Positions 1-64,000 of a stretch of 64,000 nt of DNA are shown in pieces. The notes beneath the pieces are model-generated. The model did no database searches and was not told the DNA's origin. It saw nothing but the letters and a program-made list of their open reading frames with translations. This DNA is from Opitutia bacterium ISCC 52 (lineage in GTDB: Bacteria; Verrucomicrobiota; Verrucomicrobiia; Opitutales; UBA2995), in assembly GCA_014529675.2 (NCBI GenBank), contig CP076040.1, positions 1 to 64,000 of the forward strand. Reading direction: 5' to 3'. The first letter of the stretch is position 1, and the number at the start of each line of letters is the position of its first letter. The position numbers and the translations under genes were made by a program.

Positions 1-1404
1 ATGTCACAGTTTTCAAAAGTAGAAAATTTCTGGGATGCGGTAAAGCCTGAGCTCGAAGCTCGATTTACAGCGGATGTGTTCAACATGTGGTTCGAGCCTA
101 TGAATTGCATGCAGCAGACCGATACGGAAGTGGTGTTAAGTGTCCCGAACGAATTCTCAGCGATTTGGGTACAAGACAATTATTTGGAACTTATTTCAGA
201 CAAGATTCGCTTCGTAGCAGGTCGACCCATGCAAGTTTTTTTGAGGGTATTGGAGAATTCAAAACGTAGTGACAATCAGGAGTTGGATTTAGGAATTTCT
301 TCTAAAGAAACCCTACGAACCACCGAGACTCCTGCTGCTCTAGAGCGTCCTAGAGAGACGCGGTCTACAATCGGCAATTTTCTCAATCCGAAAAACACCT
401 TTGAAAATTTTGTGGTGGGGCAAAACAACAACTTGGCGCACGCCGCTGCTGTTGCCATAGCTAATGCTCCTGCCAAAGCTTACAATCCCTTGTTTATATA
501 TGGTGATACCGGTCTCGGTAAAACTCACCTTATGCATGCAGTTGGTCACTTCATCCTGAAAAACAATCGGCTTGCCAAGGTCGCCTACGTCTCGACGGAA
601 AAGTTTACTAACGAATTCATTCGAGCCATTCAGGAGAATACCCTCGTCAAATTCAGAAAACGGTATCGTTCGGTCGATGTGCTGCTAATTGATGACATCC
701 ATTTCCTCAGCGGAAAAGAGCGCATCCAGGAAGAGTTCTTTCACACCTTCAATGATCTCTTTGAATCCGGGAAGCAGATATTCCTTACCAGTGATCGTCC
801 GGCCAGTGAGATTTCCAAATTGGAGAGTCGTTTAGTATCTCGCTTCCAATGGGGCCTTGTATCTGACATGCAGGCACCGGATCTCGAGACGCGAGTAGCT
901 ATTCTGTCAAACAAGGCTAATTCCCTTGGCTTACAAATGCCGCAAGACGTATTGCAGTTTATTGCGGAAAAAGTGTCGCGTAACATCCGCCGCCTGGAAG
1001 GCGCACTTACTCGTGTGGCGAGTTATCACGCTTTGATGGGAAAAAGTGTTAACTTGGAAGTAGCTGAGCAACTCCTTGGGGACATTCTTCAAGAAGAAGC
1101 CCAAAACCAAGTTACCGTCGAAAAGATCCAAAAACGTGTCGCCGACTATTATAACCTGCGTATCTCTGATATGGTTAGTCGACGGCGTCCGGCAAACATC
1201 GCTTTTCCCAGACAGATTGCCATGTATTTAAGCCGAATTCTCACCAGTCATCCTTTGCAGGAAATCGGTGAAAATTTTGGTGGCCGAGATCATGGAACCG
1301 TGATCCACGCCTGCAAGACGGTGGAAAACATTATGGATCAGGATGAGTCGGTTCGGCGCAGTGTTGAGTATTTAAAGTCTCAACTGGCGAAAGCCTCCGG
1401 TTGA
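1..1404 (+). CDS. dnaA: Chromosomal replication initiator DnaA
   Basis: AAA+ ATPase that binds DnaA boxes at oriC and opens the origin. The 467-residue protein has the usual four domains: an N-terminal helicase-contact domain (about 1-85), a short linker, the AAA+ core with Walker A GDTGLGKT (168-175) and Walker B LLIDD (228-232), and the C-terminal DNA-binding domain with the signature RDHGTVIHACK starting at residue 429. The length is normal for the family. It starts at base 1, so its promoter and any upstream origin cannot be seen. A small gene follows after one base, which suggests co-transcription. Confidence 0.98.
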   Translation: MSQFSKVENFWDAVKPELEARFTADVFNMWFEPMNCMQQTDTEVVLSVPNEFSAIWVQDNYLELISDKIRFVAGRPMQVFLRVLENSKRSDNQELDLGISSKETLRTTETPAALERPRETRSTIGNFLNPKNTFENFVVGQNNNLAHAAAVAIANAPAKAYNPLFIYGDTGLGKTHLMHAVGHFILKNNRLAKVAYVSTEKFTNEFIRAIQENTLVKFRKRYRSVDVLLIDDIHFLSGKERIQEEFFHTFNDLFESGKQIFLTSDRPASEISKLESRLVSRFQWGLVSDMQAPDLETRVAILSNKANSLGLQMPQDVLQFIAEKVSRNIRRLEGALTRVASYHALMGKSVNLEVAEQLLGDILQEEAQNQVTVEKIQKRVADYYNLRISDMVSRRRPANIAFPRQIAMYLSRILTSHPLQEIGENFGGRDHGTVIHACKTVENIMDQDESVRRSVEYLKSQLAKASG

Positions 1405-1405
1405 A

Positions 1406-1888
1406 ATGGACTTCGACGATTCTCAAAAAGCAACCATCAGCCAGTGGGTATCTGACGGGCTGAAACTCAGTGACATTCAGACCAAGATTCAGGAAACCTT
1501 TGAAGTATCTCTTACCTATATGGATGCACGTTTCCTCATCGATGATCTCGAGCTTGAGTTGAAAGACCAGCCGAAGTCGGTGGATAACGATCTCAGAAAC
1601 GCACCTCCACCGCCCCCGCCACCAGCTCCCGATGAGCCTGAGGGCCAAATGGCAGATCCAATGGCCGAAGGAAGTAATGTCTCAGTCGCTTTGGATCGAC
1701 TCTATCAACCAGGTGCAGTTGTAAGTGGGCAAGTAACCTTTTCTGACGGAGAGCAAGCAGATTGGGCCCTCGACCAGACGGGAAGATTGTCCCTAAAAGC
1801 TGCCACAGAAGGCTATCAGCCTGTTGAATCGGATATTCAGGCATTCCAGCAACGACTCAGTGCTTTGCTCCAGAAGCAGGGCTTCTAG
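1406..1888 (+). CDS. Small acidic hypothetical protein linked to dnaA
   Basis: I do not recognise a named family. The 160-residue protein has a helical N-terminal segment (about 1-55), a proline-rich linker with a run of prolines at about residues 68-73, and a compact C-terminal part (about 95-160) rich in beta-type and helical stretches. There is no signal peptide or membrane segment, so it is probably cytoplasmic. The ATG lies one base after the dnaA stop, so it is almost certainly translated from the dnaA message. A role near replication initiation is only a guess from position. Confidence 0.75.
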   Translation: MDFDDSQKATISQWVSDGLKLSDIQTKIQETFEVSLTYMDARFLIDDLELELKDQPKSVDNDLRNAPPPPPPPAPDEPEGQMADPMAEGSNVSVALDRLYQPGAVVSGQVTFSDGEQADWALDQTGRLSLKAATEGYQPVESDIQAFQQRLSALLQKQGF

Positions 1889-1968
1889 CCGGCTTTTAGC
1901 TATACTTTCCGCTGATTTTCTAGATTTTAGGGCCTATAGCTAACCCTTTTTAAGCCCGCGGAGCCATT

Positions 1969-2538
1969 ATGAAAAAGCTACTCATTATACCTGTCCTGCT
2001 TCTCATTTTCATCCCGGTATTTGCTGATACCGGTCTCGAGGAGCAAGCGACTGCATGCATTTCTGAAAACGGATCTTATGCTTCAGCTCTTGAATCGTGT
2101 CTTTCCAAATTGTTCGTTCCTGCCTCTATGGATTGTGACGAATTACTTCAAGTGCATCGCACAGTGGTTAAGGCTGCAGAAGGTCGTAACAATGCGACCA
2201 TTCGTGCCGTATCCAGAGTTTCGTCCAAGCTGGCCATTGTCAGTCTTTCTGCTAACTGCTACTCCCCGGATGTTGCAGCCCGCTTAGTAGCTCGTGCAGG
2301 TTCAGAAGCGAGTGGTGGTTCCTCAATCGTTGCCGATGGCATCGTATCCGGTGCTGTTGACGCTGCTGGATCTCTAGGAGTTGATTCCGGTTCCTTAGCG
2401 AACTCTGCTTCCAGTGCTTCTGGTAATGGAGACTCAAGTGGAGGAAACCAGGGCGGTCCTAACCAGGCATCGGCTGGTGCTGTGGAAATTTACTATGACA
2501 ATGAAGTCAATGTTAGCCCTAGCGGAACTAATAGCTAA
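1969..2538 (+). CDS. Exported Ala/Ser/Gly-rich hypothetical protein
   Basis: The 189-residue protein starts with a clear Sec signal peptide (MKK then a leucine/isoleucine-rich core, cleavage near residue 19-20 after VFA). The mature part has four cysteines (TAC, ESC, MDC, ANC), a helical middle region, and a low-complexity Gly/Ser/Asn-rich tail from about residue 145. It is probably periplasmic or surface exposed. No known enzyme motif is visible. A strong hairpin with a T-run follows directly, so it is probably a single transcription unit. Confidence 0.75.
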   Translation: MKKLLIIPVLLLIFIPVFADTGLEEQATACISENGSYASALESCLSKLFVPASMDCDELLQVHRTVVKAAEGRNNATIRAVSRVSSKLAIVSLSANCYSPDVAARLVARAGSEASGGSSIVADGIVSGAVDAAGSLGVDSGSLANSASSASGNGDSSGGNQGGPNQASAGAVEIYYDNEVNVSPSGTNS

Positions 2539-2560
2539 ATTTCATACATAACAACTTTCA

Positions 2561-2587
2561 AAGCCTCGGAGATTTCTCCGGGGCTTT

Positions 2588-2590
<3 letters not shown>
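2561..2590 (+). terminator. Rho-independent terminator after the exported protein
   Basis: A long hairpin (arms about 2561-2572 and 2575-2586, with one G-T pair) is followed by a run of T residues. The run overlaps the ligA stop codon on the other strand, so the element may serve both converging genes. Confidence 0.85.
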
Positions 2591-4994
<2,404 letters not shown>

Positions 4995-5054
4995 ATCGGA
5001 TAACCGATGGGGTTAATGGGTTTTGAAAGTTAAGAATTTGAGGGACTAAAAAAA

Positions 5055-5131
<77 letters not shown>

Positions 5132-5215
5132 TACCAAAAAAATTGAAGGCGGAAAGTTTGTTCCTTTACTACTTTGAGGGTCAAGTGCTAACCCGAGCAA
5201 ATTATTGTCCTCGAG

Positions 5216-5300
5216 TGGTACCTGGAGGGGGGGTCGAACCCCCACTCCCGAAGGAACCGGATTTTGAGTCCGGCGCGTCTACCAATTCCGCCATCCAGGC
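5216..5300 (-). tRNA. tRNA-Leu(CAA)
   Basis: Cloverleaf on the minus strand with acceptor stem GCCTGGA/TCCAGGT (one G-U pair), anticodon stem CCGGA/TCCGG, loop CTCAAAA giving anticodon CAA, a long variable arm typical of class II tRNAs, T arm with GGTTCGACCCC, and an encoded CCA. Reads UUG codons. Confidence 0.96.
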
Positions 5301-5396
5301 CTACTCGAATGCGAACTCATTTATAGGGATCGCCTTCAGAAATAAGGGGGGCATTTATGGAAGTATTCAGTCCCCAAGTCCATAAAAAAGAAAGTG

Positions 5397-6632
5397 CTAT
5401 TCGTAATCTTTCAAAAGGTCTTTGTGCGCCTTGTGGCGAGCCCTCAATCTGAGGCCTTGCAAACGGATGAATCCGCCTGCGTCGTCTGGATTATAGTCGC
5501 TGTCGACTCCCTCCATGGACGCCACATCTTCGTCGTAAAGTGAATAAGGCGATTTGCGTCCCACTGTTGTGATACTTCCTTTGTAAAGTTTCAATCGGAC
5601 AGTGCCCGTTACAGATTGCTGACTGTTGTCGATCAAAGCCTGTAATGCCTCTCTTTCCGGAGCATACCAGAAACCATTGTAAACCAGCTCTGCATATTTG
5701 GGGATCAGGCTATCGCGTAAGTGCATGAGGTCGCGATCCATGGTCAGGGTCTCCAATTGACGATGCCCATGAATTAGAATGGTGCCAGCCGGTGTTTCGT
5801 AAACGCCGCGGCTCTTCATCCCGACAAAACGATTTTCTACAATGTCTACGCGACCAATGCCATGTTTGCCTGCAATCGCGTTTAGCTTTTTGAAAATGGA
5901 AGCTGGATTTCCAGCTTCTCCATTGACCGCTACACAATCACCTTTTTCGAAATCCAGCTCTAAATACTCTGCTTCATCGGGCGCATCTTCTGGGTCGACT
6001 GACAGTTTATACATGGATTTGTTATCGGGTGTAGTGGGATCGAACCATGGGTCTTCTAGAATCCCAGCTTCATAGGATATGTGCAGGAGATTACGGTCCA
6101 TCGAGTAGGGCTTGGAAGCAGAGGCTTCAACATCGATGTCATTGGCTGCGCAGTAGTCGATCATCTCTGTGCGTCCTGGAAATGCCTGACGGAAAACTTC
6201 CATACGCCATGGGGAAATAACCTGAAGGTCGGGTGCCATCGCCGCATAGGTCAGTTCAAAACGGACTTGGTCATTGCCTTTGCCAGTTGCACCATGGGCA
6301 ACTGCAGTTGCTCCTGCTTTACGGGCAATTTCAATTTGAGCTTTGGCTATGAGAGGACGTGCGATGGAAGTTCCCAATAAGTACTGTCCTTCATAAATCG
6401 CATTGGCTCTGATGATAGGATAAATAAAATCACTAGCGAACTCTTCTACTAAATCGATGGTATGGTGCTCCGATGCGCCTGTTGCTTTGGCTTTCTCTTC
6501 AAGACCATTGAGCTCCTCTTCTTGTCCAACATCTGCCGCAAAGGTGATGATCTCTGCGTTGTAATGATCCTTAAGCCAACGGACTAAGACCGAAGTGTCT
6601 AGTCCGCCTGAGTATGCGAGTACGATTTTCAT
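5397..6632 (-). CDS. argG: Argininosuccinate synthase ArgG
   Basis: Joins citrulline and aspartate with ATP in arginine synthesis. The 411-residue protein starts with the N-type ATP pyrophosphatase loop [10 protein letters not shown] (6-15), then [14 protein letters not shown] near residue 115, and [13 protein letters not shown] near the C terminus, all classical ArgG segments. Length is normal. It is the last gene of the argC-B-D-F-G cluster, 16 bases after argF. argH is not in the window. Confidence 0.97.
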
Positions 6633-6648
6633 GAGTATTATAAAGTAA

Positions 6649-7590
6649 TTAGCCGTTGATTTTTGCGAGCATGGCGAGAATGGCCTTTTGTATGTGAAGC
6701 CGATTCTCAGCTTGATCGAAAATGATGGAGGCCGGACTGTCCAGTACCTCCTGAGTTACTTCCTGACCTGGGTGAGCAGGAAGGCAGTGCATGAAGAGTG
6801 CATCTGGTTTGGCATTTTGCATGATTTGCTCATTCACTTGGTAGGGGCTAAAAGTCTTAAGCCTTTCTTCCTCTTCATCTTCCATGCCCATACTTACCCA
6901 AACATCCGTATACACCACATCTGCATCTTTCACTGCCTTCATCGGATCCGAATAAAATGTCCAGCTAGGATCCAGTCCTGATTTTCGAAACTCTTCCTTA
7001 ATCTCGTCTCCGGGTTCATAGCCCTGGGGACCTGACAAGGCTACTTGCATGCCGAATAATGCTCCACCTAGTATCCATGAATTTCCCATATTGCAAGCGG
7101 TGTCACCTAGGAAAGCAATCTTCCGGCCTTTGAGAGACTCTGACAATGGCCCGTCCATTGCCCAGCGTTCGACCATGGTGAATGCGTCGGCATAAATCTG
7201 GCAGGGATGAAGGTAATCGGAGAGGGCATTGATAACAGGCATCGAACCCATTTCTGCAAACTCCTCTAAGACATTGTGATCATAGCAGCGGATAACAATC
7301 CCATGTAAGTAGCGTGAGAGGACGCGCGCAGAATCGGCAATACTTTCGCCTCGGCTTATCTGTACATCGTTTTTGTTCAAGTATAGGACTTTACCTGCAA
7401 GCTCCTGAATACCTACTTCAAATGAGACTCTAGTACGCGTACTCGATTTGAAAAAGAGCATCCCCCAAAACTGTTCTTCCAGCCATTCCGAGTCGATTCG
7501 GCCCCGTTGCTTTTTCAAGTCACGAGCTAGGTTGAAAACTTCTTCGACTTCTTGAGGGGAAAAATCCGTTGATTTTAGAAAGTGTCTCAT
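6649..7590 (-). CDS. argF: Ornithine carbamoyltransferase ArgF
   Basis: Transfers the carbamoyl group to ornithine (or an acylated ornithine) to give citrulline. The 313-residue protein has the carbamoyl phosphate motif STRTR (50-54), the HPCQ motif and HCLPAH (268-273). HCLPAH resembles ordinary ornithine enzymes, but acetyl- or succinyl-ornithine variants occur in related phyla and cannot be fully excluded by eye. It sits between argD and argG with gaps of 12 and 16 bases. Confidence 0.94.
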
Positions 7591-7602
7591 AATTTAAGCT
7601 TA

Positions 7603-8823
7603 TTAAAGGGTGGTTGCCAATGAGGCATGTTGAGCTAAAGCAGCATCAATGATTTCGACGGATTGATGTAGGCTCTTTTCGGGTACGGTTAAGGGCGGTA
7701 AGAGGCGCAGAATATTCCCTCCGGCTCTAACAGTTAACAGACCCCGAGACTGCAAATCGTTTTGAATGGCGGTTGGGTCCTCTGCAAAATCCATTCCTAT
7801 TAAAAAGCCTCTCCCTCTTATCTCTAGTAGAGAATCATATTTCTCTGCTAAATGATTAAGTTGTCCAATCCAAGCGCGACTCAAGTCGCGGACCCTTTGT
7901 AGGAGGTTTTCTTTTTCAATAGTTTCCAAAACAGCAAGAGCGGCAGCGCAGGCCATTGGGTTTCCGCCAAACGTACTTCCATGGCTGCCGGGAGTGAATA
8001 GGTCGGCATGGGTCTCTGATACCCATACCGCCCCGATAGGGAATCCTCCGCCAAGTCCTTTCGCCATGCCGATTGCGTCTGCTTTGATACCGGCGGATTC
8101 GTGGGCAAAAAATGTTCCGGTTCGACCGGTGCCACTTTGTACTTCGTCGACTAGGAGTAACAACCCCTTGTCTGTACAAAATTGTCTGAGGTCCTGAAGG
8201 AAAGTTTCTGAGGCAACGTGGATGCCGCCCTCGCCTTGAATGGGCTCTATAAGAATAGCCACCGTATCATCGTCTGCCAAGGCTTCCACGCTTTCCATGT
8301 CGTTGAGCTGAGCTACAGGAAAGTTATTCAGCATGGGAAAGAACCCTTGTTGAATTTTAGCCTGAGGAGTTGCGCTCATACCTCCGAATGTCCGTCCATG
8401 GAATCCATTATTGAAGACGATGACTTTGTTCGAGGGGTTCTCAGACGCGTTCATTTTGTTACCGAACAATCTGGAGAGCTTAATGAGTGTTTCACTGGCT
8501 TCTGCCCCGCTGTTGCAAAAGAAGAGGCCACCCGGTCCAGCTCGTGATACTAATGCCTCACAAAGATTCCCCTGAGCTTGCATCCGATAGAGGTTGCTAA
8601 CGTGGATCAACCTGCTGGCTTGGTCTTTAATCGCCTGAACTAAATTAGGATGACAGTGTCCGAGTGATGCAGTCGCGATACCTGTTACAAAATCGAGGTA
8701 CTCGTTTCCTTGGTCGTCCCAGACCTTTTCATTTTCGCCTTTAACGAGCGTTATTGATGGCACACCGTAGTTTTTTAGCCGATACGCCTCGTATTGTTCT
8801 TCTGTATTTTTGGTAAATTTCAT
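7603..8823 (-). CDS. argD: Acetylornithine aminotransferase ArgD
   Basis: PLP-dependent class III aminotransferase that converts N-acetylglutamate semialdehyde to N-acetylornithine. The 406-residue protein has GFHGRTFGGMSAT, the LLVDEVQSGTGRTG segment, and the PLP lysine in GMAKGLGGGFPIGA. Length is typical. It lies in the arg operon between argB and argF. As in other bacteria it could also act in lysine synthesis; lysA is encoded elsewhere in this window. Confidence 0.95.
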   Translation of the reverse strand: MKFTKNTEEQYEAYRLKNYGVPSITLVKGENEKVWDDQGNEYLDFVTGIATASLGHCHPNLVQAIKDQASRLIHVSNLYRMQAQGNLCEALVSRAGPGGLFFCNSGAEASETLIKLSRLFGNKMNASENPSNKVIVFNNGFHGRTFGGMSATPQAKIQQGFFPMLNNFPVAQLNDMESVEALADDDTVAILIEPIQGEGGIHVASETFLQDLRQFCTDKGLLLLVDEVQSGTGRTGTFFAHESAGIKADAIGMAKGLGGGFPIGAVWVSETHADLFTPGSHGSTFGGNPMACAAALAVLETIEKENLLQRVRDLSRAWIGQLNHLAEKYDSLLEIRGRGFLIGMDFAEDPTAIQNDLQSRGLLTVRAGGNILRLLPPLTVPEKSLHQSVEIIDAALAQHASLATTL

Positions 8824-8843
8824 GGGTGTCGATTAGTTGATGA

Positions 8844-9740
8844 CTAGTGAACGATTTCTGTTCCCACACCCTTGTCCGTAAAAATTTCGAGGAGAATGCT
8901 GTGTGGGAGTCTGCCGTGTACGAAGTGAACTCGATGAACGCCTTCGTGCAGGGCTTGAATGGCCGAGTCTACTTTTGGGAGCATTCCCTTTCCAATGATT
9001 CCTTCTTGTTTAAGCGAATCAACTTCACTGGCGCGCAGTGTTGAGATGATAGACTTATGGTCTTCGGGATCTCGGAGTAGACCTGGCACATCGGTCATAT
9101 AAACCAATCGTCGGGCACGTAGATGGCATGCTACATGAGCAGCTGCTACGTCGGCATTGATATTGTACAAATTGTCGTGCTCATCACTGCCGATGGGAGA
9201 GATGATGGGTGTATAACCTTGGGAAATGGCTCGCTTGATCAGGCGCGATTCCACGCTTTTAACTCGGCCGACAAAGCCGAGATCGACGGGATTTCCTTCT
9301 GCGTCTTTTTCAAGTTTGGTGCAGGAGAATAGCGTTTGTCCGGCCATACCCAGAGGTTTCCCGAGCTTGGCTTGCACCAATTCGCAGATATCTAGATTGA
9401 CCGACTTGTTGAGTGTCTTTTCGACAATGGAAACGGTTTCTCTATCCGTGTATCGAAGTCCATTGATAAACACGGGCTTAATGCCTGCTTTTTCCATGGA
9501 TGCACTGATGGCTTTTCCTCCGCCATGAACGACGACGACATGAATTCCAACAGCTGCGAGGAAAACGATGTCCTCTGCCACTCGATTTCTAACTTCTGGA
9601 TCTGGATCGTCCATGAAGCTTCCTCCGTATTTTACTACAAAGATGCTGTCTTTAAATTGCTGGATATAGGAAAGTGCTTCCAGGAGGACCTTAGCCTTGG
9701 CGATGACTTCTTCTTCTGAGGGAGTAGTGACGATTTGCAT
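8844..9740 (-). CDS. argB: Acetylglutamate kinase ArgB
   Basis: Phosphorylates N-acetylglutamate, the second step and often the feedback-controlled step of arginine synthesis. The 298-residue amino-acid-kinase fold shows FVVKYGGSFMDD near the N terminus, VVVVHGGGKAIS, the NINADVAAAH motif and the C-terminal GKGMLPKVDSA. The N-terminal helix (about 1-30, before FVVKYGG) resembles that of arginine-sensitive hexameric enzymes, so feedback inhibition by arginine is plausible but inferred. It follows argC by 18 bases. Confidence 0.95.
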   Translation of the reverse strand: MQIVTTPSEEEVIAKAKVLLEALSYIQQFKDSIFVVKYGGSFMDDPDPEVRNRVAEDIVFLAAVGIHVVVVHGGGKAISASMEKAGIKPVFINGLRYTDRETVSIVEKTLNKSVNLDICELVQAKLGKPLGMAGQTLFSCTKLEKDAEGNPVDLGFVGRVKSVESRLIKRAISQGYTPIISPIGSDEHDNLYNINADVAAAHVACHLRARRLVYMTDVPGLLRDPEDHKSIISTLRASEVDSLKQEGIIGKGMLPKVDSAIQALHEGVHRVHFVHGRLPHSILLEIFTDKGVGTEIVH

Positions 9741-9758
9741 AGCTCTTGAGGGTAGAAA

Positions 9759-10784
9759 TTAGAGTAGTCCCGCGGTTTCGTCGAAACCGTGCCATACATT
9801 CATTATCTGAATGGCCTGACCTGCAGCTCCCTTCATCAAATTGTCTTCCGCAGAAGTGATGATCAAATTGCCTGTCCGTGGGTCGGCTATAGCTGAGAAA
9901 TCAACCCGATTGGTCTGGCAAACCCATTTGGAATCAGGAGTTGTGCCTGACTCAAGCAGAGAAACGAAGGGCTTGTCATAGTAGTAATTCTGCCAAGTTG
10001 CGTATGCTTCAGCCAAATGATCGCCCGCTCCAGGAACTACAATGGTAGTGACGATACCTCTATTCATGGGAGACAAGTGTGGTGTAAATTGAACGACCAC
10101 TTTAGCTTCGGCAGACAAACTCAGCTGTTCTTCGATTTCTGAAAGATGCCTATGTTTTACCAACCCGTACGCTTTGGCGCTTTCATTCCTCTCGCAGTAG
10201 AGGAAGTCTTCGGCTAGTTTTCTGCCTGCTCCGCTTACCCCACTCATTGAGTTAATGACAATTCCAGTTGCCCCGATGATCTTCTCCTTCATTAGAGGGA
10301 GAAGGGGCATAAGAATACTTGTTGGATAGCAGCCGGGAGCCGCGATCAAATTATCTTTTTGCCAACCGTCTTCAGTAATCTCGGGGATGACGTAGGAAGA
10401 TTTTGCCAACCAATCCGGGTTTGGATGGGGATGGCCGTAGTAGTCTTCGTAGATATCGGGGGAGTTGAGCCGAAAATCTGCGCTCAGATCGATTACCTTT
10501 TTCCCAGCTTCGCACAAGGGTATCGCATATTCGCTGGCAACCCCATGCGGCAAAGCGAGAAAGACGAGATCTAGCTCTTGGTTCGCGGCTAGCTCTTCTG
10601 GGTTAGATGCAGAAAACTCTAGTCCCTTGCCTCGATTTCTAAGTGAAGGGAATACTGATTCAACGGACTGACCGACCAGAGACCTGGAAGTAACGGTGGT
10701 AAGCGTTATATTGGGATGATCCAGTAATAGGGAGAGTAGTACCTCTCCGGAATAACCGGATGCGCCGACTATGCCTGTTTTCAT
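9759..10784 (-). CDS. argC: N-acetyl-gamma-glutamyl-phosphate reductase ArgC
   Basis: NADPH-dependent reductase, third step of arginine synthesis. The 341-residue protein starts with the Rossmann motif GIVGASGYSGEVL and carries the catalytic cysteine in AAPGCYPTS. It is the first gene of the argC-B-D-F-G unit; the promoter should lie in the roughly 50 bases between it and the rpsI terminator. No clear arginine operator is visible. Confidence 0.95.
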   Translation of the reverse strand: MKTGIVGASGYSGEVLLSLLLDHPNITLTTVTSRSLVGQSVESVFPSLRNRGKGLEFSASNPEELAANQELDLVFLALPHGVASEYAIPLCEAGKKVIDLSADFRLNSPDIYEDYYGHPHPNPDWLAKSSYVIPEITEDGWQKDNLIAAPGCYPTSILMPLLPLMKEKIIGATGIVINSMSGVSGAGRKLAEDFLYCERNESAKAYGLVKHRHLSEIEEQLSLSAEAKVVVQFTPHLSPMNRGIVTTIVVPGAGDHLAEAYATWQNYYYDKPFVSLLESGTTPDSKWVCQTNRVDFSAIADPRTGNLIITSAEDNLMKGAAGQAIQIMNVWHGFDETAGLL

Positions 10785-10836
10785 GAAATTAAGGGAGAAA
10801 TTTAAATAGTGTGTTTAGGAAAATTGGAAATAAAAA

Positions 10837-10864
10837 GCCCTCCAAGGTTTGATCCTGGGAGGGC
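10837..10864 (-). terminator. Terminator after rpsI
   Basis: Inverted repeat GCCCTCC (10837-10843) and GGAGGGC (10858-10864). Read on the minus strand it is followed by TTTTTA, so it ends the rplM-rpsI transcript before argC. Confidence 0.85.
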
Positions 10865-10893
10865 GTAAAAAGGGAGTGTTGCTGGTTCCCGGA

Positions 10894-11289
10894 TTAACGC
10901 TTTGAGAATTGGAAGCGTTTACGGGCTCCTGGTTGACCTGCCTTTTTACGCTCGCGGCGGCGAGGGTCTCGTCGGAGGTGACCAGCTTTCTTCAAAGGAG
11001 CTCTCAGTTCTTCGTCGAATTTGAGAAGTGCCCGGGCAATTCCATGAGCACAAGCTTCTGCTTGGCCATTTACCCCGCCACCTTCAACTCTGGCGATAAC
11101 GTCAAATTTTCCTTTTTGTTCAATTGTGTTAAAAGGGCCTTCAACCACCCGTACAGCTTGGTCGAGGCTGAAGTAATCATTCAGCTCCTTGTCGTTGACC
11201 TGAATTTTTCCTTCTCCTTCAGAAAGACGTACTCGTGCCGACGCTGTTTTGCGACGACCCGTTCCTAAATATACCGTAGTAGTACTCAT
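10894..11289 (-). CDS. rpsI: 30S ribosomal protein S9
   Basis: The 131-residue protein has the S9 pattern: YLGTGRRKTASARVRL at the N terminus and a very basic tail with RRDPRRRERKKAGQPGARKR ending in FQFSKR, which reaches the P-site tRNA in the ribosome. Located 9 bases after rplM, as in most bacteria, and followed by a terminator. Confidence 0.98.
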   Translation of the reverse strand: MSTTTVYLGTGRRKTASARVRLSEGEGKIQVNDKELNDYFSLDQAVRVVEGPFNTIEQKGKFDVIARVEGGGVNGQAEACAHGIARALLKFDEELRAPLKKAGHLRRDPRRRERKKAGQPGARKRFQFSKR

Positions 11290-11298
11290 AAATAAAAA

Positions 11299-11721
11299 TT
11301 ATAGCGCGATTGGCTCTTGGGCTTCATGCGGGTGTGATGGGCCAGTATAAACTTTCAGCTTCCTGAGCATTTGTCTGCCGAGGTTGTTCCGAGGCATCAT
11401 GCCTTTAACGGAGTGCCGCATTATAAAGTCTGGGCGTTTTTCGCGGAAATCAGCGAGTGTCCTGTAGTATTCGTTACCTACCCAGCCAGTATAGAACATA
11501 TAGTTTTTCTGCTCTTCCTTCTTACCTGTAACGGCAATTTTTTCGGCGTTAACAACAATGACAAAGTCACCTGTGTCCACATGTGGTGTATATGTGGGCT
11601 TGTCGCGACCACGCAGGATATTGGCGATCTTGACAGACAGTCGACCTAGATTCTGGCCGGCAGCGTCAACGACGTACCATTTCCTTTGGACGTTCTCTTT
11701 TTTTGCTAACGTGGTTTTCAT
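11299..11721 (-). CDS. rplM: 50S ribosomal protein L13
   Basis: The 140-residue protein matches L13: KWYVVDAAGQNLGRLSVKIA, YTPHVDTGDFVIVVNAEKI, and VKGMMPRNNLGRQMLRKLKV. First gene of the rplM-rpsI pair. The start ATG is preceded by a purine-rich AT stretch. A promoter is expected in 11722-11800, where a TTGACA is visible on the minus strand, but its spacing to a -10 box is unclear. Confidence 0.98.
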   Translation of the reverse strand: MKTTLAKKENVQRKWYVVDAAGQNLGRLSVKIANILRGRDKPTYTPHVDTGDFVIVVNAEKIAVTGKKEEQKNYMFYTGWVGNEYYRTLADFREKRPDFIMRHSVKGMMPRNNLGRQMLRKLKVYTGPSHPHEAQEPIAL

Positions 11722-11800
11722 AAAATTTGAGAAAGGGGGAGAAAATGCATAGTTGATTTTGCTTTGTCAACTACCGAGAAGACGCATTTTTTAAAAAAAT

Positions 11801-11828
11801 AAGAGCCTGCCCAAATGGACAGGCTCTT
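11801..11828 (-). terminator. Terminator after the porin-like gene
   Basis: Perfect 10-base arms AAGAGCCTGC-type (11801-11811 and 11819-11828) enclose a short loop. On the minus strand the T-rich stretch at 11787-11800 follows, so it ends the gene at 11853-12503. Confidence 0.85.
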
Positions 11829-11852
11829 AGGCAAAATGATCGTTGATTCAGA

Positions 11853-12503
11853 TTAGAATCCAGTGCTAACAGCAGCACCAAAGTAGACCTTGTCGGCCAG
11901 GTCGTTTGAAGCGTTGGTGTATCGGACACCTACGCTGGCAGCTGATGAGTCGCTCAAGCTGTAAACAACATCGAGAGAAGCACCATAATAGCTGTAGTTG
12001 AATCCGTCGCCATCAACATGTCCGTAGAATGCAGCCACATCGAGGGATGATTTTTCATCCATTTCGTAGCTGTGTCCTACTGAACCTTCGAAGGTCAGAG
12101 CTTCTAGATCTAAATCGTAATAGATATAGAATGCTGGATTCAAGTCAGTATCGAAGGCGAAACCAGTGTAGATTTCGAATGTTTCTGAACTACCTCCTGA
12201 TTCTGGATAGTAGTAAAGAGTTCCTCCAACGTCCATGGTGATACCTTCCGCAACGTCAAAACCCATGCCGCCGTAGAAATCGAACTCATTGTCGATGCCG
12301 CTGGTGATAGGCTGGTTAGTCCACATTCCCAAGTATGCATCGTCGAATTCGACGTCCAGTGACACGGTCATGCTTTCATCCGCGAGTTCAACACCGCGAA
12401 AGACGTATTTTGAATCGTAGCCAACAGATGCTGACATATTGGTCTCAGCGTTTACTGAGGAGAAAGCTGCAAGGAAAGCAGCGATTACTAGTAGCTTTTT
12501 CAT
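11853..12503 (-). CDS. TorF-like putative porin
   Basis: A 216-residue outer membrane protein. It has a signal peptide (cleavage near residue 19 after VNA) and then SASVGYDSKYVFRGVELAD, the typical start of the TorF/Gcw_chp putative porin family. The rest is rich in alternating polar and hydrophobic beta strands with many Asp, Gly and Tyr, and ends in an aromatic residue (TGF), as beta barrels do. It is monocistronic with its own terminator. Substrate is unknown. Confidence 0.8.
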   Translation of the reverse strand: MKKLLVIAAFLAAFSSVNAETNMSASVGYDSKYVFRGVELADESMTVSLDVEFDDAYLGMWTNQPITSGIDNEFDFYGGMGFDVAEGITMDVGGTLYYYPESGGSSETFEIYTGFAFDTDLNPAFYIYYDLDLEALTFEGSVGHSYEMDEKSSLDVAAFYGHVDGDGFNYSYYGASLDVVYSLSDSSAASVGVRYTNASNDLADKVYFGAAVSTGF

Positions 12504-12919
12504 AGTTTATCTTCTGATTTCAGGTTAGTTCGTTCCTGTCGTTGTTAAGTTTAGTTGATTCCCAACGATTAGAAAAGGAGTACAGAAAACAGTGAATTGG
12601 TTTTAGTGAGAAACATTTGTTTCGTTTTGCGTCAAGCAATTAGCAGTTATGATGCCAAGAAATCCCAAGAGGTGAAAAGGCATGAAATTGGCCGATATGT
12701 GTACATTTTCAGCCGCGTGGTGATCGGATGTGAGCAGTTTTGTAAGTTTTGAGCAGAGCTTGTTGTTGTCTAACGATAAAATTTCTTCCAATGACCGAAG
12801 TCGGTTTGCCAATTAAAAGGCACCGGGTTGTGTTCTTTTGAAATGGGGCAACAATAGTGTTTGTAAAGGAGATGGGCTTTTTTACAAATTCTTTAAATCA
12901 ATTCTACAAGCTCTCACAT
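12504..12919. other. Gene-poor spacer, divergent control region
   Basis: About 400 bases between the porin-like gene (minus) and the DUF423 gene (plus). A 69-codon minus-strand ORF at 12603-12812 has no family resemblance and no clear ribosome site; I do not accept it. The stretch presumably holds the two divergent promoters, but I see no motif strong enough to place them. Confidence 0.5.
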
Positions 12920-13312
12920 ATGTTAAAATTCGCTGCAGTTGCTGGTGTTTTCGGGTTTCTTGGGGTGCTTTTGGGTGCCTTTGGCGCTCATGGTCTGGAA
13001 AAACGGCTTTCAACCAATGGGCATATAGATACCTGGGAAACCGCTACTCTCTACCTGTTTGTGCATGCGTTGGCTTTATTGGCCACTGCAAGCCTAGGGA
13101 ATGCAGGTAAGGTAAAAGGACTTCCTAAGGTGGCCATGTTTTGGATTGCTGGAGTGATCCTTTTCTCCGGGTCCCTATATGTACTTGCTCTGACAAACGT
13201 GTCCAAATTGGGGATGATTACTCCTTTTGGTGGCCTGTGCTTCCTTATTGGTTGGGCCCTTCTTGTCTGGAATATATATAGTACTTGGAAAACCACTAGT
13301 GAAATTACCTAA
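12920..13312 (+). CDS. DUF423 family membrane protein
   Basis: Small integral membrane protein of the YgdD/DUF423 type. The family signature GVLLGAFGAHGLEKRLS is seen near the N terminus, followed by WETATLYLFVHALALL and a GGLCFLIGWALL segment, giving four hydrophobic helices. I prefer the ATG at 12920 (131 residues, MLKFAAVAGV); an upstream ATG at 12857 would add 21 residues without family support. Function is unknown. It overlaps the next gene by 14 bases. Confidence 0.8.
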   Translation: MLKFAAVAGVFGFLGVLLGAFGAHGLEKRLSTNGHIDTWETATLYLFVHALALLATASLGNAGKVKGLPKVAMFWIAGVILFSGSLYVLALTNVSKLGMITPFGGLCFLIGWALLVWNIYSTWKTTSEIT

Positions 13313-14714
13313 ATCTGAGCATTTCCCAGTCCCCGAGGAACTGATTCCTGTTTTAGATGCAGTGGCTTCGCGGGGAACTCCTCAAATCGCCGGCGGAGCG
13401 GTGAGGGACTGGCTTCTTGGCGAGAGTAGCAAAGACCTGGATATCGAGGTTTTTGGATGTGCTTGGGACGAGCTGGTCTCAACCCTTATGCCATTTGGGA
13501 AAGTTGATTTGGTTGGAAAGAGCTTTGGAGTGGCTAAGTTTACTAAGTCTGGGTGGGAAGTTGATTTTTCTCTGCCTCGCTCAGAAGTTAAAACTGCCTG
13601 CGGACACAAGGGATTCGACGTAGTCCCAGATCCTAATTTGGATCCCGAGCGAGCGGCCCTAAGAAGGGATTTTACGATCAATGCGATTTCCTATGATTGG
13701 AAAGCAAAGAAGATGGTCGATCCATTGGGCGGAGTGGAAGATTTAAAAAACCGGCGGCTTAAACACTCCAGCGACGCATTCATTGAGGATCCCTTGCGAG
13801 TACTAAGAGGATTTCAGTTTTGTGCTCGGTTTGAATTGCAGCCAGCCGATGAAACAATCGATTTGTGCCGAAGTATTAAATCCAGTTTTGCGGAACTACC
13901 CATCGAGCGTGTTTGGATTGAGTGGGAGAAATGGGCCACTCGATCCCGGAAACCCTCTTTGGGGTTAGCATTTCTCCAGGCTTCTGGCTGGCTCGATCAC
14001 TTTCCAGAAATAGCCGCTTTGATTGATTGCCCTCAGGATCCAGCCTGGCATCCGGAAGGGAATGTGTTTGTGCATACCTGTCATTGTTTAGATGCGCTGA
14101 CAGAGTTGCAGGTGTTTCAGCAGTCCGATCGTTTGGAGCGATTAACTTTGATGTTTGCCGTTTTGGCCCATGACTTTGGTAAGCCTGAGACAACGGAAAA
14201 GAAGCTGAAAGGGGATGTTGAGCGTTGGGTCAGTCCTCGCCACGATCAGGCGGGAATACCCTTGGCGGAAAAGTTTCTTCTTTCGATTGGTTCTCCGCAT
14301 TCCTTTATCCCTCATGTTCAGTCGTTGGTTGGAAACCATATGGCTTCCGTTCAGATTAGGAAGCGCCCCAGTCTTCCGCAAGTGAGGCGATTGGCCCGGC
14401 GAGTTCAACCAGCTAGTCTAGAGCAATTATTCACGGTTATCAGGTCCGACATAGCGGGTCGCCCACCTTTGCCAACTAGCCCAAGTGAGGGATTAATGTG
14501 GTTGGAGGAAGTTGCTCACGAGGAATCGCTTCATGTGGATCCCCCTACACCGATTGTCCTAGGTCGTCACCTTATCAGCCGTGGGTTAGAACCCGGGGAG
14601 CATTTTAAGGGGATTCTGGATGCGTTGTTTGAGCGGCAGTTGGATGGACAATTTAAGACACTGGAAGACGCAGAGCCCCACATTACAGAAGTTTGTAACG
14701 GTCAATTGACATAG
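13299..14714 (+). CDS. tRNA nucleotidyltransferase/poly(A) polymerase family with HD domain
   Basis: Class II nucleotidyltransferase, probably the CCA-adding enzyme. Motifs in order: IAGGAVRDWLLG, DLDIEVFG (metal-binding aspartates), LRRDFTINAISYD, EDPLRVLRGFQFCARF, then an HD domain with HTCHCLDAL and LAHDFGKPETTE. I choose the GTG at 13299 (about 471 residues), just overlapping the DUF423 stop; a TTG at 13227 is possible but lies deep in that gene. It could instead be a poly(A) polymerase; the motifs do not settle this. Confidence 0.85.
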   Translation: MKLPKSEHFPVPEELIPVLDAVASRGTPQIAGGAVRDWLLGESSKDLDIEVFGCAWDELVSTLMPFGKVDLVGKSFGVAKFTKSGWEVDFSLPRSEVKTACGHKGFDVVPDPNLDPERAALRRDFTINAISYDWKAKKMVDPLGGVEDLKNRRLKHSSDAFIEDPLRVLRGFQFCARFELQPADETIDLCRSIKSSFAELPIERVWIEWEKWATRSRKPSLGLAFLQASGWLDHFPEIAALIDCPQDPAWHPEGNVFVHTCHCLDALTELQVFQQSDRLERLTLMFAVLAHDFGKPETTEKKLKGDVERWVSPRHDQAGIPLAEKFLLSIGSPHSFIPHVQSLVGNHMASVQIRKRPSLPQVRRLARRVQPASLEQLFTVIRSDIAGRPPLPTSPSEGLMWLEEVAHEESLHVDPPTPIVLGRHLISRGLEPGEHFKGILDALFERQLDGQFKTLEDAEPHITEVCNGQLT

Positions 14715-14779
14715 TCGCGATTGGCTTTGCCATGGCTTTTCATTGAGTTTCGAATTCAGATTCAATCATCAACATTATC

Positions 14780-15749
14780 ATGTCTACAGAAGCATAAAAT
14801 TCCCTCGAGCAGCTTAAACAGATGACCAAGGTCGTCGCAGATACCGGAGATTTCGGTCTGATCCATCAATATGAACCGCTGGATGCCACGACCAATCCGA
14901 GCCTGATTTTTAAGGCCTTACAGCAAGAAGAATACGCGGCCTTGTTAGACCAGGCAGTTGAAGAGCTGGAAGGGCATGATGGTTCACTGACCGAGAAATT
15001 GGGACTGATCATCGATCGTGTCCTGATCTTATTTGGATTGGAAATTCTTAAACTCATACCTGGCCGCGTCTCTACTGAAGTAGATGCCCCGTTTGTCGTT
15101 TGATGCAGATGCTACGGTCGCCCGTGCGCGGAAGCTGATTGCTGATTATGCAGCTGAAGGTATAGACCGGGAGCGTATTCTCATTAAGATCGCCACTACT
15201 TGGGAAGGCATTCAAGCAGCTCGTGTTCTTCAGCAAGAAGGCATCAATTGTAATATGACACTTCTTTTTTCGCTTCCTCAGGCCGTTGGTTGTGCGGAAG
15301 CAAATGCCAAACTCATTTCACCTTTCGTTGGGCGAATTATGGATTGGTATAAAGCCAAGACCGGAGAAACCTACACCGGCGAAAACGACCCTGACGTACA
15401 GTCAGTTAAAGAAATCTACAACTATTATAAAAAGTTTAATTACGAGACAGAAGTGATGGGGGCATCCTTTCGAAATATCGATGAGATCCTAGAACTTGCC
15501 GGTTGTGATCTATTGTCGATTAGTCCTGGGTTGTTGAGTGAGCTTCAAGAGTCCGAAGCAGCGGTTACTCGTAAGCTGGACGCAGAATCCGCCGGGGATG
15601 CCAAAATTGAAAAGCTCGACCTCAATGAAAGCACATTCCGCTACCTTTTAAATGAGGATGCCATGGCGACCGAGAAGCTGGCCAACGGAATTCGCTTATT
15701 CGCCGCTGACATTGTGAAACTCGAGTCGATTATTGCCGCAAAACTCTAA
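14780..15749 (+). pseudogene. tal: Transaldolase with in-frame stop and frameshift
   Basis: Pentose phosphate enzyme exchanging dihydroxyacetone units. Family residues span the whole interval: [20 protein letters not shown], then [13 protein letters not shown], and the Schiff-base lysine in [11 protein letters not shown]. Two lesions interrupt it. Codon 6 from the ATG at 14780 is TAA (14795-14797), where AAA would give a natural sequence. One extra base in the C run at 15087-15090 shifts the frame; removing it restores EVDARLSFDAD. An internal ATG at 14822 could bypass the first lesion but not the second. Either a real pseudogene or sequence errors; without the lesions the protein would have about 322 residues, a normal length. 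Confidence 0.85.
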
Positions 15750-15819
15750 ACATGCGCTTGCCGGCTGGAAATAAGTCGGCCTACAGAAAAATTTGTGCGG
15801 AATCTTTCACAATTGAGGT

Positions 15820-15840
15820 TGAAACGAGACTCGTTCTCAT
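15820..15840. promoter_or_regulatory. Palindrome upstream of sufS
   Basis: AACGAG-A-CTCGTT (15823-15835) is a perfect inverted repeat ending 20 bases before the sufS start. Its size and place fit an operator of an iron or Fe-S regulator (Fur or IscR type), but the match to known boxes is loose. Confidence 0.35.
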
Positions 15841-15855
15841 TAACTTGCACCTCCT

Positions 15856-17076
15856 ATGTCATTTGATGTCACCAAAATTCGGGAAGAATTCCCCATATTA
15901 TCCACCCACGTAGGGAAGAAACCCCTGGTGTATCTGGACAACGCCGCTACGACCCAAAAGCCGCAAGAGGTCATTGATGTTCTGGATAGCTATTACACTG
16001 AAACCAACGCGAACATTCATCGTGGGGTTCACCATTTGGCCGAAAAGGCAACCGAGGCCTACGAGCAGGCCAGGCGGGAGGTAGCTCAGTTCATTCATGC
16101 GGCCACAGAAGATGAGGTTATATTTGTCCGTGGAACGACAGAAGGTATCAATTTAATCGCCAACAGTTTTGGCAATCAGTTCATCCAGGCAGGAGATGAG
16201 ATAATTATTTCCACAATGGAGCACCACGCGAACATTGTACCGTGGCAATTGTTCTGTGAAGCTCGGGGAGCTGTACTAAAAGTGATCGCTGTCTCCGATG
16301 CCGGAGAATTAGAGATGGACTCCTACGAATCACTACTTTCAGAACGCACCAAACTGGTCTCAGTTGTGCATGCCTCCAATTCACTAGGTACGATTAATCC
16401 TGTTAAGAGCATTATCGAGAAAGCACATGCTGTGGGAGCGAAAGTGCTGCTGGATGGAGCCCAAGCTGTCGGACACTTCTCCGTAGACGTTCAGGATCTT
16501 GATTGCGACTTCTACGTTTTCTCCGGGCACAAATTGTTTAGTGCTACCGGTATTGGGGTGGTTTATGGAAAGTATGACCTACTCGATTCAATGCCTCCCT
16601 ACCAGGGTGGAGGAGATATGATCAGCCGTGTGAGTTTTGAAGGTACCACTTACAAAGCACCTCCTGGCAGATTTGAAGCCGGTACGCCGCACATCAGTGG
16701 GGCCATTGCCTTGGCCGCTTCCATCCGCTACCTGGAAAAACAGGATCGGTCTGCTCTACTGGACTACGAGCATGAGTTACTCGAGTATGCAACGGAGTCA
16801 TTGTCCGAGATTGAAGGGCTTAAAATTATTGGAGCAGCTGAAAACAAAGTGAGTTTAGTTTCCTTCACCATGGAGGGCACTCATCCTCACGATGTTGCAA
16901 CGGTTCTGGATGCCGATGGCATTGCTATTCGGGCGGGTCACCATTGTACCCAGCCTCTTCTGCAGCGTTTCGGTGTCCCCGCGACGGCTCGCGCCTCCTT
17001 TGCCTTCTATAATACCCGTGAAGAGATTGATAAGCTGGTCCAGGCTTTGACCAAGATACAGGTCTTGTTTGCCTGA
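15856..17076 (+). CDS. sufS: Cysteine desulfurase SufS
   Basis: PLP enzyme that takes sulfur from cysteine for Fe-S cluster assembly. The 406-residue group II desulfurase shows [35 protein letters not shown], the PLP lysine in [14 protein letters not shown], and the active cysteine in [11 protein letters not shown]. Length is normal. The stop overlaps the sufU start (TGATG), so the two are translationally coupled. sufB, sufC and sufD are not here and must be elsewhere. Confidence 0.96.
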
Positions 17077-17501
17077 TGTCTGACCTGACTCAGTTGTATC
17101 AAGACATCATACTCGGTCACAATAAGCGTCCGAGAAACTACGGCACATTAGAAGATTTCTCGGGGAAGGCCGAAAAGAATAATCCCCTATGTGGCGATGA
17201 AGTAACGGTGTATTGGAAAGCAGTAGATAATCAAATTTCAGACCTCCGCTTTACCGCACAAGGTTGTGCTATTTCCCGGGCTTCAGCCTCCATCATGACG
17301 GAGCTGCTCTCTGGAAAATCAAAGAAGGAATCGGTAGCTATATTTGATGCATTCCGAGCTTTGTTAGAAGAGGAAAGCGGAGCGTCCACAGAAGTGGTAG
17401 AATTAGGTGACTTGAAGGCTCTGTCGGGAGTTCGGCAGTATCCGAGTCGCATCAAATGCGCATTTCTACCCTGGCAGGCACTGCTGGAAGAATGGGCGTG
17501 A
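17076..17501 (+). CDS. sufU: SufU-type iron-sulfur scaffold/sulfur acceptor
   Basis: A 141-residue NifU/IscU-fold protein. Three conserved cysteines are visible in NPLCGDEV, AQGCAIS and RIKCAFLPW, with the GHNKRPRNYG start typical of SufU. In Gram-positive bacteria SufU is a zinc-dependent sulfur acceptor for SufS; the direct coupling to sufS here points to the same role. Confidence 0.93.
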   Translation: MSDLTQLYQDIILGHNKRPRNYGTLEDFSGKAEKNNPLCGDEVTVYWKAVDNQISDLRFTAQGCAISRASASIMTELLSGKSKKESVAIFDAFRALLEEESGASTEVVELGDLKALSGVRQYPSRIKCAFLPWQALLEEWA

Positions 17502-17508
17502 TTGAAAA

Positions 17509-17543
17509 TTCAACCGTCCGAAAATGTCTCTTTTTCGGTTGAA
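17509..17543. repeat. Inverted repeat after sufU
   Basis: TTCAACCG (17509-17516) and CGGTTGAA (17536-17543). It lacks a clean T-run, so it is at best a weak terminator or an mRNA end structure. Confidence 0.45.
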
Positions 17544-17579
17544 AAATTGAGGACTTTGGTCGACCTTCATCCCCCTTAT

Positions 17580-17603
17580 TGGGCGCGAACTAGCTCGCGA
17601 CCC
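17580..17603. repeat. Small REP-like palindrome
   Basis: GGGCGCGA and TCGCGACCC flank six bases between sufU and the pan operon. The tcgcgaccc end resembles part of the repeat at 50379-50388. Confidence 0.4.
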
Positions 17604-17644
17604 GCTTACAATAACATCAATTTTTAAAAAAGAGGACTTGATCT

Positions 17645-17734
17645 ATGAGACAGGTACCTAGGCTGGAGACTCAGTTTCCACTGGTCACCGCATGTGCTTT
17701 GGTAGCAGATGCGGCGGAAAGGAGCAGGCTATGA
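17645..17734 (+). CDS. 29-codon ORF coupled to panB (possible leader peptide)
   Basis: ATG at 17645 is preceded by AGAGGA at good spacing, so it has a proper ribosome site. The 29-residue product (MRQVPRLETQ... ending AERSRL) has no recognised family. Its TGA (17732-17734) overlaps the panB ATG (17731) as ATGA, the classic coupling arrangement. It may be a leader peptide controlling the pantothenate operon, or a real microprotein. Conservation would have to decide. Confidence 0.45.
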   Translation: MRQVPRLETQFPLVTACALVADAAERSRL

Positions 17735-18522
17735 AGAGCGTGCTCGAATTTCAAAAAAAGCAAGCGTCAGGAGATCCTATCTCCATGGTTACTTGCTACG
17801 ATACGTGGTCTGCCCGCATTATTAACGATTCTGAGATCGATTGTATCTTGGTGGGTGATAGTGCCTCCATGGTGATGCATGGTCACCCCAGCACCGTGCA
17901 TGCGGATGTTGATATGATGACTGCCCATGTGAGGGCGGTGGCAAAAGGAGCCCCTGATAAGTTCATTATTGGTGACATTCCTTTCCTCGCGCACCGCAAA
18001 GGTATTCAGCCATTGATGGAAACGGTGGATAGGCTTATGAAAGCTGGGGCTCATTCTGTGAAGCTTGAGGGGGCACAGGGGCATCTCGATGAGCTGTCTC
18101 ATATCGTTCAATCAGGGGTGCCCGTCATGGGGCATTTGGGACTTACCCCTCAGTCGGTACATCAGCTCGGTGGATTCAAGGTCCAAGGCAAAGGTGAGGA
18201 AACGGCACGTGCGATCATGGAGGATGCTGTGGCATTAGAAAAGGCCGGTTGTTTCTCGATGGTTCTGGAATGTATTCCAGCTCCCTTGGCTAAAAAAATT
18301 ACAGATGCCTTAACTACTCCGACTATTGGGATCGGTTCTGGTCCGGATACCTCGGGGCAGGTGTTAGTTCTGCATGATCTGTTAGGAATGGACCCTAGTT
18401 TCCAACCGAAGTTTGTAAGGCGTTATCTCGATGGCTATGGACTCATCAAGAATGCCATCGATCAATTTGATGAGGATGTGAAGTCCAAGTCTTTCCCAGT
18501 AAAGAAGGAGAGCTTTGTATGA
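17731..18522 (+). CDS. panB: 3-methyl-2-oxobutanoate hydroxymethyltransferase PanB
   Basis: Makes ketopantoate, first step of pantothenate synthesis. I take the ATG at 17731, preceded by AAAGGAG, giving 263 residues; the longer frame from 17692 has no support. Motifs: MVTCYDTWSARI, ILVGDSASMVMHG (metal-binding), VKLEGAQ, VMGHLGLTPQSVHQLGGFKVQG, and GIGSGPDTSGQVLVLHD. First main gene of panB-panC-coaBC-coaX-panD. The stop overlaps the panC start (ATGA). Confidence 0.96.
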   Translation: MKSVLEFQKKQASGDPISMVTCYDTWSARIINDSEIDCILVGDSASMVMHGHPSTVHADVDMMTAHVRAVAKGAPDKFIIGDIPFLAHRKGIQPLMETVDRLMKAGAHSVKLEGAQGHLDELSHIVQSGVPVMGHLGLTPQSVHQLGGFKVQGKGEETARAIMEDAVALEKAGCFSMVLECIPAPLAKKITDALTTPTIGIGSGPDTSGQVLVLHDLLGMDPSFQPKFVRRYLDGYGLIKNAIDQFDEDVKSKSFPVKKESFV

Positions 18523-19295
18523 ACGCATTGATTGAAACCCTGGAAAGTTGGATCGACTATCGGGACGACGTAACTGGGGCCGGTCTCACAATAGGATTTG
18601 TACCAACCATGGGAGCCCTCCATGAAGGGCACTTGGAGCTCATCCGAAAGGCGCGGCAGGAGACCGATTGTGTGGTCCTCAGTGTCTTTCTTAATCCTAC
18701 TCAGTTTAATGATCCCAAAGATTACGAGCAGTACCCAAAAACCTTGGGCAGAGATCGCGAGCTGGCAGTTGAAGCGGGTGCCGATGCGGTGCTCGCACCA
18801 TCCAAGGACGTTTTGTATCCTGATGGATACAATTACAAGATCTGTGAATCTCATCTTTCCAGCTTCATGGAGGGGGAACATCGTCCCGGTCATTTCGACG
18901 GAGTGTTAACCATCGTTATGAAGCTATTCAATTTGGTGAAGCCTGACCGGGCTTACTTTGGCGAAAAAGACTTCCAGCAGCTCAAATTGATTGAAGGAAT
19001 GGTCGAGGCATTTTTCTTGAAAACAAAAGTGGTTGCCGTCCCCACTGTGCGAGAATCGGATGGCTTGGCCATGAGCTCACGCAATTCCCTCCTGACTGAG
19101 GAAGGTCGCAAGCGGGCTCCTGTGTTTCATCAAAATCTCACTGGGCAGAAAACGGCCGAGGAAGCTCGTGAGGCTCTTACAAAAGAGGGCATCAATGTAG
19201 AGTATGTTGAAGACTACGAGGATCGCCGCCTCGGAGCGGTTGTAATCGATAACGTTCGCCTTATAGACAATGTCGCCATCAAAAATTCTATTTAA
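18519..19295 (+). CDS. panC: Pantothenate synthetase PanC
   Basis: Condenses pantoate and beta-alanine using ATP. The 258-residue protein has FVPTMGALHEGHLEL, FGEKDFQQLKL and the KMSKS-like MSSRNSLLT. It is somewhat shorter than the E. coli enzyme (283) because the C-terminal domain is trimmed, but it ends with a typical VRLIDN segment. The 3' end overlaps coaBC by 26 bases. Confidence 0.95.
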   Translation: MNALIETLESWIDYRDDVTGAGLTIGFVPTMGALHEGHLELIRKARQETDCVVLSVFLNPTQFNDPKDYEQYPKTLGRDRELAVEAGADAVLAPSKDVLYPDGYNYKICESHLSSFMEGEHRPGHFDGVLTIVMKLFNLVKPDRAYFGEKDFQQLKLIEGMVEAFFLKTKVVAVPTVRESDGLAMSSRNSLLTEEGRKRAPVFHQNLTGQKTAEEAREALTKEGINVEYVEDYEDRRLGAVVIDNVRLIDNVAIKNSI

Positions 19296-20535
19296 ACTGA
19301 CGGGTTCCATTGCCTGTTACAAAGCCTGCAACCTCATATCCAAGTGGGTGCAGGAAGGCCACGAAGTTCAGGTCGTTGCTTCACAGGCAGCTCTCAAGTT
19401 TGTCGGGGCTTCTACCTTTGAGGGGCTGACTGGTAAGCCCGTATTTCACGATCTCTATGAAGATGGGAAACAGATGGCTCATATCAACTTGGTGAAGTGG
19501 GCCGACCTCACTGTACTTTGTCCAGCTACAGCCAATACAGTCAACACACTGGCCCAAGGCTTGGGCGACGATCTGTTGAGTAGCCTGTTTTTAGCACACG
19601 ATTTTAAAAAGCCATACTTTATAGCACCTGCTATGAACACCGCCATGTATCGACATCCTGCTACTCAGGCTTCGTTGCAAAAGCTGGAAGCGTGGGGTAT
19701 CAACATTCTCCCAACCGGTGAAGGACGGCTTGCTTGTGGAGATATCGGGGAAGGCAAGCTGCTTGAGCCAGAGCTCATTGCTAAGTACGTAGACCATGCC
19801 TTGGCTAGGCCTGCTGAGACATCCAAGCGCAAACTACGGTTCTTGATCACTTCCGGAGGCACTGAAGAACCCATCGATGGCGTGCGTTCAATTTCCAACT
19901 TCTCCAGCGGTAGGACCGGTTCCGAATTTGCAGACTACCTTTACTCGCAAGGCCATGATGTGAGCCTCCTGCGTGCTGAGCGTGCAATGTCCGCAACGGA
20001 ACTTGTTTCAGAGACCACGTTTAAGTCCTTCCATGATTTGGACCACGGGCTGCAGGAGTTGTTGTCCTCCCAGCATTACGATTGTGTTATCCATTTGGCA
20101 GCGGTCAGTGATTACACGGTAGATCATTTGTTGATCAATGGAGAGAAGGTTGATCCAGGAACGGACACCAAGTTTAATTCCGATGAAAACATCACTTTGA
20201 ACCTCGCCCGCAATTACAAGATTGTGGACCGCATTCATCGCTACAGTAAAAATGCAAACGTACTGCTGGTGGCGTTCAAGTTGACGAATCATGCGACTGA
20301 AGTGGAACGCGAGAAAGCAGTGCTTCATTTGCTCGAGCACTCATTGGCTGACATTGTGGTCCAGAACGATTTGACCGAGGTTAATCCTGAGAAGGGGCAG
20401 CACCGAGCAGCCATTTATTCAGGCAACCGACTGGATAAACACGTGGATACTAAAAACGACCTGATTCAATCAGTACTTCAATTAGTAACCCAATCTATAC
20501 AAGAGAAGGAGAAGACCGATGCTGCTTTGTCTTGA
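19270..20535 (+). CDS. coaBC: Bifunctional CoaBC (PPC synthetase/decarboxylase)
   Basis: Converts 4'-phosphopantothenate to 4'-phosphopantetheine in two steps. The N-terminal flavoprotein half (about 1-180) has LTGSIACYKA, the PAMNTAMY motif and the active cysteine in GRLACGDIGEGKL. The C-terminal synthetase half has ITSGGTEEPIDGVRSISN and SSGRTGSEFADYL. 421 residues, normal for the fused enzyme. Start chosen at ATG 19270 within the end of panC. Confidence 0.95.
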   Translation: MSPSKILFKLTGSIACYKACNLISKWVQEGHEVQVVASQAALKFVGASTFEGLTGKPVFHDLYEDGKQMAHINLVKWADLTVLCPATANTVNTLAQGLGDDLLSSLFLAHDFKKPYFIAPAMNTAMYRHPATQASLQKLEAWGINILPTGEGRLACGDIGEGKLLEPELIAKYVDHALARPAETSKRKLRFLITSGGTEEPIDGVRSISNFSSGRTGSEFADYLYSQGHDVSLLRAERAMSATELVSETTFKSFHDLDHGLQELLSSQHYDCVIHLAAVSDYTVDHLLINGEKVDPGTDTKFNSDENITLNLARNYKIVDRIHRYSKNANVLLVAFKLTNHATEVEREKAVLHLLEHSLADIVVQNDLTEVNPEKGQHRAAIYSGNRLDKHVDTKNDLIQSVLQLVTQSIQEKEKTDAALS

Positions 20536-21289
20536 TATTGGAAATACGACCGTTCATGGCGGTACGTTTGAGGGAGACGAATTGATCGTTCACTTCCGCA
20601 AAACGTCGGAGATCAAAAACTCCTCTGATGAGATTGGGCTCTTCTTGCGCTCTGTCCTTCGTGAAAACGGAATTGAGCCTGATAAAGTGTCGGGCATCGC
20701 GCTATGTTCTGTGGTACCGTCTTTACTACACTCGATCCGCAATGCCTGTTATAAGTATTTCGAGTTAGAACCCTTTATCCTCCAGGCCGGAGCCAAGACC
20801 GGCTTAAAAATAAAATACCGGAACCCCTTGGAAGTGGGTGCCGACCGGATTGCGACCGCCATTGCGGCGACTCATTTCAATCCCGACAAAAATGTCATTG
20901 TCGTTGATTTCGGAACGGCGACGACATTTTGTGCGATCAACGCGAAGAAGGAATACCTCGGCGGTGCTATCCTCCCGGGGATTGCTGTTTCAATGGAAGC
21001 CTTGGAAGAGCGAACCGCGAAACTACCGCTGGTTGAAATCATCAAACCTGAGGCCGCGATCGGGCGATCCACGGTGGAGAGTATTCAAGCGGGGCTATTT
21101 TATTCGCAAGTCGGCACGGTTCGTGAGCTCGCGGACCAGTTTGCCAAAGGGTTTTCTTCGGGGGAAGAACCCGTGCTTCTCGGTACTGGGGGTTATGCTC
21201 GTCTGTTTCAGTCCGAAAACTTGTTTGATCACATTTACCCCAATCTTGTGCTAAACGGGCTCTATTTAGCCTATTACATGAACCAATAA
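20519..21289 (+). CDS. coaX: Type III pantothenate kinase CoaX
   Basis: Phosphorylates pantothenate; type III enzymes are insensitive to CoA feedback and need a monovalent cation. The 256-residue ASKHA-fold protein has LCLDIGNTTVHGG, NPLEVGADRIATA, VVDFGTATTFCAI and GGAILPGIAVSMEAL. It overlaps coaBC by 17 bases and is followed by panD after 70 bases. Confidence 0.96.
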   Translation: MLLCLDIGNTTVHGGTFEGDELIVHFRKTSEIKNSSDEIGLFLRSVLRENGIEPDKVSGIALCSVVPSLLHSIRNACYKYFELEPFILQAGAKTGLKIKYRNPLEVGADRIATAIAATHFNPDKNVIVVDFGTATTFCAINAKKEYLGGAILPGIAVSMEALEERTAKLPLVEIIKPEAAIGRSTVESIQAGLFYSQVGTVRELADQFAKGFSSGEEPVLLGTGGYARLFQSENLFDHIYPNLVLNGLYLAYYMNQ

Positions 21290-21359
21290 ACCCGAATGTT
21301 TCTAACATGACCTTATTTGCATTTTTGAAGGCGGTTGAAACCATTGGGCCAATTTCCTT

Positions 21360-21758
21360 ATGAACATCACCTTATTAAAAGCGAAAATCCACCGTGCCAC
21401 TGTTACTGGGGCTGACCTCGATTACGAAGGGTCCATATCCGTCGACCGCGCCCTACTCAAAGCAGCGAACTTGCGCGAGTTTGAGCGAGTGGATATCTAT
21501 AACTGTAGCAACGGCGAACGATTTTCCACCTACATTATTTTAGGAGAGCCGGGCGAAGTAGCCTTGAATGGTGCAGCCGCGCGGAAAGTATTGCCCGGCG
21601 ACGAGGTGATCATTGCTGCTTACGCCCAGATGAGTGAAGAGGAAGCAGAATCCTTCGATCCCACGGTCGTCCTGGTCCACAAAGACAACAGCATCAAATC
21701 GATTAAACAAAAAGCGATTGAAGAGGTAACTCAGCAGATTCAAAACATCCAGATGTGA
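21360..21758 (+). CDS. panD: Aspartate 1-decarboxylase PanD
   Basis: Makes beta-alanine from aspartate for pantothenate. The 132-residue proenzyme has the self-cleavage site G24-S25 within DYEGSISVD; Ser25 becomes the pyruvoyl group. N-terminal [14 protein letters not shown] and the later [16 protein letters not shown] are standard. Last gene of the pan/coa run; its 70-base leader means it may have an added promoter. Confidence 0.96.
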
Positions 21759-21794
21759 TGAAGAGCAAGGAGCTAGTTGAAATCTAGTGAGGGA

Positions 21795-21832
21795 ACGTAG
21801 ATTGCTACGTGACCAAGCGGATTTCGGCTTGG
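21795..21832 (+). promoter_or_regulatory. Two tandem hairpins upstream of asnS
   Basis: ACGTAG-ATTG-CTACGT (21795-21810) and CCAAGC-8 bases-GCTTGG (21813-21832) are perfect six-base stems separated by two bases. There is no T-run. They may be the 3' structure of the pan operon or part of the asnS leader. Confidence 0.4.
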
Positions 21833-22012
21833 AACGAAGCTATTCGCGCATGTGGATGTTAGCCTTCAAATGGGTATCCTTAGCCACATCACTTCATTTG
21901 CAGTTGGGAATCCAATTTTTCTTTATAAAACCGACTCTTTTGAAGGCGGTTGGAATGTTTGAGTTGATTGGTTCGAATGCATAGCCACAGTTGGGGAAGA
22001 AACAATTTCCCA

Positions 22013-23410
22013 ATGTCCTCAGATTCCACTCCACGTACTTTAGTCAAACACGCCTTAGCGAGCGACTCCGCTCTTGATTCCATCCTGATTCAGGGTTGGG
22101 TGCGAACGAAGCGTGGTTCAAAAGCATTTTCCTTCCTTGAGATCAACGATGGCTCCTGCCTCAAAAACTTGCAGGTCATTGTAGATGCCTCGCTGCCCGA
22201 TTATTCAAATGTAGAGAGGGCAACCACTGGCGCGTCCGTAAGCATTACCGGTAAATTGGTGGAGTCACAAGGGAAGGGCCAAAGCTGGGAAGTCGTAGCC
22301 GAAACCTTCACGGTGGTGGGTGAATCAGAAGCTGACTATCCTTTGCAGAAGAAAGGACACTCTTTGGAATTCCTCCGGGAGGTTGCTCACTTGCGTCCAC
22401 GATCTAATCTGTTTGGCAGTGTATTCCGGGTTCGTAGTCGGGTCGCCTATGCCATCCACAACTTTTTCCAGGAGCGGGAATTTATTTATGTGCATACACC
22501 AATCATCACCGCCAGCGATTGTGAAGGGGCGGGGGAGATGTTTCGGGTATCGACCTTAGACTTGGACGACCTGCCACGAGAAGAGGGCGAGGTTGATTTC
22601 TCAAAAGATTTTTTCGGGCGTCCTACTTACCTGACTGTGAGCGGTCAGCTTGAAGGTGAAGTCTTCGCGACTGCGCTATCCAACATCTATACATTTGGGC
22701 CAACCTTCCGTGCCGAAAATTCGAATACAAGTCGACATGCCAACGAATTTTGGATGATCGAACCCGAAGTCGCGTTTTGTGATTTGGCAGGCGATATGGA
22801 CTTGGCCGAAGACTTCGTCAAACACCTGGTTAGAGACACGCTGGAACATTGTTCCGAAGAGCTGGAGTTCTTCAATCGCTTTGTCGACAAGGGACTGATC
22901 GAGCGCCTGAAGTTTATCGCAGAGCGACCCTTTGTTCGCGTCAGTTATACCGAAGCGGTGGAGCTTCTTGAAAAGAGCGGCAAGAAATTTGAATACCCGG
23001 TTGAGTACGGAGCGAACTTACAGTCCGAGCACGAACGCTACCTGACTGAGGAACACTTTCAATGCCCGGTCACGGTCTACAACTACCCGAAAGAAATTAA
23101 GCCCTTTTACATGCGTCTCAACGACGATGATAAGACCGTTGCAGCTATGGATGTCCTGGTGCCCGGGATCGGTGAAATCGTGGGCGGAAGCCAGCGAGAA
23201 GAACGTCTCGAATTACTCGATGCCAACTTCGAAGCTCACGGAATTTCTAAAGAAGACTATTGGTGGTTCCGAGACCTGCGTCGCTACGGTTCCGTTCCTC
23301 ACAGCGGCTTCGGCTTAGGTTTCGAGCGCATGCTCATGCTTGTCACCGGTGTAGGAAATATCCGCGACGTGATTCCCTTTGCCCGAACTCCGGGGAATGC
23401 GGAGTTTTAA
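22013..23410 (+). CDS. asnS: Asparaginyl-tRNA synthetase
   Basis: Class IIb synthetase charging tRNA-Asn. An OB-fold anticodon domain ([20 protein letters not shown]) is followed by the catalytic domain with motif 2 [21 protein letters not shown] and motif 3 [19 protein letters not shown] 22013 with GGGGAAGAAA upstream gives 465 residues; an ATG at 21968 adds 15 unsupported residues. Presence of AsnRS suggests asparagine can be charged directly. Confidence 0.96.
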
Positions 23411-23428
23411 ATGAGATACCCTACGAAA

Positions 23429-24532
23429 TCACTCCCACTGATCCTCGGACGGAGCGGTAAAGTGATTATAGATCGGTTGTTGGGAACTGCGTAGGGCATG
23501 AGCCAGTCGGTGTAGGTTGACGGACACAATTTCACCCATGGATTCGCAGGCTTCAAAAGGAGAGTGTTTGTAAAACTCAGCAAGCGATGTCCGTAGCTGT
23601 TTCACTTTATTCGGTGTCGACAGTTCGGTAGCTCGCATACAAGCCAGGAGATTTTCGAAGCGATGGTGGCCTAGTTGCATGCGTCGGTAGATATGCGTTT
23701 GTTCCTCACGTTGGTATTGGAGTGAGGTCGCAATATTGAGGTGCTTGGTGCAGAAGAATACGAGTTCGTTGTTTTCTTTAAAGAATTGAGGACGATAAAA
23801 GTTGAGGCGACCGTTGTAGCATTGTTGATCGAAGTCCATCGGGCGGATCTTCAGCTGGATGTCTTCGAAGTCGGGCGTGATATCGACAATGAAGTTGTAG
23901 GCCCGCATATCGCCCAGCAGACGTATGAAGCAACGCTCATTAAACTTCACCAACTCCTTGGCGATCCGCACAGATTTAAGTCTCTTGCTGTTGAGCCATT
24001 TGTAGATGAACATGTCCCCAGGAATTCCGACGATATGTTCTTCAGCCAGCGTGTTGTGAAAGGTGAAGTAGTGCATGCGATTGGGTGAGAGCAAGTGCTC
24101 TAGCTCCAACCCAAATATACGCGATGCGTCCGCCTTCTTTATATAGTAGTAATCCTGATTGTCATTGTGTGAATTCACAATTCGGATACGGAATGGATTC
24201 GAATTCCCAAAGGTACAGAAATCAATCCGATCCACGTAGAGGTGATCCATGAAGCTCAAATCACCATCGGTCTTCAGCATGGCGTAGATTTTTTTCAGAC
24301 CTTGGGAAAAGTGCTTCATCTTCTCAGGTGCATAAACGACTGTGAGCCATAAAGTGTCTTCACCTTCTTTGTCATACAGCGGCATCGCCTCATCCCAATG
24401 AAGGAGTTGTGAATACCGTACTGGCAACTCCATGTCCCGATTGAAACGGGCCAAATATTCCCTCAGCTCATCACCGATTGGGTAGGAGGGCTTTTTGTCT
24501 GTCGCACGACGCTGTGGGCTAAGTTTACTCAT
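23429..24532 (-). CDS. Unknown protein with kinase-like motifs
   Basis: I do not recognise a named family. From the ATG at 24532 the product has about 367 residues, no signal peptide and no membrane segment; a start at 24592 would add 20 residues. The central part holds LLGDMRAYNFIVD and about 20 residues later RPMDFDQQ. This spacing resembles the catalytic GDxxxxN and metal-binding DFD/DWE loops of aminoglycoside-phosphotransferase or HipA-like kinases. The rest is rich in aromatic and charged residues. Convergent with asnS. The kinase idea is inference. Confidence 0.7.
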   Translation of the reverse strand: MSKLSPQRRATDKKPSYPIGDELREYLARFNRDMELPVRYSQLLHWDEAMPLYDKEGEDTLWLTVVYAPEKMKHFSQGLKKIYAMLKTDGDLSFMDHLYVDRIDFCTFGNSNPFRIRIVNSHNDNQDYYYIKKADASRIFGLELEHLLSPNRMHYFTFHNTLAEEHIVGIPGDMFIYKWLNSKRLKSVRIAKELVKFNERCFIRLLGDMRAYNFIVDITPDFEDIQLKIRPMDFDQQCYNGRLNFYRPQFFKENNELVFFCTKHLNIATSLQYQREEQTHIYRRMQLGHHRFENLLACMRATELSTPNKVKQLRTSLAEFYKHSPFEACESMGEIVSVNLHRLAHALRSSQQPIYNHFTAPSEDQWE

Positions 24533-24710
24533 TGTCAGTTTCAAAAGAAGCCTGCTTTCTGCTGAATGGCAAACTGCAATGAGGAGAATCATTCATTCTA
24601 GATCTTTTGAAATATGGGGGATTTTCGTCTAATTCTTTTCGCTCGTTAGGAGTTAGAAAAGGTATCCACTACCAGGGTACGTGGGGGAAATCCCTCAGAG
24701 GGTGATAGGT

Positions 24711-24820
24711 GTCTGTAACATAGCTGTAACATTGTATTTGACCGGAAATGGGGCAATTATCCCCATTTTACGGGATTTTAGCCAAGATTTGGCTTTACAT
24801 ATGTTACATTGCTGTAACAA
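24711..24820 (+). promoter_or_regulatory. TGTAACA box array and GGGG/CCCC palindrome
   Basis: Two direct TGTAACAT boxes (24714-24721, 24725-24732) are 11 bases apart, one helical turn. A perfect 8-base inverted repeat AAATGGGG/CCCCATTT follows (24746-24753, 24761-24768). Then an inverted pair ATGTTACA (24801-24808) and TGTAACAA (24813-24820) ends just before the start codon at 24829. This looks like a multi-site operator of an unknown regulator. Confidence 0.5.
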
Positions 24821-24828
24821 TAGGGGTT

Positions 24829-25185
24829 ATGAAATCAGTAAGTGTATTAGCCCTATTTACCTCGCTCATTGCCCAAGCGACCCTTTTTGGGTCCGATTGC
24901 GAGGTCACTTGTTGCAAGGCACCTTCTGTCGTCAACTACGCTCAACCTGATATTCCTCAGGACCTTCTTAAACCCGGTGAGACTGTAGAAATTACCTTAC
25001 GTGCCGCCATCGATGAGAATGGAAAATTAATAGGAACCAAGAGCATTTCGGCAACGCATCCCAATATTGAGGACGCCGTTATTACAGCTGTTAAAAACTG
25101 GACGTTTGAAGCATCGGTGGAGAAAGGCGAACCTCAACGATCAACGATCAATATACCTTTTAAGTTCACAGTTGCTGCGAAGTAA
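24829..25185 (+). CDS. Secreted small protein with TonB C-terminal-like domain
   Basis: 118 residues from the ATG at 24829. A signal peptide (MKSVSVLALFTSLIAQATLFG) is followed by a cysteine cluster (CEVTCC) and then a TonB-C-type fold: PGETVEITLRAAIDENG, AVITAVKNWTFEA and INIPFKFTV. Unlike a real TonB it has no membrane anchor or proline-rich spanner. Placed just before a TonB-dependent receptor gene. It may modulate receptor function; this is inferred. Confidence 0.75.
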   Translation: MKSVSVLALFTSLIAQATLFGSDCEVTCCKAPSVVNYAQPDIPQDLLKPGETVEITLRAAIDENGKLIGTKSISATHPNIEDAVITAVKNWTFEASVEKGEPQRSTINIPFKFTVAAK

Positions 25186-25210
25186 GCGAAAGCAACATTT
25201 CAACTTTCTA

Positions 25211-25240
25211 AGCACCACCTTTGGGTGGTGCTTTTTTTTT
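25211..25240 (+). terminator. Strong terminator after the TonB-C-like gene
   Basis: Nine-base stem AGCACCACC (25211-25219) and GGTGGTGCT (25224-25232), followed by eight or more T residues. Confidence 0.93.
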
Positions 25241-25500
25241 GCGCCCCTGACTGAAAGGGAGATGTGGGTCAGTCCACGAAGTATTCCTGCTTTTCAGAAG
25301 TTGGTGCCTTCAAACTTAGGTTTCTTGTGACCGATTATTGCTATAACTCAGCCACTTTGGGGATCTGCCTTTGTGGATAACATTGCGCGAAATAGTTACG
25401 GGGATGTTACGTATGCAACGATTCAGTTACAGCACTTGAATTAGTTTGTTTTTGAAAAATTAGGTACTCATATCGGTCCTGTTTTAACTAACAGAGATAT
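25241..25500. other. Leader region of the TonB-dependent receptor
   Basis: Gene-free. It contains ATGTTAC (25404-25410) and GTTAC (25426-25430), weak echoes of the TGTAACA boxes further upstream. No clear promoter hexamers could be placed. Confidence 0.35.
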
Positions 25501-28404
25501 ATGGTTATGCTGCCTTTTAAACCGCTTAGGTTAATCCTGAGCTTTGCTGGAATAGTATTATTTACTTCTTCGATGAACGCGCAAAACAGTAACGGCACAA
25601 TCGCTGGTAAAGTCCTTGATAAGGACTTTGGCGATGAGCTAAGGAGTGTGTCTGTCCAAGTCGAAGGAGTAGAAACTGCTTCTATATTCACGGACTTAGA
25701 AGGAAGGTATCAGTTGAGGGACATCCCTGCTGGTACCTATACCTTGGTGTTCAGTAAGAACAACTACCAGACGGCGAGAATTTCGGATGTAGAAGTCGAA
25801 CCTGGCGAAGTGTTTTCACTCGATGTTCCGTTAGTTGCGACCGGTGCTGATTTTACTCTGGATGTATTTGAGATTACGGTTGATCAGGTCGTTTCACAAA
25901 ACGTTTATCTGATGGCTGATCGCCAAAAGGCCGCTGGATTGAGCGATGCTTTAAGTGCGGAAGATTTTTCAAGAGCGAGTGCAGGGGATGCTGCCGAAGC
26001 CGTCGCGAAAATTACCGGAGTCAACATTGTGGATGGCAAGTATGCTGTAGTGCGTGGATTAGGTGATCGTTATTCCAATACCTTAATGAACGGGGCTGTA
26101 CTTCCGAGTAACGATCCGAGCAAGAAGACAGTGCAATTGGATATTATACCGTCCGACCTGTTGGAGAAGATTGTTACTACGAAATCATTTACACCTGATA
26201 AGCCGGGAGACTTTACAGGTGGATCTGTCGAGATAACCACCAAGCCCTTCCCGGATGAGTTTGTTCTAACGACAAGTATCGGAGTCGGTTACAACGAGGC
26301 TACTGGGGAAGATATACTGGGTATACCGGGAAGGGACATGGATTTCTGGGGAGATACGGATGATGCCATTCCCGCGAGCATCCCCGCAACGCCTGGAGAA
26401 TATGCGCTTGCCACACGTTTCCGAACGACCGATGAGGCAAAGTCCCTTTTCCGGGACTTGCATTCTTCCGGATGGTATCCGGTGCTTAAGAAAGCGGATC
26501 CAAATCTGTCCTTTGGCGCTACGATTGGAGATAGCAAACCGGTCTTCAATTCGGGAACTTTTGGCTACGTAGTCAGTTTTACCCACGATCACAACTTTGA
26601 TCTGGTCACCGGAAAACGTTCCGAAAGATGGATCGGAACTCCGGATGAAATGAGACCCAAAAACGGGTTTGATATGACTGAATCCACAGAGGAAGTGAGA
26701 TGGGGTGGATTGGTCAACCTGGCCTTACTCCCCAATCCCGAGCACGAAATTTCTTATAACTATATCATTAATTCGAAGAGCACCGATGAAGTACAGTTTG
26801 GGGAAGACGGATTTGAAAATACCACAAACGTTGTCGAGGCCGGAACACCGGTAGGAAGCTTCAACTTACCTACAGGCCGCGAATCCGCTGAGGAGTTTTT
26901 AAATATTACGAGTTTAAAGCATTCGGTTAAAGAGTTGGAGCTGCATCAATTCAAAGGGAAGCATGTCATCCCAGCTCTTTCAGAAATGAAACTGAATTGG
27001 TCCGCCAACTTCTCGGAAACCTCGGAAGATAATCCGGATCAGCGAAACTTTACCTATCTGAAATATGCTTATCCGGACGGCGATTCGGACTTCCTCTACT
27101 TGTCGGAAAACCCAAAGTTTCCTTTTAAGTCCTACGATGAACTGCTGGACGAAAAAACCAATTTCATAGTCGATATAACCATTCCTTTGGATCACCCGAA
27201 GCTGAACTCGGGTGAAATGAAGTTGGGTGCCTTTACTTCGGAATCAGATCGTAACTCCATTGGACGTTACTTTTCGGCAACCGGGTCCAACCGAATTGTT
27301 GGAAACACGGATTCCAAAATAGAATTTTTCGATCGAATTGAGGAATCCGTCTGGATTGATCAGACCTATTCTACGGATGGGGAATTTCGCTCAGGGCAGG
27401 TGACCTTTACGGAACAAACCAGCCGTCAGGGTAACGTCCAGTCCTACGAAGGAACGGAAAAGATCGATGCCGTGTACCTGATGTCGGATCTAGAGTTCAC
27501 AAACGATCTACGATTGATTTTTGGTGCACGCGTTGAGAGCACTCAAATGGATGTCGCAACGGTGGATGACTTTGTAAATCAGGCACTCCGTAACACAGGC
27601 AACATCGAAGATGAAAACTGGCTGCCAGCTCTTCATGCTGTGTATCCATTGGGCGATGACAAAATGCAGAATCTCAGATTCTCCTACGGCAAGACCCTCG
27701 CTCGTCCGACCTTCAGAGAGTTTTCCCCCTTTCGGGTTGAGGACTCTCAAAGTGGAGAAATTTACACGGGTAATCCTGATCTTGAGCTGACCTTCACCGA
27801 CAACTTTGACCTGAGGTGGGAGTGGTTTATCGGAGAGTCCGATTTGATCGCCTTTGGTGTTTATTACAAGGACTTCAAGAATCCCATCGTTCAGACGGTT
27901 TCCAGTGGTGTGAATGCCAACCCATTGTATTCCTGGGAGAATGCAGCTTCGGGAGCAATTTCGGGCGCTGAGTTTGAAGTCAGAAAATCGTTAGGAGAGT
28001 TCTGGAGTGTAGGTGGAAATGTCACCTACATCGACTCCGAGATTGATCCGCTGGATTCGGAATCTTCAGGCACCGTTTTTGAAGGACAACCGGAATATAT
28101 CTTCAATTTTAACGCAGGGTACAACAACCCCAATACTGGATGGTCGGCCAACTTGTTCCTCAATCACGTGGCAGAAACATTGCGGTTCGTGGGAGACATT
28201 GTCCCAAACATTTTTGAGGACGCCTATTCATCGGTAGATTTTAACGCCTCCAAATCCATCGGAAAATGGACCGTCAAGTTTACGGCGAAGAACCTTACCG
28301 ATGAGGCAAAACTATTCTTCTACGATGATACGAGCGAGAAGCCCATCTACGAATCCTGGAAGCCTGGTCCTTCCTATAGTCTGAGCGCCTCTTACCGCTA
28401 CTAA
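25501..28404 (+). CDS. TonB-dependent receptor with carboxypeptidase-regulatory-like domain
   Basis: A 967-residue outer membrane receptor for an unknown substrate. Signal peptide (about 1-27), then a CarboxypepD_reg-like/CNA-B fold (NGTIAGKVLDKDFGDELRS... about 30-110), a plug domain (SDALSAEDFSRASAGDAAEAVAKI; VVRGLGDRYSNTLMNGAVLPS), and a beta barrel ending SASYRY with a C-terminal aromatic residue. The in-frame ATG at 25507 is an equally good start. It pairs with the exported protein downstream, a layout common for nutrient uptake in Opitutae. Confidence 0.92.
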   Translation: MVMLPFKPLRLILSFAGIVLFTSSMNAQNSNGTIAGKVLDKDFGDELRSVSVQVEGVETASIFTDLEGRYQLRDIPAGTYTLVFSKNNYQTARISDVEVEPGEVFSLDVPLVATGADFTLDVFEITVDQVVSQNVYLMADRQKAAGLSDALSAEDFSRASAGDAAEAVAKITGVNIVDGKYAVVRGLGDRYSNTLMNGAVLPSNDPSKKTVQLDIIPSDLLEKIVTTKSFTPDKPGDFTGGSVEITTKPFPDEFVLTTSIGVGYNEATGEDILGIPGRDMDFWGDTDDAIPASIPATPGEYALATRFRTTDEAKSLFRDLHSSGWYPVLKKADPNLSFGATIGDSKPVFNSGTFGYVVSFTHDHNFDLVTGKRSERWIGTPDEMRPKNGFDMTESTEEVRWGGLVNLALLPNPEHEISYNYIINSKSTDEVQFGEDGFENTTNVVEAGTPVGSFNLPTGRESAEEFLNITSLKHSVKELELHQFKGKHVIPALSEMKLNWSANFSETSEDNPDQRNFTYLKYAYPDGDSDFLYLSENPKFPFKSYDELLDEKTNFIVDITIPLDHPKLNSGEMKLGAFTSESDRNSIGRYFSATGSNRIVGNTDSKIEFFDRIEESVWIDQTYSTDGEFRSGQVTFTEQTSRQGNVQSYEGTEKIDAVYLMSDLEFTNDLRLIFGARVESTQMDVATVDDFVNQALRNTGNIEDENWLPALHAVYPLGDDKMQNLRFSYGKTLARPTFREFSPFRVEDSQSGEIYTGNPDLELTFTDNFDLRWEWFIGESDLIAFGVYYKDFKNPIVQTVSSGVNANPLYSWENAASGAISGAEFEVRKSLGEFWSVGGNVTYIDSEIDPLDSESSGTVFEGQPEYIFNFNAGYNNPNTGWSANLFLNHVAETLRFVGDIVPNIFEDAYSSVDFNASKSIGKWTVKFTAKNLTDEAKLFFYDDTSEKPIYESWKPGPSYSLSASYRY

Positions 28405-28453
28405 ATCAATTTTATCTGAATCAACGAAATCTAATCTAATAAACCGATCTAAA

Positions 28454-30259
28454 ATGAAAAAACTGATAAGCCTACTAAGCTTGGTAGCCCTCACTTCATC
28501 TGCTTTTGCTGACGATGTGGAAGTTACCGCCAATATAACCACGAATACTACGTGGACCGCCGATAATGAGTACCTCATGGGTCTTCCCATTTTTGTTACC
28601 GATGGTGCTGTTCTCACGATTGAACCTGGAACCAAAATTTATGGTTTCGAAGATGTAGCAAACCAAACTTTTGGTTCGCTTGTGATCACTCGTGGCTGCC
28701 AAATCATTGCAGAGGGAACTCCGACTGCCCCTATCGTATTCACCGCACTTGCTGAGCGAGACGGTGTTGAAACTTCACCGGGTGTTTTCCGTCCCATCGA
28801 AATCACGGACGTAAGTCTCTGGGGTGGATTGATCCTCCTGGGTGAAGCAGTTGTGAATGGACCAGGAAATATCATCATCGATCCTTCCAACACTACCAAT
28901 CCTCCCACCTTTGAGGTTGAAGGTTTCCCAGCTGGAAGCTCTGACTTGATCACCTACGGTGGCATCAATGACGAAGACAATTCAGGTGTGCTCCGTTTTG
29001 TATCCATCCGTTATGGTGGGTTTGAGTTTGCTGAAGATGAAGAAATTAATGGACTCACCCTCGGTGCAGTCGGAAGTGGAACCACGATCGAATTTGTGGA
29101 GGTCTTCAACAACTCGGACGATGGAGTTGAATTCTTTGGTGGCACTGTGAATACGAAGTTCATGGTCATGGCCTTCAATGAAGATGAGTCATTTGACTCC
29201 GACCAAGGATGGCGCGGTAAGAATCAATTCTGGTTCGCTATCCAGAAGGATGTTGGCAATGGCTCCAACTACGGAGCTGAGCAGGACGGCGGCGACGGAA
29301 CAGACAAGACTCTCGAGCCTTTCTCTGAGCCCAAGATTGCTAATGCCACTTTCATTGGATCAGGCGTTGGAGGTGGAAACCCACAAGACAACGCCACTTT
29401 CCGTTGGAAGGATAATTCAGCGCCTACCTACTGGAACTCAGTATTCACCGATTATAAGCAGTATGGTATCCGGGTCGACGACGACACCACCGTTGCTCAG
29501 GTAACCGCTGGTCGTGCTTCCATTTCTGGTTCCGTTTGGGGTGCCTTTGGAACTTACGATGCAGGCACAGGTGCAGGGTCACTCACAAAAGACCAAAAGG
29601 CTGCGGAGATCGCGATCATCAATGGAACCAATAACACCATCGTTGGTGACGAACTCATTGTGGCATCCGTTTCGCGTGACGGAGACGGAACTCTGGACCC
29701 TCGCGTCCTCGACTTGGATGGTCCTGTTTATGACATGGCTACCATGATGGATCTTCCAGACGATCCGTTTTACTCAGCGGCGGACCACAAAGGTGCGGTT
29801 GGAACTTTCAACTGGATGAAGGGATGGACTGCTTTGGACGAATTAGGTTATCTTGCAACCTCTGCAGACGACCTTGATTTGGACAATGAATTTACCAACC
29901 TCTCTACCCGCGCCCTGATCGGCGTTGGAGATGGAGAAGAAGCCAACCTTGGTTTCGTAGTGGGTGGCACGGTACCACAAACCGTTTACATCACTGCGAA
30001 GGGGCCAAGCCTTACTTTGGACGGCAAGTTGGATGATCCTATCCTGACTCTATTTTCTGGAGGAGCTCCTATCGAAACCAACAGCAGTTGGAAGGATTCA
30101 CCCAATCGTGGACTCATCGAAGCGACCACGATTCCACCCACCGATGACGCGGATGCGGCGATCGTAGCTACGCTCCCTCCTGGTTTGTACACTGCTACCG
30201 TTTCTAGCGAGAGTGGTAACGAGGGCATCGCGATTGGTGAGATCTACCTTTATCGCTAA
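28454..30259 (+). CDS. Large exported beta-helix-like protein, receptor partner
   Basis: 601 residues with a signal peptide (MKKLISLLSLVALTSSAFA). The body has repeated strand patterns (VLRFVSIRYGG, TIEFVEVFNNSDDGVEFFGG, DESFDSDQGWRG) that look like a right-handed beta helix. The last about 120 residues (VYITAKGPSLTLDGKLDDP... LPPGLYTATVSSESG...IYLYR) form a small domain found at the ends of many exported Verrucomicrobiota proteins. Only 49 bases after the receptor gene, and followed by a terminator, so it belongs to that operon. No catalytic motif seen. Confidence 0.8.
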   Translation: MKKLISLLSLVALTSSAFADDVEVTANITTNTTWTADNEYLMGLPIFVTDGAVLTIEPGTKIYGFEDVANQTFGSLVITRGCQIIAEGTPTAPIVFTALAERDGVETSPGVFRPIEITDVSLWGGLILLGEAVVNGPGNIIIDPSNTTNPPTFEVEGFPAGSSDLITYGGINDEDNSGVLRFVSIRYGGFEFAEDEEINGLTLGAVGSGTTIEFVEVFNNSDDGVEFFGGTVNTKFMVMAFNEDESFDSDQGWRGKNQFWFAIQKDVGNGSNYGAEQDGGDGTDKTLEPFSEPKIANATFIGSGVGGGNPQDNATFRWKDNSAPTYWNSVFTDYKQYGIRVDDDTTVAQVTAGRASISGSVWGAFGTYDAGTGAGSLTKDQKAAEIAIINGTNNTIVGDELIVASVSRDGDGTLDPRVLDLDGPVYDMATMMDLPDDPFYSAADHKGAVGTFNWMKGWTALDELGYLATSADDLDLDNEFTNLSTRALIGVGDGEEANLGFVVGGTVPQTVYITAKGPSLTLDGKLDDPILTLFSGGAPIETNSSWKDSPNRGLIEATTIPPTDDADAAIVATLPPGLYTATVSSESGNEGIAIGEIYLYR

Positions 30260-30282
30260 TTTTCCAAGCCAGCATAATACCG

Positions 30283-30324
30283 GGGAGTCCGTCGCACGTT
30301 TTGTGCGGCGGGCTCCCTTTTTTT
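30283..30324 (+). terminator. Terminator after the receptor operon
   Basis: Long imperfect hairpin GGGAGTCCGTCGCAC ... GTGCGGCGGGCTCCC (30283-30317) with a seven-T tail. Confidence 0.93.
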
Positions 30325-30363
30325 ATCGACGACCGTGCTGCTTTTTCAAAACTCCACCTGCTT

Positions 30364-31626
30364 ATGTCCACACCTCGTTTCTTATCACACTCACAATGTA
30401 AGCAGATTGCTCGCGAGTATCGTACTCCGATCTATGTATACGATGAAGTTTCGTTAAAACAGGCAGCAGAAGAGGTTTTAGCCTTTCCTGCTCCTTACGG
30501 GCTAACGGGCAGGTATGCGATGAAGGCCTGTCCGAACGGTGCGATTTTGACACGTTTTCGCGACTGGGGATTGCATTTCGATGCCAGTAGTGGACACGAG
30601 GTGCAACGAGCAGTGCGTTCCGGTGTGCCGGCCGAGCGAATCAGCCTCAGCTCTCAGGAATTCCCAGACGATATTACCGACTTGGTAAATTTAGGTATCT
30701 CCGTCAACGCCTGTTCCTTGAAACAAGTGGAAGCATTCGGCGAAGCCTTTCCTGGTGGAAAATTAGGATTACGTGTGAATCCCGGTGTAGGCTCGGGTGG
30801 AACCAAGAAGACCAATGTGGGGGGGCCTTCTTCCAGCTTTGGGATCTGGTACGAATTGCTCGATCAGGTGGAGGCCCTGGTAGAAAAATACTCGCTTCAG
30901 GTGTTTCGGATCCATTCTCACATCGGATCAGGCAGTGACCCCGACGTATGGGTGAAGGCGGTTGATCTTACGTTAGCTCAGGTAGAGCGCTTCCCGAATG
31001 TGACGCACGTGAATCTGGGAGGTGGCTTCAAAGTCGGGCGCATGCCGGACGAAGTTTCCACAGATCTGCAAGTGGTGGGTGCACCCGTCAAAAAGACCTT
31101 CGAAGCTTTTGCTGAACGAACAGGCCGCAAGCTCCATATGGAGATTGAGCCGGGAACTTACCTGGTTGCCAATGCCGGTTGCTTGCTCGCCAGTGTGCAG
31201 GACAAAACCAGCACGGGTGACGAAGGCCATGAATTCCTAAAGCTGGATACAGGGATGACCGATATTCTCCGTCCAACGCTTTATGCGGCTCAACAGCCGA
31301 TGACAGTGGTGCCTTTGGACTTAGATCCGAATCGTGAAGATGAGTCAGTGATCGTGGTCGGCCATTGTTGCGAATCGGGAGATCTATTAACACCCGACCC
31401 CTCTGACCCTGGGTTGCTTAAAGAACGAGTCCTTACCCGAGCAAACATCGGAGACCTGTTTGTGATCGATGGAGCGGGCGCTTACTGCTCTGGAATGCCG
31501 GCCAAGAATTACAACTCCTTTCCCGAAGTTCCCGAGGTAATGGTTCGAGAATCCGGTGAGATTGCCCTTATTCGCAAGCGCCAGACCCTAGATCAAGTGT
31601 TTCAGAATGAAGTCCCACTGAGCTAA
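30364..31626 (+). CDS. lysA: Diaminopimelate decarboxylase family LysA
   Basis: Fold type III PLP enzyme, probably last step of lysine synthesis. Motifs: YAMKACPNG with the PLP lysine, HSHIGSGSD, LGGGFKVGRMPDE, EPGTYLVA, and the cysteine in HCCESGD that contacts the substrate. I use ATG 30364 (420 residues); the longer frame from 30301 would start in the preceding terminator. A related decarboxylase (for example carboxynorspermidine) is less likely given EPGTYLVA and CESGD. Confidence 0.85.
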   Translation: MSTPRFLSHSQCKQIAREYRTPIYVYDEVSLKQAAEEVLAFPAPYGLTGRYAMKACPNGAILTRFRDWGLHFDASSGHEVQRAVRSGVPAERISLSSQEFPDDITDLVNLGISVNACSLKQVEAFGEAFPGGKLGLRVNPGVGSGGTKKTNVGGPSSSFGIWYELLDQVEALVEKYSLQVFRIHSHIGSGSDPDVWVKAVDLTLAQVERFPNVTHVNLGGGFKVGRMPDEVSTDLQVVGAPVKKTFEAFAERTGRKLHMEIEPGTYLVANAGCLLASVQDKTSTGDEGHEFLKLDTGMTDILRPTLYAAQQPMTVVPLDLDPNREDESVIVVGHCCESGDLLTPDPSDPGLLKERVLTRANIGDLFVIDGAGAYCSGMPAKNYNSFPEVPEVMVRESGEIALIRKRQTLDQVFQNEVPLS

Positions 31627-31636
31627 GCTTCTCAGT

Positions 31637-31720
31637 AGATGGGAGCAAAATAGGTGTGTTTCTTTAGTGTTTGGAGTCTTCCTTGATTCAAGGTCCAGGG
31701 TATTCCATTTACTCCCATCT
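31637..31720. repeat. Hairpin repeat with GGGAG ends
   Basis: Arms AGATGGGAGCAAA (31637-31649) and TTTACTCCCATCT (31708-31720) form a near-perfect inverted repeat around about 58 bases. The arm resembles that of the element at 50309-50403, which also reads GGAGCAAA. Confidence 0.55.
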
Positions 31721-31835
31721 TCGGGCTAACTTGCCGAGTATGCCTCCTTCTCAGCTCAGTCACGCACCTGCGTGCGCTCCTTCGCCTATTCAGTCGTTAA
31801 GCCCGACAACTTAATCCCGTCAGAAGCTTAGCTAG
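31714..31835. repeat. Dispersed intergenic repeat, copy 1
   Basis: Shares ordered blocks with 55046-55202: CCATC-TCGG then TGCCGA, CCTTCT, GTCACGCAC followed by GTGCGCTCC, and CCGTCAGAA. Non-coding in both places. The two copies differ by an insertion of about 35 bases in copy 2. Confidence 0.6.
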
Positions 31836-31893
31836 CTCGGAGACAGAATGTATGTCTCAGGTGTACCGTTATTTGGTGCTCAGGAGCAAAGTC

Positions 31894-32247
31894 CTACTTC
31901 CAAACAACGATATCGGCGACCCAGTGGTGAACGGACAGTCCACGGTAGTTTCCGACCTTGAGCGCGCGAATGTTCACGGCTGCTTGGCCTTTTACTTTTT
32001 TCCCCTGCTTGGTGAAAATTTCTTTGGCATCTTCGATATTCGCAGTCTTTGCCACTACTTCCGCAATTTTCTCGTAAGGTCGGTCTTCGGGGGCAGTCCG
32101 GAAAACCTCATAACGATATTTTGCAATTCGGGTAGCGTCAGCTCCTGGAACAGGAGTTACGGAAAATTCCGCGATCCGTTTACCACAACCGGTGACGGTC
32201 AAAATAAGACAAAGCGACGTGAGAAAAATTAAAAAGGAGCCCTTCAT
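31894..32247 (-). CDS. Small lipoprotein of unknown function
   Basis: 117 residues with a lipoprotein signal peptide (MKGSFLIFLTSLCLILTVTGC, lipobox LTVTGC, Cys21). The mature part has a YRYEVFRTAPEDRPYEKIAEV stretch and ends VADIVVWK, suggesting a small alpha/beta fold. No known family. It stands alone on the minus strand. Confidence 0.7.
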   Translation of the reverse strand: MKGSFLIFLTSLCLILTVTGCGKRIAEFSVTPVPGADATRIAKYRYEVFRTAPEDRPYEKIAEVVAKTANIEDAKEIFTKQGKKVKGQAAVNIRALKVGNYRGLSVHHWVADIVVWK

Positions 32248-32370
32248 TGGTGCTGGTTAAAACGATTGAGTTTCTACCTGTCAAAATCTGAATACGTCAA
32301 TTTTGGAGAGCCTGGGCTCTTCAAAGTTCCATTCTCACCCCACTTTCCCATCTTTAGGGGTTGAAATTGG

Positions 32371-33663
32371 CTAGTCAGCGACGGTGGTTACGGCCCTGCT
32401 CTCGGTGGGTTCGAAGGGGTGTTGGTCCACGAATTCCTCGAGGGTGCGTACCGCATTCGCCGGACCATCTTCTGTCTGCATGATCGCTTGTACTTCCTGG
32501 GCCCTGTCGCTGTAGTTGGGCGTTTCTTCAATGATTCGTACTCGGGCATGAAGTTTCTCAGGCCAATTTTGTTTGTTAAGCACGATGCCCGCACCCAGGC
32601 GTTCAATCTCTGAGCCCCAAAAATTCTGATCTGCGATATGGGGGATAATAATGTGTGGCCTTCCTGAAGAGAGCACTGATGCCGTCGTCCCTGCACCTCC
32701 GTGGTGGATGACGCAGGAAGCATGCTGAAACAGTTGATCGTGAGACATCTTGCCAACCACCAGGATATCCGGTCTTTCTACTTCGACTGAGAGACCGGAC
32801 CAGCCGGTTTGAACAATAATGGGTTCGCCCTTGGGCCAATTCTGTTCGAAGCGACTCATGATCGCATGGGTATCATCGAAGGCTACGCTACCAAATGTAA
32901 GGACAGGGACTCTGCGCCCTTGTCTGAAAGCAGCGATCCGCTTTTCTTCCTCCTCGGACTCTTTCGATTGCCAGCGCAGGAAACCGGTGAATTTGAAGAT
33001 GTCGTCCATTTCTCCGCGGTCTGACATCAGCGCCTTGGATACAGCGGTCAATACAAGGTCGCATGGACGGATAAGGAAGTCTTTCGCCAGTGGCAGGTTG
33101 TTTTTTTTCAGCTCTTTGCCAATGACACTATTGATAGTGCGATCGACCACAAAATTGGAAAGATGCCAGAACAGCATATTCCAACGTGCCTCGATTGGCT
33201 TTGGCATAAACCTCAGTGCAGGAACCAGCTCGGGTGGATAATTGGGGGATGGAATGGTATTGTGGCAGAATGCAAATGAGGCGAAGGGTTTTCCCTGCTT
33301 TTCCGCAATGACCTTGTAGTTGGGAAATAAATAGGAACTGACCAATACGTCATTGTCTCGGAGTGTCTCGTCGATGCGGTCCAACAATTCGGCGAGAAAG
33401 GGAACGGCACCTTTATAGATTTCTTTGAGTTGTAGAATTGGATTCTTAGTACGGTCGAGCTCACGCATAAACTCGGTGAATATTTCCTGTTCCCAGTCGG
33501 GGGGGAGGTGCGCGTAGTTCAGCTCAGCCCTCTGTAGTTCGTCTTTGTAGAGTGGGGCGGACGCGAACGTGACGGTGTGCCCCGCGTCTTTGAGAGCCTT
33601 GCCGTATGCAATCATCGGATAGATGTCTCCGATCGATCCGTGGGAAGTGAGTAGTACGCGCAT
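32371..33663 (-). CDS. GT1-type glycosyltransferase (UGT-like)
   Basis: 430 residues with the GT-B fold of UDP-glucuronosyltransferase-like and macrolide-type enzymes. N terminus RVLLTSHGSIGDIYPMIA is the usual first strand and loop. The C-terminal donor site shows VIHHGGAGTTASVLSSGRP and HIADQNFWGSEIERLGAG. Likely sugar donor is nucleotide-activated; the acceptor is unknown (lipid, sterol or small molecule). It is downstream of a tiny membrane protein and another glycosyltransferase on the same strand. Confidence 0.88.
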   Translation of the reverse strand: MRVLLTSHGSIGDIYPMIAYGKALKDAGHTVTFASAPLYKDELQRAELNYAHLPPDWEQEIFTEFMRELDRTKNPILQLKEIYKGAVPFLAELLDRIDETLRDNDVLVSSYLFPNYKVIAEKQGKPFASFAFCHNTIPSPNYPPELVPALRFMPKPIEARWNMLFWHLSNFVVDRTINSVIGKELKKNNLPLAKDFLIRPCDLVLTAVSKALMSDRGEMDDIFKFTGFLRWQSKESEEEEKRIAAFRQGRRVPVLTFGSVAFDDTHAIMSRFEQNWPKGEPIIVQTGWSGLSVEVERPDILVVGKMSHDQLFQHASCVIHHGGAGTTASVLSSGRPHIIIPHIADQNFWGSEIERLGAGIVLNKQNWPEKLHARVRIIEETPNYSDRAQEVQAIMQTEDGPANAVRTLEEFVDQHPFEPTESRAVTTVAD

Positions 33664-33774
33664 ATGGAGAACTTATCGTTCAGGAAACCTGCATCATCTC
33701 AACCAGTTTTATGTGACAATCTATTGTCTGTTGTGTGACGAACGTTTGCCAATCCGAGCCACCAGACCGTCGAT

Positions 33775-33909
33775 CTATTCCCCGGCTTTCAAAAAAAGGA
33801 ATATTCGAACGATGACATAAACCATGGCAACAGCGGCTATGGCATAGATGGCAAAGTTCTTGGAGGATTTGCCTTTATTCAATCTGGGGTCTTCTGGAGT
33901 GGTGGTCAT
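33775..33909 (-). CDS. 44-residue single-pass membrane protein
   Basis: A short ORF read directly from the minus strand: MTTTPEDPRLNKGKSSKN, then a hydrophobic helix (about 19-40, FAIYAIAAVAMVYVIVRIF) and KAGE. It starts nine bases after the stop of the upstream glycosyltransferase, so it is probably co-transcribed. The topology (polar N terminus, one helix) is what real small membrane proteins look like. No known family. Confidence 0.6.
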   Translation of the reverse strand: MTTTPEDPRLNKGKSSKNFAIYAIAAVAMVYVIVRIFLFLKAGE

Positions 33910-33918
33910 GGTTTCTAA

Positions 33919-35103
33919 TTAGAGCAATCTGGTTTGCTTTTCACTCATAGCCTGCAGGACCGAATCAAAATTTGCGAGGACTGTTTCAGGAGAGAATCGT
34001 TTGACCCAAGTGAATCCGGATTTTGAATACGTTTCCAGGATCTCAGGTTCGTTTGCTAGCCGTAGTAGTTGGTCTACCATATCGCTTGGCTCTTCTGGGT
34101 GTGCGGAGACTCCTGCATGTGCCTCAGCAAGAGATTCGTGAAGGGGACTCTCATCGTCGCATACCGCTAGGATGGGACAGCCGGCAGCGAGAATACTAAG
34201 CACCTTGCTGGGGAAAAATGCTTTTCCCGATCCAAGTACTTGGGTGACAAGGCTCACATCGATAGCGGTTAGAATGGCCTGGTAATCTGCGTAGGGAAGG
34301 AGCGGTTTTAAAACCAAGTTCTCCAAACCGAGCTCATTGGCTTTTTCTGTCAGGCGTACTTTCTCCGCTCTGTCGCCACAGATCATGAGCGTGATTTTGG
34401 AAGCAGGTACGTTGCGTTTCTTTAATTCCAAGGCGGCATCCAACAAGACATCCAATCCTTGCTTTGAACCAAGATTGCCTGAGTAAACTGCCAGAAAGGT
34501 ATCGTCAGCGATTCCCAGGTCGCGGCGAACTCTCATCGCGGAATCCGTATTGCGAGCGGGTCGTTCTGCATCCTGACTAATGGGGATCCAATTGGGTAAC
34601 AGTTTTACTTTTTGCCGAGGGAGATTTTTGTCCAGGAGAACCGAGACCATGGCTGGTGTAATACCACTGACTACATCCATCCATTGGTAGGTGAGTGCCT
34701 CAAACCAGTACAGCGTCTTAATCAGCCAGCGCTGCGTGAGCATGCCCAGCCAGACTGCGGCGTCGGGTTGTAGATCCTGAATATGAAAAATGACCGGGCG
34801 GCCTTTTAGCTTAGCGATAAACCCAATGGCTAAGCCTGATAAGAGCGGGGGTGCCACGACTACATAGACATCGGTTCGTTGTGAGAACAATGCCCGCAAC
34901 ACACTCGAACCGATAAAGGTGAGCTCATGGACCATGCGTTTGATGGCGGTGGCTATTGCGGGTACATAATGCCAGCCGCGATGAACGGTGACTGTTTTGA
35001 TGTCGTCGGTTCTAAAAAGTAGCTTTTCGTCTTCCGGGTTCTTTTTCCAAAGCGGATAATAGGAGAAAGTGGATATCATTTCCACCTCATGGCCTTTGGC
35101 CAA
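33919..35103 (-). CDS. GT4-type glycosyltransferase (WcaI-like), N terminus unclear
   Basis: GT-B glycosyltransferase of the WcaI type. Visible: VYVVVAPPLLSGLAIGFIAK, FHIQDLQPDAAVWLG, VYSGNLGSKQGLDVLLDA and FFPSKVLSILAAGCPI. The listed start (TTG 35103) cuts off the first strand. The frame stays open upstream and encodes VTVVGINYHPETTGIGPFN, the classical WcaI N terminus, back to about 35184, but the codon there is ATC and no ATG, GTG or TTG exists before a stop. Either a lost start codon or a base error. Confidence 0.85.
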   Translation of the reverse strand: MAKGHEVEMISTFSYYPLWKKNPEDEKLLFRTDDIKTVTVHRGWHYVPAIATAIKRMVHELTFIGSSVLRALFSQRTDVYVVVAPPLLSGLAIGFIAKLKGRPVIFHIQDLQPDAAVWLGMLTQRWLIKTLYWFEALTYQWMDVVSGITPAMVSVLLDKNLPRQKVKLLPNWIPISQDAERPARNTDSAMRVRRDLGIADDTFLAVYSGNLGSKQGLDVLLDAALELKKRNVPASKITLMICGDRAEKVRLTEKANELGLENLVLKPLLPYADYQAILTAIDVSLVTQVLGSGKAFFPSKVLSILAAGCPILAVCDDESPLHESLAEAHAGVSAHPEEPSDMVDQLLRLANEPEILETYSKSGFTWVKRFSPETVLANFDSVLQAMSEKQTRLL

Positions 35104-35255
35104 ATACTCGCATAGACCTGTATTAAATGGTCCAATACCGGTTGTTTCCGGATGATAGTTGATGCCTACTACCGTTACGCGGATGACGGAGCTAGGGTTG
35201 CTTAAAGTTTAGGAATAAGAGCAGGTGTAGGATAGCCTCCGACATGGCCTGGCAT

Positions 35256-36539
35256 TTATCTACGACGACCCTTCATATTGAAAGGCATCGTGTTGGCAGG
35301 AACATATCCGCGATTGCGGCCTCTTCTCACGGGTCTGGCGACCTCTTGCTTTTGCAGCAAGGTGGTAAACGCGTATTCAAAATTCTCGATGGTCACGCGT
35401 TCGATCTCCTGTTCGATATAACCTTCAATTCCCTTTACCTGTTCCATTTCATCGGCGGCAAACAGGGTGATGGCATCTCCTTCAGTATTGGCTCTTCCGG
35501 TACGGCCGATGCGGTGGACGTAGTTCTCGGCATTGCGAGGCACATCGTAGTTCACCACGTGGCTGATTCCTGAAATATCCAGGCCTCGGCCCGCAACATC
35601 GGTTGCGATCAATATTTCAAAATCACCGCTCTTAAATCCGTCCAAAGCTTTTTTGCGCTCTCGTTGACTACGGTCGGAGTGCAGAGTCACGGCTTCATGG
35701 CCGTTTAATTCCATTTTCCGTGCGACAACTTCTGCATCCAATTTGCGCTCCGTAAAAATGAGCACGCTTTGGTAGTCCATGTCGTCCAACAATCTGAGCA
35801 ATAGCTCCATCTTTTGTTCACGTGCGACTGGATAGAGGCAGTGGTTAACGGTTTCGGCAGCTGATCGGCGCTGTCCGACATCAATGGTAAATGGATTTGT
35901 AAGCGACCACTGAGCCAGATACTCGATCTCCGATGGAATCGTGGCGGAAAAGAATAGGGTCTGACGTTTTCGTGGAGTAAGTTTCACGATGCGCTTTACA
36001 TCCGGAAGGAAACCCATATCGAGCATACGATCCACTTCATCGAGTACTACCACCTCAATGTCTTTGAAGCTGATGTTCTTTTGCTTGTGGAGATCCAGAA
36101 GTCGACCTGGCGTAGCCACAACGACATCGACTCCCTTATTCAACATTTCAATTTGGCGACCATAGCCGACTCCACCTTGGATCAAGGCCGTTTTCAGGTT
36201 GGTAAATTTACCATAGGTGCGAAAAGCGCTGGTGACTTGGTCTGCAAGCTCCCGTGTGGGCTCCAACACCAGGCAGCGCAATTTGCCGTGCTTCTTCAGA
36301 TTAGAAATTACGGGCAAGGCAAATGCGGCTGTTTTTCCAGTTCCAGTCTGGGAGGAACCAATCACATCTCTGCCTTCCAGGACCACGGGGATGGCTTGCG
36401 ACTGAATATTAGTCGGATTTTCGTAGCCGCTATTCGCGACTGCACGAACGACCTTGTGGGATAGCCCCAGAGCAGCGAACGCATGGTCGTCTAAGTTCTG
36501 CTTTTCTGGGGATTCTGTAGTGGAGTCGTCCTCGGCCAT
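35256..36539 (-). CDS. DEAD-box RNA helicase
   Basis: ATP-dependent RNA helicase, probably for ribosome assembly or mRNA decay. 427 residues: Q motif (FAALGLSHKVVRAVANSGYENPTNIQ), motif I SQTGTGKTAA, motif Ia PTRELA, motif II as VLDEVDRMLD, motif III SAT, then helicase C with VLIFTERK, TDVAGRGLDI and HRIGRTGRA. Motif II is DEVD instead of DEAD. The C-terminal tail is short and basic (PVRRGRNRGY ... KGRRR). Confidence 0.94.
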   Translation of the reverse strand: MAEDDSTTESPEKQNLDDHAFAALGLSHKVVRAVANSGYENPTNIQSQAIPVVLEGRDVIGSSQTGTGKTAAFALPVISNLKKHGKLRCLVLEPTRELADQVTSAFRTYGKFTNLKTALIQGGVGYGRQIEMLNKGVDVVVATPGRLLDLHKQKNISFKDIEVVVLDEVDRMLDMGFLPDVKRIVKLTPRKRQTLFFSATIPSEIEYLAQWSLTNPFTIDVGQRRSAAETVNHCLYPVAREQKMELLLRLLDDMDYQSVLIFTERKLDAEVVARKMELNGHEAVTLHSDRSQRERKKALDGFKSGDFEILIATDVAGRGLDISGISHVVNYDVPRNAENYVHRIGRTGRANTEGDAITLFAADEMEQVKGIEGYIEQEIERVTIENFEYAFTTLLQKQEVARPVRRGRNRGYVPANTMPFNMKGRRR

Positions 36540-36737
36540 AATTGTTTTAAAGAGTCTCGTCTTAAATTAAAGCCACACCAGAAGCTATAACGGTGGAAAA
36601 CCCAAGATCATTTTTTACCGGCAAATTACCGTATTTACTCCATTTTTCCCCGAATAGGTGACCGTTGCCGTGACTAGATCAAGTTCTTGAATGAAAAAGA
36701 CTTTGATTTTCCAGACGCCGCCCTAGGCTTTGTTTGA

Positions 36738-37788
36738 ATGAAGCAGATATTAACCTGCAGTCTTTCTGGTCTTCTCGTCTTTTCGGCCTGCGTATGGGGA
36801 CAAGATGACTTTTTGGACGAGCCATTGGAAAAACCCGGACCTTGGTCCTTGAATATTTATTTTGAGAACGATCTCTTCAGTGATACCGATCAGCAATATA
36901 CCAATGGCACTAAAGTTTCTTGGGTGTCTCCCTATGTGAGCGAATATGTGCACACTAACTTTCCAGTCCTAACTGAGTTTTTTGACCGAGAAGTGCACTT
37001 TCTTTCCGATGCATATAACGTGAAGAATCTGGCATTTTCTATCGGGCAGAACATGTACACTCCTGAGGATATCGCAGCCAATGAGTTAATTGAAACCGAT
37101 AGGCCCTACGCGGCGTGGCTCTATTTGAGTGCAGGGTTCCATGCTAAGAATGACCGGATTCAGGATACCTTTGAGGTGCAGTTGGGTATGGTCGGTCCGG
37201 CTGCGTTGGGCGAAGAAATTCAGGATATTGTGCATGACTTCCGGGGAATTCCGAAAGCAAACGGGTGGGGGAATCAGATCCGTAATGAACTTGGTCTCAA
37301 TCTGGTTGGAGAGCGGCGGATTCGTTTGGAAGCAGACAACACTGGGATGGGAAACGGATGCGATTGCCAGTGGAGGTTTTGTGATCGGCAATGTGAGTTC
37401 CTACCTGAACATGGGGGTCGAAGGTCGGCTTGGCTACAACCTGCCCCAAGACTTCGGTACGACCCATATCCGTCCTGGCGGGGAGACAAATATTCCATTT
37501 CTAGATGATCGCTTTGAAGGCATGCGGCGCGAGCAAGAGTATGGATTTCTGCTGTTTGCCTCGGTGGAGGGCCGAGCAGTCGGACGTGATATTTTCCTGG
37601 ATGGAAATACGTTTCGAGATAGCCATTCAGTTAATAAAGAACCTCTCGTGGCCGACCTTGCTCTTGGAGTGAAATTCAAAATTCGCTCATTTAAGGTCTC
37701 GTATTCTATGGTTCATAGAACCAAGCAATTCGACCTGCAACCAGAGGCTCATACCTTTGGGTCCATGATGGTGTCCTTCACCTATTGA
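36738..37788 (+). pseudogene. LpxR-like outer membrane lipid A deacylase, frameshifted
   Basis: LpxR enzymes remove the 3'-acyloxyacyl group from lipid A. The first frame has a signal peptide and SLNIYFENDLFSDTDQQYTNG, TDRPYAAWLYLSAG, then GWGNQIRNELGLNL. The match jumps to another frame near 37310-37350, continuing WETDAIASGGFVIGNVSSY, YNLPQDFG and a C-terminal SMMVSFTY strand. The full span is 1051 bases, one more than a multiple of three, so a single extra base explains it. Broken gene or sequence error. Confidence 0.75.
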
Positions 37789-37817
37789 CCTGCACCATCC
37801 TGAGTCCAACGGGGGAG

Positions 37818-38834
37818 TCAGAATTGAATGCGAGGATCTGCTTGAACCCGCTCAAGTAGTTTAGCTTCCGGAATGTTATTCACGGCATAGCTGATTCCGA
37901 CACGATTGTTTTGTCGGTCCCGTGCCATTTCTTCTTCGCTATTATAGGAGCCAATTTCGTGAGCGTTGGTTACGATCTGTGCGAATTCGGCTCCATATTC
38001 CTTGGTGAGCAAATAGCTCCATAAAACATGCCGGTACACGTCTTCCGGGAAATTCTTCTTGGCCCAACGTAACTCTCTGGATTTTTCCTCGGTTTCCTGA
38101 CGAATCGCTAACAGCCGAGGCGCTTTCAAGGGATGCTCGGCAACGAGGTCGAGGTCGCCTTCTGATAGCCGGCTGGCAAATTTGGGAGCGACCCTATTCA
38201 GATCATTTCGGTCCAGTAAAATTCTGGTCAGGTCTCCGGTCTTTCGAGTGCTGAATCGCTGAGGAAAGATCCCGTTTTCGCCGAAGTCAAAGTAGACGGT
38301 CCCCTGCATTTTAAGCCGGCCTGTCGTATCCCCTCGGGCCAGGACTTCTGACAAATGATTGTAGATCCTTCGCATCGACTGATCGGGTTTCAGCATCGAT
38401 ACATAGCTTTCATACTCGGCAAAGCGTAGCTGAATGTTTCGAATGCGGTATTGATTGCTAAAGAGCGGTTTATCTTCAACTCCTGAGGTCACGTTGATGT
38501 CACGCGCTAGAACCTTCAGCGTACCTGCAGGGACTCCCTGAAGCTGACAATTTAACCAACCCGTATTTATCAAAATCTCTTGGTCTTTTCCGGTGGTGAC
38601 AATGTCCAATTGGAGATTCCTGGCTTCCACTCCAAAGGGAAACTTGATGCCAAGTTTCTCGTGGTCTACCTCCAACGATTCAACGTAGCCCTGGCCTTGC
38701 ACAATGCGGCTATGAAAATAGGTCAGCCCATTCTTCACCTTGCCTATTGAGTAGAAATAGAGACCGGCCACTCCAATAAAAAGGCAGATAAAAGTGACGG
38801 TAGACAGGATAAGGATTTTTTTGCGTAGGAGCAT
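37818..38834 (-). CDS. Membrane-anchored protein with DUF6973-like tail
   Basis: 338 residues. An N-terminal membrane helix (about 6-30) is followed by a mostly beta-type extracytoplasmic region (about 45-230) that loosely recalls AsmA/DUF2125-like proteins. The C-terminal part has YRHVLWSYLLTKEYGAEFA, NAHEIGS and DRQNNRVGISYA. The order H-x3-W, G-x2-x-A, AHE, D-x2-NN-x-VG is the pattern I associate with DUF6973. Function unknown. Monocistronic. Confidence 0.65.
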   Translation of the reverse strand: MLLRKKILILSTVTFICLFIGVAGLYFYSIGKVKNGLTYFHSRIVQGQGYVESLEVDHEKLGIKFPFGVEARNLQLDIVTTGKDQEILINTGWLNCQLQGVPAGTLKVLARDINVTSGVEDKPLFSNQYRIRNIQLRFAEYESYVSMLKPDQSMRRIYNHLSEVLARGDTTGRLKMQGTVYFDFGENGIFPQRFSTRKTGDLTRILLDRNDLNRVAPKFASRLSEGDLDLVAEHPLKAPRLLAIRQETEEKSRELRWAKKNFPEDVYRHVLWSYLLTKEYGAEFAQIVTNAHEIGSYNSEEEMARDRQNNRVGISYAVNNIPEAKLLERVQADPRIQF

Positions 38835-39072
38835 AAAAATATAGAGAAAGCTGTAACATGACCTAAGCGATTATACCAGCCCGTTTTGATTTCAAATCCG
38901 AGTTACATAGCCAGATGGAGTCTTGAGCGGTGCATTATTAACAAAGTGCCTAGCGATTGCTTGAAGATTTACCAGCCGCCTTTGTAGAGATTCCACTAAT
39001 TATATGTTTCAGGCGCAGATGCGAACGATTGGGCTTTCGTCCTTCTGGAATCACGACAGGATTGGAATTCTG

Positions 39073-39717
39073 ATGAAAAAAGTCGCTTTTATTTATCTCC
39101 TCATGTGTCTGGTCACATCACTCAATGGGCAGATTACTTTCAGTTTTCATGATGGCGTATCTATCTTAAGCTCGGGATCCGACCTCGACACAGGTGGAAG
39201 CTCGAGAACGTCTCTGGTAGGTGGAGTTACTTTATCAGCTGAAGCTTATCTTGCCGGAGTGAGTGCAGGAACTGTTTTTAACGGTGCTTCTGGCGGCTTC
39301 GGAATTAACGCAAGTGGGACTGGAGACGAAACGCAGCGATTTGATAACGATAATGGCATTGAGAGTATGGTTTTCAGTTTTGATGTAGGAGGTACTTTTA
39401 ACACCATTGATTTTGAGTTTATTGAAGATGCTGCTGAGGCAGTTTTGTCTTTCGATGGAGGGAACTCCTATGACATCTTTGCTGGTAGCTCCACCGAGAC
39501 GACGGGAGGTACTACTGATTTTTATACGATAACTGAAACGTTCATTGCTGGTCAGGAGATCACCTTAGCCGTTTCTGGTTCTGCGGTCTCTGGAGAAAAC
39601 TTTTCATTGCAGGCCTTCACAATCACACCCTCCGCTATCCCTGAGCCTTCTACCTATGCTCTGATTTTCGGTGGCCTGGCGCTTGGATTAGTTATCTGGA
39701 AACGTCGTCGCGCTTGA
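39073..39717 (+). CDS. PEP-CTERM sorted exported protein
   Basis: From the ATG at 39073 (214 residues), a signal peptide (MKKVAFIYLLMCLVTSLNG) precedes a Gly/Ser/Thr-rich beta body. The C terminus has IPEPSTYALIFGGLALGLVIWKRRRA: the PEP box, a membrane helix and a basic tail, the substrate signal for exosortase/EpsH systems. An ATG at 39004 is possible but gives a poor N terminus. Function of the body is unknown, probably an extracellular or matrix protein. Confidence 0.85.
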   Translation: MKKVAFIYLLMCLVTSLNGQITFSFHDGVSILSSGSDLDTGGSSRTSLVGGVTLSAEAYLAGVSAGTVFNGASGGFGINASGTGDETQRFDNDNGIESMVFSFDVGGTFNTIDFEFIEDAAEAVLSFDGGNSYDIFAGSSTETTGGTTDFYTITETFIAGQEITLAVSGSAVSGENFSLQAFTITPSAIPEPSTYALIFGGLALGLVIWKRRRA

Positions 39718-39750
39718 CCTGACCGACCTCCCAGTCAATTGACCTTTTTA

Positions 39751-39777
39751 AAACCCCGGTTTTGACCGGGGTTTTTT
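39751..39777 (+). terminator. Terminator after PEP-CTERM gene
   Basis: AAACCCCGG (39751-39759) pairs with CCGGGGTTT (39766-39774) around TTTTGA, followed by more T residues. Confidence 0.92.
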
Positions 39778-39788
39778 GTATTTCATTC

Positions 39789-39842
39789 ACCTCCAAGATA
39801 AGCGCTGAAGTAATTCCTGAACCACAAACCTACGCTCTGATT
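39789..39842 (+). pseudogene. Relic of a second PEP-CTERM tail
   Basis: Directly after the terminator the reading frame gives EVIPEPQTYALIVGG, the first half of a PEP-CTERM signal, after which a seven-G run disrupts the helix. There is no body upstream. This is a decayed tail of a second, probably tandem, PEP-CTERM gene. Confidence 0.55.
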
Positions 39843-40131
39843 GTGGGGGGGCGTCTGTTTAAGGCTCGTTGTGCTCCGAAAAAAATGGAATGGAAGGCAG
39901 ACGAAACGTACTTCCTAATGGAAGGTCCCTCTGACCATGTATCACAATTAGGGCGAATTGGGCCTTGTTTGTCTCCAAATTCCTCGAATTACATAAAAAT
40001 CCCTCTTGTAGGGATAGGGACAACTCTTAATCTTTCATGGGGATTCACGGTTATACTAGCGGTTAGGTTCTCGATATGGGATAAAATGAGCATCTTATCA
40101 CCGAGTTCTCAGGAACTCACATCCTATCGTC

Positions 40132-40209
40132 ATGAAAAAACTGATTCCTATCATTGTACTTGCGGTTGTACTTGGTTACTCAGCCGCCTATTCGCAGTTA
40201 AGGCCATGA
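40132..40209 (+). pseudogene. Truncated signal-peptide ORF
   Basis: A 25-codon ORF encodes MKKLIPIIVLAVVLGYSAAY SQLRP, a textbook Sec signal peptide with cleavage near AYS, then stops at once. It is likely the 5' end of a lost exported-protein gene. Confidence 0.4.
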
Positions 40210-40374
40210 ATCCAGTTTTTAACTACGTTTCAGATTGTTTTAAATTGCTAACCTTCAGTAGTTAAAAAAAACGATCCTGAAGAAGCTACAACCTCCAGAA
40301 ACAAGCAAAAAAGGTAGGACTCGGCTGATTTTGAAGATTAGGGATACATTTGTAGGATACATTTTGGCGGCCCT

Positions 40375-40393
40375 CAGACCAATTGCTTCTGGA
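40375..40393. repeat. 19-bp direct repeat, left copy (putative att)
   Basis: CAGACCAATTGCTTCTGGA, identical to 42431-42449. It marks the left edge of a possible integrated element. Confidence 0.7.
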
Positions 40394-40473
40394 TTAAAAC
40401 GTAACAATTAAAGCCAGTTAAAATTTATCGATATTTACATGATGAATAAAGGCTTACAGCGATTTTTATTTAA

Positions 40474-40710
40474 ACCACTTTAAGGGAATTTAACCCGTTT
40501 TTAGGGGGGATTTTAGGCACGAGGGTTAAACGCAAGAAGCCAATTGCAGATGCGACCGTCCAGCAAACGCTAGCTGAGCTCGAAATCGACCAAAGCGCCG
40601 CCGAGGACGAGCAGCAGTGTGACCAAACGTCTCCCTTCTGGAACGCTACCCCGCTGGACCGTTGGGCAATCGATGCGAATCGCTGGGATGGCGTCAATCC
40701 CATACCGTAA
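40474..40710 (+). pseudogene. Decayed coding-like stretch
   Basis: An open frame without a start codon encodes a hydrophilic segment (VKRKKPIADATVQQTLAELE..., SPFWNATPLDRWAIDAN, DGVNPIP) followed by a stop and a further in-frame DDEPVFYEE. Composition looks like real protein. I cannot name the family. Confidence 0.35.
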
Positions 40711-40998
40711 GACGACGAACCTGTCTTCTACGAAGAATAACTCGCCGGATCCAAGATCCCAGCGAGACAGCACCGTAGCGGTCGGCCCTAGTCATTCTGC
40801 AGCAATTAGGCAGATACAACAGGGCATTCTCCCGAAATCAACGGCTGCCAGCCATAGAAATCGACCAACGGTACCGATAAAGCCTTGCGGTACTATATAA
40901 TCCACGGAGTTTATAACTTGGTAACGCAAAACCAACTTCTGACCCTCCCCTCCGAATCAAATCGGAACAATTGAATTTCCTATCAACAGAAAGATACA

Positions 40999-41979
40999 AT
41001 GACATACTCAACAACGGGCTATCTCATACTCGCACTGACCCTTGCATTTCTTACTTTAACGCCGACCGAGGCTCAACTCCGGGGACCTGGGCAATCCAGA
41101 TCGAAGATTCCCAACACTGGCCTTCACGCTCTGCTGCTGGGGACCGGCATCCCCATTCCTAATCCGGAACGCGCGAAGGCGGCAACGCTTATCATAGCAG
41201 GTGGCAAAACATTCATGGTGGATACAGGCCCCGGGAGCACCGCACGTCTGACGGAGAACGGCTATCAGACCGTGGATTATGTATTGTATACGCACTTCCA
41301 CCTCGACCACACCGCTGATCTGGACTGGATGATGTTTCGACGTGGAGGGGCTAACCCCGATCAGCCGCAGATAGTTCTGGGACCCAAAGGCACGAAGGAT
41401 GTCGTCAACAAGATCGTTGCATCCGTAGCTATTGATGAGAAGTACCGAATCGACCATCACGGGGAACACTGGTCGGAACAGGCCATGCAATGTGAGGTCC
41501 GGGAGTTTGAACCAGGGGTGATCTTTGATGAAGATGGCCTCAAAATAACGATGTTCAACGTCGACCATGAGCCGATTGTTCCGGCTGTCGGCTATCGCTT
41601 CGATTACGAGGGGAAATCCGTCGTCGTTTCTGGCGATACGAAGAAGTCAGACAGCTTGATCGATGCGGCGCAGGGATGTGACCTGTTGATACACGAAGCC
41701 ATGAACGTTACGATATTGAATCGGACTTTACCTATGCTCATAAGAAACCGTCCACGAACCGGCGCTATGGTGGAAGACATGATGTCGCATCATACACCCA
41801 CCCTGGAGGTCGCTGAAGTGGCCAAGGCGGTGAATGCGAAAAAGCTCGTCCTCACGCACCTCGTTCCTTCGATCAAGCCTCTGGAAGCACAGGAGAATAA
41901 TTTTGTCCGTGGTATGGCCGAAATCTATTCTGGTCCGATTGTAGTCGGGCGCGACAATATGCTCTTCACTGTGGAATGA
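40999..41979 (+). CDS. Exported MBL-fold metallo-hydrolase
   Basis: 326 residues of the beta-lactamase-fold class closest to RNase Z/arylsulfatase-AtsA-like proteins. A signal peptide (cleavage near residue 25, TEA) makes it periplasmic, so not an RNase Z. THFHLDH (98-104) gives the zinc ligands, with GDTKKSD, a DLLIHEAM segment, MSHHT and VLTHLVPS further ligands. The substrate is unknown. It lies within the putative element and its 3' end overlaps the truncated integrase by 14 bases. Confidence 0.88.
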   Translation: MTYSTTGYLILALTLAFLTLTPTEAQLRGPGQSRSKIPNTGLHALLLGTGIPIPNPERAKAATLIIAGGKTFMVDTGPGSTARLTENGYQTVDYVLYTHFHLDHTADLDWMMFRRGGANPDQPQIVLGPKGTKDVVNKIVASVAIDEKYRIDHHGEHWSEQAMQCEVREFEPGVIFDEDGLKITMFNVDHEPIVPAVGYRFDYEGKSVVVSGDTKKSDSLIDAAQGCDLLIHEAMNVTILNRTLPMLIRNRPRTGAMVEDMMSHHTPTLEVAEVAKAVNAKKLVLTHLVPSIKPLEAQENNFVRGMAEIYSGPIVVGRDNMLFTVE

Positions 41980-42340
41980 ACAGTTGTTTCAAGGCAGAGA
42001 GCCTCGCGTATTTTGCTTTCTCTGTTAGTGTGAAATCATCACGCGTTTTCTGTGCGTACTCATCACACAAATCGCCGATGGTTATGGGTCCGCCACTATC
42101 GCCACGGCTCGGCGTAACTGTCTGACGCTGCTTTTCTACGACCAGCATCTTTTCGTTTCGCCGATTTACGGCCACCTTGTAGTTAGTCGTTTTTAAAGGC
42201 GTATGAACCTGCTTACCGCTCAACTTGTAGAGCAGGTAGTATTCGCCGCTATTAAGGTATCTTACTAGGTTTGGGGTTCGGGTCTTAATAAACCTTCTTT
42301 TTGTGCGTTTAACCGTCCTTTTGCTTCGGGTGAAGCACAA
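41966..42340 (-). pseudogene. N-terminal fragment of a tyrosine integrase
   Basis: 124 residues that resemble the arm-binding and SAM-like N-terminal part of tyrosine recombinases: a basic start, LVRYLNSGEYYLLYKLSGKQV, LKTTNYKVAVNRRNE, then TIGDLCDEYAQKTR and a helix ending KAKYARLSALKQL. The catalytic domain (R..HxxR..Y) is absent. The frame ends where it meets the 3' end of the MBL gene, so the gene was cut there. It starts about 65 bases from the tRNA-like sequence, the usual place for an integrase. Confidence 0.6.
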
Positions 42341-42405
42341 CGGTTAAGCAGGTCAAGATACTTATTTCTTTAATCGGATAACTAACTGATTGTTAGTGAC
42401 TTAAA

Positions 42406-42492
42406 TGGTGGGTCGACTGGGACTCGAACCCAGACCAATTGCTTCTGGAGCAACTGGTCCGTGAAAAGCCAAATACGAAAGACTAATCACCC
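42406..42492 (-). pseudogene. Degenerate tRNA-like sequence
   Basis: On the minus strand the 3' half is a good tRNA end: a five-base stem GTTGC/GCAAT with loop TCCAGAA, T arm CTGGG-TTCGAGT-CCCAG, acceptor strand TCGACCC, A and CCA. The 5' half (GGGTGAT, weak D arm, about 12 extra bases) does not pair well, and position 33 is C instead of T. Looks like a tRNA remodelled by integration or decay, not a working tRNA. Confidence 0.55.
42431..42449. repeat. 19-bp direct repeat, right copy (putative att)
   Basis: Identical to 40375-40393 and located inside the anticodon arm to T arm of the tRNA-like sequence, a normal crossover site for tyrosine integrases. Confidence 0.7.
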
Positions 42493-42519
42493 ATCACCTT
42501 GGGGTTGGCCTCGATTTCT

Positions 42520-44040
42520 TCACTGGGACCCTGACCTCTGGGGGTCGGCCAGATTGTCTTCACGGGTGACGCCGCCCTGGGTGTAGAAATCGGGTTTCAT
42601 GGGCATGGCATCCAAGACGGCTTGGAGCTCGTTTCGAACGGACTGCCGCTCCGGATTATCGGGAAGGACGCGTTGTTCGAGGGGGTCGGTGGACAGGTCG
42701 TACAGGCGGCCATTGTCGTAGAGCTTAAATCGTTCGTTGCGGGCGAATCTGGCTCGAGGGAATTTTGGGTTGGCCATGGGGCTGGCGGGGTTCTTGTCCC
42801 AGTGACAGAATACCCAGTCGCGTTTCTCAGTTCTGTATACATCCGACCGATACGACTTTCCGGCGATTTGAGGAAGGAAGCTGCGACCGTCCAGCGATAG
42901 GTGTTGGGGAAGGGGAACACCGCCTGCATGAATGATGGTCATGAGGAAGTCGGTGAAGTCCACCAAGTCGTCGCAGGCTTGACCCGTGACGCCGCTGCCC
43001 CGCCAGCTGGTGATAAGGGGGACGTGGGTTCCAGCGTTGGCAGTGCGGCCTTTGCCGCCGATAATCATTCCATCCTCGGTTTCAGTTCGGGTGCCGAGCT
43101 GGGTTCCATTGTCGCCCGTGAAGAGGATGAGGGTGTTGTCGCGCAGTCCCAGGGCTTCGAGTTGGTCGAGAATGCGTCCGACGAGCTTGTCGGCATATTC
43201 CACCATGTCCTTGAAGTAGACCTTGTTGCTTTTCAGTTTCTGAGCATTGCTCATCTGGTCGATCCCTTCGGAATCCGGGGTCGGGACATTGGGTCCGTGG
43301 GTGAGGATCATCGGGTAGTAGATGAAGAAGGGCTGCGCTTGTTTGCGTTCGATGTAGTCGACCAGAAAATCCGTGCAGATGTCCGGCGCATAATCCACGT
43401 AGCTCGTTTTAACCAGCTTCCCGTTGCGCAGGACGCAGGGGTTCCAGTAGCGCGAGGTCATATGGGGCCGATCGTCCTCGATGGCGTAATAGCGTTCCGA
43501 TGGGCGCTTGGGGTTGTAGTAGTAATTGTTCTTTGCTCCGATGGGATGCTTTAGCTCGAAGCCTTCCAGGTCGAATCCATAGGCCCACATGCAGGTCTCG
43601 TCAAAGCCTGCCTTGGAGGCCGTGACCCCTTCGGTGCTGAGCTGCCATTTCCCGGCGGTGGCGGTGGCGTAGCCGGCCTCCTGCATGATATGCCCGAAGG
43701 TCGTTTCCGATTGGGGCAGGGTACCCCATTTCGTATAGTTCCGGTTGTTGTAGATCCCGGTCATGATCTGAACGCGGGACGGGGAGCAGATCGGCTGAGA
43801 ATAGCAGCGGGTGAAGCGGACCCCTTCCTGGGCCATGCGATCGAGGTTGGGCGTGTTGTAGGATACGCTGCCATTGACCCCGAGGCATTCGAAGCCCATG
43901 TCATCGGTCATGATGAGGATGATGTTCGGCTTGTCCTGAGCTTGTCGAAGCGGTCTTTCTTCGGCCCAACCGGAAAACGAAATCGAGCACACGAGAAAAG
44001 CCGCGAGGCAACGTACTAATGGGGTAGCTTTGGCGAACAT
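42520..44040 (-). CDS. Exported formylglycine-dependent sulfatase
   Basis: Hydrolyses sulfate esters, likely of marine polysaccharides. 506 residues: signal peptide (1-26), metal-binding DD at 46-47 in IILIMTDDMGF, the CSPSR motif (85-89) whose Cys85 must be oxidised to formylglycine by a maturase, then THGPNVP and FTGDNGTQLG. The segment LRQAQDK (31-37) between signal peptide and domain is encoded by a genome-wide short repeat. The gene is clearly GC-richer than its neighbours (36 of 60 bases at 43021-43080, against 31 of 60 in xylB at 49021). Probably acquired. Confidence 0.93.
   Translation of the reverse strand: MFAKATPLVRCLAAFLVCSISFSGWAEERPLRQAQDKPNIILIMTDDMGFECLGVNGSVSYNTPNLDRMAQEGVRFTRCYSQPICSPSRVQIMTGIYNNRNYTKWGTLPQSETTFGHIMQEAGYATATAGKWQLSTEGVTASKAGFDETCMWAYGFDLEGFELKHPIGAKNNYYYNPKRPSERYYAIEDDRPHMTSRYWNPCVLRNGKLVKTSYVDYAPDICTDFLVDYIERKQAQPFFIYYPMILTHGPNVPTPDSEGIDQMSNAQKLKSNKVYFKDMVEYADKLVGRILDQLEALGLRDNTLILFTGDNGTQLGTRTETEDGMIIGGKGRTANAGTHVPLITSWRGSGVTGQACDDLVDFTDFLMTIIHAGGVPLPQHLSLDGRSFLPQIAGKSYRSDVYRTEKRDWVFCHWDKNPASPMANPKFPRARFARNERFKLYDNGRLYDLSTDPLEQRVLPDNPERQSVRNELQAVLDAMPMKPDFYTQGGVTREDNLADPQRSGSQ
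43928..43950. repeat. TTGTCCTGAGCTTGTCGAAG-type short repeat inside the sulfatase gene
   Basis: The core reads CTTGTCCTGAGCTTGTCGAA, a palindromic-type repeat I know as widespread in many bacterial genomes. In this frame it is translated as LRQAQDK. Confidence 0.6.
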
Positions 44041-44092
44041 AAAGCTGATGGTACTTTAACCTCGTGCAATCTGGCAAGGGCGAACGGTGTGA

Positions 44093-44749
44093 AGGCTAAC
44101 TGCTTTGTTTGACGGTCCTCTCACAGGAGGAACATTTGACGGCCAACCCAGAGGGGTTGAATTGTTTGCTGACAGTGATATCGCTGATCTGAGTATATTC
44201 GGATTAGGCGTGTCCAATATAGAGCCAGGTAAAGAAGGCATGGACTTCGCTTTTGATCCCATAAGCGTATCGGCAGGCGAGTTCGTTTATCTCTCCTATG
44301 AATCGACGAACTTTAATAACTTTTTCGGTTTCAACCCCGATATCACCAACAACACGTTGCGGCAGGTCAGGGGCGTGTTTGGAGTAGAGCTCTATAAAAA
44401 TGGATCTGTGATTGATGTGTTTGGTGACATCACAATTCAGGCGGCCAATTCAGACCCGTGGAAATTTGCTGACTCATGGGCTTACCGAGTGGATGAAACT
44501 GGACCTGACGGCACTACTTTCAACGTAGACAATTGGATTCTGCCAGGAAGAAATACTTTGGACGACGAAACGTCGAATGCCACCGCAGAGGATCCTGTCC
44601 CACTTGGAACATTTTCTCCTGGTGAAATTGCTCGAGATCAGACCGGTGGCGTAGGAGTCACACCAGAGCCTTCCACCTACGGCATCATCTTCAGCGTATT
44701 TGCTGTTGGACTCGTCGTATGGCGGAAACGGAATCGCCTAAAGTATTAG
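44093..44749 (+). pseudogene. PEP-CTERM lamin-tail-like protein lacking its 5' end
   Basis: The frame encodes TALFDGPLTGGTFDGQPRG, ELFADSDIADLSIFGLG and DSWAYRVDETGPDGTTF, the pattern of exported lamin-tail-like proteins of this phylum, and ends in PEPSTYGIIFSVFAVGLVVWRKR. Homologous sequence begins directly at a TGA (44090-44092) with no signal peptide and no start codon except an internal TTG at 44105. The 5' end was probably removed when the sulfatase segment arrived. Its 3' end overlaps hppA by four bases. Confidence 0.7.
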
Positions 44750-46965
44750 AAAATACTGTAGGCAACCGTGACTCCGGCCATAACGATGGCGACCATCGAC
44801 ATGAGCTTGATCAGAATGTTTAAGCTTGGTCCTGAAGTGTCTTTGAACGGATCACCAACGGTATCGCCGATGACAGTTGCTTTGTGAGCCTCTGAACCTT
44901 TGCCGCCGTAATTGCCTTCCTCGATGTATTTCTTGGCGTTGTCCCAGGCTCCACCTGAGTTGGCCATGAACACCGCTAATGCAAATCCGGCCGAGAGACC
45001 GCCGGCTAAAAGACCAACCACGGCAGGAACGCCTAGCAGAATACCAAAAACTACGGGAACCAGAATTACCAATAGGGATGGAACGAGCATTTCTTTTTGG
45101 GCTCCTTTGGTTGAGATCTCCACGCATCTTGCGTAGTCGGGTTCATTCTCACCTTCTAGGATTCCGGGGATCTCTTTAAACTGTCGTCTAACTTCGTCTA
45201 CCATGGAGGCCGCAGCACGGCCAACCGCATTCATGGTAAGTCCACAAAAGACAAATGCCATCATCGCACCAAGCAGTAGTCCGATGATCACTTTAGGATT
45301 CATCAGGTGAACGTCGTAGTAGTTCACCAAGTCAATCAAATCAATTTGGCTGAGCTGTTCCACCGAGTTGATGACGATACCATTAGGGAATTCGAAACTG
45401 GAGGCCTTTGCTAAGACTTGGCCGATAGAAATGCGAATCGCTTCGTAGTAGGAAGCAAGAAGTGCGAGAGCTGTAAGTGCGGCCGATCCTATTGCGAATC
45501 CTTTTCCGGTTGCAGCTGTTGTATTCCCGAGGGAATCGAGAGCATCCGTTCGTTTGCGAACTTCTGGATCCAAGTGTGCCATCTCTGCATTGCCGCCCGC
45601 ATTGTCCACAATGGGTCCATAGGCGTCGGTAGCTAGAGTGATCCCGAGTGTAGAAAGCATACCCACTGCAGCGATTCCGATTCCATAAAGTCCTTGGCTG
45701 ATATTGGAAATATCTAAACTGCCAGCTGCAAAGAAGTAGGCGAGAGTCGTTCCAACCATGATTGCTAGCACAGGAATAGCGGTGGAAATGAATCCGACTC
45801 CCAGTCCGGCTATGATAACCGTAGCAGGTCCGGTTTGCCCATTTGCTGAAATGTTTTGGGTGGGTTTAAATTCTGCGGACGTGCAGTAGGCCGTTGCTTT
45901 GCCGATCACAATGCCTGTCACAAGACCGACTACAATCGATCCCCAGATCCCTATATAGTTGGGAAGCCCCAGCCACTTGAGGATACCAAAAGAAGCGATG
46001 ATTATCAGAATTGACGAAACATTGATGCCTTTTTCGAGTGAAGCCAGCAGCTCTTTCTGGGTCGCACCCGGTTTGGTTTTAACAAAGTAAGTTCCGACAA
46101 TGGAGAGCAAAATACCTACGGCTGCAATCAGCATAGGCGCCATCACTGCGGCGGATTGATGTGATGCATGTTCGCCTGTCATATATGCGGCTGCCCCAAG
46201 TGCGGCTGCTGCGAGAATGGAACCGCTATATGATTCGTAGAGGTCAGCTCCCATGCCTGCTACGTCGCCCACATTGTCTCCAACGTTGTCCGCAATGGTA
46301 GCTGGATTTCTGGGATCGTCCTCAGGGATACCAGCCTCCACTTTTCCCACGAGGTCAGCTCCCACGTCGGCCGCTTTGGTATAGATTCCTCCACCTACGC
46401 GGGCAAACAATGCTTGCAATGATGCCCCCATACCAAAGGTCAGCATGGTGGTTGTTATAATTAGTAGTTTCTGATTTTCGGAGGCGGCTTCTACGAAATT
46501 GTTTAATATCAACCACCAGATAGAAATATAAAGTAAGGCCAGTCCCACCACTGAGAGTCCCATGACTGCACCACTGCGGAAGGAAATTTTCAGACCTGCG
46601 TCTAATGATTCTTTGGCTGCTTGAGCCGTTCGGCCTGATGCGTAGGTAGCGGTCTTCATGCCGAAGTAGCCAGCGAGACCCGAGAAGAAACCGCCCGTTA
46701 TGAATGCAATGGGCAACCAGTTGTTCTGAACTTTCAATCCAAATGAGAGAAATGCAAATACCGCAGTGAGCACTACGAAAACGATCCCCACTACTTTGTA
46801 TTGTTGACTTAGATACGCCATCGCGCCCTTTCGAACGTGTTCCGCGATCTTGATCATGATAGGATCGCCTTCGTCGCCCTTCATCATGCCCTTAAAGAAC
46901 ATCCAGGCGAAAATGAGAGCAATAATTGCAGCTAAGGGAACAGGCCAAAAATAGGCTGAATTCAT
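44746..46965 (-). CDS. hppA: Membrane-bound ion-pumping pyrophosphatase HppA
   Basis: Uses pyrophosphate hydrolysis to move H+ or Na+ across the membrane. 739 residues with about 16 hydrophobic segments. Substrate site: [21 protein letters not shown]-type block (two consecutive stretches) and [21 protein letters not shown]-type block. The motif [16 protein letters not shown] carries Ala where K+-independent enzymes have Lys, so it should be K+-dependent. Ion choice (H+ versus Na+) cannot be fixed from sight. Divergent from xylA. Confidence 0.96.
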
Positions 46966-47356
46966 TTTGGTAAGTGGGATTTATTTATGGATTGGGAGAT
47001 CACGTGATCCTATGTAGTGGAACTGTGAAACTAGGGTTCGCTCCTGGACTGCACGACAGAGCGGGAATGCTTGTGCGGGCAGGATAGAAACCTTATGTTG
47101 TTGGCGTCAACCACCTTGCTTGGTTTACGGTTACTTTCTATTTCGTTTTTGTGAATGAATTGAATTATAATCCAAGTCTTCGAAATTTTCTAACCTCTAA
47201 GTCGGGCATTTGGTGATAGAATTCACCTGGTAAGTTTAGCTTATAAAGTGACTCCTTTCTCCTTTCTTTTCGGTCAAGTGAAAATCCGATTGCCCCGGCA
47301 GTTAGAGAGAGCCATCTTTATTGGCTTCTCTGGGTAAACCCATAAACGAATATATA
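46966..47356. other. Divergent hppA/xylA control region
   Basis: About 390 bases without a gene. AT-rich tracts around 47130-47240 are the likely place of the xylA promoter (TTGAATTATAAT near 47160 could hold a -10). No XylR operator or catabolite box is convincing to me. Confidence 0.4.
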
Positions 47357-48670
47357 ATGTCTGAAGAATTCTTTCCAAACATTCCCAAGATTCCATACGA
47401 AGGTCCGGAGTCTAAAAACCCATTGGCTTTCAAGCACTACCTCCACAATGAAGTCGTAGGGGGCAAGACCATGAAAGACCACATGCGCTTCGCCGCTGCT
47501 TACTGGCATACCATGCGTAATGAATTGTCAGATCCGTTCGGAGTCGGCACTTCCCAAAAACCATGGGATGACCGTAGTGATTCGGTGGAAAACGCCCAGC
47601 GCCGAGTCGGTGCCTTTTTCGAGTTCCTCGAAAAGATGGGTATGGACTACTACTGTTTTCATGACCGCGATGTTGCCCCTGAAGGTGCGACGCTTGCTGA
47701 ATCCAACGTTAGTCTCGAAGCGGTTGTCGGTACGCTGAAAGAGCACCAGGATCGGACGGGCAAAAAGCTTCTGTGGGGTACCGCTTGTCTCTTTATTCAC
47801 CCTCGCTACATGCATGGAGGAGGAACTTCCTGCAGCGCTGAGGTATTTGCTTATGCCGCAGGCCAAGTGAAGGCGGCTATGGATGCGACACATGCCCTTG
47901 GGGGTGAAGGCTATGTTTTCTGGGGAGGACGTGAAGGTTACACCACCTTGCTAAACACCAACATGAAGCGCGAGTTGGACAATCTGGCCCGCCTGCTTCA
48001 CATGGCTGTCGATTATGCAGCCCAGATTGGATTCAAAGGTCAGTTCTTTATTGAGCCGAAACCCAAGGAGCCAACCACCCATCAATACGATTCTGATGCC
48101 GCAGCGTGTTTAAATTTCCTCCGCGAGTACGGCCTTATGGATCACTTCCAGCTGAATCTGGAAACGAACCATGCGACTTTAGCTAATCACTCCATGCAGC
48201 ATGAAATGATCGTTGCGCGTAATGCAGGAGCCCTCGGTTCGGTGGATGCAAACACGGGTCACCCGCAACTCGGTTGGGATACGGATCAGTTTCCGACTGA
48301 CATTTACCTGACCACCGAGATTATGCTCGAGCTCCTGCGTATGGGAGGCTTCAAAGAGGGTGGTTTGAATTTCGATGCCAAGCCGCGCCGCGAAAGCTTC
48401 GAAACGGTCGACCTCTTCCACTCCCATATTGGCGGGATGGATGCATTTGCCCGTGGATTGAAGATTGCCAACGCGATCATTGAAGATGGACGTCTCGACG
48501 AGTTTGTGTCCAAGCGCTATAGCTCTTGGGATTCCGGAATCGGTGCCAAGATCGAATCCGGTGAGGTTGGCTTCAGCGAGCTTTCCGAGTACAGCCTGTC
48601 GAATCCGGAACCGTCGGTGGAAAGTGGCCGTCAGGAGATGTTGGAGAATTTGATCAACGAGTTTATCTAA
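47357..48670 (+). CDS. xylA: Xylose isomerase
   Basis: Isomerises D-xylose to D-xylulose (and glucose to fructose) with divalent metals. I start at ATG 47357 (437 residues); the frame from 47321 has a weak N terminus. Catalytic His102 and Asp105 lie in [12 protein letters not shown], and metal ligands in [19 protein letters not shown] and [17 protein letters not shown]. Class II type by length. Followed by xylB. Confidence 0.97.
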
Positions 48671-48702
48671 GCTCCTTCATTGAAACCGTTTTAATTTAGA
48701 GC

Positions 48703-48724
48703 AAAGGCGTGGACTTCACGCCTT
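48703..48724 (+). terminator. Hairpin between xylA and xylB
   Basis: AAGGCGTG (48704-48711) pairs with CACGCCTT (48717-48724). There is no strong T-run, so it may be an attenuator or mRNA-stabilising stem that lowers xylB relative to xylA. Confidence 0.45.
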
Positions 48725-48748
48725 CGTTCATTTAACCCTTTTCTTAGT

Positions 48749-50284
48749 ATGAATTACCTCATTGGCATTGATGTTGGTACCTCCAGTATGAAGACCCTGC
48801 TCATTGATGAGTCAGGAGCTGTGGTTGGAAGCGTAACCGAATTTTATCCATTCGAAACACCGAAGCCTCTTTGGTCTGAACAGGACCCTGCTCATTGGTG
48901 GAAAGCTGCCTGTGTATCGATTAAGCGGGTACTTGAAGAGACTCGAGTGGATGCGAAGGATGTGGCTGGAGTGGGCCTCACAGGGCAAATGCACGGACTG
49001 GTTCTTCTAGATAAAGATAATCAAGTCCTTCGCCCGTGCATTCTTTGGAATGATCAGCGGACAGCCAAGCAATGTGCTGACATCACTGCGAAAGTGGGAG
49101 CTGAGCGCGTGCTGGAACTTACAGGGAATCCGCTCCTACCAGGATTCACCGCTCCAAAGATTGCCTGGGCGCGCGAGAATGAGCCTGAGATCTTCGCCAA
49201 GGCCGAACGATTTCTCCTCCCTAAAGACTACGTCCGCTTTTTGTTAAGTGGAGAGCATTTTACAGACGTTTCCGATGCCTCGGGCACATCCCTTCTCAAT
49301 GTTGGCCAGCGTGATTGGTCCGATGAAATGTGCGAGGCGCTTGAAATCGATCGCTCCTTTTTGTCGGAAGTTACGGAGTCTACCGTGGCTTCCACGCGTA
49401 TTTCTGTTGAAGCTGCGGCGGCTACTGGATTGCTGGAAGGAACGCCGATTGCGGCTGGAGGTGGAGATCAAGCAGCACAGGCAGTTGGGTCGGGCATTGT
49501 TCGCGAAGGGATTGTGTCTGCTACCTTGGGGACCTCAGGAGTCGTCTTTGCGCATTCTGATGAATACCGAGTTGAGCCGAACGGCTTGTTGCATGCTTTC
49601 TGCCATGCCGTTCCGGGAAAATGGCATTTGATGGGGGTCATGCTGTCTGCAGCAGGTAGTTTCGATTGGTATAAAAATACCTTTGGTGGAGAGGAAGACC
49701 GTTTAGCCGAAGAGAATGGATGCAACGTATTCGACCTTCTCACAGAGCAAGCAGCAGCGGCACCGGCTGGATCAGAAGGGCTGTTATTTTTACCCTATCT
49801 TTCAGGAGAGCGGACTCCTCACCCGGATCCGAATGCCCGAGGCACGTTCTTTGGGATGACGCTTCGTCATGGTAAGGGACATATGACCCGGTCTGTTCTT
49901 GAAGGCATCACTTACGGAATGAACGACTCTCTGCAGTTAATGCGAAACCTCGGTCTCGAGATTTCAGAAGTTCGCGCTTCTGGAGGTGGAGCGAAGAGCG
50001 ACTTCTGGTTACAAATGCAGGCCGACATATACGGCTCCAAGGTGTTAACTACCAACGTGACCGAAGGCGCTGCTTTTGGAGCAGCCGTTTTGGCAGGGGT
50101 GGCTTCAGGTGTTTATGATGACCTCGACTCTGCTGCTAGTCGGATTGTAAAGAACACTGGTGAGGTAAATCCAGGAACTGATCAATCTGTCTATGCTGAC
50201 TTTTATCCTGAGTACCAGGCACTCTATCCGGCACTCAAAGATCGCTTTGCCTCAATCAGCCAAGTGGTGGAGAAGCATCTGTAA
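48749..50284 (+). CDS. xylB: Xylulokinase
   Basis: FGGY-family kinase that phosphorylates D-xylulose. 511 residues: N-terminal IGIDVGTSSMKTLL, GLTGQMHGLVLLD, then DASGTSLLNVGQRDW, GGGDQAAQAVGSG, ATLGTSGVVFAH and the C-terminal VRASGGGAKSDFWLQMQADI. 78 bases after xylA. Together they feed xylose into the pentose phosphate pathway. Confidence 0.97.
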   Translation: MNYLIGIDVGTSSMKTLLIDESGAVVGSVTEFYPFETPKPLWSEQDPAHWWKAACVSIKRVLEETRVDAKDVAGVGLTGQMHGLVLLDKDNQVLRPCILWNDQRTAKQCADITAKVGAERVLELTGNPLLPGFTAPKIAWARENEPEIFAKAERFLLPKDYVRFLLSGEHFTDVSDASGTSLLNVGQRDWSDEMCEALEIDRSFLSEVTESTVASTRISVEAAAATGLLEGTPIAAGGGDQAAQAVGSGIVREGIVSATLGTSGVVFAHSDEYRVEPNGLLHAFCHAVPGKWHLMGVMLSAAGSFDWYKNTFGGEEDRLAEENGCNVFDLLTEQAAAAPAGSEGLLFLPYLSGERTPHPDPNARGTFFGMTLRHGKGHMTRSVLEGITYGMNDSLQLMRNLGLEISEVRASGGGAKSDFWLQMQADIYGSKVLTTNVTEGAAFGAAVLAGVASGVYDDLDSAASRIVKNTGEVNPGTDQSVYADFYPEYQALYPALKDRFASISQVVEKHL

Positions 50285-50308
50285 AAAGGCTGAAAGTTGA
50301 AGGCACAA

Positions 50309-50403
50309 TGTAGGAGCAAACTGTTTTCCGCTACGCTGTCGGCTTCGCCTCGGTAATTCACGACTAAAACAAAATTCGGGTCGCGATTAAAATGACTCCT
50401 ACA
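50309..50403. repeat. Hairpin/MITE-like repeat with TGTAGGAG ends
   Basis: TGTAGGAG (50309-50316) and CTCCTACA (50396-50403) are perfect terminal inverted repeats around about 80 bases. It fills most of the xylB-glyA gap. Confidence 0.6.
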
Positions 50404-50443
50404 GAATTATAGATTCATTCGTGCTGGGCCATTCAGCTTTTGT

Positions 50444-51967
50444 TTACCCGAAATACCGTTTCAGAATCTCCAGATCCAGCTCCGGATAAAGCACGAACTT
50501 GCCTAATAGAGCCGACACCCGTTGTTGAGCCGCTTCAATTACACCGTCTGCGATATCGTATTTCACCTTGCTGGCTTTTCCAGCATTGGCTCCCTTGATC
50601 AAGGTCTTCGGAGTGGTGTTGGAAAGAATGAGCTTAAAGATCGCTGCGATCTCTTTCATCTCTTCCTCACCCATGCCGAGGCTGGTGATGGCCGGAGTTC
50701 CCACACGTAGTCCGCTGGTGTACCAAGGACCATTCGGATCGAAGGGCAGGGAATTGCGGTTCAAAGTAATTCCGCACTCGCGTACGGCGCTTTCGGCTTG
50801 GCGGCCATTGAGCCCAAACGGCGTAACGTCGATCAGCATCAAGTGGTTGTCGGTGCCATCGGTAGGGATGGTCAGTCCTTCATCGATCATGGCTTGAGCC
50901 ATTGATTTGGCGTTGTCGGCAATGCGTTGTGCGTAGGCTTTGAACTCAGGCGTATTGGCTTCAGTGAAAGCTACTGCCTTCGCTGCCATGACGTGAGGAA
51001 GGGGACCACCTATGACCAGTGGACAGCCTTTATCTACAAATTCTGAGAACTCTTTCTTAGAGAAGACCACTCCGCCACGAGGACCACGTAGAGTCTTGTG
51101 AGTGGTGGTGGTTGCGATATCGGCAAACGGCATCGGATTGTAATCACCTTCAAAGACACCTCCTGCAACCAGTCCGGCAAAGTGAGCCATGTCGACCATC
51201 AGGACCGCGCCCACCTTATCGGCGATTTCGCGCATGCGGCGGAAATTGATTTTTCTTGGATAAGCGCTGTAGCCCGCAAGCAGGATGAGTGGTTTTACTT
51301 CCACAGCTTGTTTTTCAAGCTCATCGTAGTCGAGCAATCCGGTTTCTTTACTCACCGCGTAGCCGTAGCTGTCGAAGAATTGAGCGGAAACATTTTGACG
51401 ATAGCCATGAGTCAGGTGACCACCGGAGTAGTAGTCGAGTCCGAGCATACGCTGGTTGCCCATGGCGTGGCGGACTTTGTTCCAATCCTCACGGGAAAGT
51501 TTTGCAGGGTTGGTTTCGCCAAGCTCTTCCAGACTGGGGACTCCGACGCGTGCTTGAAGGATGGCCCAGAATGCAATCAGATTGGCATCGGCTCCTGAGT
51601 GAGGCTGCACGTAGGCATGATCGGCTCCGAAAAGTTTGCAGGCTTGCTGGCAGGCTTCGGTTTCCAGGTCGTCGACATTGTCGCAACCGGCGTAAAAGCG
51701 CGAGCCGGGAAAGCCTTCCGCGTATTTGTCCGTGAGCAAATTGCCCATGGTGGCTTGCGTAGCCAGGCTTGTGAAGTTCTCACTGGCAATCAGCTTCAGA
51801 TTGTTTCGCTGATCTGCCAGCTCCTGGACAATGTTACGTGCGATGGTCGAATTGACTCCGGCAACTTGTTGAAGATTGGCCAGGTAGCTTATAAAGGCTG
51901 GGTTGGCACTGGATCCAGCTTGCTCAAGATACTCGGCAAGCGGTGTGGTTGTTGATGTCTGTAACAT
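50444..51967 (-). CDS. glyA: Serine hydroxymethyltransferase, long PVC type
   Basis: Interconverts serine and glycine and supplies one-carbon units. 507 residues, about 90 longer than the E. coli enzyme. The core has LKLIASENFTS, DKYAEGFPGSRFYAGC, MVDMAHFAGLVAGG and the PLP lysine in TTTTHKTLRGPRGG. Extra length lies in an N-terminal extension (about 1-45) and an insertion around 160-190 (LEELGETNPAKLSREDWNK), as in the roughly 500-residue chlamydial enzymes. Supports a PVC host. Confidence 0.95.
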   Translation of the reverse strand: MLQTSTTTPLAEYLEQAGSSANPAFISYLANLQQVAGVNSTIARNIVQELADQRNNLKLIASENFTSLATQATMGNLLTDKYAEGFPGSRFYAGCDNVDDLETEACQQACKLFGADHAYVQPHSGADANLIAFWAILQARVGVPSLEELGETNPAKLSREDWNKVRHAMGNQRMLGLDYYSGGHLTHGYRQNVSAQFFDSYGYAVSKETGLLDYDELEKQAVEVKPLILLAGYSAYPRKINFRRMREIADKVGAVLMVDMAHFAGLVAGGVFEGDYNPMPFADIATTTTHKTLRGPRGGVVFSKKEFSEFVDKGCPLVIGGPLPHVMAAKAVAFTEANTPEFKAYAQRIADNAKSMAQAMIDEGLTIPTDGTDNHLMLIDVTPFGLNGRQAESAVRECGITLNRNSLPFDPNGPWYTSGLRVGTPAITSLGMGEEEMKEIAAIFKLILSNTTPKTLIKGANAGKASKVKYDIADGVIEAAQQRVSALLGKFVLYPELDLEILKRYFG

Positions 51968-52164
51968 GTGGAAGCGATAGATATGTATTTTAATTCTACC
52001 CAGGCGCTCGATAGAACTTGGTGGCTTCCTAGCGGTTGATTCCGCTCTTGGTTGCGCCAGTCGCTTTAAAAGATGAGAAGAAAAAAATTCTTTTTGAAAA
52101 GGAAGTCAATGAAGCGCTGTGAAAAAGTGCTTCAATTCTACCTCAACCCGGCCAACGCTCAAAA

Positions 52165-53430
52165 TCATACGATGTCCACAATCGACCCGAAACCTGGGTC
52201 GAACAACCGTCGGTAGGTTTTTATAGCAAAGCTATCGGTCATTCCAGCCAGGTAGTCACAAAGGAGTCGGGCTTTTTCAGTGTCCGTCTCGGTCGTTTTT
52301 AGGCGACCCTCAAGTTTGGGAGAAACCAGCCGTGGCGGATTTTTCCCCTTGGAAGAGTAGTTGTCTAAAAGAGCTTCGAAAAGGCGCTCGAGCATGCTGT
52401 CACCTTTGTACTCCAATTGTTTGACCCGGGTACTTAGGAAAACGATTTCGAACATGATGCGTTTGTAGAGTTCGCACTCCTGTTTTTTGGCAGGATCGAC
52501 TATCAACTCAAACCGGTAACGATTGGTGGTTTCGCTCATGAAGTTGCTCCGTTCTTTCAAAGATGCCCCTTGAATGAACTGCCCGATCTTGATCCCGAGC
52601 ATGGCGTCTATATTACCTTTTCGAATGATACTTATAATGCCTTCAAGATGAGCGGTGTCCTCGCTATCCAGCTCTACGCCTGAAGCCCATTTTTCCAGTT
52701 TATCAATCGTTATAAATTCCGCGCGGATTCCGTCCGCAATATCGTGGATGCTATAAGCGGTATCATCGGCCCAATCCATAATTTGGCACTCAAGACTTTT
52801 GAAACTGTTTTTCGCCTTATGGCCGGGCAGCTCCGATTCCAGATCGTGCCCATCAAAAACAAAATCCAAGTACGGCTTCTGGTCATCAAAGAGGAAATGG
52901 TTGGCCGGATTTTCTCTTTCCGAAAATAGCGATTTGTATTTGAGAACACCGTCGAGCAAAGCTCGAGTTGGGCGCATGCCAGAGCGTTTCTTTAAATCCG
53001 AGTAGATCGTTTCGGTTAGTAGCCGAAGGGTTTGAGCATTCCCTTCGAATCCTCCGTAAGGTCGCATGAGCCGATTAAGCGTTTTTTCGCCATTGTGCCC
53101 AAAGGGTGGATGCCCGAGGTCATGTGAGAGGCACACCGCTTCAACCAGATTCGGGTCTACATGAAAGTCTTCCCCCAAGTAATCACTCGACTTTTTAAGG
53201 TAGCTGCAAATGGACCTACCGATTTGTCCAACTTCGATCGAGTGGGTGAGTCGTGTGCGGTAAAAGTCGTATTCGCCTGACTGGAAGACCTGGGTTTTTG
53301 CCTGGAGCCTGCGGAAGGCGGAGGTGTGGATGATACGGTCACGGTCGACCTCAAAACAGTTACGGTAGTCATCCGGCGCACGCTCTGGAATGCTAGCTTG
53401 GTCGAAGTCCGAGTAAAAGGTGTTCTCCAT
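52165..53430 (-). CDS. dgt: dGTPase-like HD triphosphohydrolase
   Basis: Hydrolyses dNTPs to deoxynucleosides and tripolyphosphate in related enzymes. 421 residues with FRRLQAKTQVF, the HD motif block RLTHSIEVGQIGRSI and LSHDLGHPPFGHNGE, and a later WADDTAYSIHDIADG. Metal ligands H, HD and D are all present. Divergent from glcD. Exact nucleotide preference cannot be told. Confidence 0.92.
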   Translation of the reverse strand: MENTFYSDFDQASIPERAPDDYRNCFEVDRDRIIHTSAFRRLQAKTQVFQSGEYDFYRTRLTHSIEVGQIGRSICSYLKKSSDYLGEDFHVDPNLVEAVCLSHDLGHPPFGHNGEKTLNRLMRPYGGFEGNAQTLRLLTETIYSDLKKRSGMRPTRALLDGVLKYKSLFSERENPANHFLFDDQKPYLDFVFDGHDLESELPGHKAKNSFKSLECQIMDWADDTAYSIHDIADGIRAEFITIDKLEKWASGVELDSEDTAHLEGIISIIRKGNIDAMLGIKIGQFIQGASLKERSNFMSETTNRYRFELIVDPAKKQECELYKRIMFEIVFLSTRVKQLEYKGDSMLERLFEALLDNYSSKGKNPPRLVSPKLEGRLKTTETDTEKARLLCDYLAGMTDSFAIKTYRRLFDPGFGSIVDIV

Positions 53431-53516
53431 CTTGGACCACTAAGGCGGCTCCTCCTTCAGGATTCAATCGGGAAAATGGATCTTGAGGCCTAAAGCGTTT
53501 ATGCTAAGCCATAGCT

Positions 53517-54947
53517 ATGCCAAAAAAATCGGCTCTATCAGAATTGAAACGACGACTGAGAGGATCTGTAAAAACAGATGCCGATAGTCTGTATTGGAAA
53601 AGTTTCGATAGCAGTAAGCTCTCTTTCCCAATCGAGGCCGTCATTGAACCCAAGAACGATCGAGAGATCGGAGCGCTACTTAAGCTGGCAAATAAACATA
53701 AGGTCCCAGTCACTACACGTGGATCAGGCACCTGCCTCACTGGGGCGGCTTCGCCCAAAGAGGGGGGCTGGGTGCTCGATTTATCCGGCTGGAAAAAGGT
53801 CCGTGTCGATCGCGAAACCGGTATGGCCTACGTGGAGACGGGAGCGGTTTTGGAGACTATCAAAAAGCGGGCCGAACGTGTGGGCTGGTATTACCCGCCG
53901 GATCCATCGTCTAAACGTTTTTGCACCATTGGTGGAACCATCGCCTGCAACGCAGGCGGTATGACCGGTGCGAAGTATGGAGTGACACGCGATTACATTT
54001 ACGCGTTGGAAGGATTTCTTCCGAATGGAGAATTTGTACGTTGGGCTTCGGATGTACGAAAGTATGTGTCCGGTTACAACATGAAGGATCTGTGGATCGG
54101 GAGTGAAGGAACTCTGGGTGTGATAACTCGTGCAGTGCTGCGGCTCATCCCCAAACCACCACTGCGATGGACTTTGTTAACGGCCTTCAAGAGTGACAGC
54201 AAAGCACTGGCTGCCATTCGCGCGCTGACTAAGGATCGAATTGTTCCGGCGATATTGGAGTTCCTCGACGATGAGACGGTTTTGTGCGCTGAACGTCGAA
54301 CGGGGCAGCCTTTCTTCCCCGGGGTGGGGACCACGCCCATGGTTTTGCTTGAGCTGGATGGGTATAAGGAATCGCTTGAGCGAGATCGCAAGAAGGTGCT
54401 GGCTTGGGCCAAAGAAAGAGGGCTCCAATTCTCAGAGACCTACGACGCTGAGGAAGCAGAACAATTGTGGGCGGTTCGACGACAGTCCTCACCGGCCATG
54501 TATGAACTGGGCAACACTAAGCTCAATGAAGACATTGTGGTTCCGCTTCGCAAGACAGCTCAGTTGATCCGCTTTGTGAACCAGCTTAAAAAAGAAACTG
54601 GATTGGCCATTCCCACGTTCGGTCATGCTGCCGATGGCAACTTTCATGTGAACATCATGTTCAATCGCGGAGATAAGAAGCAGGAGCGTATCGCCGAGAA
54701 GGCGGTCGTGAAGCTCATGAAGACCGTGGTCGCGATGGGTGGTGCCATTACGGGTGAACATGGGGTGGGTCTTGCCAAGTCACCGTTCCTTAAGTTTCAA
54801 CACAACAAAGCAGAGATTGCCGCTATGCGGGCTATTAAAGAAGTGCTCGATCCGAATAACATTCTCAACCCGGGGAAAATCTTCGAGCCCTACATTGTAT
54901 GGCAAAAAACCCCAGAAAAGGTTCAACTTCCCTGGGATCATAAGTAA
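53517..54947 (+). CDS. glcD: FAD-linked oxidase, GlcD/D-lactate dehydrogenase type
   Basis: Oxidises a 2-hydroxyacid such as glycolate or D-lactate. 476 residues: the FAD-binding 4 domain with VPVTTRGSGTCLTGAASP and GTIACNAGGMTGAKYGVTRDY, then the C-terminal FAD-oxidase domain with FGHAADGNFHVNIMF and GEHGVGLAKSPFL, and DPNNILNPGKIF at the end. It stands alone without glcE or glcF, so the exact substrate is open. Confidence 0.9.
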   Translation: MPKKSALSELKRRLRGSVKTDADSLYWKSFDSSKLSFPIEAVIEPKNDREIGALLKLANKHKVPVTTRGSGTCLTGAASPKEGGWVLDLSGWKKVRVDRETGMAYVETGAVLETIKKRAERVGWYYPPDPSSKRFCTIGGTIACNAGGMTGAKYGVTRDYIYALEGFLPNGEFVRWASDVRKYVSGYNMKDLWIGSEGTLGVITRAVLRLIPKPPLRWTLLTAFKSDSKALAAIRALTKDRIVPAILEFLDDETVLCAERRTGQPFFPGVGTTPMVLLELDGYKESLERDRKKVLAWAKERGLQFSETYDAEEAEQLWAVRRQSSPAMYELGNTKLNEDIVVPLRKTAQLIRFVNQLKKETGLAIPTFGHAADGNFHVNIMFNRGDKKQERIAEKAVVKLMKTVVAMGGAITGEHGVGLAKSPFLKFQHNKAEIAAMRAIKEVLDPNNILNPGKIFEPYIVWQKTPEKVQLPWDHK

Positions 54948-54980
54948 GCAGTGATTCTGAACGGATGGATCTGAGGGATT

Positions 54981-55013
54981 AAAAAATACTAAATATCCTC
55001 CCAGGGTATTTTT
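54981..55013 (+). terminator. Probable terminator after glcD
   Basis: AAATA-T-CCT / AGG-G-TATTT hairpin (54991-55010) with a short T tail. Imperfect stem, so confidence is moderate. Confidence 0.5.
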
Positions 55014-55045
55014 GAATACTCTCTTTCCCGAACGAATTATTCAGA

Positions 55046-55202
55046 TCCATCCTCGGACCGACGTGCCGAATGTTGTTCCGGTCTGCTTCGCATCCGGTCT
55101 TGTTAAGCTTCTCGGAACACCTTCTTTCTTCGGTCACGCACTGATGTGCGCTCCCTCAGCATTCGGTAGTCAATCTCGACACCTCGATTCCGTCAGAAAA
55201 CT
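55046..55202. repeat. Dispersed intergenic repeat, copy 2
   Basis: Diverged copy of 31714-31835: CCATCCTCGG, TGCCGAATG, ACACCTTCTTTC, GTCACGCACTGATGTGCGCT and CCGTCAGAA in the same order. It has an extra block with CCGGTCTGCTTCGCATCCGG. Confidence 0.6.
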
Positions 55203-55221
55203 TCTTATAAACTTCTGGACT

Positions 55222-55752
55222 TTACTTTAAATTGAAACCGAAGCTTTGGCGGACACGAGTGGTGACGTCCTGGTTGTCTTTTCTGCCAGGTTCGAAATCC
55301 CACCCCCGCAGGCAATTTCTCAATGCCTCGGCAAACTCACGGTGGGTAGCATCTGCGATTCGGATATTTGACACGTTACCCTTCGGCGTGACGATGTAGA
55401 TGACGTCCACCTTTCCCTCGACTTCGTTGCGTTTGAGTTCAGGAGGATAAACAGGAGCAGTGGTTAGTATAGGTCTTGGAGCCACATCCAGTTCGTCCGG
55501 ATTGAAAATAGGTAGCTCCGTCGGAAAGTCTTTGGGGTCGAATATACTGTAGACTGCAGGTCCGGTTCCGTGGCGAGGATCCATAAGATTTCTGATTTGC
55601 TCGATGGTGAGTTTTTCAGGCTTATCGACCATCTCTGGTGGTTTGGGTGGTTCTGGAGGATCCGGGGGAGGTGTCATATAGATGTCTTGAGAATCATCTG
55701 GTTCCTCTGGGTCTTCTACCTCCGACGACAACTGGGGCAGCGGAATAATCAA
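55222..55752 (-). CDS. TonB-family energy transducer, N terminus frameshifted
   Basis: Transmits proton-motive force to outer membrane receptors. The listed frame (TTG start, 176 residues) has a proline/glutamate spanner (DPEEPDDSQ, MTPPPDPPEPPKPPE) and a TonB C-terminal domain (APVYPPELKRNEVEGKVDV, LRNCLRGWDFEPG). The membrane helix (TTLSIVFTILITGGLFLII) lies upstream in the same frame but has no start codon; an ATG at 55841-55843 is one base out of frame. Losing one base of the C run near 55831 would join them. Confidence 0.8.
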   Translation of the reverse strand: MIIPLPQLSSEVEDPEEPDDSQDIYMTPPPDPPEPPKPPEMVDKPEKLTIEQIRNLMDPRHGTGPAVYSIFDPKDFPTELPIFNPDELDVAPRPILTTAPVYPPELKRNEVEGKVDVIYIVTPKGNVSNIRIADATHREFAEALRNCLRGWDFEPGRKDNQDVTTRVRQSFGFNLK

Positions 55753-55927
55753 AAAGAGTCCCCCTGTTATCAGAATTGTGAATACAATGGAAAGGGTCGT
55801 CCGACCGGACTTGTTTTCGTATATCGGATTGGGTGTGTGTCATGGCATTGCTTCCTTATCTATGGGTTATTTGTTACCCCTCCTAACGTAGAAGCTCCCG
55901 ATAATATTAATACCGGTACATAAAAAT

Positions 55928-55953
55928 GGGCCGCTTCGTTAGTGAAGCGGCCC
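55928..55953 (-). terminator. Terminator after the second TonB-like gene
   Basis: Perfect ten-base stem GGGCCGCTTC/GAAGCGGCCC (55928-55937, 55944-55953). On the minus strand ATTTTTA follows. Confidence 0.88.
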
Positions 55954-55971
55954 GAATGTTTGCCGCCTGGA

Positions 55972-56670
55972 TTACATAGAATCCAAAGTGAAATTGAATG
56001 GAATTCGCACGCGGGTGTTTACTGCCTCATCATCTTTGATTCCAGGTTCGAACTGCCAGCGGCGAAGGGCTTCGATGACCGGCTTTTCAAACTCTTTGTG
56101 GGAGGCCTCCGCAATTGATATGCGAACTACCCGACCCCTTTTGGTGACTATGAATTCGGCAATCACTTTGCCCCTAATATTTGCCCTTTTCATAGCGGTC
56201 GGATAAATAGGTGCAATTTGCAGAATAGGGAAGGGAGCTTTGTCCAAATCAGATATCTCAAACGCGATATTCAGATTCAAATCAGAGTCATCAATCTCAA
56301 AACTTCCAATATAGACGCTTGCTCCGGTTCCTCCGGATCCAACATTTAGTGCCATGTTGATGGTTGAAAGAGTCAATTTTTGAACCTCTTTCTTCATGTT
56401 GAGATCTTCATCTTCCTCATCTTGTTTCTCTTCTTTTTTATAGGGCTCAATTTCCGGAGGCGGAGCCTTGTAGAGAGAAATCGCACGAACATCATTTGCG
56501 AAGTTGTTTTCAGATACGATTTGCGTTAACGGTATGGCGACAAACATTGCACTGGTTATGAATCCACCTAGGACCAAAGCCAGTACTTTTGTACCACCAC
56601 CTAAGAATGACATTACGGGCGGCGTTTTCATGTCACTAAAATTAATTGTTAGCCCTTTTCCATCAACCAT
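55972..56670 (-). CDS. TonB-family energy transducer
   Basis: 232 residues. An N-terminal membrane helix (about 25-50, VLALVLGGFITSAMFVAIPL), a charged spanner (PPPEIEPYKKEEKQDEEDED) and a TonB C-terminal domain (APIYPTAMKRANIRGKVIAEF, EALRRWQFEPG). The ATG at 56631 (MKTPPVM) is an alternative start. No ExbB or ExbD genes adjoin. Paired with the neighbouring TonB-like gene, with a terminator between them. Confidence 0.85.
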   Translation of the reverse strand: MVDGKGLTINFSDMKTPPVMSFLGGGTKVLALVLGGFITSAMFVAIPLTQIVSENNFANDVRAISLYKAPPPEIEPYKKEEKQDEEDEDLNMKKEVQKLTLSTINMALNVGSGGTGASVYIGSFEIDDSDLNLNIAFEISDLDKAPFPILQIAPIYPTAMKRANIRGKVIAEFIVTKRGRVVRISIAEASHKEFEKPVIEALRRWQFEPGIKDDEAVNTRVRIPFNFTLDSM

Positions 56671-56738
56671 ACCGAGGACTAATAAGTCATGCTACTACTT
56701 GAAATAAGACGGTCGATTATAGGGAACCTGGGCAAAAG

Positions 56739-56768
56739 AAAAGGCCGACTTCCAAGAGTCGGCCTTTT
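56739..56768 (-). terminator. Terminator after leuA
   Basis: GGCCGACT/AGTCGGCC stem (56743-56750, 56757-56764) flanked by A and T runs. Confidence 0.88.
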
Positions 56769-56792
56769 CAAATTAATGGATACTCTGCGTAA

Positions 56793-58472
56793 TCAACTCT
56801 CGTTCATTTCGGAGCGGTTGATGGCATTCACCAGGGCTTTCATGCTAGCGAGCTCGATATCGGTATCGATACCGACTCCCCAGTGTTGACCGGCGTTGTA
56901 TTTCTGAATCTGAACATAAGCAGCCGCCTTGGTTCCGGATCCAGATCCTATAGAATGTTCAGAGAACGAAACTAAGTTGAAGTGTTTTAACTCCGCCTTT
57001 TCCAGGGCGTTGCAGAAAGCATTAATTGGGCCGTTACCGCGTCCCTGGAGTTGTTTGTCCTCGGCATTCCAAGTAAGGCTGATATCGAGTTCGATTTCTC
57101 GAGTGGCCGAAAACCTGCCAAGCTCCTTGATGTCGTTCACCTTTAATGGAGAATGTTTGTCCGAATATTCCTCAATAAACGATTGCAGGATTTCATCAGG
57201 CGTCAATTCGCGTGACTGTGTGTCCGCAAGGTCGTAAACCATTTTCCCTAGTTCCGGGTGCATGGGACGAGGAATTTGGTAGCCGTATTCGTTTTCCAAT
57301 ACAAATGCTACGCCCCCTTTCCCTGACTGGCTGTTGATGCGGATAATGGCCTCATAATTTCTGCCAATATCTTTGGGGTCGATAGCCAGATAAGGCACTT
57401 GCCAGAGTGCTCCTGCTTCCGGATCCATTTGTTCCATGCCCTTGCGGATGGCGTCTTGGTGAGAGCCACTAAAGGCTGTAAAAACCAGATCACCACTGTA
57501 CGGCCAGCGATCATGAACATCCATACGAGTACAATGCTCATAGGTCCTTCGGATTTCGCTCAGGTTCGAGAAGTCGAGTCCTGGTGCGACACCTTGACTA
57601 TACATGTTCAAGGCGACGATGACGATATCCAGATTTCCGGTTCGCTCGCCATTACCAAACAAAGTGCCTTCCACCCTGTCAGCTCCAGCCATCAAACCTA
57701 ATTCAGTCGCAGCTACTCCCGTGCCCCGATCGTTGTGAGTATGCAGACTTACTATGATTTGGTCGCGTTTTGAAAAGTTCCGGCAGAACCATTCAATCTG
57801 ATCCGCGTGTACATTGGGTGTAGCCAACTCCACGGTTGCTGGAAGATTCAGTATGATTCTCTCTGCGGCTCCGGGATTCCAGGTTGCGAAAACCGCTTCG
57901 CATACATCGAGTGCGAATTCCATTTCTGTATCGGAGAAACTCTCTGGCGAATATTGGAAATCGATCTTGGTGTTTGGAACGGTTTCAACCAGCTCTTTGC
58001 AGAGCTGGGTTCCTTTTACGGCGATGTCCTTAATTTCTTCCTTACTCAAACCAAAGGTCACTCGACGTTGGAGTGGGTTGGTTGAATTGTAGAGATGGAC
58101 GATGACGTTTGGTGCGCCGTCAATGGCTTCGTAGGTTTTACGAATCAAATGTTCGCGAGCCTGGACAAGGACCTGCAGGGTTACGTCATCCGGGATCAGC
58201 TTATCGTCAATCAATCTACGGAGAAAATTGTACTCCGTATCGCTGGCTGAGGGGAATCCGACTTCAATCTGTTTGAAACCGACGTCCACCAACAGTTTGA
58301 ACATCTGGAGCTTTTCCTCGATGTTCATGGGAATGGCGAGGGCCTGATTGCCATCGCGCAAGTCGACGCTGCACCAGATGGGTGCTTCATCGATCGTTTG
58401 ATCGGGCCATGTGCGGTCGGGTAATTCGACGCCTTTAAATGGCTTATACTTGGTTATAGGTGCCTTTTGCAT
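56793..58472 (-). CDS. leuA: 2-isopropylmalate synthase LeuA
   Basis: First committed step of leucine synthesis. 559 residues, the long LeuA form of actinobacteria and proteobacteria. The TIM barrel shows CSVDLRDGNQALA, VGFPSASDTEY, LHTHNDRGTGVAATELGLMAG and FGNGERTGN; the C-terminal allosteric domain ends with a GSGSGTKAAAYVQI segment, so leucine feedback is likely. The remaining leu genes are not in the window. Confidence 0.96.
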   Translation of the reverse strand: MQKAPITKYKPFKGVELPDRTWPDQTIDEAPIWCSVDLRDGNQALAIPMNIEEKLQMFKLLVDVGFKQIEVGFPSASDTEYNFLRRLIDDKLIPDDVTLQVLVQAREHLIRKTYEAIDGAPNVIVHLYNSTNPLQRRVTFGLSKEEIKDIAVKGTQLCKELVETVPNTKIDFQYSPESFSDTEMEFALDVCEAVFATWNPGAAERIILNLPATVELATPNVHADQIEWFCRNFSKRDQIIVSLHTHNDRGTGVAATELGLMAGADRVEGTLFGNGERTGNLDIVIVALNMYSQGVAPGLDFSNLSEIRRTYEHCTRMDVHDRWPYSGDLVFTAFSGSHQDAIRKGMEQMDPEAGALWQVPYLAIDPKDIGRNYEAIIRINSQSGKGGVAFVLENEYGYQIPRPMHPELGKMVYDLADTQSRELTPDEILQSFIEEYSDKHSPLKVNDIKELGRFSATREIELDISLTWNAEDKQLQGRGNGPINAFCNALEKAELKHFNLVSFSEHSIGSGSGTKAAAYVQIQKYNAGQHWGVGIDTDIELASMKALVNAINRSEMNES

Positions 58473-58704
58473 TTGGGCCTAAATGTGTTAAAATTGTGCT
58501 GCTTTTTTGTTCTTTGAGTGAATTCCCGGTTATTAAAGTTACTTGCCAGAACCCGGGAAACAATGGGCATAGATATTTACTCCCCCAAGGGGAGAAGCAG
58601 CGGTAGGCCTAGTAGGAGCAGTCCTAAAATTGGGCAAGTGGTATTCATGACTCTTAAAGAGATTGGCTTTTTCCTCCAAAATAAGGGTCTGAGTCAAGCC
58701 AACA

Positions 58705-60009
58705 TTATTCCGTTTCTTCAGCCTGCTTCGGTGGATCCGTCGCCGGTAATGCCCCCCCGCTTCGGATGTGTATATCCCTCTGCGGATAGGGGATCTCAAT
58801 ATTGTGCTCGTGGAACAAATCCCAGACTTCCAGGTACACAGCACTTTTGATATTAGTAACTCCTTTGGCGGGGTCTGAGATCCAGAACCGAAGCTCAATA
58901 TCCACCGAATTATCTCCGAAGCCTTTGATCGGGCATTGGGGAGGAGGATTGTTGAGGACCCGATCGCAGTTTAAAGCCGCTTGTTTACAAAGCTCCATGG
59001 CCTGGCGCACATCGGCGTCGTAGGAAATCCCAATGGGGGCTCTGAGCCTCACCTTCGTGTCTGAAAAAGACCAGTTTTCCACCTCATTGGTGATGAGATT
59101 TTCATTTGGGATAAGATTTTCGCGTCCATCTCGTGTAATGACAGAGACGTAGCGGGCGCTCAGTTTGTTTATCCAACCATAGGTTTCACCGATTGAAATG
59201 ACATCGCCGGGCTTGATCGATTTATCCAGCAGCAAGATGACTCCGCTGATTAAGTTGGAGATGACCTTCTGAAGGCCAAAACCTAAACCAAGACCAATAG
59301 CACCGCCGAGGACGGTTAATGAGGAGAGTGGTATTCCTAGAGATTGTAGCCCCATCACTAGCGCGAGAGAGATCAAGACGACCTTCAGAATCTTCGCGAA
59401 TAATACCTCCATGGACGGAGTGATGTTCGGCATCTTATGCATCTGGGACTCAGCTGCTCCAGAAAGTCTGATACTTATCCAGACAAAGAATAAGAGCATG
59501 AACAGGCCTTTGATGACCCCGAGCAAGGTAATGGGAGGTGATCCAATAGGGAATTGGATTGCCTGGAGCGCATTCGCGGTAGGATCCAGTAGCCCAGTGA
59601 TCCCGAGCAAGGTGATGATGACAATGATCGTCCCCAACAGCTTTTGCCAAAATGGCTCCTGAGTCATTCGATTGACCATGACTATCAGAAACCAACCTAT
59701 CGCCAGATTGGAAGCCGGGGTGAGAAGCACATCGTCGATGCCTCTACTGATGATGTTTCCCTTCACCATCGCGCAAATCAGCACGTAGGCTGCTGGCATG
59801 GTCAGTGCAGCAAATGCAGGTACCAGGGAGTTAGCGACCCAAGGGGAAGGAAACGCACCCAACTTTTTGTAGAGAGTTTTCTTTAAAATCGTTGCGAGTA
59901 TTATGCTCACGAGAAGTACTGCTAGGATCGTTCCTCCTTCCCAGAGGAATCCGGGAGAGTTAATATAGTCCAAAGCAGATTGGTACCAGTTTTGCATTCG
60001 TTCCACCAT
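58705..60009 (-). CDS. MscS-family mechanosensitive channel
   Basis: 434 residues with about five membrane helices before the conserved pore and cytoplasmic domain. LTVLGGAIGLGLGFGLQKV is the Gly/Ala-rich pore helix of MscS, followed by NLISGVILLLDKSIKPGDVI and VITRDGRENLIPNENLITN. The tail is short. Probably relieves turgor after hypo-osmotic shock. ATG four codons later (MQNWYQS) is a possible start. Confidence 0.92.
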   Translation of the reverse strand: MVERMQNWYQSALDYINSPGFLWEGGTILAVLLVSIILATILKKTLYKKLGAFPSPWVANSLVPAFAALTMPAAYVLICAMVKGNIISRGIDDVLLTPASNLAIGWFLIVMVNRMTQEPFWQKLLGTIIVIITLLGITGLLDPTANALQAIQFPIGSPPITLLGVIKGLFMLLFFVWISIRLSGAAESQMHKMPNITPSMEVLFAKILKVVLISLALVMGLQSLGIPLSSLTVLGGAIGLGLGFGLQKVISNLISGVILLLDKSIKPGDVISIGETYGWINKLSARYVSVITRDGRENLIPNENLITNEVENWSFSDTKVRLRAPIGISYDADVRQAMELCKQAALNCDRVLNNPPPQCPIKGFGDNSVDIELRFWISDPAKGVTNIKSAVYLEVWDLFHEHNIEIPYPQRDIHIRSGGALPATDPPKQAEETE

Positions 60010-60115
60010 GGTACCAGTTTTGGGATATGCGTCGCTACATTCCAGTCCTAAAATAGCTTCCTGAAGATTTTTAAAAAGGGAGTTGATTTAGGGCGCTTCG
60101 TTTCCCACCTTTGAT

Positions 60116-60218
60116 CCTCGGCCGGGTCCCACGGGTGCTCGACAGACGAACTCCGCCAGGACCGGAAGGTAGCAACGGTAGTCATGATCGTGCTAGCCGT
60201 GGGTAACCTGGTCGTCCT
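60116..60218 (+). ncRNA. ffs: SRP RNA (4.5S type)
   Basis: The conserved tip reads CCAGGACCGGAAGGTAGCAA, with the GGAAG tetraloop region and the AGCA internal loop that bind Ffh. The outer arms GGTCCCACGG and CCGTGGGTAACC pair to close a single long hairpin of about 100 bases, the small bacterial form. It sits just upstream of dnaX. Confidence 0.93.
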
Positions 60219-60242
60219 TTTCATTTTTTTCGCACTTATTCT

Positions 60243-61388
60243 ATGGCTCAAGGTTATCAGGTTATCGCCCGTCGCTGGCGACCCAAGCAATTCGACGAAA
60301 TTGTTGGGCAGGACCATATTACCCGGACCTTGAAGAATGCGATCACCAACAACCGCATTGCTCATGCCTACTTGTTTGTGGGCCCTCGCGGCACGGGAAA
60401 GACCACGACCGCGCGCATGTTCGCCAAGGCCCTCAACTGTGAGGAGGGGCCATCGATAACTCCCGACGACCAGTCCGATATTTGTAAGTCAATCATGGAT
60501 GGGAGCTGCATGGACGTGATCGAGATCGATGGTGCTTCCAACAACTCGGTCGAGCAGATCCGCCAATTGCGGGAAGATTGCCAATACGCACCAGCCCAGT
60601 GCCCATTCAAGATCTACATCATTGATGAAGTGCACATGCTTTCGACTGGAGCCTTCAATGCACTCTTGAAAACACTGGAAGAGCCGCCTTCTCACGTAAA
60701 ATTTCTTTTTGCCACCACAGAAGCTCACAAAATTCTGCCCACGATCGTAAGCCGCTGCCAGCGCTTTGAGTTTCGTCCTATTAGCGACGAGCAAATCTGC
60801 TCCAAGCTCAAGACAATCGCCGATGCGGAGAAGATCAGTATTGATGATGAAGCTTTGAAATCCGTCGCTCGCCTGGCCAATGGCGGTATGCGCGATGCTC
60901 AGTCGACTTTGGATCAGCTGATTTCCTTTTGTGGGGACTCCATCTCAGAGGCTGATGTGCTGGAAGTGTATGGATTGGCTTCTCAGGAGCAAATCCACGA
61001 GTTGGCCACACTGCTCGCTCAGGCCAACTATCCGTCTATTTTATCTACGGTCGAAAAATTGGCCGAAGGAGGCAAAGACCTCTACCGCATTTTGGTCGAT
61101 CTTCAAAACTACCTTCGCGAAGTATTGGTGGATGGAATCAAGAGCGGTGGCAAAACATCGGCTCTAGGACCGCCCATTCAAATAGAAAGCATCATGCGCA
61201 TGAATGATGCTCTTCACCGAGGGGAAGCAGGGGTCAAGATGGGGCTGTCCCAAACCGTCAATTTTGAGGTGACTTTGCTCAGGGCTGTAGAAGAAAGCCG
61301 CACGCGAGCCATTGACTCGCTCATCAAGGAGCTTTCAGCAATCGCCCAGGACGCTCCCGAAACGTCCGGTCAAAAAAAAAATAACTGA
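60243..61388 (+). CDS. dnaX: DNA polymerase III DnaX (gamma-length frame)
   Basis: Clamp loader ATPase. The zero frame gives 381 residues with [16 protein letters not shown]-loop GPRGTGKT (47-54), zinc-ligand cysteines around 65-85, IIDEVHMLS and the domain III helices. It ends four codons into a tract of ten A (61372-61381). This gives a gamma-like truncated form; the longer tau-like form continues in the +1 frame. Preceded by the SRP RNA. Confidence 0.95.
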
Positions 61389-61728
61389 AGCCCCATCGGT
61401 TTCAGACCAAGCTGAGCAAACCAAGCAGGTCCCTCCTGCAAAGCGTAACTCTGACAAAACCCCGGATTCGTTGGATGCCAGCGTTGAAGCACAGGCCGAA
61501 GCCTTGGCTGCATCATTTCCTGTCACCGATGCTGTCACCGATGCTGTGGGCGAACCAGAAACCGTCAAACGACAAGAAGCTGACTTAACACGTGTTCGTG
61601 CCAGTCAGGAGGAGATTCAACGGTTGTTGAGTCTACTGCCTGAACGCGTGAAAGATCAAATGGATGATTTGTTCCGCGCACGGTATACGCGTATTCAGAA
61701 ACTGGATATACCTAAAGAGAGCGAGTAG
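61382..61728 (+). CDS. dnaX: DnaX tau extension in +1 frame
   Basis: Past the A10 tract the frame +1 relative to the start reads [16 protein letters not shown] ... [22 protein letters not shown]...IPKESE and stops at 61726. Removing one A (nine As) gives an uninterrupted 494-residue DnaX. It likely represents the tau-specific tail, which is short compared with E. coli. Expression would need transcript slippage of one A, ribosomal shift, or a genome/assembly error. Confidence 0.75.
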
Positions 61729-61849
61729 CCAGAACTCGATTTCATTCTAGTTTGAAAGTGGGTTAGGGGAATCCCTTAGGGTTCAATCATGGGTCATGAG
61801 CGTAATTTAAAGTTGAGCTAAACACCCTAGTTCCGGTTTAGTCTCAATT

Positions 61850-62047
61850 ATGCCTTTGCTTACTGGATTGTTGTTTAATCGATACTCTCCCCAAACGTCT
61901 GTTGTCAGATTCCTTGGCCCTTTGCCTGTATTTGATTTGGTGTTTTGGACTTTGCGTCGTATTCGTCGTCGCAAAAGTCTATTTGTTGCTGGCTGCGCAG
62001 TGGGTGTGTGTATGGTGCTAACAATTGCCGTAAGTTTTCCGACCTAA
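61850..62047 (+). CDS. Possible small membrane protein
   Basis: A 65-codon ORF with a basic middle (TLRRIRRRKS) and a hydrophobic segment (LFVAGCAVGVCMVLTIAV). No Shine-Dalgarno is obvious and no family is known. It may be real or a chance ORF in a decayed region. Confidence 0.3.
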   Translation: MPLLTGLLFNRYSPQTSVVRFLGPLPVFDLVFWTLRRIRRRKSLFVAGCAVGVCMVLTIAVSFPT

Positions 62048-62213
62048 CCCCGGTTGAATTTTAGTAGCTCCCGGTACATCGAATTTAGCTCTGGGCTCCT
62101 CTCTAATATTTAGACCTGAGTCCTCAAAAGTGCCCTGGCTCTCGCAGCCAGGGCAAATTTTTGTACCGGCAAAATGATTGGACAGCTTCCATTCTTCTTC
62201 TAGCATCTTTTGT

Positions 62214-62440
62214 ATGGGCCAAAACCTGTATTCGAGTCTCTCCATTTTCATTTTGGGCATGATTGCTGCATCGGTTGCTGCGACCGCTGCTCCGGATTTT
62301 GAATCCCAGATTGCCCCCATATTCGAAGGGCACTGTCTTTCCTGTCATAACAGCACAGATGCTGAGGGCGACTTTGTGCTTCAAACAAAAGCCGAGGCTC
62401 TGGAGCATCCTGATGCCATACTTCCAGGCCATTCGCTCAG
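62214..62440 (+). pseudogene. N-terminal fragment of planctomycete-type cytochrome c domain protein
   Basis: Signal peptide (MGQNLYSSLSIFILGM...) then APDFESQIAPIFEGHCLSCH with the heme-binding CxxCH motif and the LQTKAEAL stretch of the PSCyt1 domain. The match ends near ILPGHS at about 62424-62435, where it meets a sulfatase fragment. The rest of the gene is missing. Confidence 0.65.
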
Positions 62441-62712
62441 GATCTTGGAAACTATTCCTTCCTCGTGAGACCTCTTATCGTCACCCACATTATACGGGAA
62501 CGGAAATCGGTCCAACCGAGGCCCTCCTGTTCAATGTCGTTGAGGATATCGGAAGTGAAAACAACCTTGCATCTGAACATCCTGATATTGTCGCCCGCTT
62601 AAGTGCTCTTGCTGAAGTAGCGCGGGCCGATTTGGGAGATACGGACCGAGTGGGTGCAGGAGTCCGTGCAATAGGCCAAGTAGCAAACCCAACACCACGG
62701 GTAAAAGAGTAG
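62428..62712 (+). pseudogene. C-terminal fragment of a sulfatase
   Basis: In the other frame AIRSGSWKLFLPRE, LLFNVVEDIGSENNLASEHP and IVARLSALAEVARADLGD are the usual C-terminal segments of arylsulfatases. The catalytic half is absent. It joins the cytochrome fragment at about 62430. Confidence 0.65.
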
Positions 62713-62778
62713 CATAGGCATCTTGCCTCGCCGTGCCATAGCTCGCGGATCGACGGCTGGCCTGTGTATCCACAACTA

Positions 62779-62847
62779 GGTAGGGACGGATCGCCGAGCC
62801 GTCCGAAGAACTCTGACCAACGGCTCACTCGGCGATCGAGCCCTACC
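62779..62847. repeat. REP-like inverted repeat 1
   Basis: GGTAGGG (62779) to CCCTACC (62847) with inner arms GATCGCCGAG and CTCGGCGATC. Non-coding. Confidence 0.65.
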
Positions 62848-62979
62848 ACTTCAGGAGATGTGCGTATGAAAACTAAAGTAATCTAGGTTGGTTTACCCAT
62901 GCTCTAGGTCTTGTGTATAAGCCTGTGCTATTCCTTCGTTACCTCCGTTGCCTTCTGTTCAAAATTCTATCGCTAGAAG

Positions 62980-63006
62980 GGTAGGGCAAGGGCCTCCGGC
63001 CCTACC
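62980..63006. repeat. REP-like inverted repeat 2
   Basis: GGTAGGGC and GCCCTACC with an inner GGCC/GGCC. Shares the GGTAGGG end with repeat 1. Confidence 0.65.
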
Positions 63007-63058
63007 GAATTCTTACGCCTCAGCCAATCTACTCTTCTGTTTCGTATAACGATGTAAC

Positions 63059-63090
63059 TCGGCGCGGCGAGACGCCGTCGCCCTACCTAT
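63059..63090. repeat. REP-like inverted repeat 3
   Basis: GGCGCGGCGAGACGCCGTCG then CCCTACC: a palindromic core with the same CCCTACC edge as the two repeats before it. Confidence 0.55.
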
Positions 63091-63101
63091 TCAGGTGCTG
63101 C

Positions 63102-64000
63102 TCACTCGTCCAACAACAATGCGATCAAATCTCGCATCTGCTGCTTGTCGATGGCGTGTTCAAGACCTTCGGGCATCAACGAACGGTTCGAGGCTTTTAT
63201 AGATTTTATGTTTTGTCTTAAAATTGTTTCTTCCGCCCCACCTGCTCGTTGAAGGGTGATACTTGCGGGTGACTCCGATTCGATCCGTCCGCTAACCAGG
63301 CTACCATCCAGAAGTTCAATGAAGTACTGGGTGTAGCTGGCCAGGACATCGCGATTGGGATCGAGAATCTGAACCATCAATGATTCAGCAGTTCGGTTCT
63401 GGATCGTGGCCATGTCGGGGCCTACCCGTAAGCCTTTGGTTCCGAGCCGATGGCAAACCATACACTGCTGTTCGAAAATGCTACGCCCCCGTTCCTTGTC
63501 TCCTAGCAGGTCCAATGCGCTTCGGTAATCGTCGATAACTGCATCCCGGCTGCTGGCCCCTTGTCCGAATAATTTAATGGCGTGGTTTTTAATATCTGCC
63601 GATGGGTGCTCTTTTAGCAGGTCCTGCCTGACCGATGTTATTTCACCTCGCACAATTTGATTGGTCTCCACCGCCTCGAGCAGTTCACGGGTCCAGGATT
63701 CACGGCTGAGAAGCGTTTCAATGGTTTCACTGCGAACTTGAGGTGATTGTTTTGGAAAGGCTTCAATGAGTGCGGATCCAGTTTCGTCTATTCCAAATCC
63801 CGATAGGACTGCCAGGGCCGATAATTGGATGGTGGAAGTCTCGCTTGCAGAGAGCAGTTTGGTCAGCGGCTCTGAAACGGTTTCATACACCCCATGGGCC
63901 AAAGTGTTTACCGCCTGTTTGCGTCGGCTTTCATTCTCAGTGGAGCTGGATAAAGTCTCCATGGCTCCTTCGATGAGTTCCTCGATGAGCTTTCCGGTGG
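63102..64000 (-). CDS. PVC-type heme-binding protein, C-terminal part (5' end outside window)
   Basis: The visible C-terminal part has HEAT-like helical repeats (about the first 150 residues), then a c-type cytochrome domain with GRSIFEQQCMVCHRLGTKG (CMVCH) and GPDMATIQNRT, and an oxidoreductase-associated tail (NRDVLASYTQYFIELLDG). This is the ending of the large PVC heme-binding/membrane-bound dehydrogenase-type proteins. The frame stays open to base 64000, so the gene begins outside. Confidence 0.85.
   Translation of the reverse strand, partial: TGKLIEELIEGAMETLSSSTENESRRKQAVNTLAHGVYETVSEPLTKLLSASETSTIQLSALAVLSGFGIDETGSALIEAFPKQSPQVRSETIETLLSRESWTRELLEAVETNQIVRGEITSVRQDLLKEHPSADIKNHAIKLFGQGASSRDAVIDDYRSALDLLGDKERGRSIFEQQCMVCHRLGTKGLRVGPDMATIQNRTAESLMVQILDPNRDVLASYTQYFIELLDGSLVSGRIESESPASITLQRAGGAEETILRQNIKSIKASNRSLMPEGLEHAIDKQQMRDLIALLLDE

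Follow-up and report, generated by a model that had tools for sequence, protein, structure and literature searches.

The two exact copies of CAGACCAATTGCTTCTGGA at 40375-40393 and 42431-42449 of the 64-kb window (the whole stretch of DNA that was analysed) are very probably the two attachment sites, attL and attR, that bound a small tyrosine-integrase island inserted off-target in the end of a related island. The inner unit spans 40394-42430 on the minus strand, is about 2.06 kb long with one 19-mer and sits within the distal end of a second island belonging to the same family. Its left repeat (40375-40393, minus strand; loop TCCAGAA plus arm GCAATTGGTCTG) would be the distal att and its right repeat (42431-42449, minus strand) the tRNA-side att, giving the direct repeats at both ends that are seen in tRNA islands. 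An earlier note had placed the two copies at these positions, which were reproduced, and had raised the question of whether the 19-mer is a dispersed repeat. No third copy occurs in the window at up to three mismatches (0.01 expected by chance), and the whole single-contig 4.8-Mb genome holds no further copy at up to two mismatches.

Relatives without the segment, which the note had proposed as a check, exist. In G301, which belongs to another family of the order, the flanks of the inner unit are contiguous and contain the 19-mer once (TCTAGAAGCAATTGGTCTG; L187 3293-3551). Window 42514-42431 corresponds to L187 3293-3376 with 95% identity and window 40393-40200 to L187 3358-3551 with 92%; the two flank matches overlap by exactly 19 bp. 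The distal island end of G248, a single-contig genome from a different family of the same order, is likewise unoccupied. All empty sites used here come from other species, not from other strains. That the repeats arose by chance in decayed DNA, with the integrase piece and the metallo-β-lactamase (MBL) gene as unrelated neighbours, is a practically negligible prospect. Much of the interval is non-coding and rearranged, but the expectation for such a 19-mer is 0.01 per window, the order tRNA half, stub, MBL is the same in G248, and the precise junction at the G301 empty site refutes this reading.

The ends of the inner unit match termini of tRNA-Lys islands in G301 and G248. The distal terminus (40394-40541, minus strand) has its counterpart in the first G301 island, directly beside the tRNA-Lys att: window 40541-40378 matches L187 1506-1668 at 90%, the L187 terminus meets the att as GTTACGTTTTAA joined to CTTTTAAGCAATTGG, and identity at the junction breaks only in the loop, which reads TCCAG in the window and CTTTT in G301. 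With a left terminus as in G301 and a right end formed by a tRNA half with an integrase stub, sequence comparison identifies 40394-42430 as an island with both native ends. Together with the G301 empty site, the matching termini support the proposed integration of a 2-kb mini-element. The 19-mers could instead mark the starts of two homologous tandem island ends, the right copy having arisen by a deletion of ~190 bp that joined the first island's end (AAGCAATTGGTCTG) to the next att (AAGCAATTGGTTCTG), with no 2-kb integration at the 19-mer. Tandem islands are common at tRNA-Lys, and such a deletion would account for the loop TCCAGAA in both copies and for the T missing from the right one. We nevertheless consider it improbable, as 40394-40541 is a native terminus abutting a tRNA-Lys att in G301 and not the interior of an island end, and as the outer flanks are about equally close (95% and 92%) to one contiguous G301 locus.

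The right 19-mer overlaps a tRNA-Lys(UUU) 3′ half of 39 bp, minus strand 42444-42406 (AAGCAATTGGTCTGGGTTCGAGTCCCAGTCGACCCACCA), which matches the tRNA-Lys genes of many relatives. Of 53 genomes searched, 35 gave a match, mostly to this half, and ARAGORN called tRNA-Lys at all 17 of the matched loci to which it was applied. Since 42406-42444 is 97.5% identical to the G248 att, the end of the element carries the 3′ portion of its home tRNA as an att arm. The description of the right copy as lying inside a tRNA-like sequence was therefore right as to the tRNA, but the half belongs to the element and not to a host tRNA. At the right copy the 5′ half is absent and ARAGORN calls no intact tRNA. The genome's own two tRNA-Lys genes are located elsewhere and differ in sequence; its tRNA-Lys(UUU) is intact, and the 30 kb around that gene contain no second att. 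Neither the inner nor the outer insertion site holds a tRNA gene, so the event is classed as a secondary-site insertion of a tRNA-targeting island. Other readings of the tRNA-like sequence were discarded. Rfam returned no family match, and a forced, truncated tRNA-Leu call by ARAGORN at a lowered threshold was dropped because tRNA-Lys 3′ halves match nearly base for base. A tRNA-Gln reading of the plus strand lacks a T-arm and has an A/C mismatch in the stem.

Islands of this kind are found at tRNA-Lys in both relatives. Behind an intact tRNA-Lys of G248 (L163 2769-2844) lies an island stack of 26 kb, and a 45-bp att (CTTTTAAGC...CCACCA) has three exact copies there, at 1850800, 1854350 and 1877117; G301 has four att copies over ~17 kb. 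Small units of 1.9 and 3.5 kb occur within these stacks. Beyond the last att both genomes continue into a common chromosomal region (87% identity over 2.5 kb), so that everything between has been inserted. As part of the best overall explanation, we place the home site of the inner unit with high confidence in the anticodon arm of tRNA-Lys(UUU).

Tyrosine recombinases that target tRNA genes are known to use the 7-bp anticodon loop as overlap and the stem as core sites (PMC8371274). The home reaction would be an exchange across the loop CTTTTAA between the arms CAGTTGC and GCAATTGG, with an attP of the form GTTACGTTTTAA-CTTTTAA-GCAATTGGTTCTGGG... and the element supplying a replacement tRNA 3′ half. 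The window copy would have used an off-target hairpin with the same arms and the loop TCCAGAA, ~190 bp from the end of the related island. The sequence that mimics the anticodon arm CAGTTGC-CTTTTAA-GCAATTGG at the point of insertion is CAGTTGC-TCTAGAA-GCAATTGG. The hairpin at the right copy, GACCAATTGC-TTCTGGA-GCAACTGGTC (42433-42459), has its left arm and loop on the host side and in its unoccupied form is the tRNA-mimic target. The normal tyrosine-integrase geometry suggested earlier does not extend to the host site, which only mimics an anticodon arm (CAGTTGC-7bp-GCAATTGG). Both 19-mers carry the host-type loop TCCAGAA and the right one lacks one T relative to the element's GGTTCTGGG, so a single textbook crossover would not yield them unless mismatch correction or a small later change also took place.

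The integrase is represented by an N-terminal stub of 124 aa (41966-42340, minus strand; homologous residues ~15-121) that adjoins the tRNA-side att and is cut by the 3′ end of the MBL gene; the catalytic part is missing. The check proposed for this fragment, an HMM search of the fragment alone, was negative: it had no match in Pfam or NCBIfam, nothing convincing in PHROGs and no useful match in PDB, phage, plasmid or viral-contig collections. Its identity came only from homology to full-length relatives. The body of the stub aligns to the N-termini of full-length tyrosine integrases adjoining tRNA genes, which bears out its description as an integrase N-terminal fragment, and a sequence-only reading was correct here on a feature missed by profile searches. 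Matches at E 0.01 or better occur in 81 of 384 genomes of the class. A tRNA gene lies beside the match in 27 of 29 loci examined; searches with two full-length relatives led to 16 loci, 15 of them likewise next to a tRNA gene. Nearly all those loci have the integrase divergent from the 5′ end of the tRNA, whereas the window, G248 and G301 have it behind the 3′ end. The relatives come from records named Opitutales, Chthoniobacter and other Verrucomicrobiota. A large Verrucomicrobiota family of tyrosine integrases lies within ~250 bp of tRNA 5′ ends, almost always divergent (L118-L131, L133, L136-L162), and flanks tRNAs for Arg, Met, Ser, Leu, Lys, Thr, Phe, His, Pro and Val.

Five stub copies, in three genomes and at tRNA-Lys and tRNA-Thr (window 41966-42340; L163 6512-6841; L164 5968-6180; L165 5794-6138; L166 5773-5910), are each truncated or broken at a different point. 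Across the genome PF00589 identifies only two genes; their open frames, at 310 and 320 aa, suggest XerC and XerD by size. With a stub and two Xer-sized recombinases, the inner unit could now move only if a matching integrase entered the cell and helped it in trans. No full-length integrase of the stub's type was found in the collections searched, and for this reason we infer the catalyst of both insertions: an intact integrase, either the stub's full-length ancestor, now lost, or a helper.

The MBL gene (40999-41979, plus strand) encodes a putatively exported MBL-fold hydrolase related to RNase Z/GntH. Its ORF has an HxHxDH motif and its N-terminus appears signal-peptide-like by eye, in keeping with the exported MBL-fold hydrolase noted earlier between the copies. 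Intact and conserved, it is probably an expressed cargo gene. The MBL is the only other recognisable gene beside the truncated integrase, which agrees with the view of the unit as a decayed element with one cargo gene.

The MBL segment points to exchange with G248, which has the tRNA-Lys half, the stub and the MBL gene with an identical stub/MBL junction. The right end of the element (tRNA half, integrase, MBL) is 93% identical to G248 1854354-1855906 over 1,557 bp. This average covers two parts, as window 40903 to ~42095, the 1.2 kb with the MBL gene, is ~99.5% identical and the outer part 50-87% per 60-bp block. The MBL gene itself, 99.5% identical, gives dN 0.001 and dS 0.017, and the first 60 aligned integrase codons dN 0.18 and dS 1.13. 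A recombination breakpoint, as read from the alignment, lies inside the stub. The few alignable protein-gene stretches between the two genomes are ~67-71% identical; against this background the ~99.5% identity of the MBL segment indicates recent horizontal exchange between families, which would have taken place by homologous exchange between island copies. As each of the two assemblies consists of a single contig, contamination is unlikely.

A 44-bp repeat (GTTGATAGGAAATTCAATTGTTCCGATTTGATTCGGAGGGGAGG) accompanies cargo genes. It is present in eight copies in 7 kb of the G248 island (L163 2925, 4285, 4349, 5925, 5967, 7823, 8713 and 9532) and also in G004 and G005, which share the genus of the window's source. 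One copy of this cargo-associated repeat lies at 40649-40988 in the window (plus strand; 44-bp core 40945-40988). One end of the repeat is constant and mostly lies close to the start of an ORF (sulfotransferase, nucleotide-sugar transferase-like, MBL); the other varies from about 44 to over 240 bp, and there are tandem truncated copies. A reading as integron gene cassettes (attC) was rejected: the repeat folds weakly (z -1.4 to -1.9), its other end varies in length, and no integron integrase was seen among the ORFs next to the array. A broader view would make the tRNA-Lys islands of the order trans-mobilised satellites that keep the stub for a purpose, for example as att arm DNA or a small regulator, with the 44-bp repeats before cargo genes as a second cassette-exchange site that would feed genes into islands. 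All five stubs seen are truncated or broken, at different points, while the diverged part shows purifying selection (dN 0.18, dS 1.13), but we give this view little credence.

The inner unit had been described as a 2-kb insertion, which holds for that unit, but comparison with the nearest relative gives a full insertion of 3.9 kb. This insert (40205-44091) is flanked by 5-bp AAGGC repeats (left core 40200-40204, right core 44092-44096) and interrupts a PEP-CTERM gene, the 5′ part of which is at 40132-40204 and the 3′ part at 44092-44749 (both plus strand). G005 lacks the whole of 40205-44091 (outer empty site, L060); in that genome the PEP-CTERM gene has its signal-peptide part and its body joined, save for a gap of one base close to the joint and a later stop. 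The distal end of the outer island (40205-40374, minus strand) is 92% identical to G301 (40393-40200) and 87% to G248 (40385-40200), and stops at the same base as the G248 and G301 island ends that abut tRNA-Lys, before GCCTTTTAAGC. GCCTT is the core that these distal ends share, and AGCAGTTnGCCTT occurs once in 105 kb scanned, at the outer left boundary. The older island would itself have integrated at the core GCCTT, in a site within the PEP-CTERM gene that resembles the same anticodon arm; on the minus strand the site reads AGCAGTTAGCCTTAACTGC, similar to AGCAGTTGCCTTTTAAGC.

The outer island DNA at 42450-42514 (minus strand) comprises a Sel1-like gene tail and spacer, 95% identical to G301 L187; an assignment of 42483-42514 to a sulfatase end was rejected, as it is the tail of the Sel1-like gene. 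A chimeric sulfatase in the outer island (42520-44040, minus strand) has the promoter and signal peptide of the Sel1-like gene, followed by the sulfatase body and the Sel1 tail in another frame, and the motif TCCTGAGCTTGTCGAAG is found at its first joint (near 43937). At its right end the outer insert has the promoter/signal-peptide region of a Sel1-like gene; the G301 version of this gene (86%) is located in the same island. As no integrase end is present in the outer island, its right boundary may be a deletion junction. The 5-bp AAGGC repeats, and a right boundary that has no integrase end and is homologous to the inside of a G301 island, would also fit a transposon, or an illegitimate insertion, that duplicated 5 bp of its target. 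Such an origin, in place of an integrase product, is unlikely: the left boundary coincides to the base with the tRNA-Lys island ends, at core GCCTT, the target resembles the tRNA-Lys anticodon arm, and no terminal inverted repeats were seen.

Decayed or cis-mobilizable att-bounded islands, their accretion at tRNA genes and secondary att sites are of a known kind; the insertion record here is unusually complete. CIMEs and tandem ICE/IME-derived accretion (ICESt1 family; PMC5704250) likewise consist of stacked, att-bounded units that have lost integrase function and decayed by deletion. The inner unit is att-bounded without integration and transfer genes, and CIME-like stacking is apparent from the three att copies in G248 and four in G301. 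Unlike the ICESt1 family, the islands use tRNA-Lys in Verrucomicrobiota, the window copy is away from a tRNA in secondary sites, and no conjugation gene was recognised by eye among the island ORFs read. Rare secondary-site integration is known for SGI1 and NBU1 (PMC5704250), which are also integrase-borne islands in alternative att sites; here, however, the site is the end of another island with a hairpin resembling an anticodon stem-loop, and a second off-target event surrounds it. Recombinases of tRNA anticodon loops (SSV1-type and bacterial; PMC8371274) share the 7-bp loop, the stem-arm core and the carried tRNA 3′ half, but here the N-terminal stub alone is left. Most class-level relatives of the stub are on the tRNA 5′ side, whereas the window, G248 and G301 group is on the 3′ side. 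The composite genomic island CGI48 of Shewanella putrefaciens (PMC8978831) is also an island inside an island; the window case is much smaller, decayed and nested through a tRNA mimic. We found no description of such islands in Verrucomicrobiota in the open-access literature, a weak argument that none exists.

The succession of insertions can be followed almost base by base, as a natural record of how a tRNA integrase chose off-target sites: each of the two insertions has a relative's empty site and lies at a mimic of the tRNA-Lys anticodon arm. This makes it possible to test whether target choice depends more on the stem arms than on the loop. Genes have, moreover, recently moved between families of this order, which has been little studied.

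Two further observations concern the surroundings of the insert. A decayed second PEP-CTERM gene (3′ end and downstream region) lies beside the insertion at 39799-40130, and its G005 counterpart is longer. A conserved CACACCGTTCGCCCTTGCCAGATTGnnCGAGGTT is found at window 44055-44091, L166 7734 and 9799 and L108 1501-1537, near the predicted starts of unrelated exported-protein genes, and is perhaps a promoter type of the order.
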